From Agromyces sp. H17E-10 (GTDB lineage Bacteria > Actinomycetota > Actinomycetes > Actinomycetales > Microbacteriaceae), in assembly GCF_022919715.1 (NCBI RefSeq), contig NZ_CP095042.1, positions 1,550,001 to 1,614,000 of the forward strand: a stretch of DNA of 64,000 nt, read 5' to 3'. Within the stretch, counting starts at the first letter, position 1. Each line of letters starts with the position of its first letter. The position numbers and the translations under genes are program-made. The notes under the pieces were generated by a model. The model was not told where the DNA came from. It made no database searches and saw only the letters and a program-made list of their open reading frames with translations. This document shows positions 1 through 64,000 of this stretch, in pieces.

Positions 1-601
1 CGTCCTCGAGCTGGCCGAGCACGCGGGCGGCGACGCGGCCCTGCTTGTCGAGCACGATCGTCGTCGGCACCGCAGCCGGCGGCACGTCGCCCGCGAACGC
101 GAGCTGCGCGTCGCCGTCGTCGACGTCGAGGATCGAGGGGTAGTCGACGCCGTACGTCTTCTCGAAGGCGTTCGCATTGCCGGCCTGGTCGCGCACGTTG
201 ACGCCGACGAACGAGACGCCGTCTTCGCCCTCGCCATAGTGCTCGTAGACCTCTTCGAGGATCGGCGCCTCGACGCGGCACGGGGCGCAGCCCGCGTACC
301 AGAAGTTCACCACGGTCACGTCGCCGACGGTGTCGGCCGAGTCGAACGCGTCGCCGTCGGCGGTCTCGCCCGCGAACTCGACGGGCTCGCCGCGCGAGCC
401 CTCGTCGAACTCGGAGATGCTGCCGTCACCGGCGATGTAGTTCTTGCCGCTGCCCTCGCGGAACTGCTCGGCGAGCGGGTCGCTCGTGCACCCCGTCAGC
501 AGCAGCGCAGTCACCGCGGCGAGCGCCGCAACCCCGACTGCCGGTCGAGTAGCGCCGCGCGCAGCGCGACGCGTATCGAGACCACGTGCACCGACACGCA
601 T
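1..601 (-). CDS. TlpA/ResA-family thioredoxin-like lipoprotein (3' end beyond window)
   Basis: Extracytoplasmic thiol-disulfide oxidoreductase of the TlpA/ResA type, which in actinobacteria keeps apocytochrome c haem-site cysteines reduced; ccdA and resBC usually follow (they would lie left of base 1). Seen: ATG at 601, a hydrophobic segment ending in the lipobox LLTGC (Cys about residue 38), the redox site WYAGCAPC, and a cis-Pro segment VPTTIVLD. The start forms TGATG with the stop of the upstream phosphatase gene, so translation is probably coupled. Odd: the positively charged n-region, about residues 7-20, is encoded by one copy of the dispersed repeat at 541-583, which makes the signal peptide long. 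The family call is firm; the exact partner cytochrome is unknown. Confidence 0.9.
   Translation of the reverse strand, partial: MRVGARGLDTRRAARGATRPAVGVAALAAVTALLLTGCTSDPLAEQFREGSGKNYIAGDGSISEFDEGSRGEPVEFAGETADGDAFDSADTVGDVTVVNFWYAGCAPCRVEAPILEEVYEHYGEGEDGVSFVGVNVRDQAGNANAFEKTYGVDYPSILDVDDGDAQLAFAGDVPPAAVPTTIVLDKQGRVAARVLGQLED
541..583. repeat. Dispersed REP-like element, family A, inside tlpA signal-peptide codons
   Basis: On the minus strand this reads GGTCTCGATACGC, a GC-rich middle, then GCTACTCGACCGG. It is the same element seen in gaps at 2.7, 12.1, 16.3 and 34.5 kb, but here it lies within codons 7-20 of the TlpA-like lipoprotein. Confidence 0.8.
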
Positions 602-1266
602 CACACCGCACCCACATCCGTCGCCTGCGCGGCGAGTCCCGCCGCGGGATCCGTGTACCCGACCTCGACGAAGCGACGCCCGGCGGCACTGCCGGCTGCG
701 CCCTGCATCTCGAGGGTCGTGATGCTCGACAGCGCGCAGCGTCGTCGCCGCGGGTCGTGCGAGAGTCGTTCGTCGGCGAGGTGGCGGTGCACCATCCAGA
801 TCGGCAGCTGGTGACTGACGATGACGACGTCGCCACCGTCGACCGCGCTCCAGGCATCCTCGATCGCCGCCATCATGCGGGCCGCGATCGACCGGAACGG
901 CTCGCCCCAGCTGGGCTCCCACGGGTTCACGAGCAGGCCCCAGTTGCGGATGTCGCGGAGCGCGCCGCCCTGGCCGCGCATGCGCTTGCCCTCGAAGCGG
1001 TTCTCGGGTTCGATCACGCGTTCGTCGAGCGTCGGCTCGAGCCCGAACGCCGCGGCGATCGGCTCGCCCGACTGCTGCGTGCGCTGCAGCGGCGAGGTGA
1101 TCAGGGCCGAGACGGGGCGCCCGCGCGAAACGAGATCGTCGGCCGCGGCTTTCGCCATGAGGCGGCCGAGGTCGCTGAGCCCGTAACCGGGAAGACGGCC
1201 GTAGAGCACGCCCTGCGGGTTGAACACCTCGCCATGGCGCACGAGATGGATCTGCTCGGCCGGCAC
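601..1266 (-). CDS. Histidine phosphatase family protein
   Basis: Phosphoglycerate-mutase-like histidine phosphatase of 221 residues. The catalytic RHGE motif sits at residues 10-13 (HLVRHGEVFNP), followed by a second Arg region (TSPLQRTQQSGEPIA) and a late His in VIVSHQLPIW, the standard catalytic set. The GTG start is 7 nt after TAGACT, which fits a leaderless transcript. The stop overlaps the start of the TlpA-like gene. Family members act on sugar phosphates, nucleotides or phosphoproteins; the substrate cannot be read from sequence. In many actinobacteria a gene of this kind leads the ccd/res cytochrome-c locus, so a linked transcript is likely. Confidence 0.88.
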   Translation of the reverse strand: MPAEQIHLVRHGEVFNPQGVLYGRLPGYGLSDLGRLMAKAAADDLVSRGRPVSALITSPLQRTQQSGEPIAAAFGLEPTLDERVIEPENRFEGKRMRGQGGALRDIRNWGLLVNPWEPSWGEPFRSIAARMMAAIEDAWSAVDGGDVVIVSHQLPIWMVHRHLADERLSHDPRRRRCALSSITTLEMQGAAGSAAGRRFVEVGYTDPAAGLAAQATDVGAV

Positions 1267-1325
1267 GGCTCCCAGTCTAGAGAGCCGGATCCTTTGAATC
1301 CGCCGAGTATCCGCGGGTGCTCAGC

Positions 1326-1362
1326 GGGCTGACGAGCGAGCGCAGCCGGCGGTCTCGAAACC
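1326..1362. repeat. Degenerate REP-like element, family B
   Basis: Reads GGGCTGACGAGCGAG then GGTCTCGAAACCC on the plus strand, a diverged copy of the GGTTGAGGAGC ... GTCTCGAAACC variant seen at 19.5 kb. It fills most of the 109-bp gap between the histidine phosphatase start and the small ORF stop. Confidence 0.55.
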
Positions 1363-1375
1363 CACTCCACTGCGG

Positions 1376-1615
1376 TCAGATCAATTCGCGATCCGGATCG
1401 ATGTCCTCGAGCCCGACAGCCACGAGCTCGAGATTGAAGGCCTCAGCCTGTTGCTGCATCAGCGAAATGATCTCGTAGAACGCGGACAATCGTCCAAGCG
1501 CGAATTGTCGGTCAGTCTCCTCAGCGGTTCGCGCAACGCGCTTCGCCTCCAGGCCGGCCTGCTTCACGAGGTCTCCGAGGTCCTGAAGGTAGAGGGAGGA
1601 CGCGTCGTCAGTCAC
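1376..1615 (-). CDS. Small hypothetical protein downstream of DyP peroxidase
   Basis: A 79-residue protein, acidic and probably mostly helical, with no recognised domain (it begins MTDDASSLYLQDLGDLVK). The GTG start at 1615 overlaps the TGA of the DyP peroxidase gene by four bases (GTGA), so it is very probably co-translated with it. No signal peptide or membrane segment is visible. Heptad-like spacing of Leu, Ile and Val in the middle suggests a helical bundle or coiled coil. It may be a partner or chaperone of the peroxidase, an inference from linkage alone. Confidence 0.65.
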   Translation of the reverse strand: MTDDASSLYLQDLGDLVKQAGLEAKRVARTAEETDRQFALGRLSAFYEIISLMQQQAEAFNLELVAVGLEDIDPDRELI

Positions 1616-2568
1616 GTCCCGTCGGCCAGCCCCTCGAGCAACTGCAGCGACGGCACGAAGAACGTCGTGCCCGTCGTCGCGGTCGAGACGTCGAGGAGCT
1701 TGTCGTGAAGGCCGGGTGGGTCGCCGAGGAACATCCGCTGCAGCATCCGCTCGATCACCCACAGGCGACGGGTGTACCCGATGAAGTAGGTGCCGTACAC
1801 GCCGGACGCGGGGCTGCCGAACGGCATGTTGTCGCGCAGGATGGCGAACTCGTTGCCGTCGTCGTCGGTGATCGTCGCGAGCGTCTTGTGCGCGCGCTGC
1901 GGCTCGGTGTCGTCGAGCTCGACGTCGTCGGCCTTGCGGCGACCCATGACCGCCTCCTGCTCTTCGGTCGTCATCGAGTTCCACGTCGCCAGGTCGTGCA
2001 CGTACTTCTGCACGACGACGTAGGAGCCGCCGGCGAACGCCGAGTCCTCCTCGCCGATGAGGGTCGCGTCGGCCATGCCGCGGCCGGTCGGGTTCGCGGT
2101 GCCGTCGACGAAGCCGAGCAGGTCGCGGGCGTCGAAGTACCGGAACCCGTTGACCTCGTCGACCACTCGCACCGAGTCGCCGAGCTGCTCGAGCAGCAGC
2201 CGCTCGAACTCGAAGCAGAAGTCGGGGCGCTCGGCGCGGATGTGGAACAGCAGGTCGCCCGGTGTCGACCGGGCCGCGTGCGACGGGCCGTCGATTCGGG
2301 CGAACGGATGCAGCTCCGCCGGCCGCTCGCTGCGGCCGAGGCGATCCCAGGCGGCGGATCCGATGCCGACGATGCACGAGAGGTTCGCCCCGAGGTCGCG
2401 GAACCCGACCGACTTCACGAGGTCGTCGATTCCGGCGACGACCTCGAGCGCGGTGCGGAGCTGTTCGGGGCTGGGCCCGATCGTCACGACGAGGAACACC
2501 GCGGAGCGCGACAGCGGTGCGTCGACCTGCTGCGCGTCGAAAGGCACCCGGCGTCCTGCTGCGTCCAT
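1612..2568 (-). CDS. Dyp-type haem peroxidase
   Basis: Dye-decolorizing peroxidase of 318 residues using H2O2 to oxidise dyes, phenolics or Mn. The family motif GFVDGTANP is at residues 152-160 with the catalytic Asp, followed by the haem-ligand region around EPQRAHKTLATI and the distal Arg in ILRDNMPFG. The ATG at 2568 is chosen over an upstream in-frame ATG at 2634 because GGGGAG precedes it and the N-terminus then matches the family. There is no Tat signal, so it is cytoplasmic, and no encapsulin-type C-terminal cargo peptide is evident. It is coupled to the small gene at 1376-1615. The physiological substrate is unknown. Confidence 0.9.
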   Translation of the reverse strand: MDAAGRRVPFDAQQVDAPLSRSAVFLVVTIGPSPEQLRTALEVVAGIDDLVKSVGFRDLGANLSCIVGIGSAAWDRLGRSERPAELHPFARIDGPSHAARSTPGDLLFHIRAERPDFCFEFERLLLEQLGDSVRVVDEVNGFRYFDARDLLGFVDGTANPTGRGMADATLIGEEDSAFAGGSYVVVQKYVHDLATWNSMTTEEQEAVMGRRKADDVELDDTEPQRAHKTLATITDDDGNEFAILRDNMPFGSPASGVYGTYFIGYTRRLWVIERMLQRMFLGDPPGLHDKLLDVSTATTGTTFFVPSLQLLEGLADGT

Positions 2569-2720
2569 CGTCGTGCTCCCCTCGGGTCGGGCGTGCCCTG
2601 CCGCCACCCTATGGCTCGGCGGAGTCTTGCGCACTTACAGGATGAGCCGCCCACCACCCCCGTATGTCGAGGTGCCGGGTCGTTGGTCCTGTAAGTCTGG
2701 AAGTCTGTGGGTCGTAGACG

Positions 2721-2812
2721 GGGGTTTCGATACGCGTCGACTTCGTCGGCGCTACTCAACCAGCGGGTTGGGGTCTCGATACGCTCCTTCGTCGCCACTC
2801 GACCACCGGAGT
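2721..2812. repeat. Two tandem REP-like elements, family A
   Basis: The 305-bp gap between the DyP start (2568) and aspS (2874) has no gene. It holds two adjacent elements: GGTTTCGATACGC ... CTACTCAACC, joined by CAACC-agc-GGGTTG, then GGTCTCGATACGC ... CACTCGACCACCGG. Confidence 0.75.
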
Positions 2813-2873
2813 CGATCGGAGCTCGACCACCGCAACGGGAGGCGCGACAAACCCGCAGGTAGGATGGTCGATC

Positions 2874-4223
2874 GTGAACAACCGCACCCTCGTCAAGAAC
2901 CTCGCCGCGCTCCCCGACGGCCCCGTCACCGTGTCCGGATGGGTCGAGACGGTTCGCGATCAGAAGAAGGTGCAGTTCGTCATCCTGCGCGATGAGACCG
3001 GCGCGGTGCAGCTCGTGAACCCCGCCACGCGTGAGCTCGACGAGAGCCAGCAGGGTGACGCCGAGGCATCCGCCCGCCTGGCCACCACCGAGGCGATCTC
3101 GGCGCTCGCGCACGGCTCGTTCATCACCGTGACGGGCGACCTCAAGCACGACGAGCGCGTCAAGCTCGGCGGCATCGAGGTGAAGATCGCGACGCTCGAC
3201 GTCGTCGCGGCCGCGAACCCCGAGACGCCGATCGCGGCCGACTCGAGCCTCGACAAGCGCATGGACTGGCGCTTCCTCGACCTGCGTCACCCGAAGCAGA
3301 ACCTCATCTTCCGCATCCAGACGACGTTCCTGCACGCGCTGCGCGGCGTCTGGGTCGAGAAGGGCCTCATCGAGATCCAGACCCCGAAGCTCATGGCGTC
3401 GGCCTCCGAGTCGCGCGCCGAGCTGTTCGAGGTCGACTACTTCGAGGGCAAGGCGTACCTCGCGCAGAGCCCGCAGTTCTTCAAGCAGATGGCCCAGGCT
3501 GCCGGCTTCGGCGGCGTGTTCGAGGTCGGCCCCGCGTTCCGCGCCGACCCGTCGTTCACCTCGCGCCACGCGACCGAGTTCACCTCGATCGACACCGAGA
3601 TCAGCTGGATCGACTCGCACGAGGACGTCATGGCCCTCCACGAGGAGCTCATGGTCGCCGGCTTCCAGGCCGTCGTCGACAAGCACGGCGCCGAGATCAA
3701 GGAGCTCTTCGACCTCGAGATCCAGGTGCCGTCGCGGCCGTTCCCGCGCATCCCGCTCGCCGAGGCGAAGCAGATCGTCGCCGACCGCGGCTACGTCATC
3801 CCCCGCGCCGACGACGACATGGACCCCGAGGGCGAACGCCAGATCTCGGCGTACGTCAAGGAGACGTACGGGCACGACTTCGTGTTCCTGACCGACTACG
3901 CGTCGAGCATCCGGCCGTTCTACCACATGCGTCACGAGGGCGACCCGAGCCTGACGAACTCGTACGACCTCATCTACAACGGCGTCGAGATCTCGACGGG
4001 CGCGCAGCGCGAGCACCGCATCGACGTGCTGATCGAGCAGGCGCGCGACAAGGGCATGGACCCCGAGGAGCTCGAGTTCTACCTCGACTTCTTCCGCTAC
4101 GGCGTGCCGCCGCACGGCGGGTTCGGCATGGGCCTCGCCCGCGTGCTCATGCTGATGCTCGACGAGCACTCGATCCGCGAGACGACGTACCTCTTCCGCG
4201 GCCCGACGCGCCTGCTGCCCTAG
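2874..4223 (+). CDS. aspS: Aspartate--tRNA ligase, archaeal-type (AspS2)
   Basis: Class II aminoacyl-tRNA synthetase charging Asp. An N-terminal OB-fold anticodon-binding domain (about residues 18-105) is followed by the catalytic core with motif 2 near FEVGPAFRA (about 216-224) and motif 3 GFGMGLARVLML (about 416-427). At 449 residues it lacks the GAD insertion of the usual 590-residue bacterial enzyme, so it is the short archaeal/eukaryal-like form, which is often non-discriminating and also charges tRNA-Asn for GatCAB amidation (family knowledge; not provable here). The GTG start is 8 nt after TAGGAT, so translation may be leaderless. Confidence 0.95.
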   Translation: MNNRTLVKNLAALPDGPVTVSGWVETVRDQKKVQFVILRDETGAVQLVNPATRELDESQQGDAEASARLATTEAISALAHGSFITVTGDLKHDERVKLGGIEVKIATLDVVAAANPETPIAADSSLDKRMDWRFLDLRHPKQNLIFRIQTTFLHALRGVWVEKGLIEIQTPKLMASASESRAELFEVDYFEGKAYLAQSPQFFKQMAQAAGFGGVFEVGPAFRADPSFTSRHATEFTSIDTEISWIDSHEDVMALHEELMVAGFQAVVDKHGAEIKELFDLEIQVPSRPFPRIPLAEAKQIVADRGYVIPRADDDMDPEGERQISAYVKETYGHDFVFLTDYASSIRPFYHMRHEGDPSLTNSYDLIYNGVEISTGAQREHRIDVLIEQARDKGMDPEELEFYLDFFRYGVPPHGGFGMGLARVLMLMLDEHSIRETTYLFRGPTRLLP

Positions 4224-4250
4224 GCACGGCGCCGCGCTGAGCCGCTACCC

Positions 4251-5348
4251 ATGTCCGACGTCGATGCCGCGCAACGATCGCTGCCACGGCTGCGGCCGCT
4301 GCGGGTCGCGACGGTCGCGATGTACGTCGCCGTCGGGGCGCAGCTCGTGCTGCCGCTGCTGCTCGTCGTCTACCTCTTGGGCTCGCTGCTCCTGACCGGC
4401 GGCCGGGTGCTGCCCGAGGCATCCGAGAAATGGGATGCGCTGCTGCCGGCGCCCTTGTTCACGGTGCCCGGCTGGCTCGTCGTCGCCCTCGCCGTCGTCT
4501 CTGCCGCGGCCACCGTGCTGCTCGTCGCGACCCGACGGGCGTGGTCGGATGCCGCGGCCATGGGCGTCGTGAACACGGCCGCGGCGAGCGCGATCTCGAG
4601 CTGGTTCTTCATCGCGCTGTTCGGCGGGCCATGGCTGCCGATCGCGCTCTTCGGCGGCAGCGCCGTGCTCGCCTTCGTGAGCGAACTGCTCGGTGCTCGG
4701 CGCCGGACGCGACTGCGCGAGGCGGGACTGCTGCCAGGCGGCATCCACACCACGCTGGGACGTGGCGAGGATGGCCTCGGCCCGGCGACGTATCGCGTCG
4801 AGCTGCCGTTCGGCTGGCGCGATACGCGATTCGAGGAGGAGCGCGCGACGCCGAGTCTCGTCGGGCCGTTCCAGCGACTGCTGCGGCGGCTCGGCGGTCG
4901 GTCGGGGGAAGGTGGGCTCGAGGCCTCGGACCCGCACGAGGCGAATGCCGCCGGCACCGTCTCCGAGGTCGACCTGATCGGGTTCCTGCCCCCGACGACC
5001 ACCCCCGAGACCGCGCCGATCACGATCGCGTTGTCACGCATCACGAGCCGGGCCGGTGCGCCGTTCGAGGTCATGGTCGCATCCTTGGCCGGTTCGCCCG
5101 CGCGTGAACTGCGAGCGCGGCATGCCCGCCTATTCCGATGGCAGCGCGAACTCGAGCCCGGAACCGAGGGCTCGCCACTCGAGATCGGGTACGCCTTCCC
5201 GGCGACGGGCCGCCGGGCCGACGACGGGCGACCCGAGGGCCTGCTCTTCCGGGTGCTCCTGCGGCGCGAGCACTCGTCACTCGACGTGACGGCCGACCTC
5301 CTCGAGGAACTCGCCGACTCGATCATGGACACGTTCGCCTGGCGCTGA
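4251..5348 (+). CDS. Hypothetical protein with four N-terminal membrane segments
   Basis: 365 residues, unrecognised. About four hydrophobic segments lie in the first 145 residues (near 20-45, 70-92, 100-120, 123-143). A soluble C-terminal half follows with no known motif, ending LEELADSIMDTFAWR. It starts 27 nt after aspS on the same strand and could be read from the aspS transcript. A low-complexity linker rich in Thr and Pro (LPPTTTPETAP) separates the parts. Probably an inner-membrane protein with a cytoplasmic domain; no function is proposed. Confidence 0.7.
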   Translation: MSDVDAAQRSLPRLRPLRVATVAMYVAVGAQLVLPLLLVVYLLGSLLLTGGRVLPEASEKWDALLPAPLFTVPGWLVVALAVVSAAATVLLVATRRAWSDAAAMGVVNTAAASAISSWFFIALFGGPWLPIALFGGSAVLAFVSELLGARRRTRLREAGLLPGGIHTTLGRGEDGLGPATYRVELPFGWRDTRFEEERATPSLVGPFQRLLRRLGGRSGEGGLEASDPHEANAAGTVSEVDLIGFLPPTTTPETAPITIALSRITSRAGAPFEVMVASLAGSPARELRARHARLFRWQRELEPGTEGSPLEIGYAFPATGRRADDGRPEGLLFRVLLRREHSSLDVTADLLEELADSIMDTFAWR

Positions 5349-5407
5349 CGAACGGCGGGGCCCGGCGGCCCGCCGGCGGTGGCCCGGCAAGCCCCTAGGC
5401 TCGAAGC

Positions 5408-6328
5408 ATGGTCGATCTCACGCCGCTGGTTCGCATCGAGGGCGGCACGTTCCGCATGGGCTCGAACGAGTTCTACGCCGACGAGACCCCGGTGCACGAG
5501 CGCGAGGTCGCGTCGTTCGAGCTCGAGCAGCACCCCGTGACGACCGAGCAGTTCGCCGCGTTCGTCGAGGCGACCGGGTACGTGACGGTCGCCGAGCGTC
5601 CGCTCGACCCGGCCGACTTCCCCGGTGCCGACCCAGCCGACCTCGTGCCGGGCGGCCTCGTGTTCACGCCCACGTCCGGTCCCGTCGACCTGCGCGACTG
5701 GCGCCAGTGGTGGCGGTGGGGTGCGGGCGCGAGCTGGCGGCATCCCTTCGGTGCCGACGACTTCGACGCGCTCGCGGAGCGGCCGACGCACCCGGTGGTG
5801 CAGGTCAGCTTCGAGGATGCCTCGGCCTATGCCGAGTGGGCGGGCCGACGCCTGCCGACCGAGCCCGAGCTCGAGTACGCCCACCGAGGCGGCCTCGACG
5901 GGGCACGGTTCGCCTGGGGTGACGACGAGACGCCCGACGGCCAGGTGATGGTCAACCGCTGGCTCGGGCACTTCCCCTACGAGACCTCGGTCGGGTGGGC
6001 CGGTACGTCACCCGTGAAGACCTTCGCTCCCAACGGATACGACCTGTACGACGTCGCCGGCAACGTCTGGGAGTGGACGACCGACTTCTACACCGCGCGC
6101 CACGAGGTGCCCGGCCAGCAGCCCGTCGATGCCGGCGCCCGGCAGAACCTGCTCGCCGCCGCGTCGGCCGAACCGGGCTCACGCATCCCGCGGCGCGTGC
6201 TCAAGGGCGGGTCGCACCTGTGCTCGCCCGAGTACTGCCTGCGCTATCGCCCCGCCGCGCGCTCACCGCAGGCGGACGACACGGCGACGACGCACATCGG
6301 GTTCCGCTGCGCCCGCACGATCGGCTGA
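5408..6328 (+). CDS. Formylglycine-generating enzyme (SUMF1 family)
   Basis: Converts the Cys of a CxPxR sulfatase signature to C-alpha-formylglycine. 306 residues starting with the family opening IEGGTFRMGSN and containing HPVVQVSFEDASAYAEWAG, NVWEWTTDFY and the C-terminal GGSHLCSPEYCLRYRPAAR and IGFRCAR blocks. The two Cys at 272 and 277 match the copper-binding active-site pair of true FGEs, separating it from EgtB/PvdO-type relatives. A sulfatase with the CSPTR target lies 3 kb downstream. The ATG is 6 nt after TAGGCT, so the mRNA is probably leaderless. Confidence 0.92.
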   Translation: MVDLTPLVRIEGGTFRMGSNEFYADETPVHEREVASFELEQHPVTTEQFAAFVEATGYVTVAERPLDPADFPGADPADLVPGGLVFTPTSGPVDLRDWRQWWRWGAGASWRHPFGADDFDALAERPTHPVVQVSFEDASAYAEWAGRRLPTEPELEYAHRGGLDGARFAWGDDETPDGQVMVNRWLGHFPYETSVGWAGTSPVKTFAPNGYDLYDVAGNVWEWTTDFYTARHEVPGQQPVDAGARQNLLAAASAEPGSRIPRRVLKGGSHLCSPEYCLRYRPAARSPQADDTATTHIGFRCARTIG

Positions 6329-6440
6329 CATCGCGCCTCCGGCTCGACCGCCCACGGCGGACCGCCCGGCGAGCGCCGACCACCTCGATCGGTGCCCCGA
6401 AGTCCACGGGTTGCGCCCCTGAGCGGGTTGCGCTCATGAG

Positions 6441-6481
6441 CAATGCCAGTTCCGCCTCATCGTGAGGCGGAGCTGGCATTG
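6441..6481. terminator. Strong hairpin between convergent genes
   Basis: Nineteen-base arms (CAATGCCAGTTCCGCCTCA and its complement with one G:U) around a 3-nt loop, between the convergent FGE and SulP genes. There is no U tract on either side, so it may act as a bidirectional stem-type terminator or RNA 3' end. Confidence 0.65.
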
Positions 6482-6545
6482 GTCGAACGAGAACCCCGGG
6501 CATCCGAGCTCGGCAGCGACGGCGACGGCGCCTCATCGACGCACC

Positions 6546-8321
6546 TCAGGCGCAAGCCGCCTCGAGCGTCGGGTACACCCGGCCCGCCGCCTCGAGCGCC
6601 GGGAACCAGTCGCCCCGCCGCGCGGATGCCGCGCCCTCAGGGGCGACGGCCGCGAGACGCAGCTCGACGCCCTGCGACGCGAGTTCGCGATCGAGGTCGG
6701 CGAGCATGTCGAGCACCGTGACCGACGTCACCTCGAGGCGAGTGAGCTCGAGGGCGACGGCCCGCACCGCTGGAGCGACCGGCGCGTCAGACGCGACCGG
6801 CACGTCGGGCGCGACCTGCGCATCGGGCGCGACCTGCGCATCGGGCGCGACCGGCGCATCGGGCGCGACCGGCGTCGCCGCCGCATCGTCCTTCGACGCC
6901 GGGGATGCCTCGGCAGCGGCATCCCCGGCCACCGGCGCGGCGACCGCCGCGAGCACCCGGTTCTCGTACGCGAGCGAGTTCGCGGTGAAGAGCGGCCCCA
7001 GCAGTCGCACCGGCAGCACCCCGTTCACGGGCGACCCGATATCGATGCGCACCCGCCCCAGTTCGCGGAAGATGACGACGAACGTCGCGACGAGCCCGAC
7101 GAGCACGGCGTAGAGCAGTCCCGCGGTGAGGCCGACGATCGCGGTCGCGGTCGCGATCCAGAAGTCGTTGCGGCTCGTGCGCCAGAGCAGCACGATCGCG
7201 GTCACGTCGATGAGTCCGATCACCGCGACGAAGACGAGCGATGCGAGCGTCGCCTGCGGCATCATGCTGAGCACCGGCCCGAGGAACAGCGCGACGAGCA
7301 CGGCGAGCCCGACCGTCGTCAGCGATGCGAGCTGCGACCGCGCCCCGGCGCCCTGGTTGACGGCGCTCTGGGAGAACCCGCCCGCCGACGGCAGCGTCTG
7401 GAAGAACGAGCCGACCGTGTTCGCCGCGGCGGTCGCCAGGAGCTCGCGGTTGCTGTCGATCTGCGGTTCGCCGGGCTTGCGGATACCGCGCGCAACCGCC
7501 GTCGACTCGAGGAACGCCATGACCGCGATCGCGATCGCCCCGGGCAGCATGCCCTCGACGTGCGCGAACGACGGCAGCTCGAACGGCGGCAGGCCCTGCG
7601 GCACCGGCGCGATGAGCTTGACGCCGAGCTGCTCCAGGTCGGTGAGCCAGATCGCGATGATGCCGGCCGCGACCACGATGAGCGGCCCAGGCACGCCCTT
7701 GGCGAAGCGCTTGATGAGCAGCAGCGCGGCGATCGACGCGATCGACAGGAGGATCGTCGGCACGTTCGCCCCCGGCAGCGCCTCGATCGCTGCCAGGATC
7801 GCGCGGAAGAACCCGTGCCCCGACCACTCAGACCCCTCGCCGAGCAGCTTCGGCAACTGCCCCACGGCGACCGTCGCGCCGACACCGACCTGCACGCCGA
7901 TGATCGTCGGCTTCGCGATGTACTCCACCACCGAGCCCGCCCGCACGAGCCGCGCGACGAGCAGGATGACCCCGACGATGAGGGTCAGCGCCATGAGGTC
8001 GGGCACCGGGTCCTTGCTGTCGGCCGCGACCCCGCCGGCGACGAGCGTCGTCGCCGTGAGCGTCGCGATCGTCGACGTGGTCGACACGCTCATCGCCCGC
8101 GATCCGCCGATCATCGCGTACACGAGCATCGGCACCATACACGTGTAGAGCCCGATCTGCACGGGCATGTTCGCGATGGTCGAGTACGCCATCGCCTGCG
8201 GCACGACGACAGCACCCGCCGACAGTCCGGCGAGCACGTCGCGGCCGATCAGCGACGGCCGGTAACCCTCGAGCGTCGGGAAGAGGAACCGTGTGCGACG
8301 GGCGGCGGCGGTCTGCGGCAT
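6546..8321 (-). CDS. SulP-family anion permease with STAS domain
   Basis: 591-residue SLC26/SulP transporter, probably for sulfate or another inorganic anion. The N-terminal core (about residues 20-430) has repeated hydrophobic helices and the family start VLAGLSAGAVVVPQAMAY. A STAS-like domain follows at about 500-591 (VALELTRLEVTSVTVLDMLADL). Between them is an Ala/Pro/Val/Asp linker built from six-residue repeats of the APDAPV type (see 6769-6880). It stands next to the FGE and sulfatase genes, consistent with handling released sulfate (inference). The start at 8321 is 6 nt below the HAD gene stop, so the two are co-transcribed. Confidence 0.88.
   Translation of the reverse strand: MPQTAAARRTRFLFPTLEGYRPSLIGRDVLAGLSAGAVVVPQAMAYSTIANMPVQIGLYTCMVPMLVYAMIGGSRAMSVSTTSTIATLTATTLVAGGVAADSKDPVPDLMALTLIVGVILLVARLVRAGSVVEYIAKPTIIGVQVGVGATVAVGQLPKLLGEGSEWSGHGFFRAILAAIEALPGANVPTILLSIASIAALLLIKRFAKGVPGPLIVVAAGIIAIWLTDLEQLGVKLIAPVPQGLPPFELPSFAHVEGMLPGAIAIAVMAFLESTAVARGIRKPGEPQIDSNRELLATAAANTVGSFFQTLPSAGGFSQSAVNQGAGARSQLASLTTVGLAVLVALFLGPVLSMMPQATLASLVFVAVIGLIDVTAIVLLWRTSRNDFWIATATAIVGLTAGLLYAVLVGLVATFVVIFRELGRVRIDIGSPVNGVLPVRLLGPLFTANSLAYENRVLAAVAAPVAGDAAAEASPASKDDAAATPVAPDAPVAPDAQVAPDAQVAPDVPVASDAPVAPAVRAVALELTRLEVTSVTVLDMLADLDRELASQGVELRLAAVAPEGAASARRGDWFPALEAAGRVYPTLEAACA
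6769..6880. repeat. Tandem 18-bp repeat in SulP linker
   Basis: About six copies of an 18-bp unit (GCATCGGGCGCGACCGGC and variants) in frame, coding six-residue repeats of the APDAPV type between the membrane core and STAS domain. Confidence 0.8.
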
Positions 8322-8326
8322 CCGGG

Positions 8327-9247
8327 TCAGTTCTCCGGGTGGATGCGCGACCAGTCGCGCTTCACGCTCACGACCGTGTAACCCCGATCGGATGCTGCGG
8401 CCAACGCCTGCTCGGCTCCCTTGTCGTACGGGGTGTCGCGCCCCTGGTCGTCGTCGTGGTGGATGAGCAGGGCGAGTCCGCCGCCCTTGCGCGCGAAGTC
8501 GAGCATCGGCTGGTCGCCGTTCGAGTTGCCGCCCGCGATGAGCGGCCGGCGGCCGATGCGGCTCCAGATGCGCACGGGCTTCTCGGGGCCGTCATCGAAG
8601 AAGTCGAGGCCCGCGGTGTAACGCACGTCGCCCGAGTCGGCGTCGTACGCGAGCCCGAGGGCGGAGCCGACGACCCGCTCGGGCGGGATGCCGTAGTACT
8701 GCTCGGTCATCGGCCGCATGAAGTCCCGCTCGCCGCCCGAGACGATGTAGACGGTGAACCCGTTCGCCTCGAGGTACCGCAGCAGCTCGATCATCGGCGA
8801 GTAGACCGCGTCGGCGTACGGGGTGCCGAGGGTGAGGTGCTTCGCCGTCTCGTAGAACTCCGACACCGACGCGGCGTAGTCCTCGACGCTCATGCCGGCG
8901 GTGACGCCGACGAGCGAGCCGATGAGCACCTTGAGGTCGCTGTCGTCGCCCGCGTAGTGCTTGTCGATCGCGCCGCCGAGCCAGGCGAAGTCACCCGTGA
9001 CGGCGGCCTTGTACGGCTGCTTGTCGGCGAGCGACGGGTCGGCGGTCGCCTGCGCCCGCCACTGCTCGACGATGTAGTGCAGCTGCGTCGGCATGGGCTT
9101 CTCGGTCCAGAGCGTGCCGTCGTTGTCGAACACGGCGACGCGCTCGGCCTCGGGCACGGCGTCGGGGCCCGTGGTCACCTGCTCGACGAAGGCGACGATC
9201 GCGTCACGCGTCGGGCCCTCGGCCCAGGACGGCAGGGAGTTCGGCAC
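8327..9247 (-). CDS. HAD-superfamily phosphatase
   Basis: 306 residues. HAD motif I is FDNDGTLW with nucleophile Asp41 and acid Asp43; motif II is YIVSGG; later motifs sit in RPLIAGGNSNGD. This pattern resembles the phosphoserine-phosphatase-like branch. GTG at 9247 is preferred over the longer ORF because GAGGAG lies 7-9 nt upstream and the added N-terminus looks unnatural. It lies between the sulfatase and the SulP permease on the same strand, suggesting a shared transcript. No signal peptide is seen, so it is cytoplasmic; the substrate is unknown. Confidence 0.85.
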   Translation of the reverse strand: MPNSLPSWAEGPTRDAIVAFVEQVTTGPDAVPEAERVAVFDNDGTLWTEKPMPTQLHYIVEQWRAQATADPSLADKQPYKAAVTGDFAWLGGAIDKHYAGDDSDLKVLIGSLVGVTAGMSVEDYAASVSEFYETAKHLTLGTPYADAVYSPMIELLRYLEANGFTVYIVSGGERDFMRPMTEQYYGIPPERVVGSALGLAYDADSGDVRYTAGLDFFDDGPEKPVRIWSRIGRRPLIAGGNSNGDQPMLDFARKGGGLALLIHHDDDQGRDTPYDKGAEQALAAASDRGYTVVSVKRDWSRIHPEN

Positions 9248-9267
9248 GGGGTCTCCTCTCGAGACGG

Positions 9268-9302
9268 GGAACGGGGGTGCGAGGCATCCGCACCCCCGTT
9301 CC
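9268..9302. terminator. Hairpin between sulfatase and HAD genes
   Basis: Perfect 14-bp stem (GGAACGGGGGTGCG with its complement) and 7-nt loop in the 76-bp gap. No U run follows, so it may attenuate or protect rather than end transcription. Confidence 0.6.
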
Positions 9303-9323
9303 GCCATTGTGGCAGCGGGTCGG

Positions 9324-11666
9324 TCAGTCGCGGGCGTACGCCGCCGCGAGGTGCGCCTCGAGGTCGACGTAGGCGTCGTCGGCGATGTCGAAGACGACCT
9401 TCGCGATCTCACCCCCCGTGAAGTCGAACCCGTAGCCGTAGAGCGACGACACCGGGTCGGCGCTGTCGCGCCCGATCGTGAGGCCCTCGCCGCAGAGCGA
9501 GAAGTGGCCGAGCACGGTGCGGATGGGCTTCTCGTCGACCTGCTGGTCGTCGATGTACAGCCGCGCCGGCCCCTTCGGCTCGCGGTAGTCGCCGATGCCC
9601 TCCTTCACGAACTCGACGCCGATGATGTGCTTGCCCGAGGTCGGCGCGGGCGCCGACAGACGGTCTTCCGGCGGGATGCCGAGGAAGTTGTACACGTAGT
9701 GCACCTGGCCGTCCTTCACGAGGAGCGCGTGCCCACCGAACCGGGAGCCATGGGCGAAGATCACGCCCTCGGTCTCGGGAGTGAACTCGATCTCGGCCGC
9801 GACCTTGTACGACCCGCCGTGCACATTCGCCGCGCTGCGCTCGGGGATCTCGCTCGTACCCGGGTAGTAGACGAATTTCCCCGACGGCGGCGCCGGCTGG
9901 TGGAACTCCATGTGCACGAAGGTCTCGAAGTCCTTGGGGTTGCCGATGATCTGCAGGTCGTTCAACGGCAGCACGTTGTTGGCCTTCGCCTCCTCGAACC
10001 AGAGCGCCTTCAGGTCCTCGAGCTTGTCGGGGTGCGCGGCGGCGAGGTTCTTCGCCTCGGACCGGTCGACCTCGGTGTGGTAGAGCTCCCATTCGTCGTC
10101 GGCGAAGTTGCTCCGACCGCTGAGCGGACCGTGCACGGTGACGGCCTTCCAGCCGTCGTGCCAGATGCCGCGCTGGCCGAACATCTCGTAGTACTGCGTG
10201 CGCTTGTTGGTCGGTGCGTCGGGCGCGGCGTCGAACGACGGCACCATCGAGACACCCGCGAGCGGCGACTGCTCGACCCCGTTGTACGTGTCGGGGAACT
10301 CGACGCCGCACGCCTCGAGAATGGTCGGCACGATGTCGGTCGAGTGGTGGTACTGGTGCCGCACCTCGCCGCGCGCCTCGATTCCGGCAGGCCACGAGAT
10401 CACGAGCGGGTCGGCGATGCCGCCCTGGTAGGTATAGCGCTTGAACATCTTGTACGGCGTCGTGAACGCCGCCGCCCACCCGGTCGGGTAGTGGTTGTAC
10501 GTGTCGGGCGAGCCGAGCTTGTCGACGAGCTTGAGGTTCTCCTCGAGCGAGTCGGGATAGCCGCCGAAGATCTTGCCCTCGTTGACCGAGCCGTTCGGCG
10601 ACCCCTCGCCCGAGGCGCCGTTGTCGGCGCAGTAGATGACGAGCGTGTTGTCGAGCTGACCCGACTCCTCGAGGTAGTCGATGATGCGGCCGACCTGCGC
10701 GTCGGTGTATTCGCTGAAGCCCGCGTACACCTCCGCCATGCGGCAGAACATGTTCTTCTGCTCGTCGCTCAGCGTGTCCCACGGCAGCACCTCGTCGCTC
10801 TGCGAGAAGGTGCCGTCGGGCATCGGGTTCAGGTCGGTGAGCACCGTGTCGGCGGGCAGGATGCCGCGCTCGACCATGCGCGGAAGCACCCACTCGCGAT
10901 ACGCCTCGTAACCGTCGTCGAACTTGCCCTTGTACTTGTCGATGTACTCCTGCGGCGCGTGGTGCGGGGCGTGGTTCGCGCCCGGGCAGAACCACAGGTA
11001 CCAGGGCTTGTCGGGCTCGGTCTGCTTGACGTCGCGGATCATCTTGAGCGCCTGGTCGGCGAGGTCCTTCGACAGGTGATAGCCGTCCTCGGGCAGGTAC
11101 GGCTGATCGATGTAGCGATTGTCCTCGGCGAGCGAGGGGTACCAGTTGTTGGTCTCACCGCCGATGAAGCCGTAGAACCGGTCGTAGCCCTGGGCGAGCG
11201 GCCAGTTCTTCTTCGACGCGCCCGCCGTCCACTCGTCGATCGGCACGTTGTGGTTCTTGCCGACCCAGAACGTCGACCATCCGGCGTCGCGCAGCACGTT
11301 CGCCATCGTCGCGTTCGACGGCGGGATGTGCGAGCTGTAGCCGGGAAAGCCCGTCGACGACTCCGAGATCGACGCGAACCCGTTCGAGTGGTGGTTGCGC
11401 CCAGTGAGGAACGTCGAGCGCGTCGGCGAGCACAGCGCCGTCGTGTGCCACTGCGAGTACGTCAAGCCGTTCTTCGCGAGCCGTTCCATCGTCGGCATCT
11501 CGATGCGACCGCCGTACGGCGACCAGGCGGCCATGCCGGTGTCGTCGTAGAGCACGACGAGCACGTTCGGCGCCCCTTCGCGAGGCTTCGACGGAAGGAA
11601 CGCCTCCCAGTCGCCCTGCGAGTCTCGAACGTCGAGTTCGATCTTCCCCTTGAATTCACGCACCAC
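9324..11666 (-). CDS. Type I (formylglycine-dependent) arylsulfatase
   Basis: 780-residue sulfatase hydrolysing sulfate esters. The metal-site start NVLVVLYDDTG, the signature CSPTRSTFLTG with Cys79 as the formylglycine precursor (CxPxR), and the downstream VGKNHN and YCADNGASGEG blocks match the large arylsulfatase A-like group. There is no Sec or Tat signal peptide, so it appears cytoplasmic. The C-terminal 200 residues are a beta-rich extension seen in long sulfatases. The matching FGE lies at 5408. GTG GTG at 11666 is the predicted start. Sulfatase, phosphatase and SulP permease run in one direction, consistent with a sulfur-scavenging unit (inference). Confidence 0.93.
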   Translation of the reverse strand: MVREFKGKIELDVRDSQGDWEAFLPSKPREGAPNVLVVLYDDTGMAAWSPYGGRIEMPTMERLAKNGLTYSQWHTTALCSPTRSTFLTGRNHHSNGFASISESSTGFPGYSSHIPPSNATMANVLRDAGWSTFWVGKNHNVPIDEWTAGASKKNWPLAQGYDRFYGFIGGETNNWYPSLAEDNRYIDQPYLPEDGYHLSKDLADQALKMIRDVKQTEPDKPWYLWFCPGANHAPHHAPQEYIDKYKGKFDDGYEAYREWVLPRMVERGILPADTVLTDLNPMPDGTFSQSDEVLPWDTLSDEQKNMFCRMAEVYAGFSEYTDAQVGRIIDYLEESGQLDNTLVIYCADNGASGEGSPNGSVNEGKIFGGYPDSLEENLKLVDKLGSPDTYNHYPTGWAAAFTTPYKMFKRYTYQGGIADPLVISWPAGIEARGEVRHQYHHSTDIVPTILEACGVEFPDTYNGVEQSPLAGVSMVPSFDAAPDAPTNKRTQYYEMFGQRGIWHDGWKAVTVHGPLSGRSNFADDEWELYHTEVDRSEAKNLAAAHPDKLEDLKALWFEEAKANNVLPLNDLQIIGNPKDFETFVHMEFHQPAPPSGKFVYYPGTSEIPERSAANVHGGSYKVAAEIEFTPETEGVIFAHGSRFGGHALLVKDGQVHYVYNFLGIPPEDRLSAPAPTSGKHIIGVEFVKEGIGDYREPKGPARLYIDDQQVDEKPIRTVLGHFSLCGEGLTIGRDSADPVSSLYGYGFDFTGGEIAKVVFDIADDAYVDLEAHLAAAYARD

Positions 11667-11683
11667 CGCGCACTCCCCTTCTA

Positions 11684-11715
11684 ACGAACGAGGGCAGACC
11701 CGTGCCCCCGTTCGT
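11684..11715. terminator. Imperfect hairpin downstream of glutaredoxin
   Basis: ACGAACG plus GGGCA pair with TGCCC plus CGTTCGT with one mismatch. It lies between the glutaredoxin stop and the sulfatase start on the minus strand, so it could end the glutaredoxin transcript. Confidence 0.5.
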
Positions 11716-11781
11716 CACCCTAGCCACGGGCGTGAGGCGGGCGCTAGGGATTCACGGCGAACTCGACGTGACGAGCAAGGC

Positions 11782-12051
11782 TCAGGACTTCGCGCAGATC
11801 GCGGTCTTCAGCCGCACCGGGTCGACCCGCCAGTAGTCGTGCACCTCGCCGTCGATGAGCAGCACCGGGATCTCCTCGGCGTAGCGGTTGCGCAGCGCCT
11901 CGTCGTCGAGGATCGACAGTTCGTCGAGGGAGACGTCGCACGCGTCATCCCGCTCGAATTCGGCCATGACGGCCTGCACGACCTCGCGCGCGTCGTCGCA
12001 GAGGTGGCAGCCGGGCTTGCCGATGAGGGTGAGCTGGATGTCTCGGGCCAT
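11782..12051 (-). CDS. Glutaredoxin-family protein
   Basis: 89-residue thioredoxin-fold protein opening MARDIQLTLIGKPGCHLCDD with a CxxC site (Cys16 and Cys19 region) and a short DxEVHDYWRV tail (DUF836-like glutaredoxin). It probably reduces or senses thiols in the cytoplasm. The ATG is 6 nt after TACGAT, consistent with leaderless expression. It stands alone, separated from bS22 by a repeat pair. Substrate unknown. Confidence 0.87.
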   Translation of the reverse strand: MARDIQLTLIGKPGCHLCDDAREVVQAVMAEFERDDACDVSLDELSILDDEALRNRYAEEIPVLLIDGEVHDYWRVDPVRLKTAICAKS

Positions 12052-12075
12052 GCCTCGATCGTACGTCGGTGCTCG

Positions 12076-12160
12076 GTCGGTCGAGTAGGCGCGAAGCGCC
12101 GTATCGAGACCACCGCCCGACGCCGTGGTCTCGATACGCGCTCCGCGCTACTCGACCGAC
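12076..12160. repeat. Inverted pair of family A REP-like elements
   Basis: Two elements head to head: GTCGGTCGAGTAG ... CGTATCGAGACCAC, an 11-nt centre, then GTGGTCTCGATACGC ... CTACTCGACCGAC. The whole could fold into a long cruciform or RNA hairpin. It sits between the glutaredoxin start and the bS22 terminator. Confidence 0.85.
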
Positions 12161-12176
12161 GGTCCCGCAGACAGCG

Positions 12177-12208
12177 AAAAGCGCCGAACCCCGAAGGGGC
12201 TCGACGCT
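12177..12208 (-). terminator. Rho-independent terminator of bS22
   Basis: On the minus strand, a 13-bp stem AGCGTCGAGCCCC with complement (two G:U pairs), cUUCGg-type loop, then TTTT. Confidence 0.85.
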
Positions 12209-12229
12209 CAGCTGCAGTCGCTCGCGCGA

Positions 12230-12328
12230 CTACTTCTTGTTGCGACGCTGGTGGCGCGTCTTGCGAAGAAGCTTGCGGTGCTTCTTCTTCGCCATGCGCT
12301 TGCGACGCTTCTTGATGACGGAACCCAT
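12230..12328 (-). CDS. 30S ribosomal protein bS22 (AURKAIP1/COX24 domain)
   Basis: 32-residue, extremely basic protein starting MGSVIKKRRKRMAKKKHR and ending in Arg, Asn and Lys, matching the actinobacterial bS22 protein found in the mycobacterial small subunit near the decoding centre. Too short for most gene callers. ATG at 12328, TAG at 12230, and its own UUCG-loop terminator follows at once, so it is a single-gene unit. High Lys/Arg and short length are normal for the family. Confidence 0.92.
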   Translation of the reverse strand: MGSVIKKRRKRMAKKKHRKLLRKTRHQRRNKK

Positions 12329-12444
12329 CAGAACCTCACAGAGAAAGATCGTGCCGGCCGCGCGTGCCGCAGCCGAAGGCAGAAAGCCTCGGAGTAGTCT
12401 AGCCGATTCGCAGAGCGTTCTCGTTCACCCGGTACCGTCGAGTG

Positions 12445-12954
12445 ATGCAGAGCCCCGACCTCACCATCCGTTCGACGACCGCCGACGACTGGCAGGCGGT
12501 GCGCGCGCTGCGCCTCGAGATGCTGCGCGACTACCCGATCGCCTATGCCGAGACGCTCGAGCAGGCGCTCGACGTCGACGAGGCGGGCTGGCGCCTGCGC
12601 GGCGCGCGCGGCACCACGGCCGGGCAGACCTCGATCGTCGCGATCGACGGCACGCGATGGGTCGGGCACATGGGCGGGTACATCCCGGATGCCGCGTCGG
12701 GCCCGTTGCTCGTCGGCGTCTACGTCGCACCCGACCACCGCGGCGACGCCGCCGGCACCTCGCGTCGGCTGCTCGACGCGGTCGAGGCGTGGGCCCTCGG
12801 CTACGGTTCGACCCTCCGGCTCGAGGTGCACGAGACGAATGCGCGGGCGATCCGGTTCTACGAGAAGCTCGGCTTCACGTTCACCGGCCGGAACCGCCCC
12901 TACGAGCTCGAGCCGGGCGGCCTCGAGCTCGAGATGATCAAGCCGCTGCGCTGA
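12445..12954 (+). CDS. GNAT-family N-acetyltransferase
   Basis: 169-residue acetyl-CoA-dependent transferase. It has the GNAT acetyl-CoA loop region VAPDHRGDAAGTSRRLL and the C-terminal NARAIRFYEKLGFTFTGR block. ATG at 12445 is preferred over the GTG three bases earlier because it lies exactly 6 nt after TACCGT, the pattern of leaderless starts in this window. Substrate unknown. No operon partner: bS22 diverges upstream and DUF1772 has its own promoter downstream. Confidence 0.88.
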   Translation: MQSPDLTIRSTTADDWQAVRALRLEMLRDYPIAYAETLEQALDVDEAGWRLRGARGTTAGQTSIVAIDGTRWVGHMGGYIPDAASGPLLVGVYVAPDHRGDAAGTSRRLLDAVEAWALGYGSTLRLEVHETNARAIRFYEKLGFTFTGRNRPYELEPGGLELEMIKPLR

Positions 12955-13128
12955 CGCGCCGTCCGGCCCTGCCCGCCGAGCCGCCGAGTCGCCGAGTCGC
13001 CGAAGAGTGCTGCCCGACGCGAGACGAAGCGCATGTTCTGGCGACTCGCTGGGCGCGGCGCACGCGGGCGCGGCCCGCGGTGTGGACAACGCTTCCCGCA
13101 GCAGGGCGTTCTCCGACAGACTGGCCCG

Positions 13129-13620
13129 ATGGACCTCCTCTTCCTCGTGCTGCTCGTGCTCGCGATCGTCGGCACCGGAATCGTCTCCGGCGTGTTCTTC
13201 GCCTTCTCGGGGTTCGTCATGCAGGGTCTCGACCGGCTGCCGCCCGCCGACGCAGCGCGTGCGATGCGGGAGATCAACGTCACGGCACCGCGTCCGCCGC
13301 TCATGCTCGCGCTCTTCGGCACCGGCCTGGTGCTCGTCGCGATCGTGGTGCTCGTGTTCGCCTTCACTGGCCGGATCGCCGGCAACGGTTGGTGGATGAC
13401 CGCCGCCGCGATCATCTACGTGGTCGGGGCGATCGGGGTCACCGCCGGCGCGAACGTCCCGCGCAACAACCGCCTCGCGGCAGTGTCCGAGACGGATGAC
13501 GCGGCGCTGGGCGCGGCATGGCGCGAGTTCCGCCCGGGCTGGGTCGCCTGGAACCACGTGCGCTGGCTCACGTCGGCGGCGGCGTGCGTGTGCCTCGTCG
13601 TCGCACTACTCCTGCGATAG
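13129..13620 (+). CDS. DUF1772 (anthrone-oxygenase-like) membrane protein
   Basis: 163 residues with about four membrane helices (near 3-25, 54-76, 82-105, 139-160) and the family pattern GVFFAFSGFVMQGLDRLPP, REINVTAP and NVPRNNRL. DUF1772 proteins include fungal anthrone oxygenases, but most bacterial members are uncharacterised. ATG at 13129 lies 6 nt after CAGACT; the longer reading frame upstream is discarded because it is Arg/Gly-rich and lacks the helix. Confidence 0.85.
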   Translation: MDLLFLVLLVLAIVGTGIVSGVFFAFSGFVMQGLDRLPPADAARAMREINVTAPRPPLMLALFGTGLVLVAIVVLVFAFTGRIAGNGWWMTAAAIIYVVGAIGVTAGANVPRNNRLAAVSETDDAALGAAWREFRPGWVAWNHVRWLTSAAACVCLVVALLLR

Positions 13621-13686
13621 ATCGCACTCGCGGGATCTCGACGCGCCTCCGGCTCCGCCGGCCCTTCTGGACCGGCGAGCGAGGCG

Positions 13687-14115
13687 CTACTTGCGCTTGA
13701 CGGCGGCCGTGACCTGGTGCGCGGTCTCGGCGAACGCCTTGCCGATCTTCGATGCGAACGCGCGCTGCTCGTCGTTGAGCGCCTCGTCGTGCGAGTCGGC
13801 GCCGGCCAGTGTCGCCGCATCGGCCGCGGCATCCGATGCCGTGAAGGGAATGAGCCAGTCTTCGATCGTCTCGAGCGGGGCGCGGTCGAGCCGGTAGTAC
13901 CGGTGCTGGCCCTCTTCGCGAACGGCCACGAGGCCCGACTCGCGCAGCACCTTCAGGTGCTTCGAGACGGTGGGCTGACTCGTGCCGAGCGCCGCGACGA
14001 TCTCGGAGACGCTGATCTCGCCGCCCGACTGCGGCACCGTCGACTCGCGCTCGAGCAGCACGGCGAGGATGTCGCGTCTGGTCGCGTCCGCCACGACGTC
14101 GAAGATGTCAGCCAT
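13687..14115 (-). CDS. ArsR-type winged-helix transcriptional regulator
   Basis: 142 residues. The HTH runs through ATRRDILAVLLER, VSEIVAALGTSQPTVSKHLKVLRESGLV, and the wing is REEGQHRYYRL. There is no Cys metal-binding pair in helix 3, so it is probably not a classical metal sensor. A charged C-terminal tail (residues 90-142) is extra to the core. ATG is 6 nt after TACCCT (leaderless). It diverges from the K+ transporter operon across 72 bp, so it might regulate that operon (inference). Confidence 0.85.
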   Translation of the reverse strand: MADIFDVVADATRRDILAVLLERESTVPQSGGEISVSEIVAALGTSQPTVSKHLKVLRESGLVAVREEGQHRYYRLDRAPLETIEDWLIPFTASDAAADAATLAGADSHDEALNDEQRAFASKIGKAFAETAHQVTAAVKRK

Positions 14116-14187
14116 GCCCCAAGGGTAGTCATTCGAGGCGGGGAGTACCATGACACTCGCGCTTGGTGACGACTGACAGGGGGGTCG

Positions 14188-15633
14188 ATGCGCGCAGAGC
14201 GAGTGAGCCGCCTCGGTGGGGTCGACCATCGCTCGTGGCTCGGACGCCTGCGCGACGGCGTCGACGCCTTCATGAAGAGCTCGCCGTCGCGCTTCGCGAT
14301 CGTGGTGTTCGCCGCGCTCATCCTGCTGTTCACCCTGCTGTTCTCGCTGCCGATCGCGCGAGCGGGCGAGGGTTCGGGGGCTCCCCTCCACGATGCGCTG
14401 TTCACGGCCGTCTCGGTCATCTGCGTCACGGGCCTCGCGACCGTCGACATGGCGACGTACTGGTCGCCCTTCGGGCATGCCCTCGTGTACATCGGCGTCA
14501 ACATCGGCGGTGTCGGCGTACTCACCCTGGCGACCACGCTCGGCTTCGTCATCTCGCGGCGGCTCGGGCTGCGCGCGAAGCTCATGGCAGCGAGCGACAC
14601 CAACCCCTCTCGCATCCACGTGGGTCCGGTCGCCGAGCGCCAGGCCGTGCGTCTCGGCGAGGTCGGCGGGCTGCTCTTCACCGTCGCCGTCAGCGCGTTG
14701 GTCATCGAGGGCGTCATCGCGGTCGCGCTGATGCCGAGCATGCTCGCCGCGGGATACGACGCCGGCCATTCGATCTGGTACAGCCTCTACTACTCGGCCA
14801 TGGCGTTCACGAACACGGGCTTCTCACCGAACCCCGGCGGGCTCCTGCCCTTCGAGCACGACTACTGGATGCAGACCATGCTCATGCTGGGCGTGTTCCT
14901 CGGAGCGCTCGGCTTCCCGGTGATCTTCGCGCTCGCCCGCGCCTGGCGCACCCCGCGCAAGTGGAGCGTGCACGTCAAGCTCACGCTCACCACGACGACG
15001 ATCCTGCTCGTGGCGGGCGCCGCGATGTTCCTGCTGCTCGAGCACGCCAACCCGAAGACGTACGGCCACCTCGACGCGGGGCCGACGATCTTCCAGTCGT
15101 TCTTCATGTCGATGATGACGAGATCGGGCGGCTTCGCGACGATCGACATGCACGACCTCTACGGGTCGAGCCAGCTCGTCTCGAGCATGCTCATGTTCAT
15201 CGGCGGCGGCTCCGCGTCGACCGCGGGCGGCATCAAGGTGACGACGCTCGCCGTGCTGTTCCTCGCCGCGTTCGCCGAGGCGCGAGGCAATCCCTCGATG
15301 GAGGCGTTCGGCCGCCGCATCCCCCGCGACATGCTGCGCCTGTCGGTGAGCGTCGTGCTGTGGGGTGCGACGATCGTCGCGGGGGCGTCGATCGCGATCC
15401 TGCAGATCACGAAGGCGCCGTTCGAGAACGTGCTGTTCGACGTCATCTCGGCGTTCGCGACCTGCGGCCTGTCGACCGGGCTCACCGCCGAACTCCCGCC
15501 CGAGGGCGTGTACGTCATGGCCGCGACCATGTTCATGGGCCGCGTCGGCACCGTGACCCTCGCCGCGGCGCTCGCCGCGAGCCAGCGCCGCCAGCTGTTC
15601 AAACGACCGGAAGAGAGGCCCATCGTTGGTTGA
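14188..15633 (+). CDS. TrkH/KtrB-family potassium channel subunit
   Basis: 481-residue K+ translocating subunit with four pore-loop repeats; filter-like segments occur at AVSVICVTGLATVD, YYSAMAFTNTGFSPNPG, SMMTRSGGFATID and VISAFATCGLSTGL. An N-terminal cytoplasmic stretch precedes the first helix near residue 35. GGGGGG lies just ahead of the ATG. It overlaps the regulatory subunit gene by 8 nt. Together they form a Ktr/Trk low-osmolarity K+ uptake system complementary to Kdp at 19.8 kb. Confidence 0.94.
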   Translation: MRAERVSRLGGVDHRSWLGRLRDGVDAFMKSSPSRFAIVVFAALILLFTLLFSLPIARAGEGSGAPLHDALFTAVSVICVTGLATVDMATYWSPFGHALVYIGVNIGGVGVLTLATTLGFVISRRLGLRAKLMAASDTNPSRIHVGPVAERQAVRLGEVGGLLFTVAVSALVIEGVIAVALMPSMLAAGYDAGHSIWYSLYYSAMAFTNTGFSPNPGGLLPFEHDYWMQTMLMLGVFLGALGFPVIFALARAWRTPRKWSVHVKLTLTTTTILLVAGAAMFLLLEHANPKTYGHLDAGPTIFQSFFMSMMTRSGGFATIDMHDLYGSSQLVSSMLMFIGGGSASTAGGIKVTTLAVLFLAAFAEARGNPSMEAFGRRIPRDMLRLSVSVVLWGATIVAGASIAILQITKAPFENVLFDVISAFATCGLSTGLTAELPPEGVYVMAATMFMGRVGTVTLAAALAASQRRQLFKRPEERPIVG

Positions 15634-16294
15634 CAAGATCAGGCACGACGCCCCGGTGCTCGTGATCGGCCTCGGCCGGTTCGGCGCCGCCACTGCCGGA
15701 CAGCTCGACCGGCTCGGCCGCGAGGTGCTCGCGGTCGACACCGACGAGGGCCTCGTGCAGAAGTGGTCGGAGCGGGTCACCCACGCGGTGGTCGCCGACG
15801 CCAAGAACATCGACGCGCTCAAGCAGATCGGCGCCCAGGACTTCTCGATCGCCGTCTGCGCGGTCGGGTCGTCGATCGAGGCATCCGTGCTCATCACCGC
15901 GAACCTCGTCGACCTCAAGATCCCGCAGATCTGGGCGAAGGCGATCTCGGCGTCGCACGGGAAGATCCTGCAGCGCATCGGCGCGAACCACGTCATCTAT
16001 CCCGAGCGCGAGGCGGGCGAGCGCACCGCGCACCTCGTGTCGGGCCGCATGCTCGACTTCATCGAATTCGACGACGACTTCGCCCTCGTGAAGATGTACC
16101 CGCCGAAACCGATCCGCGGCAAGAACCTCACCGAGTCGGGCGTGCGCTCGAAGCACCGGGTCACCGTCGTCGGCGTGAAGAGCCCCGGCAAGCCGTTCAC
16201 GTACGCGACCGAGAGCACGGTCGTGTCGAACCACGACCTCATCATCGTGTCGGGCACCGAGGGCGACATCGAGCGGTTCGCGGCGCTCGAGTAG
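15626..16294 (+). CDS. TrkA/KtrA-family RCK regulatory subunit of K+ uptake
   Basis: 222 residues: an N-terminal RCK/TrkA-N Rossmann domain (VLVIGLGRFGAATAGQL at about 11-27; acidic VDTDEG tip) and a C-terminal TrkA-C domain (about 135-222). It gates the membrane subunit in response to nucleotide and perhaps c-di-AMP (family knowledge). The TTG start at 15626 overlaps the last 8 bases of the ktrB-like gene, an unusual start codon supported by the conserved opening and coupling. Confidence 0.93.
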   Translation: MVDKIRHDAPVLVIGLGRFGAATAGQLDRLGREVLAVDTDEGLVQKWSERVTHAVVADAKNIDALKQIGAQDFSIAVCAVGSSIEASVLITANLVDLKIPQIWAKAISASHGKILQRIGANHVIYPEREAGERTAHLVSGRMLDFIEFDDDFALVKMYPPKPIRGKNLTESGVRSKHRVTVVGVKSPGKPFTYATESTVVSNHDLIIVSGTEGDIERFAALE

Positions 16295-16319
16295 GCGGGC
16301 GCGGGATGCTGCGCGGCGA

Positions 16320-16361
16320 GGGGTCTCGATACGCTCCCTCGTCGCTACTCGACCACCGGGG
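16320..16361. repeat. REP-like element, family A
   Basis: GGGTCTCGATACGC, a short loop, then GTCGCTACTCGACCACCGG, a single copy in the gap before the ABC exporter operon. Confidence 0.8.
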
Positions 16362-16404
16362 GACGGGGGCGCCTGACCACCCCGTTAGGGTTCCGTTAGG
16401 AAGA

Positions 16405-16433
16405 TTCACAAATTTGTGAAACGAGCGTAACAT
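16405..16433 (+). promoter_or_regulatory. Promoter with embedded palindromic operator for ABC exporter operon
   Basis: TTCACA (-35, 16405-16410) is 17 bp from TAACAT (-10, 16428-16433), and the ATG follows after 7 nt. A perfect 16-bp palindrome TTCACAAATTTGTGAA (16405-16420) covers the -35 and part of the spacer, so a bound repressor would block polymerase. The MarR/GbsR gene at the end of the operon is the obvious candidate. Confidence 0.75.
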
Positions 16434-16440
16434 CACGCTC

Positions 16441-17394
16441 ATGACGACAGTGATCAGCGCCAGCGGCCTCGAGAAGCGATTCGGCCGCACCGTCGCGCTC
16501 GACGGGCTCGACCTCGAGGTCGGCGCCGGCGAAGTGCACGGATTCCTCGGCCCGAACGGCGCAGGCAAGTCCACCACCATCCGCATCATCCTCGGCCTCG
16601 CCCGGGCCTCGGGCGGCACAGCCACCCTCTTCGGCGAGGACCCGTGGAAGCATGCGGGTGAACTCCACCGGCGGGTCGCCTACGTGCCCGGCGACGTGAG
16701 CCTCTGGCCGAACCTCACGGGCGGCGAGGCGATCGACCTGCTCGCCCGCCTGCGCGGCGGCACGATCGACAAGGCCGGCTACGCGGCCCGCAAGCAACGG
16801 CTGCTCGAGGCCTTCGACTTCGACCCGCGCAAGAAGGGGCGCGCGTACTCGAAGGGCAACCGGCAGAAGGTCGCGCTCATCGCGGCGTTCGCGACGCCCG
16901 CCGAGCTCTACGTGCTCGACGAACCCACGAGCGGCCTCGACCCCCTCATGGAGCAGGTCTTCAACCGCGAGATCGCCCGCGTGGCAGGCGAGGGCGCCAC
17001 CGTGCTGCTCTCGAGCCACATCCTCTCCGAGGTCGAGGAGCTGTGCGACCGGGTGAGCATCATCCGCGCAGGCAAGACGGTCGAGTCGGGCACGCTCGCC
17101 GAGCTGCGCCACCTCACGCGAACCGAGATCGCGTTCGCGGCCGACGGCGTCGACCCGGTCGCGCTCGCGGCCGAGGTCGACCGCATCCCCGACGCGCACG
17201 ACCTCCTCATCGACCACGGACGGGTCAGCTTCACGGTCGACAGCGACCGCGTCGCATCCGTGCTGCCCGATCTCGCGCGGCTCGACGTGCACGGCCTGAC
17301 CGTGTCGCCGCCCTCGCTCGAAGAGCTCTTCCTGCGGCACTACGGCGACGAGCTCGGCCGGCCCGCCGAGGTCTCGGAGGAGGCGCTGGCATGA
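16441..17394 (+). CDS. ABC transporter ATP-binding protein (exporter type)
   Basis: 317 residues. Walker A GPNGAGKST (about 38-46), Walker B ELYVLDEPTSGLD, and switch His in LLSSHILSEVEE; the signature region is YSKGNRQKV, a divergent form common in DrrA-like exporters. A C-terminal domain of about 90 residues follows. It energises the permease gene, which begins with an ATGA overlap. Probably exports a drug or lipid-like compound; the substrate is not readable. Expression is from the operator-promoter just upstream, likely leaderless. Confidence 0.92.
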   Translation: MTTVISASGLEKRFGRTVALDGLDLEVGAGEVHGFLGPNGAGKSTTIRIILGLARASGGTATLFGEDPWKHAGELHRRVAYVPGDVSLWPNLTGGEAIDLLARLRGGTIDKAGYAARKQRLLEAFDFDPRKKGRAYSKGNRQKVALIAAFATPAELYVLDEPTSGLDPLMEQVFNREIARVAGEGATVLLSSHILSEVEELCDRVSIIRAGKTVESGTLAELRHLTRTEIAFAADGVDPVALAAEVDRIPDAHDLLIDHGRVSFTVDSDRVASVLPDLARLDVHGLTVSPPSLEELFLRHYGDELGRPAEVSEEALA

Positions 17395-19013
17395 GCACCC
17401 TCGGCACGCTGCTCAGGCAGCGGCTGCGCCGCGACCGCCTGCAGCTCATCCTGTGGATCATCGGCATCGGCGTGCTCGCGTACGGCTCGATCGCGGCCGT
17501 GCTCGACACCTACGGCGACGAGGCCGAGCGCACCCAGATCCTGCAGGTCGCGACCGCGAGCCGCACGATCCTCGTGTTCCGCGGCACCCCGAACGGCACC
17601 GACCTCGGCGCCTTCAGCTTCTTCGAGCTGTTCGCGTGGCTCGCCCTCATGGGCGGGCTCATGAGCACCTTCCTCGTCACGCGACACACCCGCGCCGAGG
17701 AGGAGCAGGGCCGCGCCGAGCTCATCGCCGCGACCCCGGCCGGGCGCGTGAAGCCCACCGTCGCGACCCTCGTGCACGGCGTGCTCGCGAACCTCGTGCT
17801 CGGCCTCGTCGTCGCGCTCGCGCTGATCGGCGCGGGCCTCGACGCGGAGGGTTCGTGGGTCACGGGCGCGGCGATGGCCTCAGTGGGCATCGCGTTCGTC
17901 GCGATCGGCCTGTTCTGCGCCCAGCTGTTCCGCACCTCGCGCGGGGCCAACGGCGCGGGCGTCGCCGTGGTCGTGGGCGCGTACCTGCTGCGCGGCATCG
18001 GGGATGCCGCGGGCACGCCGTCCGACGACCTGCTGCACGTGACCCCGGCCTGGCCGAGCTGGCTCTCGCCCATCGGGTGGGGGCAGGCGACCGGTGCGTA
18101 CGTCGAGAACGACCTGTGGCCGCTGCTGCTCGCGCTCGGCGTCTCGGCGGTGCTCGTCGTGATCGTCTTCGCCCTGCAGGCGGTGCGCGACCAGGGCGCG
18201 AGCCTGCTGCCGGGCCGCAAGGGCCGCGCATCGGCGAGCTGGGCGCTGTCGAGCTCGTTCGGCCTCGCGTGGCGGCTCAACCTCTCGACGCTCATCGCGT
18301 GGGCCGTCGGCGCCGCCGTCGCGGGACTCACGGCGAGTTCGCTCTCGGGCCTCATCGACCAGCTCAGCGGCGACGCGCCCCAGGTCGTCGACACCCTGCA
18401 GCACGCTCTCGGCGGCGGGGCGACCCTCGAGCAGGCGTTCATCGCGATGTTCTTCAGCATCATCGGCATCCTCGCGGCGTGCTGCGCCGTGCAGGTCGCG
18501 ATCCGTGCCCGCCAGGAGGAGGCGCACGGCACCGCCGAGCAGGTGCTCGCGACGCCCGTGCCCCGCATGCGCTGGCTGCTCGAGTACTGGCTCGTGGGCG
18601 TGCTCGTGATCGTGGTCGTGCTCGCCGCGGCGTGGCTCGGCGGGCTCGCAGGTTCGGGGGCGTCGAACACCCCGTCCGACCTGGTTCCGCTCATCTCGCA
18701 GGCCGCGCTCGCGCAGCTGCCGGTGTCGCTCGTGTTCCTCGGCATCACGCTGCTCGTGTTCGCCCTGCTGCCCCGGTGGACGATCGGTCTCGGCTGGTCG
18801 ATCGTCGGCGTCGCCGCGATCATCGGGGTCTTCGGGCCGCTGCTCGGCGCTCCCGACTGGATGGTCGACCTGTCGCCGTTCACCCACTCGCCGGTGCCGA
18901 CGGGCGACGACATCGACTGGTCGGGCGGGTTCTGGATGATCGCCGTCGGGCTCGCCGCCGGGGCCCTGGCCGTCGTGTCCATGCGACGCCGCGAACTGGC
19001 CTCGGGGGCCTGA
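17391..19013 (+). CDS. ABC-2 type exporter permease
   Basis: 540 residues with about 12 hydrophobic segments in two similar halves (each starting with a first helix then a large loop), typical of the one-gene permeases found beside DrrA-like ATPases in actinobacteria. The start overlaps the ATPase stop (ATGA). The soluble stretch RHTRAEEEQGRAELIAAT and its second-half counterpart ARQEEAHGTAEQVLATPV are duplicated coupling-helix regions, which supports an internal duplication. Confidence 0.87.
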   Translation: MSTLGTLLRQRLRRDRLQLILWIIGIGVLAYGSIAAVLDTYGDEAERTQILQVATASRTILVFRGTPNGTDLGAFSFFELFAWLALMGGLMSTFLVTRHTRAEEEQGRAELIAATPAGRVKPTVATLVHGVLANLVLGLVVALALIGAGLDAEGSWVTGAAMASVGIAFVAIGLFCAQLFRTSRGANGAGVAVVVGAYLLRGIGDAAGTPSDDLLHVTPAWPSWLSPIGWGQATGAYVENDLWPLLLALGVSAVLVVIVFALQAVRDQGASLLPGRKGRASASWALSSSFGLAWRLNLSTLIAWAVGAAVAGLTASSLSGLIDQLSGDAPQVVDTLQHALGGGATLEQAFIAMFFSIIGILAACCAVQVAIRARQEEAHGTAEQVLATPVPRMRWLLEYWLVGVLVIVVVLAAAWLGGLAGSGASNTPSDLVPLISQAALAQLPVSLVFLGITLLVFALLPRWTIGLGWSIVGVAAIIGVFGPLLGAPDWMVDLSPFTHSPVPTGDDIDWSGGFWMIAVGLAAGALAVVSMRRRELASGA

Positions 19014-19041
19014 CCCGGTCTCGGCCTGAAAGAATCGAAGC

Positions 19042-19527
19042 ATGGCGCGCGACGAGGTCTCACTCAGGGCGGCGGTCGACCAGTCGACCGCCGTCCTGGC
19101 CGGCGCCGGCTTCCCGCGCATGCCCGCACGCGTACTCATGGCGCTGCTCGTCTCCGACCGCGGGCTGACCGCGAGCGAGCTCGGCGGCGAGATCGGCGCG
19201 AGCGCGGCGGCCATCTCGGGCGCGGTGCGCTACCTCGAGCAGCTCGGCGTCGTGCACCGCGTGCGCGAACGCGGCAGCCGGCGCGACCGCTTCGAGTTCT
19301 CGGACGACGCGTGGTACCGCGCGATCGTGCAGAAGTCGTCGATCTACAGCGTCATCGCCGAGCTCTCCGAGCGGGCGGCCGACGCGATCGACGACGAGTC
19401 GCACGCGGGCGTGCGCCGCCTGCGCGACACCGCCGGCTTCTACCGGTTCCTCGACGGCAAGATGCCCGAGCTGCTCGCCGAGTGGGACGCGCAGCGGGAC
19501 GCGACGGTCGCCCCTTCCGCGGGTTGA
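19042..19527 (+). CDS. MarR/GbsR-type transcriptional regulator
   Basis: 161 residues with a winged HTH: ELGGEIGASAAAISGAVRYLEQLGVVHRV and wing RERGSRRDRFEF, then a helical C-terminal half. It is the third gene of the exporter operon and is the likely repressor acting on the palindrome at 16405-16420. It may also have its own leaderless promoter (AAGAAT, 6 nt before ATG). Odd: its last codons and TGA stop are supplied by the left arm of the family B repeat at 19519-19639. Confidence 0.86.
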   Translation: MARDEVSLRAAVDQSTAVLAGAGFPRMPARVLMALLVSDRGLTASELGGEIGASAAAISGAVRYLEQLGVVHRVRERGSRRDRFEFSDDAWYRAIVQKSSIYSVIAELSERAADAIDDESHAGVRRLRDTAGFYRFLDGKMPELLAEWDAQRDATVAPSAG

Positions 19528-19639
19528 GGAGCGAGCGACGAAGGAGCACGCGTCTCGAAACCGGGTGATCGGGGTCCCGGGGTCGGGTTACGTGGTTTCG
19601 AGACGCGTCGCCGCTCCGCGTCGGCGCTCCTCAACCCGC
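19519..19639. repeat. Inverted pair of family B REP-like elements
   Basis: Outer arms GCGGGTTGAGGAGCG (19519-19533) and complement (19625-19639); inner arms ACGCGTCTCGAAACC (19548-19562) and complement (19594-19608). The left outer arm contains the regulator's TGA. It may also serve as the operon's terminator stem. Confidence 0.85.
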
Positions 19640-19739
19640 GGGGGCGTCGAGTAAGCGGCCCGTAGGGATGTCGCGGGGCGGGCGTTAGGGGTCCGTGAGG
19701 ATCGGCCCCGGGGCATCCGCATCGGTGTTGCATCGGGAT

Positions 19740-19757
19740 GCAGCGCACTGGCGCTGC
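19740..19757 (+). promoter_or_regulatory. Hairpin in kdp leader
   Basis: GCAGCGC-ACTG-GCGCTGC, a perfect 7-bp stem in the roughly 160-bp leader before the kdp operon. A looser GCATCC ... GGATGC pairing lies just upstream. The leader is structured, but I could not match it to a named riboswitch. Confidence 0.4.
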
Positions 19758-19801
19758 CCGCCGCCGCGTGAGCGGGGCGGCTCCCGAACCCTGGAGTCTC
19801 C

Positions 19802-19885
19802 GTGCTCGACATCGTCTACCTCCTCGGCATCCTCGCCGTGTTCGCGGTCGTCGGCCTCATCGCCAAGGGGGTCGAGAAGCTGTGA
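19802..19885 (+). CDS. Small single-pass membrane protein leading the kdp operon
   Basis: 27 residues, almost entirely one hydrophobic helix ([14 protein letters not shown] ... IAKGVEKL). GTG start with GGAG 7 nt upstream, and its TGA overlaps the kdpF start (GTGA). Length, topology and translational coupling resemble KdpF, so it may be a second KdpF-like stabilising peptide of the KdpABC complex (inference). Confidence 0.7.
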
Positions 19886-19971
19886 TCTGGTTCGCACTCC
19901 TCGCCGCCGCGCTGGGCATCGCCGCCGTCGTCTACCTCGTGGTCGCCCTCGTGAAGCCCGAGCGCTTCTGA
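19882..19971 (+). CDS. kdpF: KdpF, small subunit of K+-transporting ATPase
   Basis: 29-residue single-helix peptide ([17 protein letters not shown] ... VKPERF) directly ahead of kdpA; KdpF stabilises the KdpABC complex in the membrane. GTG overlaps the previous stop and its TGA overlaps the kdpA ATG (TGATG), so the first three cistrons are translationally chained. The KPERF-type C-terminus is typical of the family. Confidence 0.85.
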
Positions 19972-21662
19972 TGGGCGGCCCCACCATCACCGACGCCCTC
20001 CTCGGCGTCGCACAAGCCGCGACCCTCGCGCTCGTGCTCGGCCTGCTGTACCGACCGCTCGGCGACTACATGGCCCGCATCTACACGAGCGACCGCGACC
20101 TGAAGGTCGAGCGCCGTCTCTACCGCCTCATCGGCGTCGACCCCCGCGGCGAGCAGTCATGGCCCGCGTACCTGCGCGGCGTGCTCGCGTTCTCGCTCGT
20201 CGGGCTGCTGCTGGTCTACGCGCTGCAGCGGATGCAGGCCGTGCTGCCGTACTCGCTCGGCCTGCCGGCGGTGCCCGAGGGACTCGCCTTCAACACCGCC
20301 GCGTCGTTCGTCGCGAACACGAACTGGCAGTCGTACTCGCCCGAGCTGACCATGGGCTACACCGTGCAGCTCGCGGGCCTCGCGGTGCAGAACTTCGTCT
20401 CCGCGGCCGTCGGCATCGCCGTCGCCGTCGCCCTCGTGCGCGGCTTCGCGCGGCGCGGGTCGGCCACGATCGGCAACTTCTGGGTCGACCTCGTGCGCGG
20501 GGCGTTCCGCCTGCTGCTGCCGCTGTCGATCGTGGGCGCGATCGTGCTCATCGTCGGCGGCGTCGTGCAGAACTTCAACGGCTTCACCGAGGTGCACACC
20601 CTCGCCGGAGGCACCCAGCAACTGCCCGGCGGCCCGGTCGCGAGCCAGGAGGTCATCAAGCTGCTCGGCACGAACGGCGGCGGCTTCTTCAACGTGAACT
20701 CGGCCCACCCGTTCGAGAACCCGACCGCGTGGACCAATCTCTTCGAGATCGTGCTCATGCTCGCGATCCCGTTCGCCCTACCCCGCACCTTCGGCCGCAT
20801 GGTCGGCTCGAACAAGCAGGGCTACGCGATCCTCGCGGTCATGGCGACCCTCTTCGTCGTCTCGCTCACGGCGCTCAGCGCCCTCGAGGCGGCCGGCAGC
20901 GGCACCGCACCGCAGCTCGCGGGCGCCGCGATGGAGGGCAAGGAGGCGCGCTTCGGCATCTTCGGCTCGGCCCTGTTCGGCACGACCTCGACGCTCACGT
21001 CGACCGGCGCGGTCAACTCGATGCACGACTCGTTCACGGCCCTCGGCGGCATGATGCCGATGCTCAACATGATGCTCGGCGAGGTCGCCCCCGGCGGCGT
21101 CGGATCGGGCCTCTACGGCATGCTCGTGCTCGCGGTCATCGCCGTGTTCATCGCGGGCCTGCTCGTCGGCCGCACCCCCGAGTACCTGGGCAAGAAGATC
21201 GGACCGCGCGAGATCAAGCTCGCGAGCCTCTACATCCTCGTCACGCCGACGCTCGTGCTCGCGGGCACCGCGCTCTCGTTCGCGATCCCCGCCATCCGCG
21301 AGGACGTCGAACAGGTCTCGATCTGGAACCCCGGCGTGCACGGCATGAGCGAGGTGCTCTACGCGTTCACGAGCGCGTCGAACAACAACGGCTCCGCGTT
21401 CGCGGGCCTCACCGCGAACACCCCGTGGCTGAACACGGCCCTCGGCGTCGCGATGCTGCTCGGCCGCTTCGTGCCGATCGTGTTCGTGCTCGCCCTCGCC
21501 GGCTCGCTCGCCGCGCAGCGGAAGGTGCCCGAGACCGCCGGCACCCTGCCGACGTACAAGCCGCAGTTCGTCGGCCTCCTCGTCGGCGTCACGGTGCTCA
21601 TCACCGCCCTCACCTACTTCCCCGTGCTCACACTCGGGCCCCTTGCAGAAGGACTCAGCTGA
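19971..21662 (+). CDS. kdpA: Potassium-transporting ATPase subunit A
   Basis: 563-residue K+-channel-like subunit of KdpFABC, related to the Trk/Ktr superfamily. Conserved selectivity and vestibule segments are visible: [56 protein letters not shown] and [17 protein letters not shown]. About ten membrane helices. Start ATG is in TGATG with kdpF. It selects K+ and passes it on to KdpB. Confidence 0.97.
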
Positions 21663-21664
21663 CC

Positions 21665-23872
21665 ATGTCGCTCACCAGCGAAACCACCCAGAACACCGGG
21701 CCGGATGCCGCGGCGCCGACCCCGTCGCATCCCGAGTCGTCATCGTCGAAACGTCGCCCGAGCGCGTTCGGACCGCGCCAGCTCGCGACCGCCCTGCCGG
21801 GCGCCCTGCGCAAGCTCGACCCACGGCAGATGTGGCGCAACCCGGTGATGTTCATCGTCGAGGTCGGCGCCGCGCTCACGACCGTGCTCGCGGTGGCCGA
21901 GCCGTTCATCGGCGGTCCGGGCACCTCGGGCGGCAGTGCCGTGCCCGGTTCGTTCACGTGGGCGATCGCCGTCTGGCTGTGGCTCACCGTGGTCTTCGCG
22001 AACCTCGCCGAGTCGGTCGCCGAGGGCCGCGGAAAGGCGCAGGCCGACACGCTGCGGAAGACTCGCACGTCGACGGTGGCGCACCGGGTGGAGCTCGACG
22101 GGGCGGATCTCGATACGGCGCTGGCGCGCCTACTCGATCACCGGAATCACAGTGCGCTGACCGACGTCTCGTCGGCCGACCTGCGGCTCGGCGACTTCGT
22201 CGTCGTGTCGGCGGGCGAGCTCATCCCGGGCGACGGCGACATCGTCGCGGGCATCGCCTCGGTCGACGAGTCGGCGATCACGGGCGAGTCGGCACCCGTC
22301 GTGCGCGAGTCGGGCGGCGACCGGTCGGCCGTCACCGGCGGCACCCGGGTGCTCAGCGACCGCATCGTCGTGCGCATCACCTCGAAGCCGGGCGAGACCT
22401 TCGTCGACCGCATGATCGCGCTCGTCGAGGGCGCCGCCCGGCAGAAGACCCCGAACGAGATCGCGCTCAACATCCTGCTCGCGAGCCTCTCGATCGTGTT
22501 CGTCGTCGTCGTGCTGACGCTCAACCCGATCGCCTCCTACGCGGCGTCGCCCGTGAGCATCACGGTGCTCGTGGCGCTACTCGTGTGCCTCATCCCGACG
22601 ACGATCGGCGCCCTGCTCTCGGCGATCGGCATCGCCGGCATGGACCGCCTCGTGCAACGCAATGTGCTCGCGATGTCGGGCCGTGCGGTCGAGGCCGCGG
22701 GCGACGTCACGACCCTGCTGCTCGACAAGACCGGCACGATCACCTACGGCAACCGTCGCGCGAGCGAGTTCGTGCCGATGCCGGGCGTCGACGAGACCGA
22801 GCTCGTGCGGGCCGCCGCGCTCGCCTCGCTCGCCGACCCCACCCCCGAGGGCAGTTCGATCGTCGAGCTCGCGTCGGCCCGCGGCATCCGGTTCGATGCG
22901 GCGCCCGAGGGCGAGGTCGTGCCGTTCACCGCCCAGACCCGCATGTCGGGGCTCGACCTCGCCGACGGCACGATCGTGCGCAAGGGCGCCGGCTCGGCCG
23001 TGACGGCGTGGGTCGAGGCATCCGCGCCGATCGACCGGGCGACCGCAGATGAGCTGGCCGAGCGCGTCGACGCGATCTCGACCGGCGGCGGTACCCCGCT
23101 CGTCGTCGCGGTGCACGAGCCTGGCCAGGCACCGCGCATCCTCGGCGTCGTGCACCTCAAGGACATCGTGAAGGACGGGCTCACCGAACGCTTCGCCGAG
23201 CTGCGCGCGATGGGCATCCGCACCGTCATGATCACGGGCGACAACCCGCTCACGGCCGCCGCGATCGCGAAGGAGGCGGGCGTCGACGACTACCTCGCCG
23301 AGGCCACCCCCGAGGACAAGCTCGCGCTCATCCGGCGCGAGCAGGAGGGCGGCAACCTCGTGGCTATGACGGGCGACGGCACGAACGACGCGCCCGCGCT
23401 CGCCCAGGCCGATGTCGGCGTCGCGATGAACACGGGCACGTCGGCCGCGAAGGAGGCCGGCAACATGGTCGACCTCGACAGCGACCCGACGAAGCTCATC
23501 GACATCGTGCGCATCGGCAAGCAGCTGCTCATCACGCGCGGCGCGCTCACGACGTTCTCGATCGCGAACGACGTGGCGAAGTACTTCGCGATCATCCCGG
23601 CGATGTTCGCGGGCGTGTTCCCGGGGCTCGGGGTGCTCAACCTCATGCAGCTGCACTCCCCCGCCTCGGCGGTGCTGTCGGCCGTCATCTTCAACGCGAT
23701 CGTCATCATCGCGCTCATCCCGCTCGCACTGCGCGGCGTGAAGTACCGGCCGGGCGACGCGAGCTCGATCCTCAGTCGCAATCTGCTCGTCTACGGACTC
23801 GGCGGCATCATCGCCCCGTTCATCGGCATCAAGCTGATCGACCTCGTCATCAGCCTCATCCCCGGCTTCTGA
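21665..23872 (+). CDS. kdpB: Potassium-transporting ATPase ATP-binding subunit B, with in-frame repeat insertion
   Basis: 735-residue P-type ATPase subunit. A-domain motif TGES at about 206-209, phosphorylation site DKTGTIT with Asp354, N-domain FTAQTRMSG, and hinge [16 protein letters not shown] are intact, so it looks active. An N-terminal extension of about 40 residues is Ser/Pro rich. Odd: codons 147-160 (22103-22144), at the edge of the A-domain, are a copy of the dispersed family A repeat; this stretch makes the region 14 residues longer than E. coli KdpB, exactly the length of the repeat. Confidence 0.97.
22103..22144 (+). repeat. Family A REP-like element inserted in frame in kdpB
   Basis: 42 bp reading GCGGATCTCGATACGGCG ... 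CGCCTACTCGATCACCGG, closely matching the intergenic elements (GGTCTCGATACGC ... GCTACTCGACCACCGG). It codes [14 protein letters not shown] in kdpB. Confidence 0.8.
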
Positions 23873-23890
23873 CTCGGAAAGGACCGCCCC

Positions 23891-24505
23891 ATGACCTCCA
23901 CCCGCACCACCCTCCGCACCCACTGGGTCGCGCTCCGCGCGATGATCGCCTTCACCCTCGTGCTCGGCGTCGCGTACACCGCCCTCGTCACCGCGATCGG
24001 CCAGCTCGCGCTGCCCGCCCAGGCGAACGGCTCGCTCGTGCACGATGCTGACGGCGCCGTCGTCGGCTCCTCCCTCATCGGGCAACCGTTCGCGGATGCC
24101 TCGGGCGCGCCGTCGCACGACTGGTTCCAGCCGCGCCCCTCGGCCGCCGGAGACGGCTACGACGGCGGCGCCTCGAGCGGCAGCAACCTCGGGCCCGAGA
24201 ACCCCGACCTCGTCTCGGCCATCGAGGAGCGCCGCACCCAGGTCGCGGCGGCCGACGGCGTCGCACCCGACGAGGTGCCCGCCGACGCACTCACCGCCTC
24301 GGCCTCCGGCCTCGACCCGCACATCAGCCCCGAGTACGCCCGCCTGCAGGTCGCCCGCGTCGCGGCCGCCCGCGGGCTCCCCGAGGCCGAGGTCGCGAAG
24401 CTCGTCGACGAGCACGTGCAGGGCCGCGACCTCGGTTACCTCGGCGAGCCGACCGTGAACGTGCTCGAGCTCAACCTCGCGCTCGCGGCCCTGGTGGGAG
24501 ACTGA
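23891..24505 (+). CDS. kdpC: Potassium-transporting ATPase subunit C
   Basis: 204 residues with one N-terminal helix (about 18-38) and an extracytoplasmic domain carrying GSSLIGQPF, WFQPRPSAAGDGYDGGASSGSNLGPENPDL and GLDPHISPEYARLQVARVA, all KdpC hallmarks. AAAGGA lies ahead of the ATG. It assembles with KdpA and KdpB. Confidence 0.96.
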   Translation: MTSTRTTLRTHWVALRAMIAFTLVLGVAYTALVTAIGQLALPAQANGSLVHDADGAVVGSSLIGQPFADASGAPSHDWFQPRPSAAGDGYDGGASSGSNLGPENPDLVSAIEERRTQVAAADGVAPDEVPADALTASASGLDPHISPEYARLQVARVAAARGLPEAEVAKLVDEHVQGRDLGYLGEPTVNVLELNLALAALVGD

Positions 24506-24509
24506 CCAC

Positions 24510-26999
24510 ATGAAGCGGGGGCGATTGCGGGTGCTGCTCGGCGCCGCGCCCGGCGTCGGCAAGACCTACACGATGCTCGAGGAGGGCAAGCGACTCGGCG
24601 GCGAGGGCCGCGACGTCGTCGTCGGCTTCGTCGAGACGCACGGCCGGCGCGCGACCGCCGAGATGACCACGGGCCTCGAGATCGTGCCGCGCCGCACGAC
24701 CACACACCGCGGCATGGCGATCGACGAGATGGACCTCGACGCCGTGCTCGCGCGTCGCCCCGAGGTCGCCCTCGTCGACGAGCTCGCCCACACGAACGCG
24801 CCCGGCTCGCGGCACGCGAAGCGCTGGCAGGACGTCGAGGAGCTCCTCGATGCGGGCATCGACGTCATCTCGACCGTCAACGCGCAGCACATCGAGTCGC
24901 TCGGCGACGTGGTGCTGCAGATCACCGGGGTGCCGCAACGCGAGACGATTCCCGACCGGGTGCTGCGCTCGGCCGACCAGATCGAGGTCGTCGACCTCTC
25001 GCCGCAGGCGCTGCGCGACCGCCTCTCGGGCGGGCTCGTCTACCCGGCCGAGCGCATCGACGCGGCGCTGTCGAACTACTTCCGGCTCGGCAACCTGACG
25101 GCGCTGCGCGAGCTCGCGCTGCTGTGGCTGGCCGACGAGGTCGACCAGGCCCTCAAGAAGTACCGCGCCGAGCACGGCATCGACCGCAAGTGGGAGGCGC
25201 GCGAGCGCGTCGTCGTCGCCCTCACGGGCGGCCCCGAGGGCGAGACGCTGCTGCGCCGAGGTGCCCGCATCGCCGCCCGCGCGTCGGGCGGCGAGCTCAT
25301 CGCCGTGCACGTCACCAATCCCGACGGCATGCGCCCGAGGCATCCGGGCACCCTCGACGCCCAGCGCTCGCTCGTCGAGCAGTTGGGCGGCACGTTCCAC
25401 CAGGTCGTCGGCGAGGACGTGCCGCGCACCCTCGTCGAGTTCGCGCGCGGCGTCGATGCGACGCAGCTCGTCATCGGCGTCAGCCGTCGCTCGCGGCTCG
25501 CGGCGGCGTTCTCGCCGCCCGGCATCGGCGCGACCGTCATCCGCGAGTCGGGCGACATCGACGTGCACATCGTGACGCACGCGGCCGCCGGCCCCGCCGT
25601 CTCGCTGCCCCGCCTCTCGCGGGGTGCGCTCGGCCGCACCCGGCTGCTGCTCGGCTTCGCCGTCGCCCTCGTCGCCGGGCCGTTGCTGAGCTGGGTGCTC
25701 AAGCTCTTCCACACCGAGTCGTCGATCACGAGCGACGTGCTCGCGTACCAACTGCTCGTCATCGTCGTCGCGCTCATCGGCGGCATCTGGCCCGCGCTCT
25801 TCGCGGCCGTGCTTTCGGGCCTCACGCTCAACTTCCTCTTCATCCAGCCGCTCTACACGCTCACGATCGCGGAGCCCCGCCAACTGCTGGCGCTCGTCTT
25901 CTACGTCGCCAACGCGCTGCTCGTGAGCTACGTCGTCGACCAGGCGGCCCGGCGCACCCGCGAGGCGCGGCGCGCGGCCGCCGAGTCGCAGATGCTCGCG
26001 ACGATGGCCGGCAGCGTGCTGCGCGGCGAGGACGCCCTGCAGGCCATGGTCACCCGCACGCGCGAGGCGTTCGGGCTGACGGGCGTGCGGCTCCTCGTCG
26101 ACGGCGAACCGGTCGTCGCCGACGGCGAACCGTCGAACGACGACCGCGTGACGATGCTGCCCATCGCCGACCGTGCCGTGCTCGAGCTGCACGGTCATGA
26201 TCCGGATGCCTCGGAGCGACGCCTCCTGCAGGTGATCGCCACGCAGATGGATGCGGCGCTCGAGCACGGCGCGCTGCGGTCGGCCGCCGAGGAGGCGTCG
26301 GAGCTCGCCGAGACCGATCGCGTGCGCTCGGCACTGCTCGCGGCGGTGGGGCACGACCTGCGGCGTCCACTCACCTCGGCGAGCGCGGCGATCAGCGCGC
26401 TGCGTTCGGCCGAGCTTCGGCTGCCCGACGACGAGCGCCGGGAGCTGCTCGACACGGCGGCCGAGAGCCTCGACTCGCTCGCCGAGCTCGTCACGAACCT
26501 GCTCGACGTGAGCCGCGTGCAGGCCGGCGCCCTCGCCGTGCGGCTCGCACCGATCGAGGCGGCCGACGTCGTGTTCCCCGCGCTCGACGAGCTGGGTCTC
26601 GGGCCCGGCGAGGTCGAGCTCGACGTCGCCGACGACGCGCCGCTGCTCCTCGCCGATGCGGGCCTCCTGCAACGCGTGGTCGTCAACCTGCTCGCGAACG
26701 CGGTGCGCCATTCGCCCGACGGCGAGCGGGTGCGACTCGCCGCGTCGGGGTTCCGCGATCAGGTGCAGCTGCGCGTCGTCGACCGCGGCCCCGGCATCCC
26801 GCCCGAACGGCGCGACGAGGTGTTCACCCCCTTCCAACGGCTCGGCGACACCGACAACGAGACGGGACTCGGGCTCGGGCTCGCCCTGTCGAAGGGGTTC
26901 GTCGAGGGGATGGACGGCACACTGGAGGTCGAGGACACGCCGGGCGGCGGGCTCACCATGGTCGTGACACTGCCGGCCGCGACCGACGAGGAGGCATGA
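24510..26999 (+). CDS. kdpD: Sensor histidine kinase KdpD
   Basis: 829 residues: N-terminal KdpD domain with Walker A GAAPGVGKT (about 11-19) and VDELAHTNAPGSRHAKRWQDVEELL; a universal-stress-like domain (about 230-360); a four-helix DUF4118 membrane region (about 375-475); a GAF-like linker; HisKA with VGHDLRRPLTSASA (His615), and HATPase with NLLANAVRHSP, GPGIPPERR and GLGLGLALSKGF. It senses K+ limitation or osmotic state and phosphorylates KdpE. Four bases separate it from kdpC. Confidence 0.97.
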   Translation: MKRGRLRVLLGAAPGVGKTYTMLEEGKRLGGEGRDVVVGFVETHGRRATAEMTTGLEIVPRRTTTHRGMAIDEMDLDAVLARRPEVALVDELAHTNAPGSRHAKRWQDVEELLDAGIDVISTVNAQHIESLGDVVLQITGVPQRETIPDRVLRSADQIEVVDLSPQALRDRLSGGLVYPAERIDAALSNYFRLGNLTALRELALLWLADEVDQALKKYRAEHGIDRKWEARERVVVALTGGPEGETLLRRGARIAARASGGELIAVHVTNPDGMRPRHPGTLDAQRSLVEQLGGTFHQVVGEDVPRTLVEFARGVDATQLVIGVSRRSRLAAAFSPPGIGATVIRESGDIDVHIVTHAAAGPAVSLPRLSRGALGRTRLLLGFAVALVAGPLLSWVLKLFHTESSITSDVLAYQLLVIVVALIGGIWPALFAAVLSGLTLNFLFIQPLYTLTIAEPRQLLALVFYVANALLVSYVVDQAARRTREARRAAAESQMLATMAGSVLRGEDALQAMVTRTREAFGLTGVRLLVDGEPVVADGEPSNDDRVTMLPIADRAVLELHGHDPDASERRLLQVIATQMDAALEHGALRSAAEEASELAETDRVRSALLAAVGHDLRRPLTSASAAISALRSAELRLPDDERRELLDTAAESLDSLAELVTNLLDVSRVQAGALAVRLAPIEAADVVFPALDELGLGPGEVELDVADDAPLLLADAGLLQRVVVNLLANAVRHSPDGERVRLAASGFRDQVQLRVVDRGPGIPPERRDEVFTPFQRLGDTDNETGLGLGLALSKGFVEGMDGTLEVEDTPGGGLTMVVTLPAATDEEA

Positions 27000-27694
27000 T
27001 GAGGATCCTCCTCGCCGACGATGACGAGCAGCTGCAGCGCGCACTGCGCATCACCCTCGCCGCGCGCGGCTACGAGGTGCTGCACGCACGCGACGGGGCC
27101 GAGGCGATCGACCGGGCCGCGAACGGCCACCCCGACCTCATCCTGCTCGACCTCGGCATGCCGAAGGTCGACGGCATCGACGTCATCCGCGCCGTGCGTG
27201 CATGGTCGAGCGTGCCGATCCTCGTGCTGTCGGGCCGCACCGACTCGGGCGAGAAGGTCGAGGCGCTCGACGCCGGCGCCGACGACTACGTGACGAAGCC
27301 GTTCTCGATGGACGAGCTGCTCGCCCGCATCCGGGCCCGATCGCGCCGGCCCGCCGATGAGGGCGACGGAGGTGCGGTGCACCACGTCGGCGACCTCGAG
27401 GTCGACCTCGCGGCTCGCGTCGTGCGACCGACCGGTTCGGACGGCGCCGGCCACGGGGCATCCGTTCGCCTGACGCCCACCGAGTGGCGGCTGCTCGAGC
27501 TGTTCCTCAAGCACCCCGGCAAGCTGCTCACGCGTGAGATGCTGCTGAGCGAGGTGTGGGGCCCGTACCACGCGAACGACGCCGGCTACCTGCGGCTCTA
27601 CGTCGCGCAACTGCGGCGCAAGCTCGAGCCCGTGCCGTCGGAGCCGAAGCACTTCCTCAACGAGCCCGGGCTCGGGTACCGGTTCGAGCCGTAG
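26996..27694 (+). CDS. kdpE: Response regulator KdpE
   Basis: 232-residue OmpR/PhoB-type regulator. Receiver domain with acidic pocket LADDDE, phospho-acceptor Asp52 in LLDLGMPKVDG and Lys in VTKPFSMDELLARI; C-terminal winged helix with LTPTEWRLLELFLKHPGKLLTREMLL. ATG overlaps the kdpD stop (ATGA). It should activate the kdp promoter upstream of 19802. Confidence 0.96.
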   Translation: MMRILLADDDEQLQRALRITLAARGYEVLHARDGAEAIDRAANGHPDLILLDLGMPKVDGIDVIRAVRAWSSVPILVLSGRTDSGEKVEALDAGADDYVTKPFSMDELLARIRARSRRPADEGDGGAVHHVGDLEVDLAARVVRPTGSDGAGHGASVRLTPTEWRLLELFLKHPGKLLTREMLLSEVWGPYHANDAGYLRLYVAQLRRKLEPVPSEPKHFLNEPGLGYRFEP

Positions 27695-27765
27695 TCCCGC
27701 GGGAGTAGTGCCAGTGTCGCCGCAGGGCGGATGCGCACCGACGGCGACGCGCGCAGGATCGAATC

Positions 27766-28575
27766 ATGACTCCTCACCCGTTCCGATTCGGCGCCGTCGT
27801 CGGGCGGCGCGGCACCGCAGCCTCGTGGGCTGCGATCGCCCGCGATCTCGAGCAGCGCGGCCTCTCGACGCTGCTCGTGCCCGACACCGTCGGCACCGCC
27901 TCGCCCTTCTCCGCCCTCGCAGCCGCGGCTGCCGCAACCGAGCGCCTGCACCTCGGCACGTGGGTGCTCTCGGCCCCGCTGCGATCACCCGAAGCGGCCG
28001 TGCGCGAGGCGACGACCCTGCACGAACTGAGCGGCGGACGGTTCGAGCTCGGCCTCGGTGCCGGACGCCCCGGCGGCGAGCACGACGCCGAGCGGCTCGG
28101 TGTCGAGTGGGGCGCTCCGGGCCGTCGCGTCGATCGCGTCGAGGCGACCGCCGCTGCGGTGCGGGCCGAGCTGCCCGATCTGCCCGTCGTCATCGCCGGC
28201 AACGGCGACCGGATGCTGCGGATCGCCGGAGCCCATGCCCGAACGCTCGCCCTCGCGATGCCGCCGACCGCGACCGTCGACGAGGTGGCCGCGCTCGCGA
28301 CCCGCGCGCGCACGACGGCCGGAGCCGACCTCGAGATCGCGCTGCAGATCGCGGGCGTCGGCGACGACCTGCCCGACTGGCTCCGCAACCGGCTGGGGCT
28401 CTCGGCGCGCGGGCTCGAAGAAGCCGACGCCGCGGCGCTGCTCTCGGGCGACGTCGAGCGCGACGCCGACCATCTCGAGCACCTGCGCGAGGCGGCCGGA
28501 GTCTCGTACTTCACCATGGCGCACGAGCACGCCGAGGTGCTGACGCCCCTCATCGAGCGGCTCGGCGGGGCCTAG
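27766..28575 (+). CDS. LLM-class flavin-dependent oxidoreductase
   Basis: 269 residues of the bacterial-luciferase-like fold, probably F420- or FMN-dependent. Seen: RFGAVVGRRGTAASWAAIARDLE, TERLHLGTWVLS, VREATTLHELSGGRFELGLGAGRPG and a later VVIAGNGDRMLRIAGAHART. It is somewhat shorter than the usual 290-340 residues, with a trimmed insertion loop. ATG is 6 nt after CAGGAT (leaderless). It converges on the DUF402 gene; the two stop codons share one CTAG. Confidence 0.87.
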   Translation: MTPHPFRFGAVVGRRGTAASWAAIARDLEQRGLSTLLVPDTVGTASPFSALAAAAAATERLHLGTWVLSAPLRSPEAAVREATTLHELSGGRFELGLGAGRPGGEHDAERLGVEWGAPGRRVDRVEATAAAVRAELPDLPVVIAGNGDRMLRIAGAHARTLALAMPPTATVDEVAALATRARTTAGADLEIALQIAGVGDDLPDWLRNRLGLSARGLEEADAAALLSGDVERDADHLEHLREAAGVSYFTMAHEHAEVLTPLIERLGGA

Positions 28576-29129
28576 CCCACGGCCGCGAGCCGGTCGAACC
28601 ACGCCGCCGCGGTGGCCCCGTCGAACGGCGACTCGCGGCGCTGCACGGCGGCGAGCAGCGCATCGGCGTCGGCCCGCACGCGCTCGACGAGGTCCGCGGG
28701 GTACCCGAACTCCACCGCATGCTCGGCGAACTCGTCTTCGTCGTCGATGAACGCCGGCTCGCCGTCGCGTTCGACCACGTCGAGGTCGAGGTCGACGTAC
28801 GAGATAGTGAAGCCCGAGGCATCCGCCCGCCATTCGGGCACGGTGGTGAGGTCGACGTAGGTGCCGAGCCGGCGCGGATGGCCGAGGTTGAACGCGGGCA
28901 TCCAGCCGGTCGAGGTGACGAGCGTGAGCGACGGCCACGCGGCGGTGAACGCGGCTCCCGGTCGCTCGAAGTGCGTGCCCACGGGGAAGCCGATCCAATC
29001 CCCGTGCTCGTCAGCGCCGAGCCAGACGCCGTCGAACGCCCAGTGCGCACGCCCGTCGTACTTCGAGCCGCGCACGCGCACCAGGGTGCCAGGAGTCGTG
29101 GGGCGGGCAGGGCGTTCCGGGGTGCTCAC
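28572..29129 (-). CDS. DUF402 domain-containing protein
   Basis: 185 residues with the DUF402 beta-barrel pattern: GTLVRVRGSKYDGRAHWAF, GTYVDLTTVPEW and the acidic VDLDLDVVERDGEPAFIDDEDEF. The family includes FomD-like and Ntdp nucleoside phosphohydrolases; the acidic cluster could bind metal. GTG at 29129 is chosen over 29156 because it is 7 nt after TACCGT (leaderless pattern). Substrate unknown. Confidence 0.82.
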   Translation of the reverse strand: MSTPERPARPTTPGTLVRVRGSKYDGRAHWAFDGVWLGADEHGDWIGFPVGTHFERPGAAFTAAWPSLTLVTSTGWMPAFNLGHPRRLGTYVDLTTVPEWRADASGFTISYVDLDLDVVERDGEPAFIDDEDEFAEHAVEFGYPADLVERVRADADALLAAVQRRESPFDGATAAAWFDRLAAVG

Positions 29130-29177
29130 CCGCACCACGGTACGCCCCGCCCGCACGACTCAGCCCCGGGGCATCCC

Positions 29178-31088
29178 TCAGCTCAACTCGGCGACCGCGC
29201 GACTCGCCTCGTCGACGGCGGCGTGCGTGTAGCCGAACGCCTGGGCGTCGGAGTTCGCGATCGTGATGTTGCCGTGCCGTCGACGGGCCGCCTGGAACGG
29301 CTGCTGTTCGAGCGGGCCGAAGATCGCCGGGTCGGCGATCGAGTTGTACTCGTAGGCGTAGCCATGCGACCAGCGGTTCACCGTGATGGCGGCGATGTCG
29401 CGCTTGGCGTTGAACCCGAAGTCGCCGAGCGACCGCTGCATGAGGTCGCGGATGTCGCGTTCGAAGTCCGCGAACGTGACCTGGAGCAGTTCGCGGCGAC
29501 CGGCCTTGTGCTGGACGCGGGTGATGCGTTCGCCCGGCAGGTTCGGCGTCTTCGACAGCGTCACGACGATCGGCTCCTCGGGGTCGCGTGCCGAGCGGTA
29601 GCCGCCCTGGTCGGTCGGGGTGGCGAGGCCGAGGCTGTCCCAGAAGTGGTTGTACGGGGTCACCCGCGAGACGCCGGCGTTCGCGAACGCCGTCCAGTTC
29701 TTCACGGCCACCCGCGCATAGACGAGCGGCACCTTGACGCCATAGCGCATCGCGTCGACCTGGTCGGCGGGGAGACCGTCGACGATGTACGACGAGACGG
29801 CGTTCCAGCACGCCATGACGACGTGCTTCGCCTCGACCCGGTAGGCCTTGCCGCCGTTCACGTAGTCCACGTCGATCGGCCCGCTCGTTCCGGCGCGATG
29901 GCGCACGGCGGTCGCCATGCTGTTGAGCCGGATGCGCACGGGCGACTTCGGGTGGTCGAGGAGTGCGTAGTTGGCAGATGCGCCGATGACGCTCTCCTGC
30001 GTCTGCACGCCGCCGAACGCCTGCGGGATGAGGCGGGAGACGAGCAGTCGCGAGACGGTCGCACCCCCGTCGGGGAAGTAGTAGAGCTCCTCGTCGGTCG
30101 TCGTGAGCGACATCGCCGGCGTGCGGCCGATGCCGGGGTACGGTTCGGGGCTCAGCCCGAGGCCCCCGAAGCCGGGATAGCCGACGCCCCAGCAGTCGCC
30201 CGCCGGCACGGCCTCGATGCCGGCGCCCCACAGGCCGTGCGGGCGCTTCTGGTAGTAGACGAGCGCCTCGTCGCCCACCCCGACGAGGTTCTGCAGGTAC
30301 TCGCGGTAGGTCATGCGCGCGAGCGCCTGCTTCTTCTCGGCGTCGCTGAGGCCGGGGAAGACGTCATCGCTGAACGTCTCGATGCGCATGATGTCGTCGC
30401 GCGCCTGCTGCGAGAGGGGCAGCCGCGACACGAGCGAGGCCGTCGACTCCCCCGGTGCGCGGCGCAGGAACGTGTCGGAGCCGAACGACTCCTCGGGGAA
30501 GAAGTACCCGTTCGTGAGCCCCATGGACCCGTAAAGCCCGGTGTCGACTCCCTCGGCGAGCTCGGCGAAGTCGATGCCGAGGTCGTCCATGAGCTCGAGC
30601 GACGGAGCGTTCCAGGTGTCGGGGCTGTCGAGGTTGACCATGCCGCCGTTGCTGAGCAGGGTGCGCCCGCGCACCGAGAACTCGTTGCGATGCTGGTGCC
30701 CGCCGAAGTCGGCGAGTGCCTCGATGACGAGGATGCGCGCGTCGGCACCGAACCGCTTGCGGTAGAAGTGGGCGGCCGACAGCCCGCTCACGCCACCGCC
30801 GACGACCACGAGGTCGTACGCCTCACCGGTCGCCTTCGGCTTGCCGAACGAGGCGCCGCCGAACGTCGCGCCGTGACCGGCCTCGCGGGCCGCGTCCGTC
30901 TGGCCGACGAGCCCTGTCTGCCGCGGTCGGCTCGCGGCGACCGATCCGCCGCCGGCCTGCGCGTGCGCAGCGCCGCCGGGCACCGCCGTCAATGCAGCGG
31001 CCCCCGCCACCACGGCCATCCCGTTGAGCAGGTCGCGTCGGCTGATCCCCGCCGACATCCCGAGCTCTTCATCTCCGTGCTTCGCCAT
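29178..31088 (-). CDS. Tat-exported FAD-dependent amine oxidase (spermidine-dehydrogenase-like)
   Basis: 636 residues. A twin-arginine signal (SRRDLLNGMAVVAGAAALTA) precedes the FAD-binding GxGxxG of YDLVVVGGGVSGLSAAHFYR at about 90-110 and EALADFGGHQHRNEF. Further flavin contacts appear in LYYFPDGGATVSRLLV and the C-terminal TIANSDAQAFGYTHAAVDEA. Overall order and length resemble Pseudomonas spermidine dehydrogenase (from memory of that family), but the substrate amine is unproven. GAAGGGG lies 6 nt ahead of the ATG. It would be secreted folded with its flavin. Confidence 0.85.
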   Translation of the reverse strand: MAKHGDEELGMSAGISRRDLLNGMAVVAGAAALTAVPGGAAHAQAGGGSVAASRPRQTGLVGQTDAAREAGHGATFGGASFGKPKATGEAYDLVVVGGGVSGLSAAHFYRKRFGADARILVIEALADFGGHQHRNEFSVRGRTLLSNGGMVNLDSPDTWNAPSLELMDDLGIDFAELAEGVDTGLYGSMGLTNGYFFPEESFGSDTFLRRAPGESTASLVSRLPLSQQARDDIMRIETFSDDVFPGLSDAEKKQALARMTYREYLQNLVGVGDEALVYYQKRPHGLWGAGIEAVPAGDCWGVGYPGFGGLGLSPEPYPGIGRTPAMSLTTTDEELYYFPDGGATVSRLLVSRLIPQAFGGVQTQESVIGASANYALLDHPKSPVRIRLNSMATAVRHRAGTSGPIDVDYVNGGKAYRVEAKHVVMACWNAVSSYIVDGLPADQVDAMRYGVKVPLVYARVAVKNWTAFANAGVSRVTPYNHFWDSLGLATPTDQGGYRSARDPEEPIVVTLSKTPNLPGERITRVQHKAGRRELLQVTFADFERDIRDLMQRSLGDFGFNAKRDIAAITVNRWSHGYAYEYNSIADPAIFGPLEQQPFQAARRRHGNITIANSDAQAFGYTHAAVDEASRAVAELS

Positions 31089-31316
31089 GTCAGACCCCTT
31101 CGTCGTCCACTTCGTCTACGTCGTCTGATGCTCCGCGGCGTTCGATCGCCGCGTGCCCGCAGGCTAACGACGCCCTTCGACAGGGGTCAAGAATTTCGTT
31201 GCACAATCTGCGAAGTCGGCTGATCTCAGCAGCGTTTCGTCGTCGATCCGACGGATTCCGCACCACGATCGACGCGCTAGGGCCGGCCGACCGGGCCCGG
31301 GTGCGAGGATTGACCC

Positions 31317-32468
31317 GTGGACTGTTCGTACTTCGACGCCGGGCGCTGCACCTCGTGCGCGCTCATGGGCCGACCGTACGAGGCGCAGCTCGCCGACAAG
31401 CAGGCGCACGCCGAAGAGTTGCTCGCGCCCTTCGGCGGCGGCACCTGGGAGCCGCCCGTCGCGAGCCGCGAGGACGGCTACCGCAACAAGGCGAAGATGG
31501 TCGTCGGCGGCAGCGTGGATGCCCCGACCATCGGCATCCTCGACGCCGACGGGTACGGGGTCGACCTGCAGGCGTGCGGCATCTGCTCCCCCGGTCATCG
31601 CGCGGCGTTCCCCGTGCTGGCCCGGTTCATCACGCTGGCCCGCGTCACTCCGTACGATGTACGCCGTCGCACGGGTGAGCTCAAGCACCTCATCGTCACC
31701 GAGTCGCCCGACGGCGAGCTCATGGTGCGGTTCGTGCTGCGTTCGACCGAGCCCGTCGCCCGAATCCGCAAGCACCTGCCGACCCTGCTCGCCGAACTGC
31801 CGAACGCGCGCGTCGTGACGGCGAACGTGCTGCCCGAACACAAGGCCGTGCTCGAGGGCGACCACGAGATCGTGCTCACCGACGCCGAGACGCTGCCGAT
31901 GCGGCTCAACGACGTGACGATGCACCTGCGGCCTCAGAGCTTCTTCCAGACGAACACCGAGATCGCGGCGGCGCTCTACGCCGAGGCGCGCACCTGGATC
32001 CGCGACCTCGCCCCCGACTCGGCGTGGGACCTCTACTCGGGCGTCGGCGGCTTCGCGCTGCACATCGCGAGCGACGCGTCGGCCGAGGCCGGCCCCGGCC
32101 CCGCGGTCACCGGCATCGAGACGAGCGTCGAGGCCGTCGCGAGCGCCGAGCTCAGCCGAACGGATGCCGCGCTCTCACGTCTCTCGTTCGCCGCGGGCGA
32201 CGCGACCGAGTTCGCGCTGCGCGCGCCGCACGCCGACGCCCCCGATCTCGTCATCGTCAACCCACCGCGGCGCGGCATCGGCTCCGAGCTCGCACGCTGG
32301 CTCGAGGCATCCCCCGTCTCGCACGTGCTGTACTCGAGCTGCAATGCCGCCTCGCTCGCGAAGGACCTCGCGGCGATGCCGTCGCTGCGGCCGGTGCGGG
32401 CGCGCGTGTTCGACATGTTCCCGCAGACGACGCACTTCGAGGTGATGGTGCTGCTCGAGCGCCGCTGA
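31317..32468 (+). CDS. rlmC: 23S rRNA (uracil-C5)-methyltransferase, RlmC/RumB type
   Basis: 383 residues. The N-terminal iron-sulfur cysteines are at 3, 11 and 14 (MDCSYFDAGRCTSCALM), with CGIC further on. The SAM-binding domain has WDLYSGVGGFALHIA; the catalytic Cys is in LYSSCNAASLAKDL and NPPRRGIG precedes it. The lack of a TRAM domain points to the RlmC (U747) branch rather than RlmD, though position specificity in actinobacteria can differ. GTG start is 6 nt after GAGGAT (leaderless). Confidence 0.9.
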   Translation: MDCSYFDAGRCTSCALMGRPYEAQLADKQAHAEELLAPFGGGTWEPPVASREDGYRNKAKMVVGGSVDAPTIGILDADGYGVDLQACGICSPGHRAAFPVLARFITLARVTPYDVRRRTGELKHLIVTESPDGELMVRFVLRSTEPVARIRKHLPTLLAELPNARVVTANVLPEHKAVLEGDHEIVLTDAETLPMRLNDVTMHLRPQSFFQTNTEIAAALYAEARTWIRDLAPDSAWDLYSGVGGFALHIASDASAEAGPGPAVTGIETSVEAVASAELSRTDAALSRLSFAAGDATEFALRAPHADAPDLVIVNPPRRGIGSELARWLEASPVSHVLYSSCNAASLAKDLAAMPSLRPVRARVFDMFPQTTHFEVMVLLERR

Positions 32469-32501
32469 CCGGATGCCGCCCGTCTCGCGCGCCGGCGGCG
32501 G

Positions 32502-34082
32502 TCATGTCGGCGTCGAGTCCCCGGCCCGCGTCGTCGGCCTCGAGACCGGATCCTTCCCCTCCGCGATCGCGACGATCAGATTCTGCATGCCGGCGAAGAT
32601 GATGCCGTGGAACGGGACGATCGCCCACCAGTAGAGGCGTCCGCTCAGGCCCCTGGGAAAGTACACGGCCCGCTGGATGTAGCGGGACCCGCCATCCCCG
32701 GGCTCGCACCGCAGTTCCAGCCACGCGCTGCCCGGCACCTTCATCTCGGCACGGAGCCTGAGCAGGCGCTCCTCCTCGACGGCCTCGACGCGCCAGAAGT
32801 CGATCGCGTCCCCGACGGCGACCCGGGTTCTGCTGCGGCGCCCGCGCGAGAGTCCGACACCGCCGACGAGACGGTCGGCCCAGCCTCGCAGCGACCAGAG
32901 GATCGGGGTCGAGTACCAGCCGTTCTCGCCGCCGATGCCGACGATCACCGACCACAACGCGGTGACGCTCGCCGAGGTCTCACGGGATCGGACGTCGGTG
33001 AACACGGTGCGCCCCGCCCACTCTGGGTCGCTGGGCAACGGGTCGCTGGGCGCCTCGGGCACCCTGGCATCCAGCCAACTGGTCTCCACCTGATCGTTCT
33101 CGACGCGGCCGAGCGCCAACGACACCGCCTCGCGGTACGGCGTGAGCCCGCCCGGAGGCGGAGGGATGAACTCGTCGACGTCGTGGTCGTGCATGACGCA
33201 GTTGTTCTGCAGCGACTCGACGAGCGGCCGGGCCAGCGCCCGAGGTATCGGGGTGACGAGGTTGACCCAGTGCGACGCGAGGGTCGGCGTGAGGACGGGG
33301 AGGGCGGCGATCCCGCGCTGCGGCAGGCCCGCTTCGATCGCGTATCCGTTCATCATCTGCCCGTATCGCCATACGTCGGGGCCACCGATGTCGAACGCCC
33401 GGTTGACGTCGGCCGGGAGGTGCGCGGCGGCGAGCAGGTAGTAGAGCACGTCGCGCACCGCGATCGGCTGGATGAAGTTCCTCACCCATCGGGGCGCGGG
33501 CATGTACGGCAGCACCTCGGTGAGGTGGCGGATCATCTCGAACGATGCCGACCCCGACCCGATCACGACCCCCGCTTGCAGAGCCGTCGTCGGCACGCCT
33601 GAGCCGAGCAGGATCTCGCCGACCTCCACACGGGACCGCAGATGATCCGAGAGCTCGGCATCGGGCGGATGCAGCCCGCCCAGGTACACGATCCGGTGGA
33701 CGTTCGCGTGACGTGCCGCCCTCGAGGCGACGAGCGCCAGCCTGCGATCGAGGTCCGCGAATCGTCGCCCGCTCGTCATCGAGTGGATGAGGTACCAGAC
33801 GACATCGACGTCGTCCATCGCCCGCGCGACGACGTCCGCGTCGCGGGCGTCGCCGGCGACGACGTCGACGTCGGAGCCCCACGCGAAGGCCGTCAACCGC
33901 TCGGGGCTGCGCACGAGCACCCGAACGCGGTAACCCGCGGCCAGCAGTCGCGGCACGAGCCTGCCGCCGATGTACCCCGTCGAACCGAGGACGAGCGCGC
34001 GTTCGGCGGTGCCGTCGCTGCGCGGGCGCGATCGCAGTGCGGGTTCGCGCCCGGTCGGTGCCGTCAGGGAGTCGAGGCTCAT
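32502..34082 (-). CDS. NAD(P)-binding SDR fused to DUF2867 domain
   Basis: 526 residues. N-terminal atypical SDR domain with LVLGSTGYIGGRLVPRLLAAGYRV (about 30-53) and a later QAGVVIGSGSASFEMIRHL; C-terminal DUF2867 domain from about residue 355 (ENGWYSTPILWSLRGWAD, DAIDFWRVEAVE, YWWAIVPFHGIIFAGM). This fusion is common in actinobacteria and cyanobacteria, role unknown, possibly membrane-associated through the C-terminal hydrophobic part. AGGAGGTG precedes the ATG. Confidence 0.87.
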   Translation of the reverse strand: MSLDSLTAPTGREPALRSRPRSDGTAERALVLGSTGYIGGRLVPRLLAAGYRVRVLVRSPERLTAFAWGSDVDVVAGDARDADVVARAMDDVDVVWYLIHSMTSGRRFADLDRRLALVASRAARHANVHRIVYLGGLHPPDAELSDHLRSRVEVGEILLGSGVPTTALQAGVVIGSGSASFEMIRHLTEVLPYMPAPRWVRNFIQPIAVRDVLYYLLAAAHLPADVNRAFDIGGPDVWRYGQMMNGYAIEAGLPQRGIAALPVLTPTLASHWVNLVTPIPRALARPLVESLQNNCVMHDHDVDEFIPPPPGGLTPYREAVSLALGRVENDQVETSWLDARVPEAPSDPLPSDPEWAGRTVFTDVRSRETSASVTALWSVIVGIGGENGWYSTPILWSLRGWADRLVGGVGLSRGRRSRTRVAVGDAIDFWRVEAVEEERLLRLRAEMKVPGSAWLELRCEPGDGGSRYIQRAVYFPRGLSGRLYWWAIVPFHGIIFAGMQNLIVAIAEGKDPVSRPTTRAGDSTPT

Positions 34083-34212
34083 TCCACACCTCCTGTCGCG
34101 AGCGCATCAGCCGCCTCCCGATGCCGCATCCGAACATATGCCCGTACGCCACCTGCGAAGCAACCCCTTCCCCTGAATTCGTCCCTGCTCAGGCGTTTCA
34201 TGCCGTATCGGC

Positions 34213-34242
34213 TATACTGGAAGGTCACGCGAAAGGAGGTGA
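34213..34242 (+). promoter_or_regulatory. -10 box and strong ribosome binding site of small membrane protein
   Basis: TATACT (34213-34218) resembles a -10 box, without a clear -35. AAAGGAGGTGA at about 34232-34242 is a near-perfect Shine-Dalgarno sequence just before the ATG at 34244, the strongest in the window. Confidence 0.55.
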
Positions 34243-34243
34243 C

Positions 34244-34480
34244 ATGCGAAGGATCGGAATCATCCCCACGACCGTCATCGTCGCGGTGTGGGTGTTCGCA
34301 ATCGGATTCACGTTCGGGTACCTGAACGAGCTCGAGGCAGGCACGACGTCGCAGGCGACGAATGCCGGGCTGCTCTCCGGAGCTGCCGCCCTCGCACTCG
34401 GCGCCGCCACGTACCTCGTGGTGAGGCTCGTGCGCGCCGTGGCCAACCGCCGCGGGCACGACGCCAAGCACGCGGGCTGA
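34244..34480 (+). CDS. Small two-helix membrane protein
   Basis: 78 residues with two membrane helices (about 5-27 and 42-65) separated by a polar loop, and a basic tail (RRGHDAKHAG). Unrecognised. It has its own promoter and a consensus Shine-Dalgarno sequence, predicting high translation. It is divergent from the DUF2867 gene. No function proposed. Confidence 0.7.
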   Translation: MRRIGIIPTTVIVAVWVFAIGFTFGYLNELEAGTTSQATNAGLLSGAAALALGAATYLVVRLVRAVANRRGHDAKHAG

Positions 34481-34516
34481 CGCGCGCGCGCCGGCCCCGG
34501 TGGCCGGGTGACGCGC

Positions 34517-34594
34517 GACGGAGGAGCACGCGTATCGAGACCCTCGCGAGAGGGTCTCGATACGCTCCTCCGTCGCTACTCGACCACCGGGTGG
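34517..34594. repeat. Perfect REP-like hairpin, family A, supplying a gene's stop codon
   Basis: GACGGAGGAG ... GCGTATCGAGACCCTC pairs with GAGGGTCTCGATACGC ... CTCCTCCGTC (34517-34574), followed by GCTACTCGACCACCGGGTGG. The minus-strand ECF42 gene ends inside it: CTA at 34576-34578 is its TAG stop and the previous codons come from the repeat. Confidence 0.85.
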
Positions 34595-35925
34595 CCCGCC
34601 CTCGCCAGGCAGAACCGCCGCACGGGCTCGGTCGGCACGACCGCGGCGAGCTCGCCGTACTGCCTCGCCGCCTCGGCCCTGCGACCGGCGCGCCAGTCGA
34701 GGTCGGCGAGGGCGAGTCGCGCGTCGATCGCGGCGTACGGCGCCGAGCCCTCGGCGAGCGCGTGCAGCTCGCGCGCGACCCGCCGCAGCGCCGCGGAGCG
34801 CTCCCCCGACGGTGTCGCGAGCAGCGCCCGGTGCAGTTCGGCCGACAACCTCGCGACCGTCACGGACGGCGCGCCCCAGACCCGTTCGAGCGCACGGTAG
34901 AAGCCGACCACGCGATCCCAATCGGTGGCGGCGAAGCTCGGCGCCGAACTGTGCAGGCCGGCGATCGCCGCCTCGAGCACGAAGCGTCCGTCGCCGCGAT
35001 CGGCGGCCGCTGCCGCATCGTCGAGGCCGGCCTCGATGAGCCGTCGATCCCACGACCGTCGGTCGACCTCGTCGAGCGGCACCGCCGCCCCCGCGGCATC
35101 CAGTCGCCCGGGCCGTCGCGCGAGCCCCAACCGGATCACCGCCCGCAACCCGCGCACCTCGGCGTCGTCGGGATACTCGGCGACGAGCGCGTCGGCGATC
35201 GACAACGCCTGCCGGCCGAGGTCGTCGAACGGCGTCTGCGGGTCGAGCACGTCGCGGTGGGCGACCGTGAACATGCCCGCGACGGCGGCGAGCACGACGG
35301 GCAGCCGCACCCGCCGCTCGGGCGCCTCGGGCACGTGGAATCGCCCGCGCGCCTCGGCGAGCGCGTGCTTCGCACGGGTCAGCCGGGCGGCGGCGGCCGA
35401 CGGCTGCACGCCCAGGTGGGCGGCGATCCGCGGCACGTCGAGCCCGCACACGAGCCGCAGCGCGAGCACGAGCCGCGCCTGCTCGGTGAGCGCGGGGTCG
35501 CACGCGACGAACAACAGCGCGAGGCGGTCGTCGAGCGCGCCGCCTGCGGTCAGGTCATCGATTCGGGATGCCTCGGCTGAGGCATCCCCATCGCTCGACC
35601 GCATCGCTGAATCGGCCGCGAGCCGCTCGGCGTGGCGCTGCTCGGTCGCGGCCCTGCGGCGATCGTCGAGCCAGGCGCGCTTGCCGACCGTGATGCACCA
35701 CGCGGCGAGCGAGCCGAGCGGCGGGCCGCCGTCACCGGCCTGGGCCTCCGAGTCGAGCGGCCGGCCGTCACCGGGCTCGGCGAATCGAGCGACGGCCCTC
35801 GCGACGGCCTCGGCCGCGTACTCCTGCGCGTCGTCCACGCTGCCCGTGTAGGCGGCGAGGGCGCGCACGATGCGCGGCCAGGCGTCGACGAAGTCCTCGC
35901 CGAGGCCGGCGACCGATCCGCTCAC
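34576..35925 (-). CDS. ECF42-group RNA polymerase sigma factor
   Basis: 449 residues: sigma-70 region 2 (about 15-85, ARIVRALAAYTGSVDDAQEYAAEAV-like), region 4 (RLVCGLDVPRIAAHLGVQPSAAAARLTRAK), then the large TPR-like C-terminal extension of ECF42 (about 200-449). The gene next to it is the YCII/DGPF protein that always accompanies this group. GTG at 35925 is preferred to an ATG at 35949 because it forms a GTGA overlap with the YCII stop. The C-terminal HPVVE and stop are encoded by the repeat at 34517-34594. Confidence 0.92.
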   Translation of the reverse strand: MSGSVAGLGEDFVDAWPRIVRALAAYTGSVDDAQEYAAEAVARAVARFAEPGDGRPLDSEAQAGDGGPPLGSLAAWCITVGKRAWLDDRRRAATEQRHAERLAADSAMRSSDGDASAEASRIDDLTAGGALDDRLALLFVACDPALTEQARLVLALRLVCGLDVPRIAAHLGVQPSAAAARLTRAKHALAEARGRFHVPEAPERRVRLPVVLAAVAGMFTVAHRDVLDPQTPFDDLGRQALSIADALVAEYPDDAEVRGLRAVIRLGLARRPGRLDAAGAAVPLDEVDRRSWDRRLIEAGLDDAAAAADRGDGRFVLEAAIAGLHSSAPSFAATDWDRVVGFYRALERVWGAPSVTVARLSAELHRALLATPSGERSAALRRVARELHALAEGSAPYAAIDARLALADLDWRAGRRAEAARQYGELAAVVPTEPVRRFCLARAGHPVVE

Positions 35926-36311
35926 GAGGTCGGGAACACCTTGCGCCACTCGATGTGCCCGCCGGTCGGCACGAGTGCCGCGATCTGCCGGGCGACCTGC
36001 TCGTCGTCGGTCTCGACGAGGTAGTAGCCAGAGACGACCTCGGTCGTGTCGGGGTAGGGGCCGTCGGAGTAGACGGCGTCGTCGAGCACCCGGTCGCCGG
36101 TGCCCGGGGTGACGTGCCCGCCGTGGCGCGCGTTCTGCAGCGCGGCACCGCCGACGAGCCGGGCCCCGAGCTTGACGACGGCCTCCTGGAAGGCCTTGTG
36201 CGCGGGGAAGTTGTTCTCGGGCTCACCGCCCGGCACGCCGCCACCGCCGTTCAGGAACGCGTCCGAGTCCCAGTCGGGCTCGTGGATGAGGTACATGTAC
36301 GTGTCGGTCAT
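35922..36311 (-). CDS. YCII/DGPF-domain protein, ECF42 partner
   Basis: 129 residues, a ferredoxin-like YCII fold (MYLIHEPDWD, VYSDGPYPDTTEVVSGYYLVE, EWRKVFP). The DGPY segment is the family's signature. YCII proteins are encoded with ECF42 sigmas and are probably their targets or enzymes of unknown reaction. An in-frame ATG at 36321 abuts AAGGAG too closely, so 36311 is preferred. Confidence 0.88.
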   Translation of the reverse strand: MTDTYMYLIHEPDWDSDAFLNGGGGVPGGEPENNFPAHKAFQEAVVKLGARLVGGAALQNARHGGHVTPGTGDRVLDDAVYSDGPYPDTTEVVSGYYLVETDDEQVARQIAALVPTGGHIEWRKVFPTS

Positions 36312-36360
36312 GATGTCTCGCATCTCCTTCGTCGAGGCCCGTCGCGGGCCCGTGACGACG

Positions 36361-36382
36361 TTCGTCACACCATGGTGACGAA
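36361..36382. promoter_or_regulatory. Inverted repeat upstream of YCII-ECF42 pair
   Basis: TTCGTCAC, 6-nt spacer, GTGACGAA. It lies 50-70 bp upstream of the YCII start on the minus strand and could be an operator or part of the ECF42-dependent promoter. Confidence 0.45.
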
Positions 36383-36436
36383 GTCGGCCGCTCGAAATCG
36401 ACATCGATCGCGAAAGTCCTCGCCAGCGGGCCGAGG

Positions 36437-37723
36437 TCAGAGATTCGCCGTGAGTCGCGCGAGCTCGGCGAGCCGGTCGGCGCGGTCTCGGGGAACGCCC
36501 GGCACACCGGGCCGCTGCTGCTCGGGCCGGGGACCGTCGAGCGGCCGGTACGCGACCCCCTGCGCATCGAGCCACGCCAGGTACTCGGGCAGCCGCGCCG
36601 CGAAGTCGTCCGGGGCGACCGGCCCGCCGTTCCAGGCGACCTCGGCGAACGCGCCGAGCCGCGGGAACACGGCGTAGTCGAGCCGGTCGCGACCGTCGAG
36701 GTGCTCGCACCAGACGTTCGCCTGCACGCCGACGACGCGGTCGGCGAACCCCGACGGTGCGCCGGCCGGCACCGGGTCGAACGTGCCGACGTCCTCGAGC
36801 GAGAGCACCGTGCCCACCGGGATGGGTTCGTCCTCCCGATCGGACTGCCGGTAGTCGAAGTACGTCCAGAGATCGGGGCACAGCACGACGTCGTGACCGA
36901 GCCGCGCGCCGAGCTCGGCCCCGACCGGTCCGCGCCACGAGGCCACGACCGCATCGGGTGCGGGGTCGCGGCCCTCGAGCATCTCGTCCCAGCCGACGAC
37001 GCGGCGCCCGTGCCCGCGCACCCGGTCGGCGACCTGCGCGAGGAACCACGACTGCAGTTCCTCCTCGTTCGCGAGCCCGCGCTCGGCCATGAGCTCCTGG
37101 GTGCGGGCGTCGGCCCGCCACCGGTCCTTGCGCACCTCGTCGCCGCCGAGGCCGATGAGCTCGGAGTCGAACACGTCGCACAGCTCGTCGAACACCGTGC
37201 CGATGAACTCGAGCGTCGACGCCTCGACGTTGAGCACCTCGTCGCTGATGCCGAAGCGCGGCCACGGCTCCGAGATGCGCTCGCGCACGGCGTCGGCGCC
37301 GCCGACTCCGAACTCGGGATACGCGGCGAGGATCGCCTGCGCATGGCCGGGTACATCGATCTCGGGCACGATGCGGATGCCGCGGGCCGCCGCATACCGC
37401 ACGAGCCCGCGCAGCTCGTGCTGGGTGTACCAGCCCTCGTGCGGCACCCCGTCGAGGGTCGAGCGCGGCCCGTGGCCGAGTTGGGTCTGCGACCGGCGCC
37501 CGCCGACCTCGGTGAGCCGGGGGTAGGCGCGCACCTCGAACCGCCAGCCCTGGTCGTCGGTGAGGTGCAGCTGCAGCACGTTGAGGCGGTGCGCCGCGAG
37601 CAGGTCGACGAAGCGCTCGAGGTCGGCGATGGGCCGGTACCGGCGCGCGACGTCGAGCATGACGCCGCGCCACGCGAAGCGGGGCTCACCATCGAGGCGG
37701 AGGCCGGGTGCGGGTGCGGTCAC
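36437..37723 (-). CDS. GH20 beta-N-acetylhexosaminidase
   Basis: 428 residues, essentially the GH20 catalytic barrel alone. MLDVARRYRPIADLERFVDLLAAHRLNVLQLHLTDDQGWR is the family start; catalytic Asp-Glu lie in GLGGDEVRKDRW, where the usual His before GGDE is replaced by Leu; later WSWRGP-like and VQANVWCEH segments form the sugar pocket. No signal peptide, so it would act on imported chito- or muropeptide sugars. The N-terminal GH20b domain is missing. GTG start overlaps the proC stop (GTGA). Confidence 0.88.
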   Translation of the reverse strand: MTAPAPGLRLDGEPRFAWRGVMLDVARRYRPIADLERFVDLLAAHRLNVLQLHLTDDQGWRFEVRAYPRLTEVGGRRSQTQLGHGPRSTLDGVPHEGWYTQHELRGLVRYAAARGIRIVPEIDVPGHAQAILAAYPEFGVGGADAVRERISEPWPRFGISDEVLNVEASTLEFIGTVFDELCDVFDSELIGLGGDEVRKDRWRADARTQELMAERGLANEEELQSWFLAQVADRVRGHGRRVVGWDEMLEGRDPAPDAVVASWRGPVGAELGARLGHDVVLCPDLWTYFDYRQSDREDEPIPVGTVLSLEDVGTFDPVPAGAPSGFADRVVGVQANVWCEHLDGRDRLDYAVFPRLGAFAEVAWNGGPVAPDDFAARLPEYLAWLDAQGVAYRPLDGPRPEQQRPGVPGVPRDRADRLAELARLTANL

Positions 37724-38568
37724 GCGCCGGCCGCCAACTCGCGCGCCCGGGCGAGCGCGGCGTCGGTGGCCCGGTCGAACGTCTGCTTGAGCTGCGCCTC
37801 CTCGAGCACGGCGACCGCGCGCTCGGTGGTGCCCTTCGGGCTCGTCACGCGACGGCGCAGCTCGGCCGGGTCCTCCCCGGCGTCGGCGAGCAGCTCGCTC
37901 GCTCCGCGGAACGTGCCCTGCACCATCACGGCCGCCTGTTCGGGCGTGAACCCCTTGTCGATCGCCGTCGCGGTGAGCTGCTCGATGAGGTAGAAAACGT
38001 AGGCCGGCCCCGAGCCCGAGATCGTCGAGAGCGCGTCGAGCTGCGACTCGGGCACGACGAGCACCTCGCCGACGGTCTCGAAGAGCGCGACGGCGAGCGC
38101 GAGATCGTCGTCGCTCGAGCGGGTGCCCGGCGAGACGCCCGTGACCGCTCGGCCCACGATCGCCGGCGTGTTCGGCATGGTGCGGATGACGCTCACCGAG
38201 TCGGGCACGAGCGACTCGAACGTCGCGACGGTGACGCCGGCGGCGACCGAGACGACGACCGTGCCGGGCTCGAGCGCGTCGGCGATCTCGCGCAGGAGAT
38301 CGGGCACCATGGCCGGCTTCACGCCGACGACCACGACCTTCGCTCCGGCGACCGCGCGGCGGTTCGCCGAGGCATCCTCGTCGGTGGAGAAGCTCGTGAC
38401 GCCGGGCAGTGCGGCGAGCGCGGCGGCCTTCGCCGCGGTGCGGTTCGTGGCTCGGATGCCCTCCGCCTCGACCCCCGGCCGGAGCAGGCCCGAGAGGATC
38501 GCCCCCGACATCGATCCGGCCCCGAGGAAGGCGATGACGGGCAGCTTCACGACGGCGTCGGCACTCAT
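37720..38568 (-). CDS. proC: Pyrroline-5-carboxylate reductase
   Basis: 282 residues; the last step of proline synthesis, NADPH-dependent. N-terminal Rossmann motif FLGAGSMSGAILSGLL (about 14-29), VVGVKPAMVPDLL, MPNTPAIVGRAVTGVSPG and the C-terminal ISGSGPAYVFYLIEQL and VTSPKGTTERAVAVLE blocks are all family-specific. ATG is 6 nt after TAGGAT (leaderless), divergent from the cation transporter. Confidence 0.95.
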   Translation of the reverse strand: MSADAVVKLPVIAFLGAGSMSGAILSGLLRPGVEAEGIRATNRTAAKAAALAALPGVTSFSTDEDASANRRAVAGAKVVVVGVKPAMVPDLLREIADALEPGTVVVSVAAGVTVATFESLVPDSVSVIRTMPNTPAIVGRAVTGVSPGTRSSDDDLALAVALFETVGEVLVVPESQLDALSTISGSGPAYVFYLIEQLTATAIDKGFTPEQAAVMVQGTFRGASELLADAGEDPAELRRRVTSPKGTTERAVAVLEEAQLKQTFDRATDAALARARELAAGA

Positions 38569-38587
38569 GCGACCATCCTAGGTTTCG

Positions 38588-38703
38588 TGCACACGGCCGA
38601 TCTCGACCGTCCGTAGGATTGACGCCATGAGTGCATCCGGCGGTATGCACGCAGCCGATCTCGACCGTCCGTAGGATTGACGCCATGAGTGCATCCGGCG
38701 GTA
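38588..38703. repeat. 58-bp tandem duplication over a promoter and start codon
   Basis: Two copies (38588-38645 and 38646-38703), identical apart from a few mismatches near the unit's left end (38593, 38595). Each carries TAGGAT, 7 nt, then ATGAGTGCATCCGGCGG. The second copy starts the cation transporter; the first starts a 15-codon ORF. Confidence 0.9.
38627..38674 (+). CDS. Leader ORF created by tandem duplication
   Basis: Fifteen codons (MSASGGMHAADLDRP) with TAG at 38672-38674, starting at the first-copy ATG 7 nt after TAGGAT. The stop codon coincides with the -10 of the second copy. It is not in frame with the transporter. Likely a by-product of the duplication. Confidence 0.4.
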   Translation: MSASGGMHAADLDRP

Positions 38704-39647
38704 CGAAAGCGATCATCGCGGCGTTCCTCGCGAACCTGGGCATCGCGATCACGAAGCTCATCGCGTGGGCGGTCTCGGGGTCGGCGTCGATGCTCGCCGA
38801 GGCCGTGCACTCGTTCGCCGACTCGGGCAACCAGGTGCTGCTCATCTTCGGCGGTCGCAAGGCGCGCAAGGTCGCCGACAAGGAGCACCCGTTCGGCTAC
38901 GGCCGCGAACGCTACGTGTACGCGTTCATCGTGTCGATCATCCTGTTCTCGGTCGGTGGCGTGTTCTCGATCTACGAGGGCGTCGAGAAGCTGCAGCACC
39001 CGCACGAGCTGACCAACATCTGGGTGCCGATCGCGGTGCTCGTGATCGCGATCCTGCTCGAGTCGTTCTCGCTGCGCACCGCGGTGAAGGAGTCGAACCA
39101 GATCCGCGGTCGGCAGAGCTGGATCCAGTTCGTGCGGCGCGCGAAGGCGCCCGAGCTGCCCGTCGTGCTGCTCGAAGACGTCGCGGCCCTCATCGGCCTC
39201 GTCTTCGCCCTCTTCGGCGTCGGCCTCACCGCCATCACCCACAACCCCGTGTTCGACGCGGTCGGCACCCTCATGATCGGTACCTTGCTCGTCGTGGTCG
39301 CGATCGTGCTCGGCATCGAGACGAAGTCGCTGCTCGTCGGCGAGGGCGCCGGTGAGGACGACGTGCAGAAGATCGAGCAGGCGATCCTCGCCGGCCCCGA
39401 GGCCGAGCGCATCATCCACATGAAGACCCTCTACCTCGGGCCCGACGAACTGCTCGTCGCCGCGAAGCTCGGCTTCGCGTCCGACCAGAAGCTGCTCGAG
39501 GTGGCCGCCGCGACGAACGTCATCGAGCAGCGCATCCGGCACGCCGTGCCCGCGGCGCGCGTCATCTACGTCGAGCCCGACGTGTACGTCGACCCGAACC
39601 AGACGACGCCCCCGACCGACGCGATCGTCATCAAGGGGCTCGAGTAG
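38685..39647 (+). CDS. Cation diffusion facilitator transporter
   Basis: 320 residues. About six helices; metal-site pattern HSFADSGNQVLL in helix 2 and DVAALIGLVFALFGVG in helix 5, with the signature KEHPFGYGRERY. The cytoplasmic C-terminal domain (about 215-320) follows. Exports divalent cations (Zn, Co, Fe or Mn) in exchange for protons. ATG at 38685 is in the second copy of the 58-bp duplication, 7 nt after TAGGAT. Confidence 0.92.
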   Translation: MSASGGTKAIIAAFLANLGIAITKLIAWAVSGSASMLAEAVHSFADSGNQVLLIFGGRKARKVADKEHPFGYGRERYVYAFIVSIILFSVGGVFSIYEGVEKLQHPHELTNIWVPIAVLVIAILLESFSLRTAVKESNQIRGRQSWIQFVRRAKAPELPVVLLEDVAALIGLVFALFGVGLTAITHNPVFDAVGTLMIGTLLVVVAIVLGIETKSLLVGEGAGEDDVQKIEQAILAGPEAERIIHMKTLYLGPDELLVAAKLGFASDQKLLEVAAATNVIEQRIRHAVPAARVIYVEPDVYVDPNQTTPPTDAIVIKGLE

Positions 39648-39667
39648 CGGCATCCCGCGAACCGGCC

Positions 39668-39710
39668 GAGGCCGCCCGCGATCGATCTTCGGATCGTCGC
39701 GGGCGGCCTC
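39668..39710. terminator. Strong UUCG-loop hairpin between convergent genes
   Basis: GAGGCCGCCCGCGA ... GATC with complement, one bulged base and a TTCG loop. Between the CDF transporter and the convergent SDR gene; no U tract. Confidence 0.7.
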
Positions 39711-39729
39711 GGTCGTGAAGCAGCAGGAC

Positions 39730-40515
39730 TCAGAAGTGCGTGCCGCCGTCGATGCGCACCTCGGTGCCGGTGACGAAGGCGCCGTCGCTGCTCGCGAGCA
39801 TCGCGACGACCGAGGCGACGGTCTCGGGGCCGGCGAAGCCCTGACCGAGCGCGGGCTGCAGCTTCATGAAGAGCATCATGTCGGCGTCGTCGGGCAGGCC
39901 GGGGCCCTGGCTCTGCTTCGACTGGCCCGAGCCGTCGGTCATGCCCGACGAGATCGAGCCGGGCTGCACCGAGTTGAAGCGGATGCCCTGCTTCGCGTAC
40001 TCGGCGGCGAGCGCGTGCGTCATCGACTGCACTCCGCCCTTGCTGGCCGCGTACGCCGCCATGTAGGGGTGGGCGAACATTGCCGAGGTCGAGCTGAAGT
40101 TGACGACGGCGGCGCCGTCGCCCGCGAGGAGAGCGGGGATCGACTCGCGGATGACGAGGAACGTGCCGACGAGGTTCACGCGGACGACCTGTTCGAACGC
40201 GTCGAGCGTGGTCTCGTGGGTGTGCGACGAGCGCAGGATGCCCGCGGCGTTCACGAGTGCGTCGAGCCCGCCCAGCCAGGCGACGGCATCGGCGACGCCG
40301 GCCTGCACGGATGCCTCGTCGGCGATGTTCATCGTCACGATGTGCAGGCGTTCGGCGGCGTCGCCGGCCTTGGCGACGGTGTCGGCGAGGCCCGCGGCGC
40401 TGACGTCGGCTGCGGCGACGCGGCCGCCCTCGGCGAGCATGCGCAGGACGGTGGCCTGGCCGATGCCCGATCCACCGCCGGTGACGAGTGCGCGGCGACC
40501 TTCATAGCGGTTCAT
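39730..40515 (-). CDS. SDR-family oxidoreductase
   Basis: 261-residue classical short-chain dehydrogenase. Cofactor motif TGGGSGIGQA (about 12-21), NAAG at VNAAGILR, catalytic Ser in VNFSSTS, and YAASKGGVQ with the YxxxK pair; PG motif QPGSISSGM. Asp in AAADVSA favours NAD. Alcohol or hydroxyacyl substrate unknown. Divergent from a TetR gene across 117 bp containing a palindrome. Confidence 0.9.
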   Translation of the reverse strand: MNRYEGRRALVTGGGSGIGQATVLRMLAEGGRVAAADVSAAGLADTVAKAGDAAERLHIVTMNIADEASVQAGVADAVAWLGGLDALVNAAGILRSSHTHETTLDAFEQVVRVNLVGTFLVIRESIPALLAGDGAAVVNFSSTSAMFAHPYMAAYAASKGGVQSMTHALAAEYAKQGIRFNSVQPGSISSGMTDGSGQSKQSQGPGLPDDADMMLFMKLQPALGQGFAGPETVASVVAMLASSDGAFVTGTEVRIDGGTHF

Positions 40516-40568
40516 ATATTGCGACCTTTCAGAGAGTCTGTTTCGATGTATTACACGTTACGCCCGTA

Positions 40569-40583
40569 TGGCACGACGTGCCA
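40569..40583. promoter_or_regulatory. TetR-type operator palindrome
   Basis: TGGCACG-A-CGTGCCA, 7-bp arms around one base, in the divergent SDR-TetR gap. Likely bound by the adjacent TetR protein to control both genes. Confidence 0.65.
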
Positions 40584-40632
40584 CTATGACAAACAACGAC
40601 CATGGCCGACGTATTTCGCGTACGCTTCGACC

Positions 40633-41298
40633 GTGGAACGCAGCACCCCCGTCCGGCCAGGCCCGGCCGCCGCGCCGTCGCCGGCACCCCCGTCGCTCAC
40701 CGCTCGCCGCAAGGCCGCGACGCAGCTCGAGATCGCCCGCGCCGCGGCCGTGCTCTTCGCCGAGCACGGCGCCGATCAGGTGACGGCCGAGACGATCGCC
40801 GCGAGCGCAGGCGTCTCGTTGCGCACCTTCTACCGCTACTTCCGCACGAAGGAGGACGCGGTCGCCCCGCTCCTCGCGGGCGGCGCCGACGCCTGGCAGC
40901 AGGCGCTCGCCGCCACGACCGGCGACCCGATCGCCGCGATCCCCGCCGTGATCGAGGCGCAGCTCACGCCCGTGACCGAGCTCGACCACGAGGGACTGCG
41001 GTGGACCCGTGGCCTGCTGCGCGCGGCCGTCGACGACCCGGCCCTGCTCACGGTGTGGCACCGCGTGAACCACGACTCCGAGGCACGGCTCCGGGCCATC
41101 ATCGCCGAACTCGTCGACGAGGACGCCGACCCGTTCGAGGTGCGCCTCACGGCGACCGCCGCGACCGACGCCGTGCGCGTCGGCCTCGAGGCGTGGGCCG
41201 CCGGTGACGGCCCCGACACCGGACCGGGTTCGGCGGCCGATCTCGCGGTGCGCGCGTTCGCCCAGCTCTCGCGCGGCATCACGCTCGTGCCGAGCTGA
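40633..41298 (+). CDS. TetR-family transcriptional regulator
   Basis: 221 residues. HTH: [43 protein letters not shown] is standard TetR (about 30-75). A Pro/Ala-rich tail of about 25 residues precedes it. Ligand domain unknown. GTG at 40633 is 6 nt after TACGCT; the longer in-frame extension runs through the divergent promoter and is rejected. It likely represses the SDR gene and itself. Confidence 0.88.
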   Translation: [221 protein letters not shown]

Positions 41299-42160
41299 GC
41301 TCCCGCACCACCTCGAGCACGTCGTCGACCGACTGCGCCGGGTCGACCACCGGCGCCTGCACGTGGCGCACGACGCCGGCGGTGTCGACGAGCAGGGTGA
41401 CCCGCTTCAGCCGGTCGGCACCGCCCGCGCGGAACACCGGCAGCCGCAGCGCCGACGCCGCGAGACCGTCCTGGTCGGAGGCGAGCAGGTACGGCAACTC
41501 GGCATGCGCCGCGAACGCCGCCTGCTGCTCGGGATGCTGCGTGCTGACGCCGAGCACCCGTGCCCCGGCGTCCGCGAGGGCCGCATGCCGCCGGCCGTAC
41601 GTGAGGCACTCGAGCGTGCAGCCGGCCGTGCCCGGCACCTCGCCCCAGCGCGGCGGATAGCCGTGGGTACCCGGCGCGTACGCACCGGGGAAGAAGAACA
41701 GCGCGGTCCACCGATCGGGGTCCACGAGCTGCACGGTCGACCCGTCGTGCGCCGTCAAGGAGACATCAGGGACACGCGCCCCCTCGAGGCCGCGCACCCG
41801 CGCGAGGTCGCCGTCGCCGAGTGCACCGCTCAGCGTGCCGTCGCCCATGACGAACCGGGTGCCCCACTCCTGCAGGGCGAGCAGCACCGGTAGCAGCCCT
41901 TCGCCGCTCGGCGTGAGCCGGTAGTCGTGGCGCGGCGGACGCGCCGAGTACGGCACCTTCTCGAGCACGCCGTGCTCGACGAGTGAGCCCAGCCGTTCGG
42001 TGAGCGCACGGCGCGAGAGGCCGAGCTCGCGCGCGAAGCCCTCGAACCGGGTGACCCCGGCGGCGGCCTCGCGCACGATGAGCAGGCTCTGCCAGTCGCC
42101 GACGACGCCGAGCGACTGCGCGATGCCGCACGTGCTGTCGGTCAGGTCCTCGCGGCGCAT
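41279..42160 (-). CDS. HxlR-type winged helix fused to peroxiredoxin domain
   Basis: 293 residues. N-terminal HxlR HTH (about 8-105): STCGIAQSLGVVGDWQSLLIVREA, FEGFARELGLSRRALTERLGSLVEHGVLEK, YRLTPSGEGLLPVLLAL. C-terminal peroxiredoxin/AhpC-TSA domain (about 128-293): ALFFFPGAYAPG and the GCTLEC site (Cys181 and Cys185, PrxQ-like). HxlR Cys11 could also be redox-active. It reads as a one-protein oxidant sensor-regulator (inference). ATG at 42160 is chosen from GGGGGAG spacing; ATG 42169 is possible. Its 3' end overlaps tetR by 20 bp. Confidence 0.87.
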   Translation of the reverse strand: MRREDLTDSTCGIAQSLGVVGDWQSLLIVREAAAGVTRFEGFARELGLSRRALTERLGSLVEHGVLEKVPYSARPPRHDYRLTPSGEGLLPVLLALQEWGTRFVMGDGTLSGALGDGDLARVRGLEGARVPDVSLTAHDGSTVQLVDPDRWTALFFFPGAYAPGTHGYPPRWGEVPGTAGCTLECLTYGRRHAALADAGARVLGVSTQHPEQQAAFAAHAELPYLLASDQDGLAASALRLPVFRAGGADRLKRVTLLVDTAGVVRHVQAPVVDPAQSVDDVLEVVRELSSARA

Positions 42161-42206
42161 GGCGTCCATTCTCCCCCGCCGCGGGCCGACTGCGGTCGAC
42201 GCGGCC

Positions 42207-42239
42207 GTCGTGTAAGTTCCAATATGGAACTTACACGAC
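42207..42239. promoter_or_regulatory. 33-bp perfect operator palindrome between HxlR-Prx and MFS genes
   Basis: Fifteen-base arms (GTCGTGTAAGTTCCA and complement) around ATA. Located midway in the 103-bp divergent gap, so one regulator, probably the HxlR-Prx fusion, can control both genes. Confidence 0.8.
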
Positions 42240-42263
42240 ATCGCCCCGACGAGGAGGTGGCCG

Positions 42264-43562
42264 ATGGCCACGAGCGCACGGCCGTTCTGGATCTACTGGA
42301 CCGCGAGCACGACGAGCGGCCTGGGCACGGCGGTCACGGCAGTCGCACTGCCGCTCACCGCCGTGACCGTGCTCGATGCCGGTCCGGTCGAGACCGGCCT
42401 GCTCGCTGCCTCGTCATATCTCGCCTGGGTCGTGCTCGGTCTCCCCGCTGGCGCGATCGTGCACCGATTGCCGCTGCGCGCCACGCAAGTGGTCGCCGAT
42501 CTCGTGAGAGCCGCGGCGATCCTCGCCGTGCCACTCGTCTGGTGGCTCGGCGACCTGTCGCTCGCGCTGCTCGTGCTCGTGGCGCTCGCGGTGAACGTGG
42601 CCGAGGTGTTCTACTTCACGGCCAACACGACGTTCCTGCCGTCCGTCGTGCCGAAGCACGAGTTGACGAGCCGCAACAGCCTCGTCTCGGGCACGCAGGC
42701 CGCGACCCAGCTCGGCGGCCCGTCGCTCGCGGGCCTGCTCGTGCAGGCCGTCGGCGCGGTACCCGCCCTGCTCGTCGACGTCGTCTCGTACGTGACGTCG
42801 GCACTGCTGCTCCGGCGCCTCCCCGAGCGGCGCGAACCCGCGCCGGCCGACGGCGCCGCTCGTCCCGGGATGCGCGCCATGATCGCCGAGGGCTGGCGGT
42901 TCGTCGTACGGCACCCCGTGATGGCCCCAGCCACCTGGTGGGCGTGCGTGGTGAACCTCGTCTGCGGTGTTCAGGCCGGCCTCTTCGCGATCTACCTGGT
43001 GCGCGACCTCGATGCGCCGCCGGCCATGGTCGGCGTGCTGCTCGCCGCCGACGGCGTCGGGTCGCTGCTCGCGGCGACGGCCACGCCGTGGCTCGTGCGA
43101 CGGTTCGGGTCGGCACGGGTGCTGCTCGTCGACGGCCTGGTCGGCTTCGCCGGGGCCGCGCTCATCCCCCTCGGCGCCGGTGCCGTCGGCTGGCTGTGCT
43201 TCGCGATCGGGACGCTCGTGTTCGGCGCCTCGGTGGTGCCGGGCAGCGTCGTGACCCGCACCTACCGACAGGTGGCGAGCCCGCCCGAACTGCTCTCACG
43301 GGTCATGGCGACCGTGCGCTTCGTCTCGTGGAGCATGATCCCGGTCGGCGCCGTCGCCGCCGGTCTGCTCGCCGCGCAGGCGGGCAGCCGGGCGGTGCTG
43401 TTCGGATCGGCGTTCCTGCTGCTCGCCGGCCCGGTCATCCTGTGGTTCAGCCCGGTTCGCCGGCTGCGCGACCTCGACGACTACGACGAGGGTCGCCGCA
43501 GCGGGTCTTCGAAGAACTCGAGCAGCAACGCCGCGGATGCCTCGGCCTCGACGCCCGCGTAG
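42264..43562 (+). CDS. MFS exporter
   Basis: 432 residues, about 12 helices in two halves, with the drug-exporter (MFS-3/enterobactin exporter-like) pattern: WIYWTASTTSGLGTAVTAVALPLTAV, GLPAGAIVHRLPLR, FYFTANTTFLPSVVPKHELTSRNSL. A polar Ser/Ala tail of about 25 residues ends the protein and is antisense to tadA. GAGGAGGT lies 7 nt before the ATG. Probably exports a toxic or electrophilic compound under control of the 33-bp palindrome (inference). Confidence 0.87.
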   Translation: MATSARPFWIYWTASTTSGLGTAVTAVALPLTAVTVLDAGPVETGLLAASSYLAWVVLGLPAGAIVHRLPLRATQVVADLVRAAAILAVPLVWWLGDLSLALLVLVALAVNVAEVFYFTANTTFLPSVVPKHELTSRNSLVSGTQAATQLGGPSLAGLLVQAVGAVPALLVDVVSYVTSALLLRRLPERREPAPADGAARPGMRAMIAEGWRFVVRHPVMAPATWWACVVNLVCGVQAGLFAIYLVRDLDAPPAMVGVLLAADGVGSLLAATATPWLVRRFGSARVLLVDGLVGFAGAALIPLGAGAVGWLCFAIGTLVFGASVVPGSVVTRTYRQVASPPELLSRVMATVRFVSWSMIPVGAVAAGLLAAQAGSRAVLFGSAFLLLAGPVILWFSPVRRLRDLDDYDEGRRSGSSKNSSSNAADASASTPA

Positions 43563-43954
43563 ACCTCGACCCGGTGGTTGAGACGTCGGTCGCGCAACAC
43601 GTCGTAGAGCGACCCCGCGGCGCCGGCCTTCTCGTCCCAGGCGCCGAAGACCACCGTCGGCACCCTTGCGGCGAGGATCGCGCCCGCGCACATGATGCAC
43701 GGCTCGAGCGTCACGACGAGCGTGCAGCCCTCGAGCCGCCAGTCGCCCGTCGCCTCGGCCGCTCGTCGCAGCGCGAGCACCTCGGCGTGGGCGGTGGGGT
43801 CGCCGTGCAGCTCGCGCTCATTGCGGCTGGATGCGACGAGCCGACCGTCACGGTCGACGACGACGGCGCCGACGGGAACGTCTCGGGTGGCGGGCGCCTG
43901 CGCGGCCTCGGCGAGCGCGAGCCGCATCCACTCGCGATGGATCGCCTGCTCCAT
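43481..43954 (-). CDS. tadA: tRNA adenosine(34) deaminase / nucleoside deaminase
   Basis: 157 residues. Zinc-dependent deaminase motifs: HAEVLALRRAA (catalytic His-Ala-Glu) and LEPCIMCAGAIL (PCxxC). Matches TadA, which makes inosine at the wobble base of tRNA-Arg(ACG); a guanine-deaminase-like role cannot be excluded. Start ATG is preceded by GGGAGG. It overlaps the 3' end of the MFS gene by 82 bp, tail to tail. Confidence 0.87.
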   Translation of the reverse strand: MEQAIHREWMRLALAEAAQAPATRDVPVGAVVVDRDGRLVASSRNERELHGDPTAHAEVLALRRAAEATGDWRLEGCTLVVTLEPCIMCAGAILAARVPTVVFGAWDEKAGAAGSLYDVLRDRRLNHRVEVYAGVEAEASAALLLEFFEDPLRRPSS

Positions 43955-44012
43955 GTCCCGCCTCCCGTTCGACCGCCCGCTCGGATGCCACGGTACCGCG
44001 CGACCGTCTCGA

Positions 44013-44888
44013 TCAGGCGTCGAGCGCGGCGCCGAGGTCGAGGCCGGCGAGCCGCGCGGGGTCGGCGAGCACGTCGAGGCCGACGATCCGGTCGTGGTCG
44101 TCGAGCTCGAACGCCAGGAGCGAGACGACCCGACCGTGCAGCACGGCGGCCACGCCCGGGCGCCCGCCGAGGAGCACGGGCACCGAGTGCGACGCGAGGT
44201 GCGCGGCCGTCGTCGCCGAGGCCGCGATCTCGTCGGCACCCTCAAGGCGCACCGACGTCGCCCCGTAGTCGGCGCGCAGCACGGCGTGCTCGTCGAGCAG
44301 GCCGAGGAGCGCCGAGAGGTCGCCCTCCTGCACCGCGCGCAGCCAGGCCTCGACGACCGCGCGCCCCCTCGGGCCCGTCGCCCGGGCCGGGGCATCCGTG
44401 CCGCGCAGCCGGCGGCGCGCCCGGGAGGCGAGCTGCCGCGCCGCTTCGGGCGACCGCCCGATCGCCTCCGCGATCTCGTCGAAGGGCTGGCCGAAGACGT
44501 CGTGCAGCACGAAGGCCAGTCGCTCCGCCGGGCCGAGCAGGTCGAGCACGGTCGTGAGTGCGACGGCGACGCGCTCGTTGCCGGCGGCGACCGCGGCGGG
44601 ATCCGGGGCGCTCGACGGCCGATCCTCCCAGACGTCGACGGCCCAGGGGTCGTTGCGCGTCACGCGCGCGGACCGCAGCACGTCGAGGCTCAGCCGCGAG
44701 ACCACCGTGGTGAGCCAGGCGTCGAGGCTCTCGATCTCGTCGGGGTCGACGCGGTCGAGTTTCAACCAGGCCTCCTGCAGCACGTCGTCGGCTTCGGCGC
44801 CCGAGCCGAGCAGCCGGGTCGCGATGGCGTGGAGCCGGGGTCGCCGCTCCTCGAATGCGGCGGCGAGCTGGTCGCGGTCGATGGCCAT
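44013..44888 (-). CDS. ECF41-group RNA polymerase sigma factor (SigJ-like)
   Basis: 291 residues: region 2 (about 8-75, LLGSGAEADDVLQEAWLKL), region 4 (DVFGQPFDEIAEAIGRSPEAARQLASRARRRL) and the SnoaL-like C-terminal domain of ECF41 (about 180-291) which tunes activity. GAAGGAG is 8 nt ahead of the ATG. It diverges from an SDR/epimerase-type gene, the classical ECF41 target, and both sides carry matching ECF41 promoters. Confidence 0.92.
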   Translation of the reverse strand: MAIDRDQLAAAFEERRPRLHAIATRLLGSGAEADDVLQEAWLKLDRVDPDEIESLDAWLTTVVSRLSLDVLRSARVTRNDPWAVDVWEDRPSSAPDPAAVAAGNERVAVALTTVLDLLGPAERLAFVLHDVFGQPFDEIAEAIGRSPEAARQLASRARRRLRGTDAPARATGPRGRAVVEAWLRAVQEGDLSALLGLLDEHAVLRADYGATSVRLEGADEIAASATTAAHLASHSVPVLLGGRPGVAAVLHGRVVSLLAFELDDHDRIVGLDVLADPARLAGLDLGAALDA

Positions 44889-44914
44889 GTCACATTCTCC
44901 TTCGGTCGTCCGTC
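44888..44914 (+). promoter_or_regulatory. ECF41-type promoter of the SDR gene
   Basis: TGTCACA (44888-44894), 16 nt, CGTC (44911-44914): matches the described ECF41 consensus. It faces the SDR gene at 44961; the -35 overlaps the sigma gene's start codon. Confidence 0.8.
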
Positions 44915-44922
44915 ACCTGGAT

Positions 44923-44949
44923 GACGGGGCGCACGGCCCCGATGTGACG
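44923..44949 (-). promoter_or_regulatory. ECF41-type promoter of the sigma gene
   Basis: On the minus strand CGTCACA (44949-44943), 16 nt, CGTC (44926-44923): one mismatch from the ECF41 consensus, suggesting autoregulation. Confidence 0.7.
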
Positions 44950-44960
44950 GAGGAACGACC

Positions 44961-45725
44961 ATGAACACCACGACCATTCTCGTGACGGGCGGCACCGGCG
45001 GCCTGGGCGGCCACGTCGTCCCGCGGCTCGTCGGCCCCGGGCGCCGCATCCGGGTGCTCACCCGGTCGCCGCGGCCGGCCGCGCCCGGGGTCGAATATGT
45101 CGTCGGCGACACCGTCGAGGGCGTCGGCCGCGACGGTGCGATGGTGGGGGTCGACGTCGTGCTGCATCTCGCGGGCGGCCCGAAGGGCGACGACGTCGGC
45201 ACCCGCAACGTCGCCGAGGCGGCGCGTGCAGCGGGGGTCGGCCACGTCGTCATGATCTCGGTGATCGGCGCCGAGTCGATGCCGATCGGGTACTTCCGCC
45301 GCAAGGCCGAGTCGGAGCGCATCCTCGCCGAGTCGGGCGTGCCGTGGACCGTCGTGCGCGCCGCCCAGTTCCACGGCTTCGCGTACGGGATGGCGAACGG
45401 GATGGCGAAGCTCCCGATCGTGCCGGTCATGAAGGACGTTCGACTGGAGCCGGTAGCCGTGCAGGACGTCGCGGCGCGGATCGCCGAGCTGGCGTTCCAG
45501 CCACCCCAGGGACGCGTCGCCGACCTCGCCGGGCCCGAGGTGCGCTCGCTCGAGAGCCTCATCGACGAGCTGCCCGTGCGCCACCGCCCGCACCTGCGGT
45601 TCGGCCTGCCCGGCGCGGTCGGGCGCGCCTACCGCAGCGAGGCCAATCTCGCGGGCGCCGGCGCCGCACGCGGCACGGGAACCTGGACCGAATTCCTCGA
45701 AGCACGCGAGGCCGCCCGGCCGTAG
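44961..45725 (+). CDS. NmrA-like atypical SDR, ECF41 target
   Basis: 254 residues. NAD(P)-binding motif [17 protein letters not shown] (about 8-24), then [12 protein letters not shown] and [22 protein letters not shown] with an NmrA-type active region. It corresponds to the epimerase member of the carboxymuconolactone decarboxylase/oxidoreductase/epimerase set encoded beside ECF41 sigmas. GGAGG precedes the ATG. Substrate unknown. Confidence 0.88.
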
Positions 45726-45735
45726 AATCGGGGCC

Positions 45736-46368
45736 ATGCGAGTCCACGTTGCCGACCACCCGCTCATCACCCACAAACTGACGGTGCTCCGCGACGAGAA
45801 CACGCCGTCGCCCGTGTTCCGCTCGCTCGTCGAAGAGCTCATGACGCTGCTCGCGTACGAGGGCACCCGCGGGGTGCGGGTCGAACCGGTCGACATCGTG
45901 ACGCCGGTGGCACCGACGACGGGCGTGCGCATCGCCGACCCGAAGCCGCTCATCGTCCCGATCCTGCGCGCGGGGCTCGGCATGCTCGAGGGCATGGTGA
46001 AGCTCCTGCCGAGCGCCGAGGTCGGGTTCCTCGGCATGGCCCGCGACGAAGAGACGCTGCAGCCGACGACCTACGCCGAACGCCTGCCCGACGACCTCTC
46101 CGACCGGCAGTGCTTCGTGCTCGACCCGATGCTCGCGACGGGCGGGTCGCTCAGCGCGGCGATCGAGTTCCTGCTCGCACGCGGTGCGACCGATGTCACC
46201 GCGATCTGCATCCTCGCGACGCCCGAGGGCCTCGCCGCGGTCGAGCAGGCGCTGCACGGCCGCGAGGTGTCGCTCGTGCTCGGCGCGATCGACGAGCGGC
46301 TCAACGAGCACGGCTTCATCGTGCCCGGCCTCGGCGATGCGGGCGACCGCCTCTACGGCACGGTATAA
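45736..46368 (+). CDS. upp: Uracil phosphoribosyltransferase
   Basis: 210 residues; converts uracil and PRPP to UMP (pyrimidine salvage). The PRPP-binding loop [19 protein letters not shown] (about 127-145) and uracil site [12 protein letters not shown] at the C-terminus are diagnostic; [16 protein letters not shown] is the family core. ATG is 7 nt after TAGAAT, a clear leaderless promoter. Confidence 0.97.
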
Positions 46369-46476
46369 GCACGCCACTCGGCATGGCCGCTCGAAGGATC
46401 TTCGAGCAGAGACACGCCGGGTCGCGATACCGATGAGGAAGATTTCTGAAATTGCTTCCTCGTCGAAGATTCTTGC

Positions 46477-46519
46477 GCGCGAGGCATCCGGCCATCTGAA
46501 TTCTCCGGATGCCTCGCGC
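46477..46519. terminator. Hairpin downstream of upp
   Basis: Perfect 15-bp stem GCGCGAGGCATCCGG with complement and a 13-nt loop, about 110 bp after upp. No U tract. Confidence 0.6.
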
Positions 46520-46568
46520 TGACGCGCACCCGCTGCGACGTCACACCCCGTCATCCGAGGGTCACGAA

Positions 46569-46597
46569 TTGACACACGCTCGACTCTCGGATTTACT
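46569..46597 (+). promoter_or_regulatory. Sigma-70 promoter of leaderless Cys-rich uORF
   Basis: TTGACA (46569-46574), 17 bp, TTTACT (46592-46597). The next start codon, ATG at 46605, is 7 nt beyond, so the transcript likely begins at the ATG itself. Confidence 0.75.
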
Positions 46598-46604
46598 CGC
46601 ACCC

Positions 46605-46706
46605 ATGACTGACAGCGCACGCACCCTGACCACCCGCGAGGTGAACAGGATTGCCGACATCATGATGTCGGCGCGTGCGCCCATGTGTTGTCGAATGTGC
46701 CGCTGA
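46605..46706 (+). CDS. Leaderless 33-residue Cys-rich leader peptide
   Basis: 33 codons ending in Pro-Met-Cys-Cys-Arg-Met-Cys-Arg, so three Cys codons (TGT TGT, then TGC) lie within the last six codons. It begins where the promoter predicts transcription to start. Leaderless short ORFs with a C-terminal Cys run act as cysteine-responsive attenuators in mycobacteria; here the next gene is a winged-helix regulator and a SulP transporter follows. Two small stems (46734-46753 and 46818-46835) follow it. The call as regulatory ORF is an inference. Confidence 0.7.
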   Translation: MTDSARTLTTREVNRIADIMMSARAPMCCRMCR

Positions 46707-46817
46707 CCGCGACTCGACCGCCGAGTTCCGCAGCCGACCCGCATCCCGGTCGGCACGGACTCCACTGAACCCACCGGCTCTCGGGGGTTCGCCAGGCCGT
46801 ACCGGCCGTTCGTTTCC

Positions 46818-46835
46818 GACCCCGCGATCGGGGTC
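46818..46835 (+). promoter_or_regulatory. Hairpin in leader, candidate attenuator stem
   Basis: GACCCCG-CGAT-CGGGGTC, 7-bp perfect stem, 39 nt before the regulator ATG and 112 nt after the Cys-rich ORF. Confidence 0.45.
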
Positions 46836-46873
46836 GTCTGCTGCACCGTCTTCGACTTCACAAGGATCCCGTC

Positions 46874-47686
46874 ATGTCTCTCGCACTCGCCACCGCTCCC
46901 GCCGTCACCACCGCCCCGGCCGTCCGCCCGGTGCAGGCCCGCACGGCCCCCTCGCTCTCGGCCGCCCCGTCGGCCGCCCCGCTCCGCTCGCTGTCGTCGG
47001 CCGTCGCCGCCGAAGACGCGACGGTCGCCGCCCGGCCGGCCAGCGCCGCGCCCGCCGCTCCCCGCGTTCGCGCCGTGCCCGAGGGCACCGAGGCCCGTGG
47101 CTTCGTGCTCTACGTCGGCATCGACGAGGCCAAGGCGGCCGAAGACGGCACGACGCTGCACCGCATCGTCGAGGCCCTGCGCGCGCTGACCGCCGAGGTC
47201 GCGCCCTCCTCCGAGACGTACGCCGCCGTGGCACTCGCCCCCGAGGGCGCCGGCGGCCGCGACGTCGACGTCGTGCGCCTCGCCCTGCAGGACCCGGCCG
47301 CGCTCGCGAAGCAGCGCGAGGGCAAGGGCACCCGCAACGACGCCGACCGCCACCCGAACGGCGTCATCATCGACATCTCGCGCAAGCGGGTGCTGCTCGA
47401 CGGCGAGGCCGCGGGCCTCACCTACAAGGAGTTCGAGCTGCTGCAGTACCTCGTGCTGCGCGAGGGCCGCACGATCGACCGCCACGAGCTCATCGAGAGC
47501 CTGTGGAACGCCGACGACGAGGCCCCGAGCGAGCGCACGATCGACGTGCACGTGCGCCGCCTGCGCTCGAAGCTCGCCCACTACCAGGACATCGTGCGCA
47601 CCGTGCGCGGCGTCGGCTACCGCTTCGACCGCCACGCCGACGTGTCAATCCGCCAGGCCTCGACGCCCTCGCCCGACCTGTACTGA
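46874..47686 (+). CDS. Winged-helix (OmpR/PhoB C-terminal type) regulator without receiver
   Basis: 270 residues. A long Ala/Pro/Val-rich N-terminus (about 1-75), a middle alpha/beta domain (about 75-160) with no phosphoacceptor, then a PhoB-type winged helix (LTYKEFELLQYLVLREGRTIDRHELI, ERTIDVHVRRLRSKLAHYQDIVRTVRGVGYRF, about 175-255). No receiver domain, so control is probably by abundance or ligand. It lies behind the Cys-rich leader peptide, suggesting sulfur-responsive expression (inference). Confidence 0.85.
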   Translation: MSLALATAPAVTTAPAVRPVQARTAPSLSAAPSAAPLRSLSSAVAAEDATVAARPASAAPAAPRVRAVPEGTEARGFVLYVGIDEAKAAEDGTTLHRIVEALRALTAEVAPSSETYAAVALAPEGAGGRDVDVVRLALQDPAALAKQREGKGTRNDADRHPNGVIIDISRKRVLLDGEAAGLTYKEFELLQYLVLREGRTIDRHELIESLWNADDEAPSERTIDVHVRRLRSKLAHYQDIVRTVRGVGYRFDRHADVSIRQASTPSPDLY

Positions 47687-47719
47687 GTCGCGGCCCGGCG
47701 ACTCCGGGCACCTCGGCCA

Positions 47720-49417
47720 TTACCGGGCGGCCGCCCGGGCGACGTGGTCGCGCGCGTGCGCGACGGCGAGTCCGAGGTCGTCGAACAGGTGGTTCTGGTG
47801 CCGGAGCGACGACACCACTCCGACACGTCGCGCAACCCCGAGATGGTCGGGGCGGATGCCCTTCACGAGCACCGTCACCCCGCGGCGCTCGAGCGCGGTG
47901 ATGAGCTCGGTGATGACCTGGGCGCCGGTGGCGTCGAGCAGCTGCAGCTGCGACATCCGGATGATCACGACCTCGATGCCGCGGATGTCGCCGACGCGTT
48001 CGAGCATGCGCTCGGCCGCGCCGAAGAACAGGGCGCCCTCGAGCCGGAAGAGCGCGATTCGCTCGTCGCCGGGCTGGGCGGGCGGGGGCAGCTCCTCGCG
48101 GTGCACGCCGCTCGAGCGCGACAGCGCGCGCAGGGCGAAGAAGGCCGCGACGGCGATGCCGATGAGCACCGCGTAGATGAGGTCGAAGCTCACGGTGATG
48201 ACGGCCGTGACGACGAAGACGGCGGCGTCCGACCGGGTCGAGCCGAGCACGGTCCGCACCGTCGCGAGCGAGATCATCCGGGTCGCGGTCACCATGAGCA
48301 CGCCCGAGAGCGCCGCGAGCGGGATGACCGCGACGACCGAGCCGCCGACGAGCACGATGACGAGCAGCAGCATGGCGTGCACGACCGCCGCGAGCCGGGT
48401 GCGTCCGCCCGAGCGCACGTTGACGGCGGTGCGGGCGATCGCGCCCGTCGCGGGCATGCCGCCGAACAGGCCGGCGGCGACCGAGGCGAGTCCCTGTCCG
48501 ACGAGTTCGCGGTCGGCGTCGTACGGGCCGGTGTCGGAGATCGACGCGGCGACCCGCGCCGAGAGCAGCGACTCGATCGCGGCGAGCGCCGCGACGGTGA
48601 GCGCCGCACCCGCGAGCCCCGTGACCGTCGACCAGTCGGCGGTCGGCACGATCGGCGCGGGCAGGCCGACCGGCAGCGTGCCGATCGTCGCAACCGGCGC
48701 GTGCACGAGCCAGGCGGCCGTGCTCACGACGATGATCGCGATGATCGAGCCGGGCAGTTTCGCGTGCAGCCGCGGGGCGACGAGCATGATCGCCGCGACC
48801 ACGGCGACGATGCCGAGCGTCCACGCGACCTCGGGCCACGAGACCGAGGCGAGCGACTGCACCGCCGCGACGGCGGCGTTCGTGCTCTCACCGGGCGCGA
48901 CGCCGAGCGCGGCCGGCACCTGCTGCAGGAAGATGATGACCGCGATGCCGAGGGTGAACCCCTCGATGACCGGCCACGGGATGTAGGTCACGGCCCGCCC
49001 GAGTCGCAGCACGCCCGCGAGGAGCACGATGACCCCGGCGAACACGCCCACGAGCGCGAGAACCCCCGCACCGTGGGCGGCGACGATCGGCGCGAGCACG
49101 ACGACCATCGCGCCCGTCGGCCCCGAGACCTGCACGTTCGAGCCGCCGAAGACCGCGGCGACGACGCCGGCCACGATCGCCGTGACGAGGCCGGCCTCGG
49201 CGCCCGCGCCCGAGCTCACCCCGAACGCGAGCGCGAGCGGCAGCGCGACGATGCCGACCGTGATGCCGGCGAGCACGTCGCCGCGCCACGTCCGCCGGAG
49301 GTCGCGGTAGTCGGCGGGGCTCGGCAGCAGCGCCGCAGCCGACCGGGCGAGGCGCGCGAACGCGCGGCGGCGGGTGTCGCCCCCGGTCTCCGGCGTGGCC
49401 GGCGTCGACCCGGTCAC
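47720..49417 (-). CDS. SulP-family transporter with STAS domain
   Basis: 565 residues. Membrane core (about 45-415) with VLAGITVGIVALPLALAFGVSSG and GPTGAMVVVLAPIVA, then STAS (about 450-550, GIEVVIIRMSQLQLLDATGAQVI). Resembles the sulfate/bicarbonate branch of SulP. GTG start overlaps the stop of the ArsR gene (GTGA). The companion regulator probably controls it. Confidence 0.9.
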   Translation of the reverse strand: MTGSTPATPETGGDTRRRAFARLARSAAALLPSPADYRDLRRTWRGDVLAGITVGIVALPLALAFGVSSGAGAEAGLVTAIVAGVVAAVFGGSNVQVSGPTGAMVVVLAPIVAAHGAGVLALVGVFAGVIVLLAGVLRLGRAVTYIPWPVIEGFTLGIAVIIFLQQVPAALGVAPGESTNAAVAAVQSLASVSWPEVAWTLGIVAVVAAIMLVAPRLHAKLPGSIIAIIVVSTAAWLVHAPVATIGTLPVGLPAPIVPTADWSTVTGLAGAALTVAALAAIESLLSARVAASISDTGPYDADRELVGQGLASVAAGLFGGMPATGAIARTAVNVRSGGRTRLAAVVHAMLLLVIVLVGGSVVAVIPLAALSGVLMVTATRMISLATVRTVLGSTRSDAAVFVVTAVITVSFDLIYAVLIGIAVAAFFALRALSRSSGVHREELPPPAQPGDERIALFRLEGALFFGAAERMLERVGDIRGIEVVIIRMSQLQLLDATGAQVITELITALERRGVTVLVKGIRPDHLGVARRVGVVSSLRHQNHLFDDLGLAVAHARDHVARAAAR

Positions 49418-49800
49418 GCGCCCACGACCGCCGCGGGCGGGATCTCGGGCAGCCCCGTGCGCTCGACGAGCTGACGCTCGGTCGTCTGCAGGATCTCGCC
49501 GAGCAGGGCGCGGGCGACGCGCAGCAGGTCGGCGACCTGCGGGTAGGCGAGCCGGTAGAAGACCTGATTGCCCCGGCGCTCGGCGACGACGAGCAGGTTG
49601 CGCTTGAGCACGGCGAGGTGCTGCGAGAGGTGAGATGCCTCGAGCCCTGTGGCCTCGAGCAGTTCCGAGACGGATGCCTCGGGGCCGGCCGAGAGCACCT
49701 CGAGGATCCGCACCCGCAGTGGATGGGCGAGCCCCTTGAAGAGGTTCGCCTTCACCTCGTAGAGCGGCCGGTGGGCGTCGGGGTGCGTCACGGGAACCAT
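49414..49800 (-). CDS. ArsR-family regulator of SulP transporter
   Basis: 128 residues with ArsR HTH: LAHPLRVRILEVLSAGPEASVSELLEATGLEASHLSQHLAVLKRNLLVV and wing AERRGNQVFYRL. It contains no cysteine, so it is not a thiol-based metal or persulfide sensor of the BigR/SqrR type. ATG at 49800 is preferred to 49857 because an imperfect palindrome (49810-49831) lies just upstream. Autoregulation with the SulP gene is likely. Confidence 0.85.
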   Translation of the reverse strand: MVPVTHPDAHRPLYEVKANLFKGLAHPLRVRILEVLSAGPEASVSELLEATGLEASHLSQHLAVLKRNLLVVAERRGNQVFYRLAYPQVADLLRVARALLGEILQTTERQLVERTGLPEIPPAAVVGA

Positions 49801-49809
49801 CCGTTCGAT

Positions 49810-49831
49810 TGATGGATTGATAAATTCATCA
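49810..49831. promoter_or_regulatory. ArsR-type operator
   Basis: TGATGGATT-GATA-AATTCATCA, 8 of 9 arm positions complementary, just upstream of the ArsR start at 49800. Confidence 0.6.
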
Positions 49832-50025
49832 TGCGCTTCGGGCGCCGAATGCGCCAATCCAGGGCTTCACGTCGGCCGCAGCACGCCCACCGCGACCCGC
49901 TCCGAAAAATCACAGAACGATAACTAGCGCCCGTTACCGATCCGTTATATATTCGGAAGTGCGCCGACTGTTTGCTGTGGCGGACGGCGCGGAATGTGAT
50001 TGCAGGACACTCTTGGTGCAAGGGA

Positions 50026-50059
50026 GAGGGCCGGTCGTCAGCCTCTACGACCGGCCCTC
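50026..50059. promoter_or_regulatory. Hairpin in MarR leader
   Basis: Perfect 13-bp stem GAGGGCCGGTCGT with complement and 8-nt loop, between a TATATT-like -10 (about 49948) and the MarR ATG. The 331-bp gap from 49801 to 50131 has no gene; it holds the ArsR operator, this hairpin and AT-rich promoter sequence. Confidence 0.5.
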
Positions 50060-50131
50060 AACCGTCTCCGACTGCACCGTGTCGCCGGGTTCCCTATTGT
50101 TGGATGCGTCCGTTCGACGAAGGGAGCCGGC

Positions 50132-50599
50132 ATGGCCGATCGCGCGATCACCGTTGCCGCGTGGGAGTCGCTCTTCCGTGCGCAGGTCACGATCATGCGG
50201 GCGCTCGCGGCCGAGTTCCCGAGCGACGTCATCTCGCTCAACGAGTACGACGTGCTCTTCAATATCTCGCGCGCGCCCGGGCGGCGCTTGCGCCTGAAAG
50301 ACCTGAATCGCAGCGTGCTCATCACGCAGCCGAGCGTCAGCCGGCTCGTCGACCGACTGACCGCACGCGGCTTCGTGACGAAGGCGCCCGACCCGGCCGA
50401 CGGCCGCGGCACGATCGTCGGCATCACCGAGGAGGGTTTCGCCCTGTTCCGCCGCGTCGCGATCTCGCACATGGACGCGATCAACCGGCAGTTCGGCGAC
50501 GCCCTGTCGGAGGACGAGCTGCGCACCCTCATCGAGCTCTGCACGCGCCTGCGTGCCGACCCGCTCCGCGCCGAGACGCCCGCCGCGGACGCGTCGTAG
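50132..50599 (+). CDS. MarR-family transcriptional regulator
   Basis: 155 residues. HTH and wing: LRLKDLNRSVLITQPSVSRLVDRLTARGFVTKAPDPADGRGTIVGITEEGFALF is classical MarR. Helical N and C termini form the dimer interface. GAAGGGAG precedes the ATG at 50132; an upstream in-frame ATG at 50000 would read through the hairpin and is rejected. Targets unknown; the Dcu transporter is next. Confidence 0.87.
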   Translation: MADRAITVAAWESLFRAQVTIMRALAAEFPSDVISLNEYDVLFNISRAPGRRLRLKDLNRSVLITQPSVSRLVDRLTARGFVTKAPDPADGRGTIVGITEEGFALFRRVAISHMDAINRQFGDALSEDELRTLIELCTRLRADPLRAETPAADAS

Positions 50600-50702
50600 G
50601 CGAGGCGCCGGCGAACACCCCGAAACGGGTCTAGACACTGGGCGACCCGGGCAATAGCCTCAGCCTCAAGTAGAGGGCTGGGTTTGGCTTGGGGAGGCCG
50701 CC

Positions 50703-52151
50703 ATGGACTACGTGCTCGTCACCTTGCAGGCGTGCGTCGTCATCGGCGCGATCGTCATGGGAGTCCGGACCGGAGGCCTCGGCCTCGGTCTCTGGGGCGT
50801 CGTCGGCACCGTCGTGCTGGTGTTCGTCTTCCAGCTGCCGCCGGGGTCGATCCCGGTCGACGCGTTCTTCATCATCATCGCGGTGATCACGGCGTCGTCG
50901 GCCATGCAGGCGGCGGGCGGCATCGACTACCTCGTCGCGATCGCGTCGAAGATCATCCAGGCGAACCCGAAGCGGCTGACCTACGTCGCCCCGCTCGTGG
51001 CGTTCGTGTTCACGGTGCTCTCGGGCACGTCGAACATCTTCTTCGCACTCATCCCGGTGATCTACGAGACGGCGTACCGCAACGGGCAGCGCCCCGAACG
51101 CGCGCTCGCCTCGTCGACCGTCACCTCGGGCCTCGGCATCACGGCGAGCCCGGTATCGGCGGCCATGGCCGCGTACCTCGTGCTCATGGACGGCACGGGC
51201 TACGGGCTCCCGCAGATCCTGCTCATCACGATCCCCGCGGCCATCGTCGCGTGCATCGTGACCTCGATCGTGCAGCAGCGCGTCGGCAAGGACCTGCTCG
51301 ACGACCCCGTCTTCCTGAAGCGCGTCGAGCAGGGCACCGTCGAGGTGCCCGAGGCGCTCAAGGCCCGCTACGCCGCGAAGGTCGCCGGCGGCAGCGGCAG
51401 CACCACGGCGACGGCGGTGAAGACCGGCGGCCCGGATGCCCCGGCGGAGGCATCCACCCCGTCGAAGCCCGTGCGCATCGAGCACCCGGTGCCGCCCGGC
51501 GGCGCGATCTCCGCCTACATCTTCGTCGCCGGCACGCTGCTCATCGTGGCGCTCGGCCTGTTCCCGTCGCTGCGACCGGCCTTCCCCGACGAAGAGGGCA
51601 ACCTCGAGCCGATCGGCATGTCGACCGTCATCGAAATGGTCATGTTCACCGTCGCGCTCGTCATCATCCTCGTGCGCAAGGTCAAGCCGTCGGCGGTCGT
51701 CGAGCAGCCGCTGCTCAAGGCCGGCTTCGTCGCCGCGGTCGCCCTCTTCGGTATCGCGTGGATGGCCGACACCTTCATCTCGGCGAACGAGGCGACGATC
51801 ATCGAGCCGCTCGGCGCGATGATCGAGGCGAACCCACTGCTGCTGGCCGTCGCCCTCTTCGTGGTCTGCGGTCTCACGACGAGCCAGTCGGCGACGACGA
51901 ACACGATGATCCCGATCGCGCTGGCCGCCGGCCTCGCCCCCGGCATCATCACCGCGATGTGGCCGTCGCTCATCGGCGTCTGGCTGTTCCCGGCCAACGG
52001 CTCGCAGATCGCCGCCGTCGAGACCGACCTCACGGGATCGACGAAGCTCACCCAGGTGCCGGTCTGGCACTCGTTCACGATCCCGATGCTCGTGTCGTGG
52101 GTCGCGGTCGTGGGCGCGGGCCTGCTGCTCCAGCTCGTCGTCCCGGCGTGA
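50703..52151 (+). CDS. DcuA/DcuB-family anaerobic C4-dicarboxylate transporter
   Basis: 482 residues, about 11 helices, with family segments IPVIYETAYRNGQRPERALASSTVTSGLGITASPVSAAMAAYLVL and TTSQSATTNTMIPIALAAGLAPGIITAMWPSLIGVWLFPANGSQIAAVETDLTGSTKL. Exchanges fumarate, aspartate or malate with succinate in proteobacteria; an aspartate/dicarboxylate role is likely here. An extra polar central loop (about 220-265, Ala/Thr/Gly rich) is longer than usual. GGGGAG precedes the ATG. The dipeptidase and amino acid permease genes follow. Confidence 0.9.
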   Translation: MDYVLVTLQACVVIGAIVMGVRTGGLGLGLWGVVGTVVLVFVFQLPPGSIPVDAFFIIIAVITASSAMQAAGGIDYLVAIASKIIQANPKRLTYVAPLVAFVFTVLSGTSNIFFALIPVIYETAYRNGQRPERALASSTVTSGLGITASPVSAAMAAYLVLMDGTGYGLPQILLITIPAAIVACIVTSIVQQRVGKDLLDDPVFLKRVEQGTVEVPEALKARYAAKVAGGSGSTTATAVKTGGPDAPAEASTPSKPVRIEHPVPPGGAISAYIFVAGTLLIVALGLFPSLRPAFPDEEGNLEPIGMSTVIEMVMFTVALVIILVRKVKPSAVVEQPLLKAGFVAAVALFGIAWMADTFISANEATIIEPLGAMIEANPLLLAVALFVVCGLTTSQSATTNTMIPIALAAGLAPGIITAMWPSLIGVWLFPANGSQIAAVETDLTGSTKLTQVPVWHSFTIPMLVSWVAVVGAGLLLQLVVPA

Positions 52152-52233
52152 GCCGCGTTCGAACGGGGCGGATGCCCGCCCGGGTTCGGCATACCTCCGA
52201 CTTCCGTCAGCAGCATTCATCGAAGGAGACACC

Positions 52234-53583
52234 ATGCCAGAGACCGATGACCTGAAGACCGCCGCAGCGGGGCTCATGCCCGAGGTGATCGAGCGGCTCG
52301 AGCACCTCGTGCGCATCCCGTCGGTCGCCTTCCCGGGCTTCGACCCCGAACCGGTGCACCGCATGGGCGAGGCCGTCGTCGAGCTCTTCGAGGCGGCGGG
52401 CGCCGAGGGCGTGCGCCTCCTCGACGTGCCGGGCGGCTACCCGTGCGTGTACGCCGACCTGCCGGGGCCCGAGGGCTCGCCCACGGTGCTGCTCTACGCG
52501 CACTACGACGTGCAGCCCGCCCCCGAGAGCCAGGGGTGGTCGTCGAGCCCGTTCGAGCCCGTGACGAAGGACGACGGCCGCATCTACGGGCGCGGTGCCG
52601 CCGACGACAAGTCGGGCCTCGTCATCCACTACGGCACGCTCAAGCTCATCGGGCCCGACCGGCCGTGCCGCATCAAGATCCTGGTCGAGGGCGAGGAGGA
52701 GACGATCTCGCACCTCGAGGGCTTCGTCGAGGCGAACCCCGAGCTGTTCGCCGCCGACGCGTACGTCATCGGCGACATCGGCCCGCAGGAGGTCGGCCGC
52801 CCCGGCCTCACGACGGCGCTCCGCGGCGACGTCGCATGCACCGTCACGGTGCGCACGCTCGCGAACCCCGTGCACTCGGGCATGTTCGGCGGAGCGGCAC
52901 CCGACGCGATGACCGCGATGATCCGCATCCTCGACACCCTGCACGACGAGCACGGCGACACGGTCATCCCCGGCGTCGACAGCTCCTCGTGGAGCGGCGC
53001 CGACATGGACGAGGAGGTGTACCGCGCCGGCTCGGCCATCCTGCCGGGCGTCGACTTCCTCGGCACCGGGTCGCTGTCCGACCGCATCTGGGCGAAGCCC
53101 TCGGTGACGGTGCTCGGCATGGACCTGCCGAACACCGTCGAGGCGTCGAACGTGCTGCTGCCGTCGGTGACCGCGAAGCTCTCGATGCGCATCGTGCCCG
53201 GCTCCGACGGCGACGCGCAGCTCGAGGCACTCATGTCGCACCTGCGGTCGCAGCGGCCGTGGAACTGCGAGGTCGAGGTCGAGAAGGTCAAGGTCGGCCA
53301 TGCGTTCGCGGTGGATGCCTCGAACCCGGCGATCATCGCAGCCGAGAACGCACTCTCAGCGGCCTACGGTGCGCCGGTCGAGAACATCGGCAGCGGGGCG
53401 TCGATCCCGCTCGTCGCCTCGCTGCAGAAGGTCTCGCCCGGATCGGCGATCATCCTGTGGGGCGCCGAGGACACCGCGCAGTCACGCATCCACGCGTCCG
53501 ACGAATCGGTCGACCCCGGCGAGATCGAGCGCATGATCGCCGCGCAGACGCTCTTCATCACGGGCTTCGCGGCCTCGGCATGA
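52234..53583 (+). CDS. M20-family metallopeptidase / dipeptidase
   Basis: 449 residues. Zinc ligands and catalytic residues of M20 are visible: LLYAHYDVQPAP (His and following Asp), GRGAADDKSG, LVEGEEETIS (Glu-Glu), DIGP and the C-terminal RIHASDESVD. A dimerisation domain lies at about 190-300. Cytoplasmic, no signal peptide; hydrolyses small peptides. GAAGGAG precedes the ATG, and its stop overlaps the permease start (ATGA). Confidence 0.92.
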   Translation: MPETDDLKTAAAGLMPEVIERLEHLVRIPSVAFPGFDPEPVHRMGEAVVELFEAAGAEGVRLLDVPGGYPCVYADLPGPEGSPTVLLYAHYDVQPAPESQGWSSSPFEPVTKDDGRIYGRGAADDKSGLVIHYGTLKLIGPDRPCRIKILVEGEEETISHLEGFVEANPELFAADAYVIGDIGPQEVGRPGLTTALRGDVACTVTVRTLANPVHSGMFGGAAPDAMTAMIRILDTLHDEHGDTVIPGVDSSSWSGADMDEEVYRAGSAILPGVDFLGTGSLSDRIWAKPSVTVLGMDLPNTVEASNVLLPSVTAKLSMRIVPGSDGDAQLEALMSHLRSQRPWNCEVEVEKVKVGHAFAVDASNPAIIAAENALSAAYGAPVENIGSGASIPLVASLQKVSPGSAIILWGAEDTAQSRIHASDESVDPGEIERMIAAQTLFITGFAASA

Positions 53584-54890
53584 CCGAATCGTCCACGACG
53601 CGGCCGCCGGCCACGCCGTCGCCCGAGAAGCGCATGACGGTGCTGCAGGCCACGTTCATCGGCGTGGGCTCGATGGTCGGCGCCGGCATCTTCGCCCTCC
53701 TCGGCGCGGCGGGCGCGGTGGCCGGTTCGGCCGTGTGGGTGTCGTTCCTCGTCGCCGGTGTCATCGCTGCGCTGCAGGGGTACTCGTTCGCGAAGCTCGG
53801 GGCGAAGTACCCGTCGGGCGGCGGCATCCTCACCTATCTCTCCAAGGGGTTCGGCGAAGGGCATCTGACCGGCATCGGCTCGTGGCTGTTCTTCACGGCG
53901 GGTTCGATCGTCGTGGCGATGATCGCCTCGTCGTTCGGCGGGTACGCGAGCTCGGTCGTCGCGGGCGGCGACGCCGGCTGGGCGAAGGTGCTCGGGGTGC
54001 TGCTCATCGTCGTGATGTCGTGTCTCAACGCCGTCGGCTCACAGGTCGTCGCGCGAGTGCAGTCGGTCATCGTCGTCGTCGTGCTCGCGATCCTCGTGGT
54101 GTTCGCGACGGTCACGATCGCGAACTGGGACCCCGCGCTCCTCGATCCGGCCGGCTACCCCGGCGTGCAGCAGATCATCTCGAGCGTCGCGCTCACGTTC
54201 TTCGCGTTCCTCGGCTTCGGCGTGATCACGTTCACCGCCAAGGACCTGCCGAATCCGGCACGCCAGTTGCCGAAGGCGATCTACTTCGCGCTCGCGATCG
54301 CGACGGCGATCTACGTCGCCGTCTCGCTCGGCGTCTTCGGCACGCTCACGGCCGACCAGGTCGTCGAGTACGGCACGACCGCCCTCGCCGAGGCCGCGAA
54401 GCCGACGCTCGGCGAGGCCGGCTACGTGCTCATGGTCATCACGGCGCTGTTCTCGACGACGGGAGCGGTGAACGCCGGCCTCTACCCGTCGATCGGCATG
54501 ACCCAGCACCTCGCCTCGGTCGGCCAGTTCCCGCCCGTGTTCGGCCGGACGTTCGCGCGGTTCCCGTTCGGGCTCATCGTGATGGCCGTGCTCGCGACCG
54601 TGCTCGTCGTCGGCTTCGACCTCAACAAGATCGCGTCGATCGGCAGCGCGGTCGCGCTGCTGGTGTTCTCGGCCGTCTCCGTCGCGCACTTCCGCATCTT
54701 CCGCGAGACGGGTGCGAACATCGTGGTGCTCGTCATCGGCCTCATCGCGACGCTCGGCACCTTCATCGTGTTCTGCGCGACGACGCTCGTGACCGAACCC
54801 GCGACGGCGATCGCGCTCGTCGCCATCATCGCGCTCGCGATCGTCGTGGACTTCGGGTGGAAGGCGGCGGCAGCGCGGCGCGATGGGTGA
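53580..54890 (+). CDS. APC-superfamily amino acid permease
   Basis: 436 residues, about 12 helices. The APC start TFIGVGSMVGAGIFALLGAAGAVAGSAVWVSFLVAGV, FGEGHLTGIGSWLFFTAGS and FFAFLGFGVITFTAKDLPNPARQLP segments are standard. Coupled to the dipeptidase by ATGA overlap, consistent with use of peptide-derived amino acids. Substrate unknown. Confidence 0.9.
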   Translation: MTESSTTRPPATPSPEKRMTVLQATFIGVGSMVGAGIFALLGAAGAVAGSAVWVSFLVAGVIAALQGYSFAKLGAKYPSGGGILTYLSKGFGEGHLTGIGSWLFFTAGSIVVAMIASSFGGYASSVVAGGDAGWAKVLGVLLIVVMSCLNAVGSQVVARVQSVIVVVVLAILVVFATVTIANWDPALLDPAGYPGVQQIISSVALTFFAFLGFGVITFTAKDLPNPARQLPKAIYFALAIATAIYVAVSLGVFGTLTADQVVEYGTTALAEAAKPTLGEAGYVLMVITALFSTTGAVNAGLYPSIGMTQHLASVGQFPPVFGRTFARFPFGLIVMAVLATVLVVGFDLNKIASIGSAVALLVFSAVSVAHFRIFRETGANIVVLVIGLIATLGTFIVFCATTLVTEPATAIALVAIIALAIVVDFGWKAAAARRDG

Positions 54891-54913
54891 CGCGCGGCGC
54901 CACGGCGCATGAC

Positions 54914-54945
54914 GATGGGGTGGGAACCCTACCTCCCACCCCATC
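54914..54945. terminator. Terminator-like hairpin after permease
   Basis: GATGGGGTGGGA and its complement around an 8-nt loop, 24 bp after the stop codon. First of three hairpins in this 260-bp convergent gap. Confidence 0.7.
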
Positions 54946-54968
54946 GCGGCCTCACGAGGAGACCGTCC

Positions 54969-55039
54969 CGCCGAGCGACCCGAACTGAGCTCGGCGAGCC
55001 TGACCCGAGCGATCGATAGGGACATCTCCGATCGCTCGG
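54969..55039. other. Two further hairpins in convergent gap
   Basis: CGCCGAGC/GCTCGGCG (54969-54996) and CCGAGCGATCG/CGATCGCTCGG (55005-55039), 11-bp perfect arms in the second. The gap 54891-55150 has no gene. Confidence 0.55.
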
Positions 55040-55150
55040 CCGCCGGGGTGACGGGCCGGTCCGGTCGGGTCTGGACTCGGGTAGTGATCGAATCGTAACC
55101 GCCCGTGAGAGCGCTCCGCACCGCCCCGAACGGGGGGAATCGCCATATCG

Positions 55151-55465
55151 TCAGGGCCAGTCGACGGAGCCCTCGTACCCCGGGTGCTCGCGCAGGTAGG
55201 CCGCGATGAACGGGCACTCGGGCACGATGCGCTCCCCACGGGCGACCGCGTCGTCGAGCACGTGCTTCGCGAGCCGGCTGCCGAGCCCGCGGCCCTCGAA
55301 CTCGGGCCTCACCACCGTGTGCGTGAACACGACGGCCCCCGGCTGCAGCCGGAACTCGGCGAAGCCGGCTCGCCGACCGTCGACGAGCAGCTCGTAGCGG
55401 TGCCGGTCGTCGAGCCGGGTGATCTCGACGGCGGCCGCCGGGCGAGCCGGCTGTGCGTCGGTCAT
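55151..55465 (-). CDS. Small GNAT-like N-acetyltransferase (COG2388 type)
   Basis: 104 residues. HTVVRPEFEGRGLGSRLAKHVLDDAVARGERIVPECPFIAAYLREHPGYE is characteristic of the short YjdJ-like acetyltransferases, with the acetyl-CoA loop in GRGLGSRL. ATG overlaps the hsp20 stop (ATGA), so the two are co-translated and presumably both heat-induced. Confidence 0.85.
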   Translation of the reverse strand: MTDAQPARPAAAVEITRLDDRHRYELLVDGRRAGFAEFRLQPGAVVFTHTVVRPEFEGRGLGSRLAKHVLDDAVARGERIVPECPFIAAYLREHPGYEGSVDWP

Positions 55466-55932
55466 CGCTCGATCGGCTCGACGCGCTCGGCCTCGACGGT
55501 CTCGTCGGTGGTCGACGCCGACGCCGAGGCGTCCCCGTGCTCGACCGCGATCTTGCGCGGCTTCGCCTTCTCACTGACGGGGATCGTGACGCTCAGCACG
55601 CCGTTCGTGTAGCTCGCCGCGATGCGGTCGGTGTCGACGCCCTGGCCGAGGTTGAGCTGTCGCAGGAACGACGCCGCCTCGCGCTCGCGGGTGATCCACT
55701 TCACGCCGTCGCCGGTCGTCAGGGTGCGCTCGGCGCGGATGGTGAGCAGCTGACCGTCGACGTCGATGTCGACCGATCCGGGATCGATGCCCGGAAGATC
55801 GGCCGTGAGCACGTAGTGGTCGCCGTCGCGGTAGAGGTCCATCGGCATCCTGCGCGGGCCGCGCCGGGTGTCGAAGAGGGCGGATGCGACCCGGTCGAGG
55901 TCGCGGAACGGGTCGTAGGCGGTGGCCATCAT
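55462..55932 (-). CDS. Hsp20/alpha-crystallin small heat-shock protein
   Basis: 156 residues with alpha-crystallin domain at about 30-130 (PMDLYRDGDHYVLTADLPGIDPGSVDIDVDGQLLTIRAER, and IAASYTNGVLSVTIPVSEKAKPR containing the IxI-type end). The N-terminus is short and the tail acidic. ATP-independent holdase forming oligomers. AGGAGG precedes ATG ATG at 55932/55929. A HspR-type HAIR lies 19 bp upstream. Confidence 0.93.
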   Translation of the reverse strand: MMATAYDPFRDLDRVASALFDTRRGPRRMPMDLYRDGDHYVLTADLPGIDPGSVDIDVDGQLLTIRAERTLTTGDGVKWITREREAASFLRQLNLGQGVDTDRIAASYTNGVLSVTIPVSEKAKPRKIAVEHGDASASASTTDETVEAERVEPIER

Positions 55933-57340
55933 TCCTCCTGATCGATGACATTGAGTCGATCTGACTCAACTCTCTGTCAGGAACAACGCCATGGGCGGCG
56001 GAGGATTCCGCGTCGGCGTGCGCCGACAGCGAACGACCACGAGCGACGACATGGATGCCGCGACTCGTGCCCGTCGCATCCGCAACCGGTTCGTGGTGGC
56101 GGCGGTGCGAGGTCGACGCGACGAGCGCGATCAGCCAGGCGAAGACGAGCGCGAAGGCGACGATCTCGAAGACCGTGAGGTTGAACCAGCCGAGCACGTC
56201 GTACCCGACCATCGCCACGACCTCGGCGGCCAACGCGAGGTACGAGAAGCAGGCGAAGCCGCGCGGCATGCGCTGTGCGTACCAGCGCGTGCCGAGGCAC
56301 AGCGACGCGAACGCCGCCGCCGCGAGCAGGGCGAACGCGTTGTGCAGCACCGGGACGCGGTCGATCGGCACGGCACCGACCCCCATCAGGCCGAAGCCGA
56401 CGAGACCGATGTGCACCCGCATCGACGTGCGAGCTCCGCGCCGGATGCCGAATGGGCCGATCACGAGCGCCCGCGTGAGCGCCCCCGAGAGCCCGGCCAT
56501 GCCCGCACCCGACACGATGACCGCGACGTTGAAGCAGACGGCCGCGAGATCGTTCGACGTGCCGAGCGTCGAGAAGTTGCGGGTCCACCAGTCGCCCGTG
56601 GGCGTGATGCTCATGCTCGCGAGGCTGCCGGCCGCGAGCAGCATCGCGACGAGGTTGAAGGTGCGGTACGCCTCGTGGTCGATCGAATGACGATGCAGCC
56701 GATAGGTGCCGAGCCCGAAGAGCCCGCCGAGCAGCAGTCCGTAGAACTCGTGCCCGCCCGGCAGCGGATCGAACGCGGCCGCCGTGAAGTGCACCGCGAG
56801 CATCGCGAGCGCCGCCCACGTGAAGCCGTTCGCGACCGCGCGTGGACCCGCGCCGAGACCCGGCAGCCGCAGATGGGCGATCGCGGCGAGGCTCGTGCGC
56901 GACGCCGACGCGACGAGCAGCGCGGCACCGACGACGGCGCCGCCTGCGATGGCCGGCACCAGTCCCGCCGGGTCGAGGCTCAGGGTTCCGTCGTGCGCGA
57001 GCGCCCCCTCGCGCGCGAACAGTGCGCTGTGCTCGAGCGCCCGGTAGAGCACGATCGAGACCGCCGCGGCGATGAGCAGGGCGTAGAGACGACGAACGAT
57101 CGAGGTCACCCGCGACGTCGGCGTGACCGCGGTCGGGGTGGCGACGGTGGGCGTCGCGACGGTCCGCGCGACCGCGGCCGGGCCGTTGACCGCGACCTCG
57201 ACCGCACGAGCCGCGGGCACGCCGAACGGCCGACCGTGCGTCTCGCGCTCGCCGGCGCCCTGCTTCTTCGGGACGACGCCGGCGATCGCGAAGTCCAGGC
57301 CGAATGAGGCGGAGTGCTCCCCCGCGTATGCACCGCTCAT
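55571..57340 (-). CDS. DUF998-like membrane protein whose frame runs on through hsp20
   Basis: About nine membrane helices between residues 60 and 405 with a CFNVAVIVSGAGMAGLSGALTRALV core, GLLLGGLFGLGTYRLHRHS and WFNLTVFEIVAFALVFAWLIALV, resembling DUF998 proteins. The membrane part ends near 56110, but the frame has no stop until 55571: it crosses the HAIR and much of hsp20 in another frame. Either a long basic C-terminal tail is made, or a frameshift near 56000-56100 hides the true stop (the neighbouring frame stops at 55977). ATG at 57340. N-terminus has Thr-Pro-Val repeats. Function unknown. Confidence 0.6.
   Translation of the reverse strand: MSGAYAGEHSASFGLDFAIAGVVPKKQGAGERETHGRPFGVPAARAVEVAVNGPAAVARTVATPTVATPTAVTPTSRVTSIVRRLYALLIAAAVSIVLYRALEHSALFAREGALAHDGTLSLDPAGLVPAIAGGAVVGAALLVASASRTSLAAIAHLRLPGLGAGPRAVANGFTWAALAMLAVHFTAAAFDPLPGGHEFYGLLLGGLFGLGTYRLHRHSIDHEAYRTFNLVAMLLAAGSLASMSITPTGDWWTRNFSTLGTSNDLAAVCFNVAVIVSGAGMAGLSGALTRALVIGPFGIRRGARTSMRVHIGLVGFGLMGVGAVPIDRVPVLHNAFALLAAAAFASLCLGTRWYAQRMPRGFACFSYLALAAEVVAMVGYDVLGWFNLTVFEIVAFALVFAWLIALVASTSHRRHHEPVADATGTSRGIHVVARGRSLSAHADAESSAAHGVVPDRELSQIDSMSSIRRNDGHRLRPVPRPRPGRIRPLRHPARPAQDADGPLPRRRPLRAHGRSSGHRSRIGRHRRRRSAAHHPRRAHPDDRRRREVDHPRARGGVVPATAQPRPGRRHRPHRGELHERRAERHDPRQ
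55951..55969. promoter_or_regulatory. HAIR (HspR operator) upstream of hsp20
   Basis: TTGAGT-N7-ACTCAA, matching six of seven bases in each arm of the CTTGAGT-N7-ACTCAAG consensus. Placed between 19 and 37 bp before the hsp20 ATG, so HspR would repress it at normal temperature. Confidence 0.8.
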
Positions 57341-57465
57341 CGGTCGAAACCCTCGATCAGGGAAATCAGCTGTCAAATGAGCTTACTTATCCTCCCTGAG
57401 CCCCGCCATCACGCGGATCGGATGAGTCGTCCGGCACCGGAGACACCCCTCCGCCCCTGTGAAAC

Positions 57466-57486
57466 GGATACACTACCGGGGTATCC
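57466..57486. promoter_or_regulatory. Copper-type operator candidate
   Basis: GGATAC-9-GTATCC inverted repeat with a central CCGGGG, 23 bp before the DUF6153 ATG; similar in shape to CsoR-type operators, so copper control of the DUF6153-DUF305 pair is plausible. Confidence 0.45.
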
Positions 57487-57508
57487 CATCGCGAGGAGGT
57501 GGTCGCCG

Positions 57509-57934
57509 ATGCTCGACGGCATCCGCCGCACGGCGCTGCCCGGCTCGCGCACCGCACGCGCGACGCTGCTCGGCGTCGTCGCGATGGCCGCGCTCATCGT
57601 CGGACTGCTGGCGATGCACGCGTCGGGCTCCGGCCCCGAGCACTCGGTGCATGTCACGGCGGCAACCGCCGCGACCGACGCCGACGAGATGCACGCCGTC
57701 GGCCACGAGGCATCCCTCGGCCACACGCACGACGCGCCCGCCGACCCGGTCGGGTGCGCACTCATGATGATCGGCTGCGTCATGCTCGCCGCTGCGGGCG
57801 TGCTGATCGTCGCCGCCGCGCCCCGCCGCCTGGGCGCGGTCACGAGGCCGCTCGAGCTCGCCGTCGCGCATCCGGTGGCCGTGGCGTCACCCAGGCCACC
57901 GAGCCTCGTCGCACTCTCCATCAGCCGGACCTGA
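57509..57934 (+). CDS. DUF6153 family protein
   Basis: 141 residues with two membrane helices (about 16-38 and 80-105) and a His/Asp-rich loop (HAVGHEASLGHTHDAPADPVGCALMMIGCVM) that could bind metal. DUF6153 genes regularly precede DUF305 genes in actinobacteria. GAGGAGG precedes the ATG at 57509; the longer frame upstream is discarded because it crosses the operator. Probably copper or metal homeostasis (inference). Confidence 0.8.
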   Translation: MLDGIRRTALPGSRTARATLLGVVAMAALIVGLLAMHASGSGPEHSVHVTAATAATDADEMHAVGHEASLGHTHDAPADPVGCALMMIGCVMLAAAGVLIVAAAPRRLGAVTRPLELAVAHPVAVASPRPPSLVALSISRT

Positions 57935-58037
57935 ATCACGATCACCCGGCGGCGCCGGCACCCTCGACGCCTCGAGCCGCTCCGGCGCGCCGCATCCAGA
58001 TCAGTGACGAAACAGATTCCGCAGAGAGAAGCGACCC

Positions 58038-58643
58038 ATGAACACCACGAAGACCCTGCGTGCCGCAGCCGCGGCCGCGCTCGCCCTCACCGCCGCCATC
58101 GCCCTCGCGGCGTGCACCGCCTCGGGCGGCACCTCGAACGGCTCCGCCGCAAGCGGCGGGGAATCGGCGAACGACGCGGACGTGATGTTCGCGCAGATGA
58201 TGATCCCGCACCACGAGCAGGCCGTCGAGATGAGCGACGACCTGCTCGCCAAGGACGGCGTCGATCCCGCCGTGCGCGAGCTCGCGACGCAGATCAAGGC
58301 CGCGCAGCAGCCCGAGATCGACCAGCTGAACGAGTGGCTCGACGCGTGGGGCGCGGGCGGGGACTCGATGCCGGGCATGGACCACGGCTCGGGCTCGGGC
58401 ATGGACCACGGCGACGGCATGATGTCGGAGGACGACCTGGCCGCCCTCGCCGACGCCACCGGGGCGGAGGCATCCCGACTGTTCCTCGAGCAGATGATCG
58501 TGCACCACGAGGGTGCCGTCGAGATGGCCGAGGCCGAGCTCGCCGACGGCGAGCACTCGGGCGCGACCGAGATGGCGCGCACGATCGTCGACACCCAGAC
58601 CGCCGAGATCGCGACCATGCGGCAGTTGCTCGGCGACGGGTGA
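58038..58643 (+). CDS. DUF305 lipoprotein, probable copper-binding
   Basis: 201 residues. Lipobox ALAAC at about 22-26, then two DUF305 halves, each with MMIPHHEQAVEM or MIVHHEGAVEM (HH motifs), separated by a Met/His/Gly/Asp linker (MPGMDHGSGSGMDHGDGMM). Relatives such as CopM bind periplasmic copper. It lies 103 bp after the DUF6153 gene. Confidence 0.9.
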   Translation: MNTTKTLRAAAAAALALTAAIALAACTASGGTSNGSAASGGESANDADVMFAQMMIPHHEQAVEMSDDLLAKDGVDPAVRELATQIKAAQQPEIDQLNEWLDAWGAGGDSMPGMDHGSGSGMDHGDGMMSEDDLAALADATGAEASRLFLEQMIVHHEGAVEMAEAELADGEHSGATEMARTIVDTQTAEIATMRQLLGDG

Positions 58644-58694
58644 TCGCGGCCGGCCCTTCGAGCGCGCGCTTCGCGCATCGTCGGCGCTGAACGC

Positions 58695-58728
58695 CGAAGC
58701 GGCCCCGCCTTCGGGCGGGGCCGCTTCG
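58695..58728. terminator. Terminator of DUF305 gene
   Basis: Perfect 15-bp stem CGAAGCGGCCCCGCC with complement, TTCG loop, followed by TTCGTTCGT. Confidence 0.8.
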
Positions 58729-58779
58729 TTCGTCACGCCGCGATGCGGTCACGCCGACGCGGTGTCACGGGTGCTTCGG

Positions 58780-60246
58780 TCAGGCGCGGGGGTCGACCTC
58801 GGACCGGCGCTCACTCTCGAGCTGCGCCTCGCCCTCGTGCAGCACCTCGCGGTCGGCCGCACTGAGCGCTGCCTCGCCCTCCTCGCCCTCGGAGATGACC
58901 TCGTCCTCCTCGAACGACATGCGCAGGTTGCGCGTGAAGAAGCGCGTGATCGTCAGCAGCACGACGACGCCGACCGCCAGCCAGATGAGGCCGTAGATCA
59001 TCGCGTCGATGTTGAGGTTGACCCAGAGCAGCACCGTGAGCGCGATGCCGATGACCGGCAGCACGATGTTGCGGAAGATCTGCGAGAAGCCCTTCACCTG
59101 CTTGTTGCGCACCGCGAAGTGCAGGATCACCGTCACGTTCACGATCGTGAACGCGATGAGCGCACCGAAGTTGATGAGCGTGAAGATGAAGTCGAGGTCG
59201 GCGACCGCGGCACCGAGCGACACGACGCCGACGAAGATGACGGCGATCGCGGGCGTGCGGTACTTGGGGTGCACGTACGAGAAGAAGCGCGAGATCGGCC
59301 CGGTGCCGTTGCGGCCCATCACGTAGATCATGCGCGAGACGCTCGCGTGCGATGCGAGGCTCGACGCGACCGCAGCGGCGACCGCAGCCGAGACGAAGAA
59401 GATCTGGAAGATGATGCCGCCGACCGAGTACGCGATCTCGGGGAGCGCGGTGCCCTCGAAGCCTGCGTCGGTCGGGAAGAGCGCCTGCGCGAACCAGCCC
59501 GCGGTGAAGAAGATGAGTCCGCCGAAGAGCAGCGCGAGCACGATCGCCTTGGGCACGATGCCCGCATCCTTCGCCTCTTCGGTGTACATCGTGATCGCGT
59601 CGAATCCGATGAACGAGAAGCACACGATGGTCGCGGCGCTCACGACCGCCATCACCTGCACGTTCGCGTGCCAGAACGGCTCGAGGGTGAACGGCGTGCC
59701 GTCGCCGGCACCCTGCGCGAGGGCCGACCACGAGAGCACGATGAACACGGCGATGAGCACCACCTGGAAGATGAGCAGCGTGCCGTTGACCTTCGACGTC
59801 GACGAGATGCTCCACAGGTTGAGCAGCGTGATCACGGCGACGTAGCCGATGACCCACACCCATCCCGACACGTCGGGGAAGAACGACTCGAGGTACTGGC
59901 GCACGAGCAGCGCGTTGACGAGCGGCAGCAGCAGGTAGTCGAGCAGCGCCGTCCAGCCGACGAGCCAGCCGAAGTTCGGGTGGATGGTCTCCGACGCGTA
60001 GGTGTACGCCGAACCCGCCGAGGGGTAGACGCGGGTCATGCGGCCGTAGCTGATCGCCGTGAACAGCATCACGATGAGGGCGAAGGCGTACGCGAGCGGA
60101 ACGACTCCGCCGCTCTCCTCGGAGACGTAGCCGAAGGTGTCGAACACCGTCATCGGCGTCATGTAGCCGAGGCCGAGGCCGACGATCGCCCACAGGCCGA
60201 GCGAACGCTTCAGCGTGGTGGGCGCCATGGTGGCGGGTCGGGTCAT
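58780..60246 (-). CDS. APC-superfamily amino acid permease
   Basis: About 488 residues, 12 helices. Family segments LGLWAIVGLGLGYMTPMTVFDTFGYVSEESGGVVPLAYA, ISYGRMTRVYPSAGSAYTYASE and FIGFDAITMYTEEAKDAG are typical of putrescine/amino acid importers of the APC type. The C-terminal 60 residues are a highly acidic cytoplasmic tail. ATG at 60246 is chosen from GAGAGG spacing; 60249 is equally possible. It lies just left of the integrated element. Confidence 0.88.
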   Translation of the reverse strand: MTRPATMAPTTLKRSLGLWAIVGLGLGYMTPMTVFDTFGYVSEESGGVVPLAYAFALIVMLFTAISYGRMTRVYPSAGSAYTYASETIHPNFGWLVGWTALLDYLLLPLVNALLVRQYLESFFPDVSGWVWVIGYVAVITLLNLWSISSTSKVNGTLLIFQVVLIAVFIVLSWSALAQGAGDGTPFTLEPFWHANVQVMAVVSAATIVCFSFIGFDAITMYTEEAKDAGIVPKAIVLALLFGGLIFFTAGWFAQALFPTDAGFEGTALPEIAYSVGGIIFQIFFVSAAVAAAVASSLASHASVSRMIYVMGRNGTGPISRFFSYVHPKYRTPAIAVIFVGVVSLGAAVADLDFIFTLINFGALIAFTIVNVTVILHFAVRNKQVKGFSQIFRNIVLPVIGIALTVLLWVNLNIDAMIYGLIWLAVGVVVLLTITRFFTRNLRMSFEEDEVISEGEEGEAALSAADREVLHEGEAQLESERRSEVDPRA

Positions 60247-60531
60247 CATCGATCCTCTCGGGGGAACTTCGTTGGTCGAGCACGGCGACGTTACCCGATC
60301 GTCGAGTGAGCGGGAACGACACTGTGTCCAGTCGAGCACTGCGGACCATCCAGTCTGTCCATCGACAGGCGGGATTCAGACCGCCGGATCACAGTACACG
60401 ACGACTGCGGAATCAGTTGCATGGGCATGAATTCGCCGACGAATCGGGCGGTCGACCTCGTAACACACCGTCGAAAAGCCCCGTCCGCGTCGGGCGCGTG
60501 GTGACGGCACGAAATCGCCCCCGAAAACGAC

Positions 60532-60562
60532 GAAGGCGGTTCGCATTCCGCGAACCGCCTTC
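60532..60562 (-). terminator. Terminator of interrupted tRNA-Arg gene
   Basis: 13-bp stem GAAGGCGGTTCGC with complement, 5-nt loop; on the minus strand it is followed by GTCGTTTTCG. Lies directly downstream (minus strand) of the tRNA 3' end. Confidence 0.75.
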
Positions 60563-60567
60563 TCTCG

Positions 60568-60601
60568 TGCGCCCGGAGGGACTCGAACCCCCAACCTTCT
60601 G
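60568..60601 (-). other. tRNA-Arg(ACG) 3' fragment, attachment site of integrated element
   Basis: On the minus strand 34 nt: anticodon-arm end, extra loop (CAGAAGGTT), T-arm GGGGGTTCGAGTCCC and acceptor strand GGGCGCA. The bases upstream (GCCGGATCAGGCAA) do not continue a tRNA. So only the 3' end is present, as left by an element integrated in the tRNA gene; the intact copy is expected beyond the right edge. Anticodon identity is inferred from the matching 3' sequence of actinobacterial tRNA-Arg. Confidence 0.75.
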
Positions 60602-60781
60602 TTGCCTGATCCGGCACCTTCCGAGATCTCCGGACGGCTCCGACCGCATATTTCCGCGGGAGTCGTGATCCTCTGATGATCCGGGGAGTCTCGCGAGATC
60701 CGGGGAGATATCGCAAAAGAGGTGGGTAAAAAGGTGGGCAGATCGGGCGGCGTCGATCCCGGGCCGTTTCCAGCGCCAGCC

Positions 60782-61078
60782 CTAGAGAACCGGCCTTGAA
60801 AGCCAACGAGTGATCGCCGCCGCAGCATCCTCTCGCGAGAGGCCGAGGGCGTCACAAAGAGCGCGGAACGTGCCGACCGTCATCGCCCGCTCACAGTCGA
60901 GGTAGTAGTGCAGCGTGCGGAGTTGGAGACCGGCCCGGCGTGCGAGTTCGGCCTTCGGCATCCCGCGGGCGCGCCGGGTTGCTTCGAGCACGTGGCTCGC
61001 TGCGCGGTCCTCACTCGTAATCGGTCGCACGGTCACGGGGTCGAGCCTATCCAGGGCGGCCGATCCGCGTTCAGTCAC
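60782..61078 (-). CDS. XRE-family helix-turn-helix protein
   Basis: 98 residues. Cro/C1-type HTH: ARGMPKAELARRAGLQLRTLHYYLDCERAMTVGTFRALCDALGLS. The N-terminal 30 residues are poorly conserved, so the true start may be downstream; the GTG at 61078 lies next to the direct repeats at 61081-61101 that look like its operator. Probably the element's maintenance or lysogeny-type repressor. Confidence 0.8.
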   Translation of the reverse strand: MTERGSAALDRLDPVTVRPITSEDRAASHVLEATRRARGMPKAELARRAGLQLRTLHYYLDCERAMTVGTFRALCDALGLSREDAAAAITRWLSRPVL

Positions 61079-61438
61079 CTCATTTTGTACCGCATTTTGT
61101 ATCAGCGCTGGGAGGAAATGGAAGTGGCGAGGCGCGGGGTTGCCGTCGCGTCCCGCTTAAAAAATCGGGGATCTCTCGCGCGCGCGTGTGCGCGCGCACA
61201 CGCGAAGCGTTACGTAAGTCGGAGATGGAAAGTTAAGTAGTTAAGTTTCTGTCCCACCCGGAGCGGAACAGTTCACTGGGTGAGTTGTTCCGCCTTAAGC
61301 GGAACAGGCGTTTGAGGTTGTGGATAACCGGCTAGTTGTTCCGCCTAAGCGGAACAGGGCAGAGCGGCCCGCGGCGGGGGCGTAGACAGCGGGCGGCGCC
61401 CGGTGGGGCGACGGGTCGAGGGGTGACCGGCTCGGGCC
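61079..61438. other. Putative replication origin region of element
   Basis: 360 bp without a gene. It holds direct repeats (61081-61101), a 28-nt alternating Y-R tract with a 22-bp palindrome (61177-61204), TTAAGT repeats (about 61230-61245), five copies of GCGGAACA/TGTTCCGC (61263-61270, 61286-61306, 61337-61356), and a perfect DnaA box TGTGGATAA (61319-61327) between the last two inverted pairs. Together this resembles an origin (inference). Confidence 0.55.
61081..61101. promoter_or_regulatory. Direct repeats upstream of XRE gene
   Basis: CATTTTGTA at 61081-61089 and again at 61093-61101, one helical turn apart, immediately before the XRE start and among the few A/T-rich bases of the region. 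Candidate operator. Confidence 0.5.
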
Positions 61439-61813
61439 TCAGAACGGCGTGGGGCCGTAGTAGGCGGCGGGTTCGACGTGGGCGGGGTCGTGACAGTCGG
61501 GCGGGCAGGAGATCGACGGGTCGTAGCGGTTGGATACCCACGTGTTGCGCGGCCCGCCCTTGCCCCGGACGAACGTGATTTCTCCGCGGTCGGCGAGTTT
61601 CTGCACGGCGCGCCATGCCGTCGTTCGGTTGCATCCGACGAGTTCGGCGATGGTCCGAAGTGACGGGTAGGGGTTGCCAGATCCGTTGTGCATGATGATG
61701 ACGGCGAGCGCGAGTCGATATCGCGGGTTCGTCTCGCGCGTGTGCGCGAGGGCGATTCGTTGTTGTTGGTCGATATGGCGCACGGCGCGCCCGTCGCGGT
61801 CGCGGATCGGCAT
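61439..61813 (-). CDS. Helix-turn-helix protein, possible replication initiator
   Basis: 124 residues. A winged-helix motif (YPSLRTIAELVGCNRTTAWRAVQKLADRGEITFVRGKG) occupies about 45-85; the tail has Cys and His (CPPDCHDPAH). ATG at 61813 is used; longer frames upstream are Ser/Arg/Thr-rich shadows. It sits next to the GCGGAACA repeat region, so it could be the initiator that binds it (inference). Confidence 0.7.
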   Translation of the reverse strand: MPIRDRDGRAVRHIDQQQRIALAHTRETNPRYRLALAVIIMHNGSGNPYPSLRTIAELVGCNRTTAWRAVQKLADRGEITFVRGKGGPRNTWVSNRYDPSISCPPDCHDPAHVEPAAYYGPTPF

Positions 61814-61823
61814 GACGACGGAC

Positions 61824-62276
61824 CTAGAACAGTGCTTCGGTGCCCCGCGGGCGTCGTGCGGCGCGGCGGTGGCAGCGGATGCAGACGGGGGCGTAGGCGG
61901 CCGGGTCGAATGAGTAGGGGTAGCCGCCGACGGTGAATCCGTCGGGCGGGGTGTCGTCGTTGAACGCCCATTCGGCGCCGGGGCGGCCGCACGCGCACGC
62001 GCCGGGGTTGCCACGCTCGCGGCGCACGTTCCGATGGGCGCGGCCGTAGACACCGGGCGTTCGGCCGTCGGCGGGCGGATGGTTTCCGCACGAGAGCACG
62101 GCGTCTTCGAGCACGTTCCGTTCGTCGGCGTCGACGTAGGCGCCGCACACACACCGGAGCCGGAAACGCTTTCCCCCGAGATGGTCCGTGACGGTGAGAT
62201 CCGAGACGACGAGACCGACGTAACAGCGCCGGACGCCGTACAGAGGGACACCCGACGGGTTCGCTTTCGTGTCCAT
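61824..62276 (-). CDS. Cys-rich zinc-binding protein
   Basis: 150 residues with several Cys/His pairs: RCVCG, LSCGNHP, CACGRPGAEWAFND and VCIRCHRRA, suggesting one or two zinc knuckles such as in HNH-like or phage recombination proteins, but no catalytic HNH set is evident. Unrecognised. Same strand as its neighbours, 10 bp before the HTH gene. Confidence 0.65.
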   Translation of the reverse strand: MDTKANPSGVPLYGVRRCYVGLVVSDLTVTDHLGGKRFRLRCVCGAYVDADERNVLEDAVLSCGNHPPADGRTPGVYGRAHRNVRRERGNPGACACGRPGAEWAFNDDTPPDGFTVGGYPYSFDPAAYAPVCIRCHRRAARRPRGTEALF

Positions 62277-62303
62277 CGCGTGCCCCCCTTCTGGCTTTGA
62301 TGC

Positions 62304-62963
62304 TCAGCGGTTCGCGAGGGCTTCGGTGACGAGTTGCACGCGCGTCTTTCCATCGCGCACGACGTGAGTCCGGAGCCATTCGGCGTGTACGACGTCGACC
62401 GCGTTCGCGCATTCGCGGCAGCACGTCATTCTGAATTCGCGACCGCTACGGCCCCTGAACGCTCGCGGCCTCACGACCGGCGCCCCGGCGTGCGGGGGCC
62501 GATCGCCGCAGACCGGGCACGTGTCCTGTGCGACACGGGCGGCCGTGCTGGCCGCGGCCGCGGCGGCGGCCTTCGCGTCGGCGACGTGCAGAGCGTGAAT
62601 TGCGAGCGCCTGGATACGGGCGAGGTCGTCGGGTGACTTCCTGATGCGCCGGATCTCATCGGCGATCGGGAACGTCGCGTATTCGCGGCCGTCGAACACG
62701 AATTCGCCGCGTCGGCCAGTGTTGCCGATGGTCCGGTTCGCTTCCCAGTCGGCACGCTGGAGGGCTTCGGCCGCCTCGCGGGCTTCGAGCTCGATTCGTT
62801 CATCGATGACGGCCGGGAGGGCCGCAGGATTCGAGAGGTTGTCACGCCAGTAGGGGCGGAGGGCTTCGGGTACGAACGTGTCGGACTCGGGATCATCGAA
62901 CCCGGCTGGCAGCGCCGGACCATCGTCGACGGTTGAGGGCTTCGAGCGGTTAAACAGGGTCAT
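62304..62963 (-). CDS. Hypothetical protein with C-terminal zinc ribbon
   Basis: 219 residues. An acidic N-terminal region, an Ala-rich helix (about 125-145), then CPVCGDRPPH and CCRECANAVDVVHAEW, a zinc-ribbon pattern. Charged and helical; no enzyme motif. Possibly DNA-binding accessory factor of the element. ATG at 62963. Confidence 0.6.
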   Translation of the reverse strand: MTLFNRSKPSTVDDGPALPAGFDDPESDTFVPEALRPYWRDNLSNPAALPAVIDERIELEAREAAEALQRADWEANRTIGNTGRRGEFVFDGREYATFPIADEIRRIRKSPDDLARIQALAIHALHVADAKAAAAAAASTAARVAQDTCPVCGDRPPHAGAPVVRPRAFRGRSGREFRMTCCRECANAVDVVHAEWLRTHVVRDGKTRVQLVTEALANR

Positions 62964-63007
62964 CGGTAAAACCTTTCGCGTGTTTGGATTGGTGGCTCTC
63001 GTCGCGG

Positions 63008-63250
63008 CTAGCGCGAGTCCCGGGTTCGCTCGGGCGGGATCGTCCGGAGCGATTCGAGATAGGCGTCTACGTCTCCGAGCCGGTAGTAGACGCGGCGGCC
63101 GATTTTCAGATAGGGCGGCCCCTCTCCGCGGCCGCGCATTTGGTTGAGTGCCGCAACGGACTTGTGGAGGATCGCCGCAACCTCATCGGTCGTTGCGAGC
63201 GGCCCCCGGGTGAGTTCGGGTTGCGGGTGGGTGGTTGCCGCGGGCATCAC
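63008..63250 (-). CDS. AlpA/HTH_17-type excisionase-like DNA-binding protein
   Basis: 80 residues. TTDEVAAILHKSVAALNQMRGRGEGPPYLKIGRRVYYRLGDVDAYLES is the MerR-like HTH_17 domain of excisionases that bend DNA at att sites. ATG at 63250 or 63247. Its presence supports an integrated element. Confidence 0.8.
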   Translation of the reverse strand: MMPAATTHPQPELTRGPLATTDEVAAILHKSVAALNQMRGRGEGPPYLKIGRRVYYRLGDVDAYLESLRTIPPERTRDSR

Positions 63251-63417
63251 GCCCCCTTTCGATCGTCGATTGACGACACACTAGGGATCTCCGCGAGCTT
63301 TGACAACCCATCCCGATATTTCCCGCTTACCCTACTTCCCCCGTATTTCAATGAAGTTTCTAGGCTCCGACAGGACTAAGCGGGATATTTGCGGGAAATC
63401 ACGCTAGGCTCTCCCGC
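63251..63417. promoter_or_regulatory. Divergent control region of element
   Basis: AT-richer gap with inverted ATTTCCCGCTTA (63318-63329 region) and TAAGCGGGATAT (63377-63388), plus GCGGGAAAT. TAGGCT lies 7 nt before the ATG at 63418. Likely binding sites for an element regulator controlling both directions. Confidence 0.5.
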
Positions 63418-64000
63418 ATGACGACACCCAAGATTCCCCGGGATCTCCGGATTGATCCGGTCGAGGTCGGGCCGCGTGCGATGGTCCCGGCGTGGGGCGT
63501 GGAACGCCCGGCGTCGGTGACCTTGCGATTCGTCGGCGCCGCGGACGGTCGGGATCTGGTCGGGTCATTCGAGATCGGCGCGTCGGGGGTTCACGAGTTG
63601 CGAACCCTCACGATCGTCGGAACGGACGATCTGCCGGTGACGACGACGGCGCTCAACCGGGTGCGCGTGCCCGATCTCGTGCGCGCGGTCCGGTCGGCCC
63701 TCCACGCGGACGGGATCCACGGGCCGGGGTTCACGGTCCTGCACACGTTCGGCGGATCGTATGCCCCCACGGCCGACGAATGGCGCGATGACGATTACCT
63801 CCCGGCGCCGGTCGGCACGGGCGGCGGCGCCCGGTGGCTCGGAACCGATGAGGGTGGGCGGCCGGTCATCGTGCCGGATGACGAATGGCGGCAGATGGTC
63901 CGCCGTCACGGGCCGACGAGTGTCGTCGGCACTCGGACGACGGCCGCCCTGTACCGGTTCGGTGAGTCCCACGGGCGGGCACCCGGCGGGTTCGTCGGGG
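63418..64000 (+). CDS. Hypothetical protein of element (3' end beyond window)
   Basis: At least 194 residues, open to the right edge. Starts MTTPKIPRDLRIDPVEVGPR, acidic and without signal peptide or known motif. The ATG is 7 nt after TAGGCT, consistent with leaderless expression. It faces away from the other element genes. No function proposed. Confidence 0.6.
   Translation, partial: MTTPKIPRDLRIDPVEVGPRAMVPAWGVERPASVTLRFVGAADGRDLVGSFEIGASGVHELRTLTIVGTDDLPVTTTALNRVRVPDLVRAVRSALHADGIHGPGFTVLHTFGGSYAPTADEWRDDDYLPAPVGTGGGARWLGTDEGGRPVIVPDDEWRQMVRRHGPTSVVGTRTTAALYRFGESHGRAPGGFVG

Follow-up and report, generated by a model that had tools for sequence, protein, structure and literature searches.

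The kdpB gene of Agromyces sp. H17E-10 contains 13 extra codons that are very probably a copy of a short, REP-like repeat (family A), gained in frame in this lineage and carried most likely as a near-neutral passenger. The gene was analyzed within a window of 64,000 nucleotides (the whole stretch of DNA examined, positions 1,550,001 to 1,614,000 of the contig), where it is followed by the genes listed here.

21665 to 23872, + strand: kdpB, 735 aa, P-type ATPase subunit of the Kdp potassium pump, unbroken frame
23891 to 24505, + strand: presumed kdpC, by operon position
24510 to 26999, + strand: presumed kdpD, sensor kinase, from the open reading frame list
26996 to 27694, + strand: presumed kdpE, response regulator; the operon is unbroken beyond the insertion

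The names kdpC, kdpD, and kdpE are those we take the genes to have from their order in the operon. The kdpB product matches the Escherichia coli KdpB chains (E 8.5e-245) and contains the Pfam domains PF00122 and PF00702, with the E1-E2 ATPase match at residues 163-331. All features that define the class are present (E1-E2 ATPase and HAD domains, DKTGT, TGES, and GDGxNDAPAL). The original prediction held that the ATPase motifs had survived the insertion, and they have: TGES (206), DKTGT (354), and the third motif at 570 are unbroken, and TGES, DKTGT, and the hinge motif are unaffected by the insert. The gene probably encodes a working pump. A strong KdpB match was found in only 32 of 60 genus genomes (this one included), 28 of 60 having none, which indicates that the gene is dispensable in the genus and would fit a kdpB in decay, with the insertion as a mark of gene loss. 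Against this stand the 735-codon open frame, the unbroken motifs, a strong codon signal on both sides of the insert, and an operon complete through kdpE, and we regard decay as very improbable.

Family A is described by the pattern TCTCGATACG-N4-24-CTACTCGA, which has 114 matches in the 4,250,163-bp genome (one contig); as a control, the pattern read backwards has 0 matches in the same genome. The search listed 100 of the 114 matches, and the fetched stretches hold 115 matches to a pattern looser by one base, 108 of them strict, with ~6 of the 114 strict copies lying outside those stretches. Base-by-base conservation across the 115 copies runs from GGT at the left boundary to CCACCGG at the right one, with little or none beyond. 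The element is composed of GGTCTCGATACG, a variable core, and CTACTCGACCACCGG, and its reverse strand reads GGTCGAGTAG-core-CGTATCGAGACC. Depending on the sub-type, the conserved span is 32-48 nt, with cores of 5 to 21 nt. With 114 matches and a length of 39 nt in kdpB, family A has the size and copy number of REPs in the broad sense (20-40 bp, tens to hundreds of copies), although its longest sub-types slightly exceed 40 nt. The repeat is stop-free in five of six frames. The copies in the window, and the core of the one in kdpB, are as follows.

22106 to 22144, + strand: family A copy in kdpB, 39 nt, codons 148-160, in frame
22108 to 22137, + strand: 30-nt core of the kdpB copy, with five exact occurrences genome-wide, kdpB included
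543 to 581, - strand: family A copy from the window pattern search
2772 to 2809, + strand: slightly degenerate family A copy, in which CCACTCGACC replaces CTACTCGACC (repeat family D8)
12079 to 12109, - strand: family A copy from the window pattern search
12129 to 12157, + strand: family A copy forming an inverted pair with the copy at 12079 to 12109
16324 to 16354, + strand: family A copy from the window pattern search
34555 to 34585, + strand: family A copy from the window pattern search

A family A copy had been proposed at codons 147-160 of kdpB (22103-22144); the identity of the repeat holds, and its true extent is 22106-22144, or 13 codons. The kdpB copy matches the consensus at 37 of 39 positions; L062, L064, and L065, which belong to its sub-type, each match it equally well, and L063 matches it at 35 of 39. 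The kdpB copy departs from the consensus by GGTC to GATC and GACC to GATC, so that the outer arms stay complementary. The four other exact 30-nt cores are located at C1 1650857 (-), 2280430 (+), 2547903 (+), and 2592537 (+). A form two bases longer than the family A pattern occurs five times in the window (0.00 expected in 100 shuffles); the kdpB copy falls outside these five because it reads CTACTCGATC. On the reverse strand, the predicted fold of the kdpB copy has an energy of -10.6 kcal/mol (z -2.6), a value equaled or bettered by 2 of 200 shuffles. Six other folds gave z -2.1 for 12074-12116 and z -1.6 to +1.4 for the remaining five, unusual stability being found for only one of the five other window copies (z -2.1), and the wider + strand segment 22095-22160 showed no unusual stability (z 0.34).

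Several further features of the repeats were observed. Copy L062 (C1 ~1650857) is a full 30-nt-core copy just past a stop codon; behind it come two partial units, arranged head to tail, from which the left half is missing. The spread along the chromosome is uneven, at least 105 of the 114 strict copies lying between 666,022 and ~2,997,400 of 4,250,163. A second repeat family, B (TTCGAGACG...CTCAACC), is present in the window upstream of kdpA at 19522-19559 (-) and 19597-19636 (+), with 0.00 occurrences expected in shuffles, and a tandem 18-bp repeat of ~seven units in register (family D2) occupies 6758-6883.

Comparison with relatives identifies the kdpB segment, on the evidence of aligned sequences, as a real insertion. 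Between KAQA and LRxGD, all 30 of the same-genus relatives whose loop was read from DNA have 38 residues, compared with 45 here and 31 in E. coli. The counts of 45 and 31 had been given correctly in the original prediction, but the difference of 14 is coincidental; as a sign of a clean 14-codon insertion here it was rejected, because the close relatives have 38 residues rather than 31 and the net gain is seven. The 30 loops comprise 28 and 2 from two DNA readings, a 31st (L049), which the text probe missed, being left out. At the protein level, a search of 5.8 billion proteins yielded 7,999 scored relatives. Among the best 120 of these (this one included), the loop was ordinary in 114 by automatic reading and in 4 by eye, the latter being two that the text probe overran and two that it missed. 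The expected absence of the segment from close relatives was therefore borne out both in the 30 loops read from DNA and in 118 of the 120 proteins listed. The repeat peptide was found in two, our own protein (P0001) and P0024 from Agromyces neolithicus; the nearest proteins, P0002 (91% identical) and P0003 (87%), lack it. In the near relative G032 (kdpB locus L187), and in P0003, the nucleotide-binding domain carries an unrelated 60-bp in-frame insertion.

Relative to close relatives, the 39-bp element brings a net gain of +21 bp (7 codons), from which we infer that ~18 bp of the native kdpB loop were lost or replaced, and in the DNA alignment the upstream part of the turn is also altered. The event was not a clean insertion, and the ancestral local sequence is therefore not recovered exactly. 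A reading of the segment as ancestral in actinobacterial KdpB, with a resemblance to the repeat that is due to chance or to derivation of the repeat from KdpB, is suggested by the E. coli loop, which is shorter by 14. This reading is hardly credible and, as far as the present data reach, is refuted by the absence of the segment in relatives; in addition, the repeat is abundant in genus genomes that have no strong KdpB match (185 copies in G017, 175 in G044), and 30 of 30 core bases are identical to those at four other places in this genome.

An AlphaFold2 model built from 63 sequences (mean pLDDT 80, pTM 0.70), which replaced an earlier one from 28 sequences (pLDDT 58), predicts the insert as a short helix (149-157, local pLDDT ~84) that connects strands 138-142 and 165-169 and closely precedes the Pfam E1-E2 ATPase match. 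In KdpB structures this site is the start of the A domain. Foldseek placed the model nearest to KdpB chains of KdpFABC (best query TM-score 0.71), which adds little to the sequence match. The turn is variable and probably solvent-exposed, and the insert marks it as one that appears to tolerate an extra short helix.

These observations support the core of the original prediction, that a short dispersed repeat entered kdpB in frame at an A-domain loop, and they suggest the following course. A short, high-copy, REP-like repeat would disperse within Agromyces genomes, and, once the lineage had split from its nearest sequenced relatives, one copy of the 30-nt-core sub-type would have inserted into the turn that joins two β strands where the KdpB A domain begins. 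The ~18 bp of native loop would have disappeared either together with the insertion or afterwards, so that the loop grew by seven residues and the frame stayed open. Two properties may explain the survival of the copy, namely the variable and probably exposed nature of the turn and the lack of stop codons in most frames of the repeat; gene-breaking insertions would have been removed by selection. The extension of the KdpB loop is most likely near-neutral, and the kdpB copy would be one of a set of in-frame passengers (KdpB, an ABC ATPase, MenD, ClpC, and others).

As had been anticipated, other in-frame copies were found in the same genome. A codon-score scan of the 115 copies, in which a copy was flagged if it had one open frame and a coding signal on both sides, returned 11, and 10 copies in eight genes were judged to be in-gene and in frame. 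The copy at 1524713 (L148) was dropped, since it is situated upstream of the probable start codon in what is presumably a polyphosphate-kinase-2-like ORF. The eight genes encode KdpB, an ABC-transporter ATPase, MenD, ClpC, a GH42 β-galactosidase, a GH38 mannosidase, an APH/class-III aminotransferase fusion, and what we take to be a GH5-like membrane protein. Pfam domains were obtained in a domain scan for six of them (all but kdpB and the GH5-like gene); MenD and ClpC are the names we presume from domains and sequence. Frame statistics over all copies were rejected as proof of in-gene insertion: 11 of 39 copies with same-strand coding flanks share one open frame, which is about the random expectation, and in the lack of an excess the in-gene case rests on orthologues. 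Such a comparison covers four of the eight genes, the other four being placed by their open frame, three of them with Pfam domains.

In the ABC ATPase, a 36-bp insertion of the same sub-type as the kdpB copy is missing from 22 of 22 genus orthologues at the protein level. All 22 read GLKG-xx-WRD or a close variant at the site, and a DNA alignment with eight orthologues shows one single 36-nt gap. MenD has two linkers of very variable length. It was read in 29 of 30 loci fetched, out of 56 genomes with a match, and strict family A or B copies are present in 4 of the 29 species, family A in the source genome only and the sister family B (TTCGAGACG...CTCAACC) in all four. For ClpC, 59 of 60 genomes match at E <= 1e-150, some with only a 52% paralogue, and the 30 best-matching genomes were read. 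The linker before the second AAA domain contains strict copies in 12 of these 30 species (family A in 11, B in 2). Both orientations occur among these copies, and their cores differ; other ClpC linkers, including that of the near relative G032, are short and have no strict copy. Several reading frames of the repeat are in use, GRVGAQRRIET being one reading among the genes, and these differences in frame and orientation suggest that no one peptide is favored or selected. Together, the orthologue alignments indicate that in-frame entry is recurrent in the genus (ABC ATPase, MenD, ClpC, and the KdpB of a second species).

That second KdpB, P0024 of A. neolithicus, has the peptide at the same site as a clean gain of 14 residues at the protein level. 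P0001 and P0024 have the same 11 residues in the same frame and share an Asp at a position for which the repeat consensus specifies Gly. The flanks differ (VTAYDEVSD..ERTPLAE in one of them), those of each protein matching its own lineage, and the right insert ends differ as well, PAA in one KdpB versus HRNH in the other. In a quick tree made without the loop from 86 rows (P0001-P0090 minus P0017, P0047, P0070, and P0083; P0091-P0120 were left out), P0003 and P0002 join P0001 at supports of 92 and 94, and P0024 is placed elsewhere. The strongly supported branches do not by themselves force two origins; a single clade of P0001 and P0024 was rejected by the AU test (p 0.00057, 27 hand-picked rows). 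Because the nearest proteins lack the segment, and in light of the tree and the clade test, the segment appears to have been gained recently in this lineage. The A. neolithicus loop was found at no locus among the 60 genus genomes searched, nor among the best 80 matches listed in a scan of genome contigs. A further extra stretch, at residues 470-490 in the nucleotide-binding domain of P0024 (QSSGQSSLLDGSGRSTSAHSI), is not recognizably family A.

The P0024 segment may represent either an independent gain or an exchange of a very short stretch. A single insertion, subsequently passed from one Agromyces species to another when a short piece of kdpB recombined, would account for the identical 11 residues, the common site, and the shared Asp, and would be compatible with the strong branches of the quick tree taken alone. 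We consider it rather unlikely, since the flanks follow each protein's own lineage, the right ends disagree, and the rest of the gene rejects one clade. The same coincidence of site, frame, and residues in two non-sister proteins, together with the modeled ordered helix, could instead speak for a domesticated insertion, in which the added helix alters pump regulation or A-domain movement under positive selection and A. neolithicus is a case of convergence. However, the frame and orientation of the repeat are different in other proteins, which argues that the peptide is not generally chosen, and only 2 of the 120 listed KdpB proteins have the segment; the odds are long against domestication, and a near-neutral passenger is the preferred reading. 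A second occurrence at the same site in another lineage exceeds the expectation for random insertion, which hints at target preference or interspecies exchange.

The family A pattern was detected in 46 of 120 genomes, comprising 43 of 60 from the free-living genus Agromyces (this genome included) and 3 of the 13 that represent other genera within the family, and in 0 of 47 genomes from other families of the order. Copy number ranges from 0 to 299 per genome, a distribution that is genus-wide but patchy. G017 has same-strand arrays of family A with a spacing of ~100 bp (G017:C1 515387-515835, 601650-601888, and 1435044-1435268, among others), a layout that contrasts with the close inverted pairs of the source genome. 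The repeat probably disperses by copying. A search for the Y1 transposase domain (PF01797) found it in 0 of 60 genus genomes, the source genome included, with the control positive in 5 of 14 named genomes; a RAYT was accordingly rejected as the mover. We tentatively consider, as a possibility that is somewhat doubtful, that an unrecognized non-Y1 mechanism with target preference repeatedly hits the KdpB turn, the ClpC linker, and the MenD linkers. If such a preference exists, in-frame repeat insertion would be an ongoing, lineage-specific source of loop and linker variation rather than a rare accident.

Being in frame in several genes and in related species, the repeat naturally gives rise to small insertions in proteins. 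That noncoding palindromes can turn into protein sequence, and in this way supply new segments, is documented but has been little tested; the best-known cases are in Rickettsia and some Proteobacteria. Given the range of copy numbers, the empty sites in relatives, and the reuse of loops, forms of ClpC, MenD, KdpB, and the ABC ATPase that carry the insert can be compared directly with forms that lack it, and a comparison of copy-rich with copy-free species opens a search for the mobilizing enzyme.

Three known systems bear comparison with family A. The GTAG/CGTC REPs are short, palindromic, high-copy repeats, some of them lying wholly inside ORFs of known proteins; in the available text of PMC3733652, flexible linkers and loops are proposed as tolerated sites, and recB is described as hit by REPs at about the same site in two species. 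Family A is likewise short and high-copy, with copies inside ORFs. A GTAG-tagged REP, however, has GTAG at the end of the element and an associated RAYT (Y1) as part of the REPtron, whereas in family A the reverse-strand GTAG is ~11 nt inside the conserved edge and PF01797 was found in 0 of 60 genus genomes. For the GTAG REPs, PMC3733652 reports Proteobacteria, Cyanobacteria, Chloroflexi, and the PVC group as hosts, and the word "actinobacteria" has 0 occurrences in its text. With REP-RAYT systems, as far as the accessible parts of PMC2817692 and PMC3733652 describe them, family A shares part of the repeat anatomy, an imperfect palindrome with GTAG and inverted pairs some tens of bp apart (window 12079-12157), but not the Y1 transposase, which was found in none of the 60 genus genomes. 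Rickettsial palindromic elements (RPEs) occur in frame in several unrelated Rickettsia genes, their peptides being described as solvent-exposed, and family A is similarly in frame in several unrelated genes (kdpB, ABC ATPase, MenD, and ClpC). According to the available portions of PMC3767692 and PMC10969869, RPEs are ~100-150 bp, belong to obligate intracellular bacteria, and in the R. japonica paper are insertions shared at the same locus by rickettsial orthologues. As a class they are CGTC-tagged elements of Rickettsiales, whereas family A, at 39 nt in kdpB and with another sequence, belongs to GC-rich Agromyces and its insertions are commonly missing from orthologues. In the open literature, subscription papers excepted, we found no description of this repeat family or of in-frame repeats in Microbacteriaceae. 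In-frame palindromic repeats in genes are already known elsewhere; what is seen here is a new family, without a recognizable RAYT, in an actinobacterial genus, and by the linkers compared across species the family frequently reuses the same sites in Agromyces.
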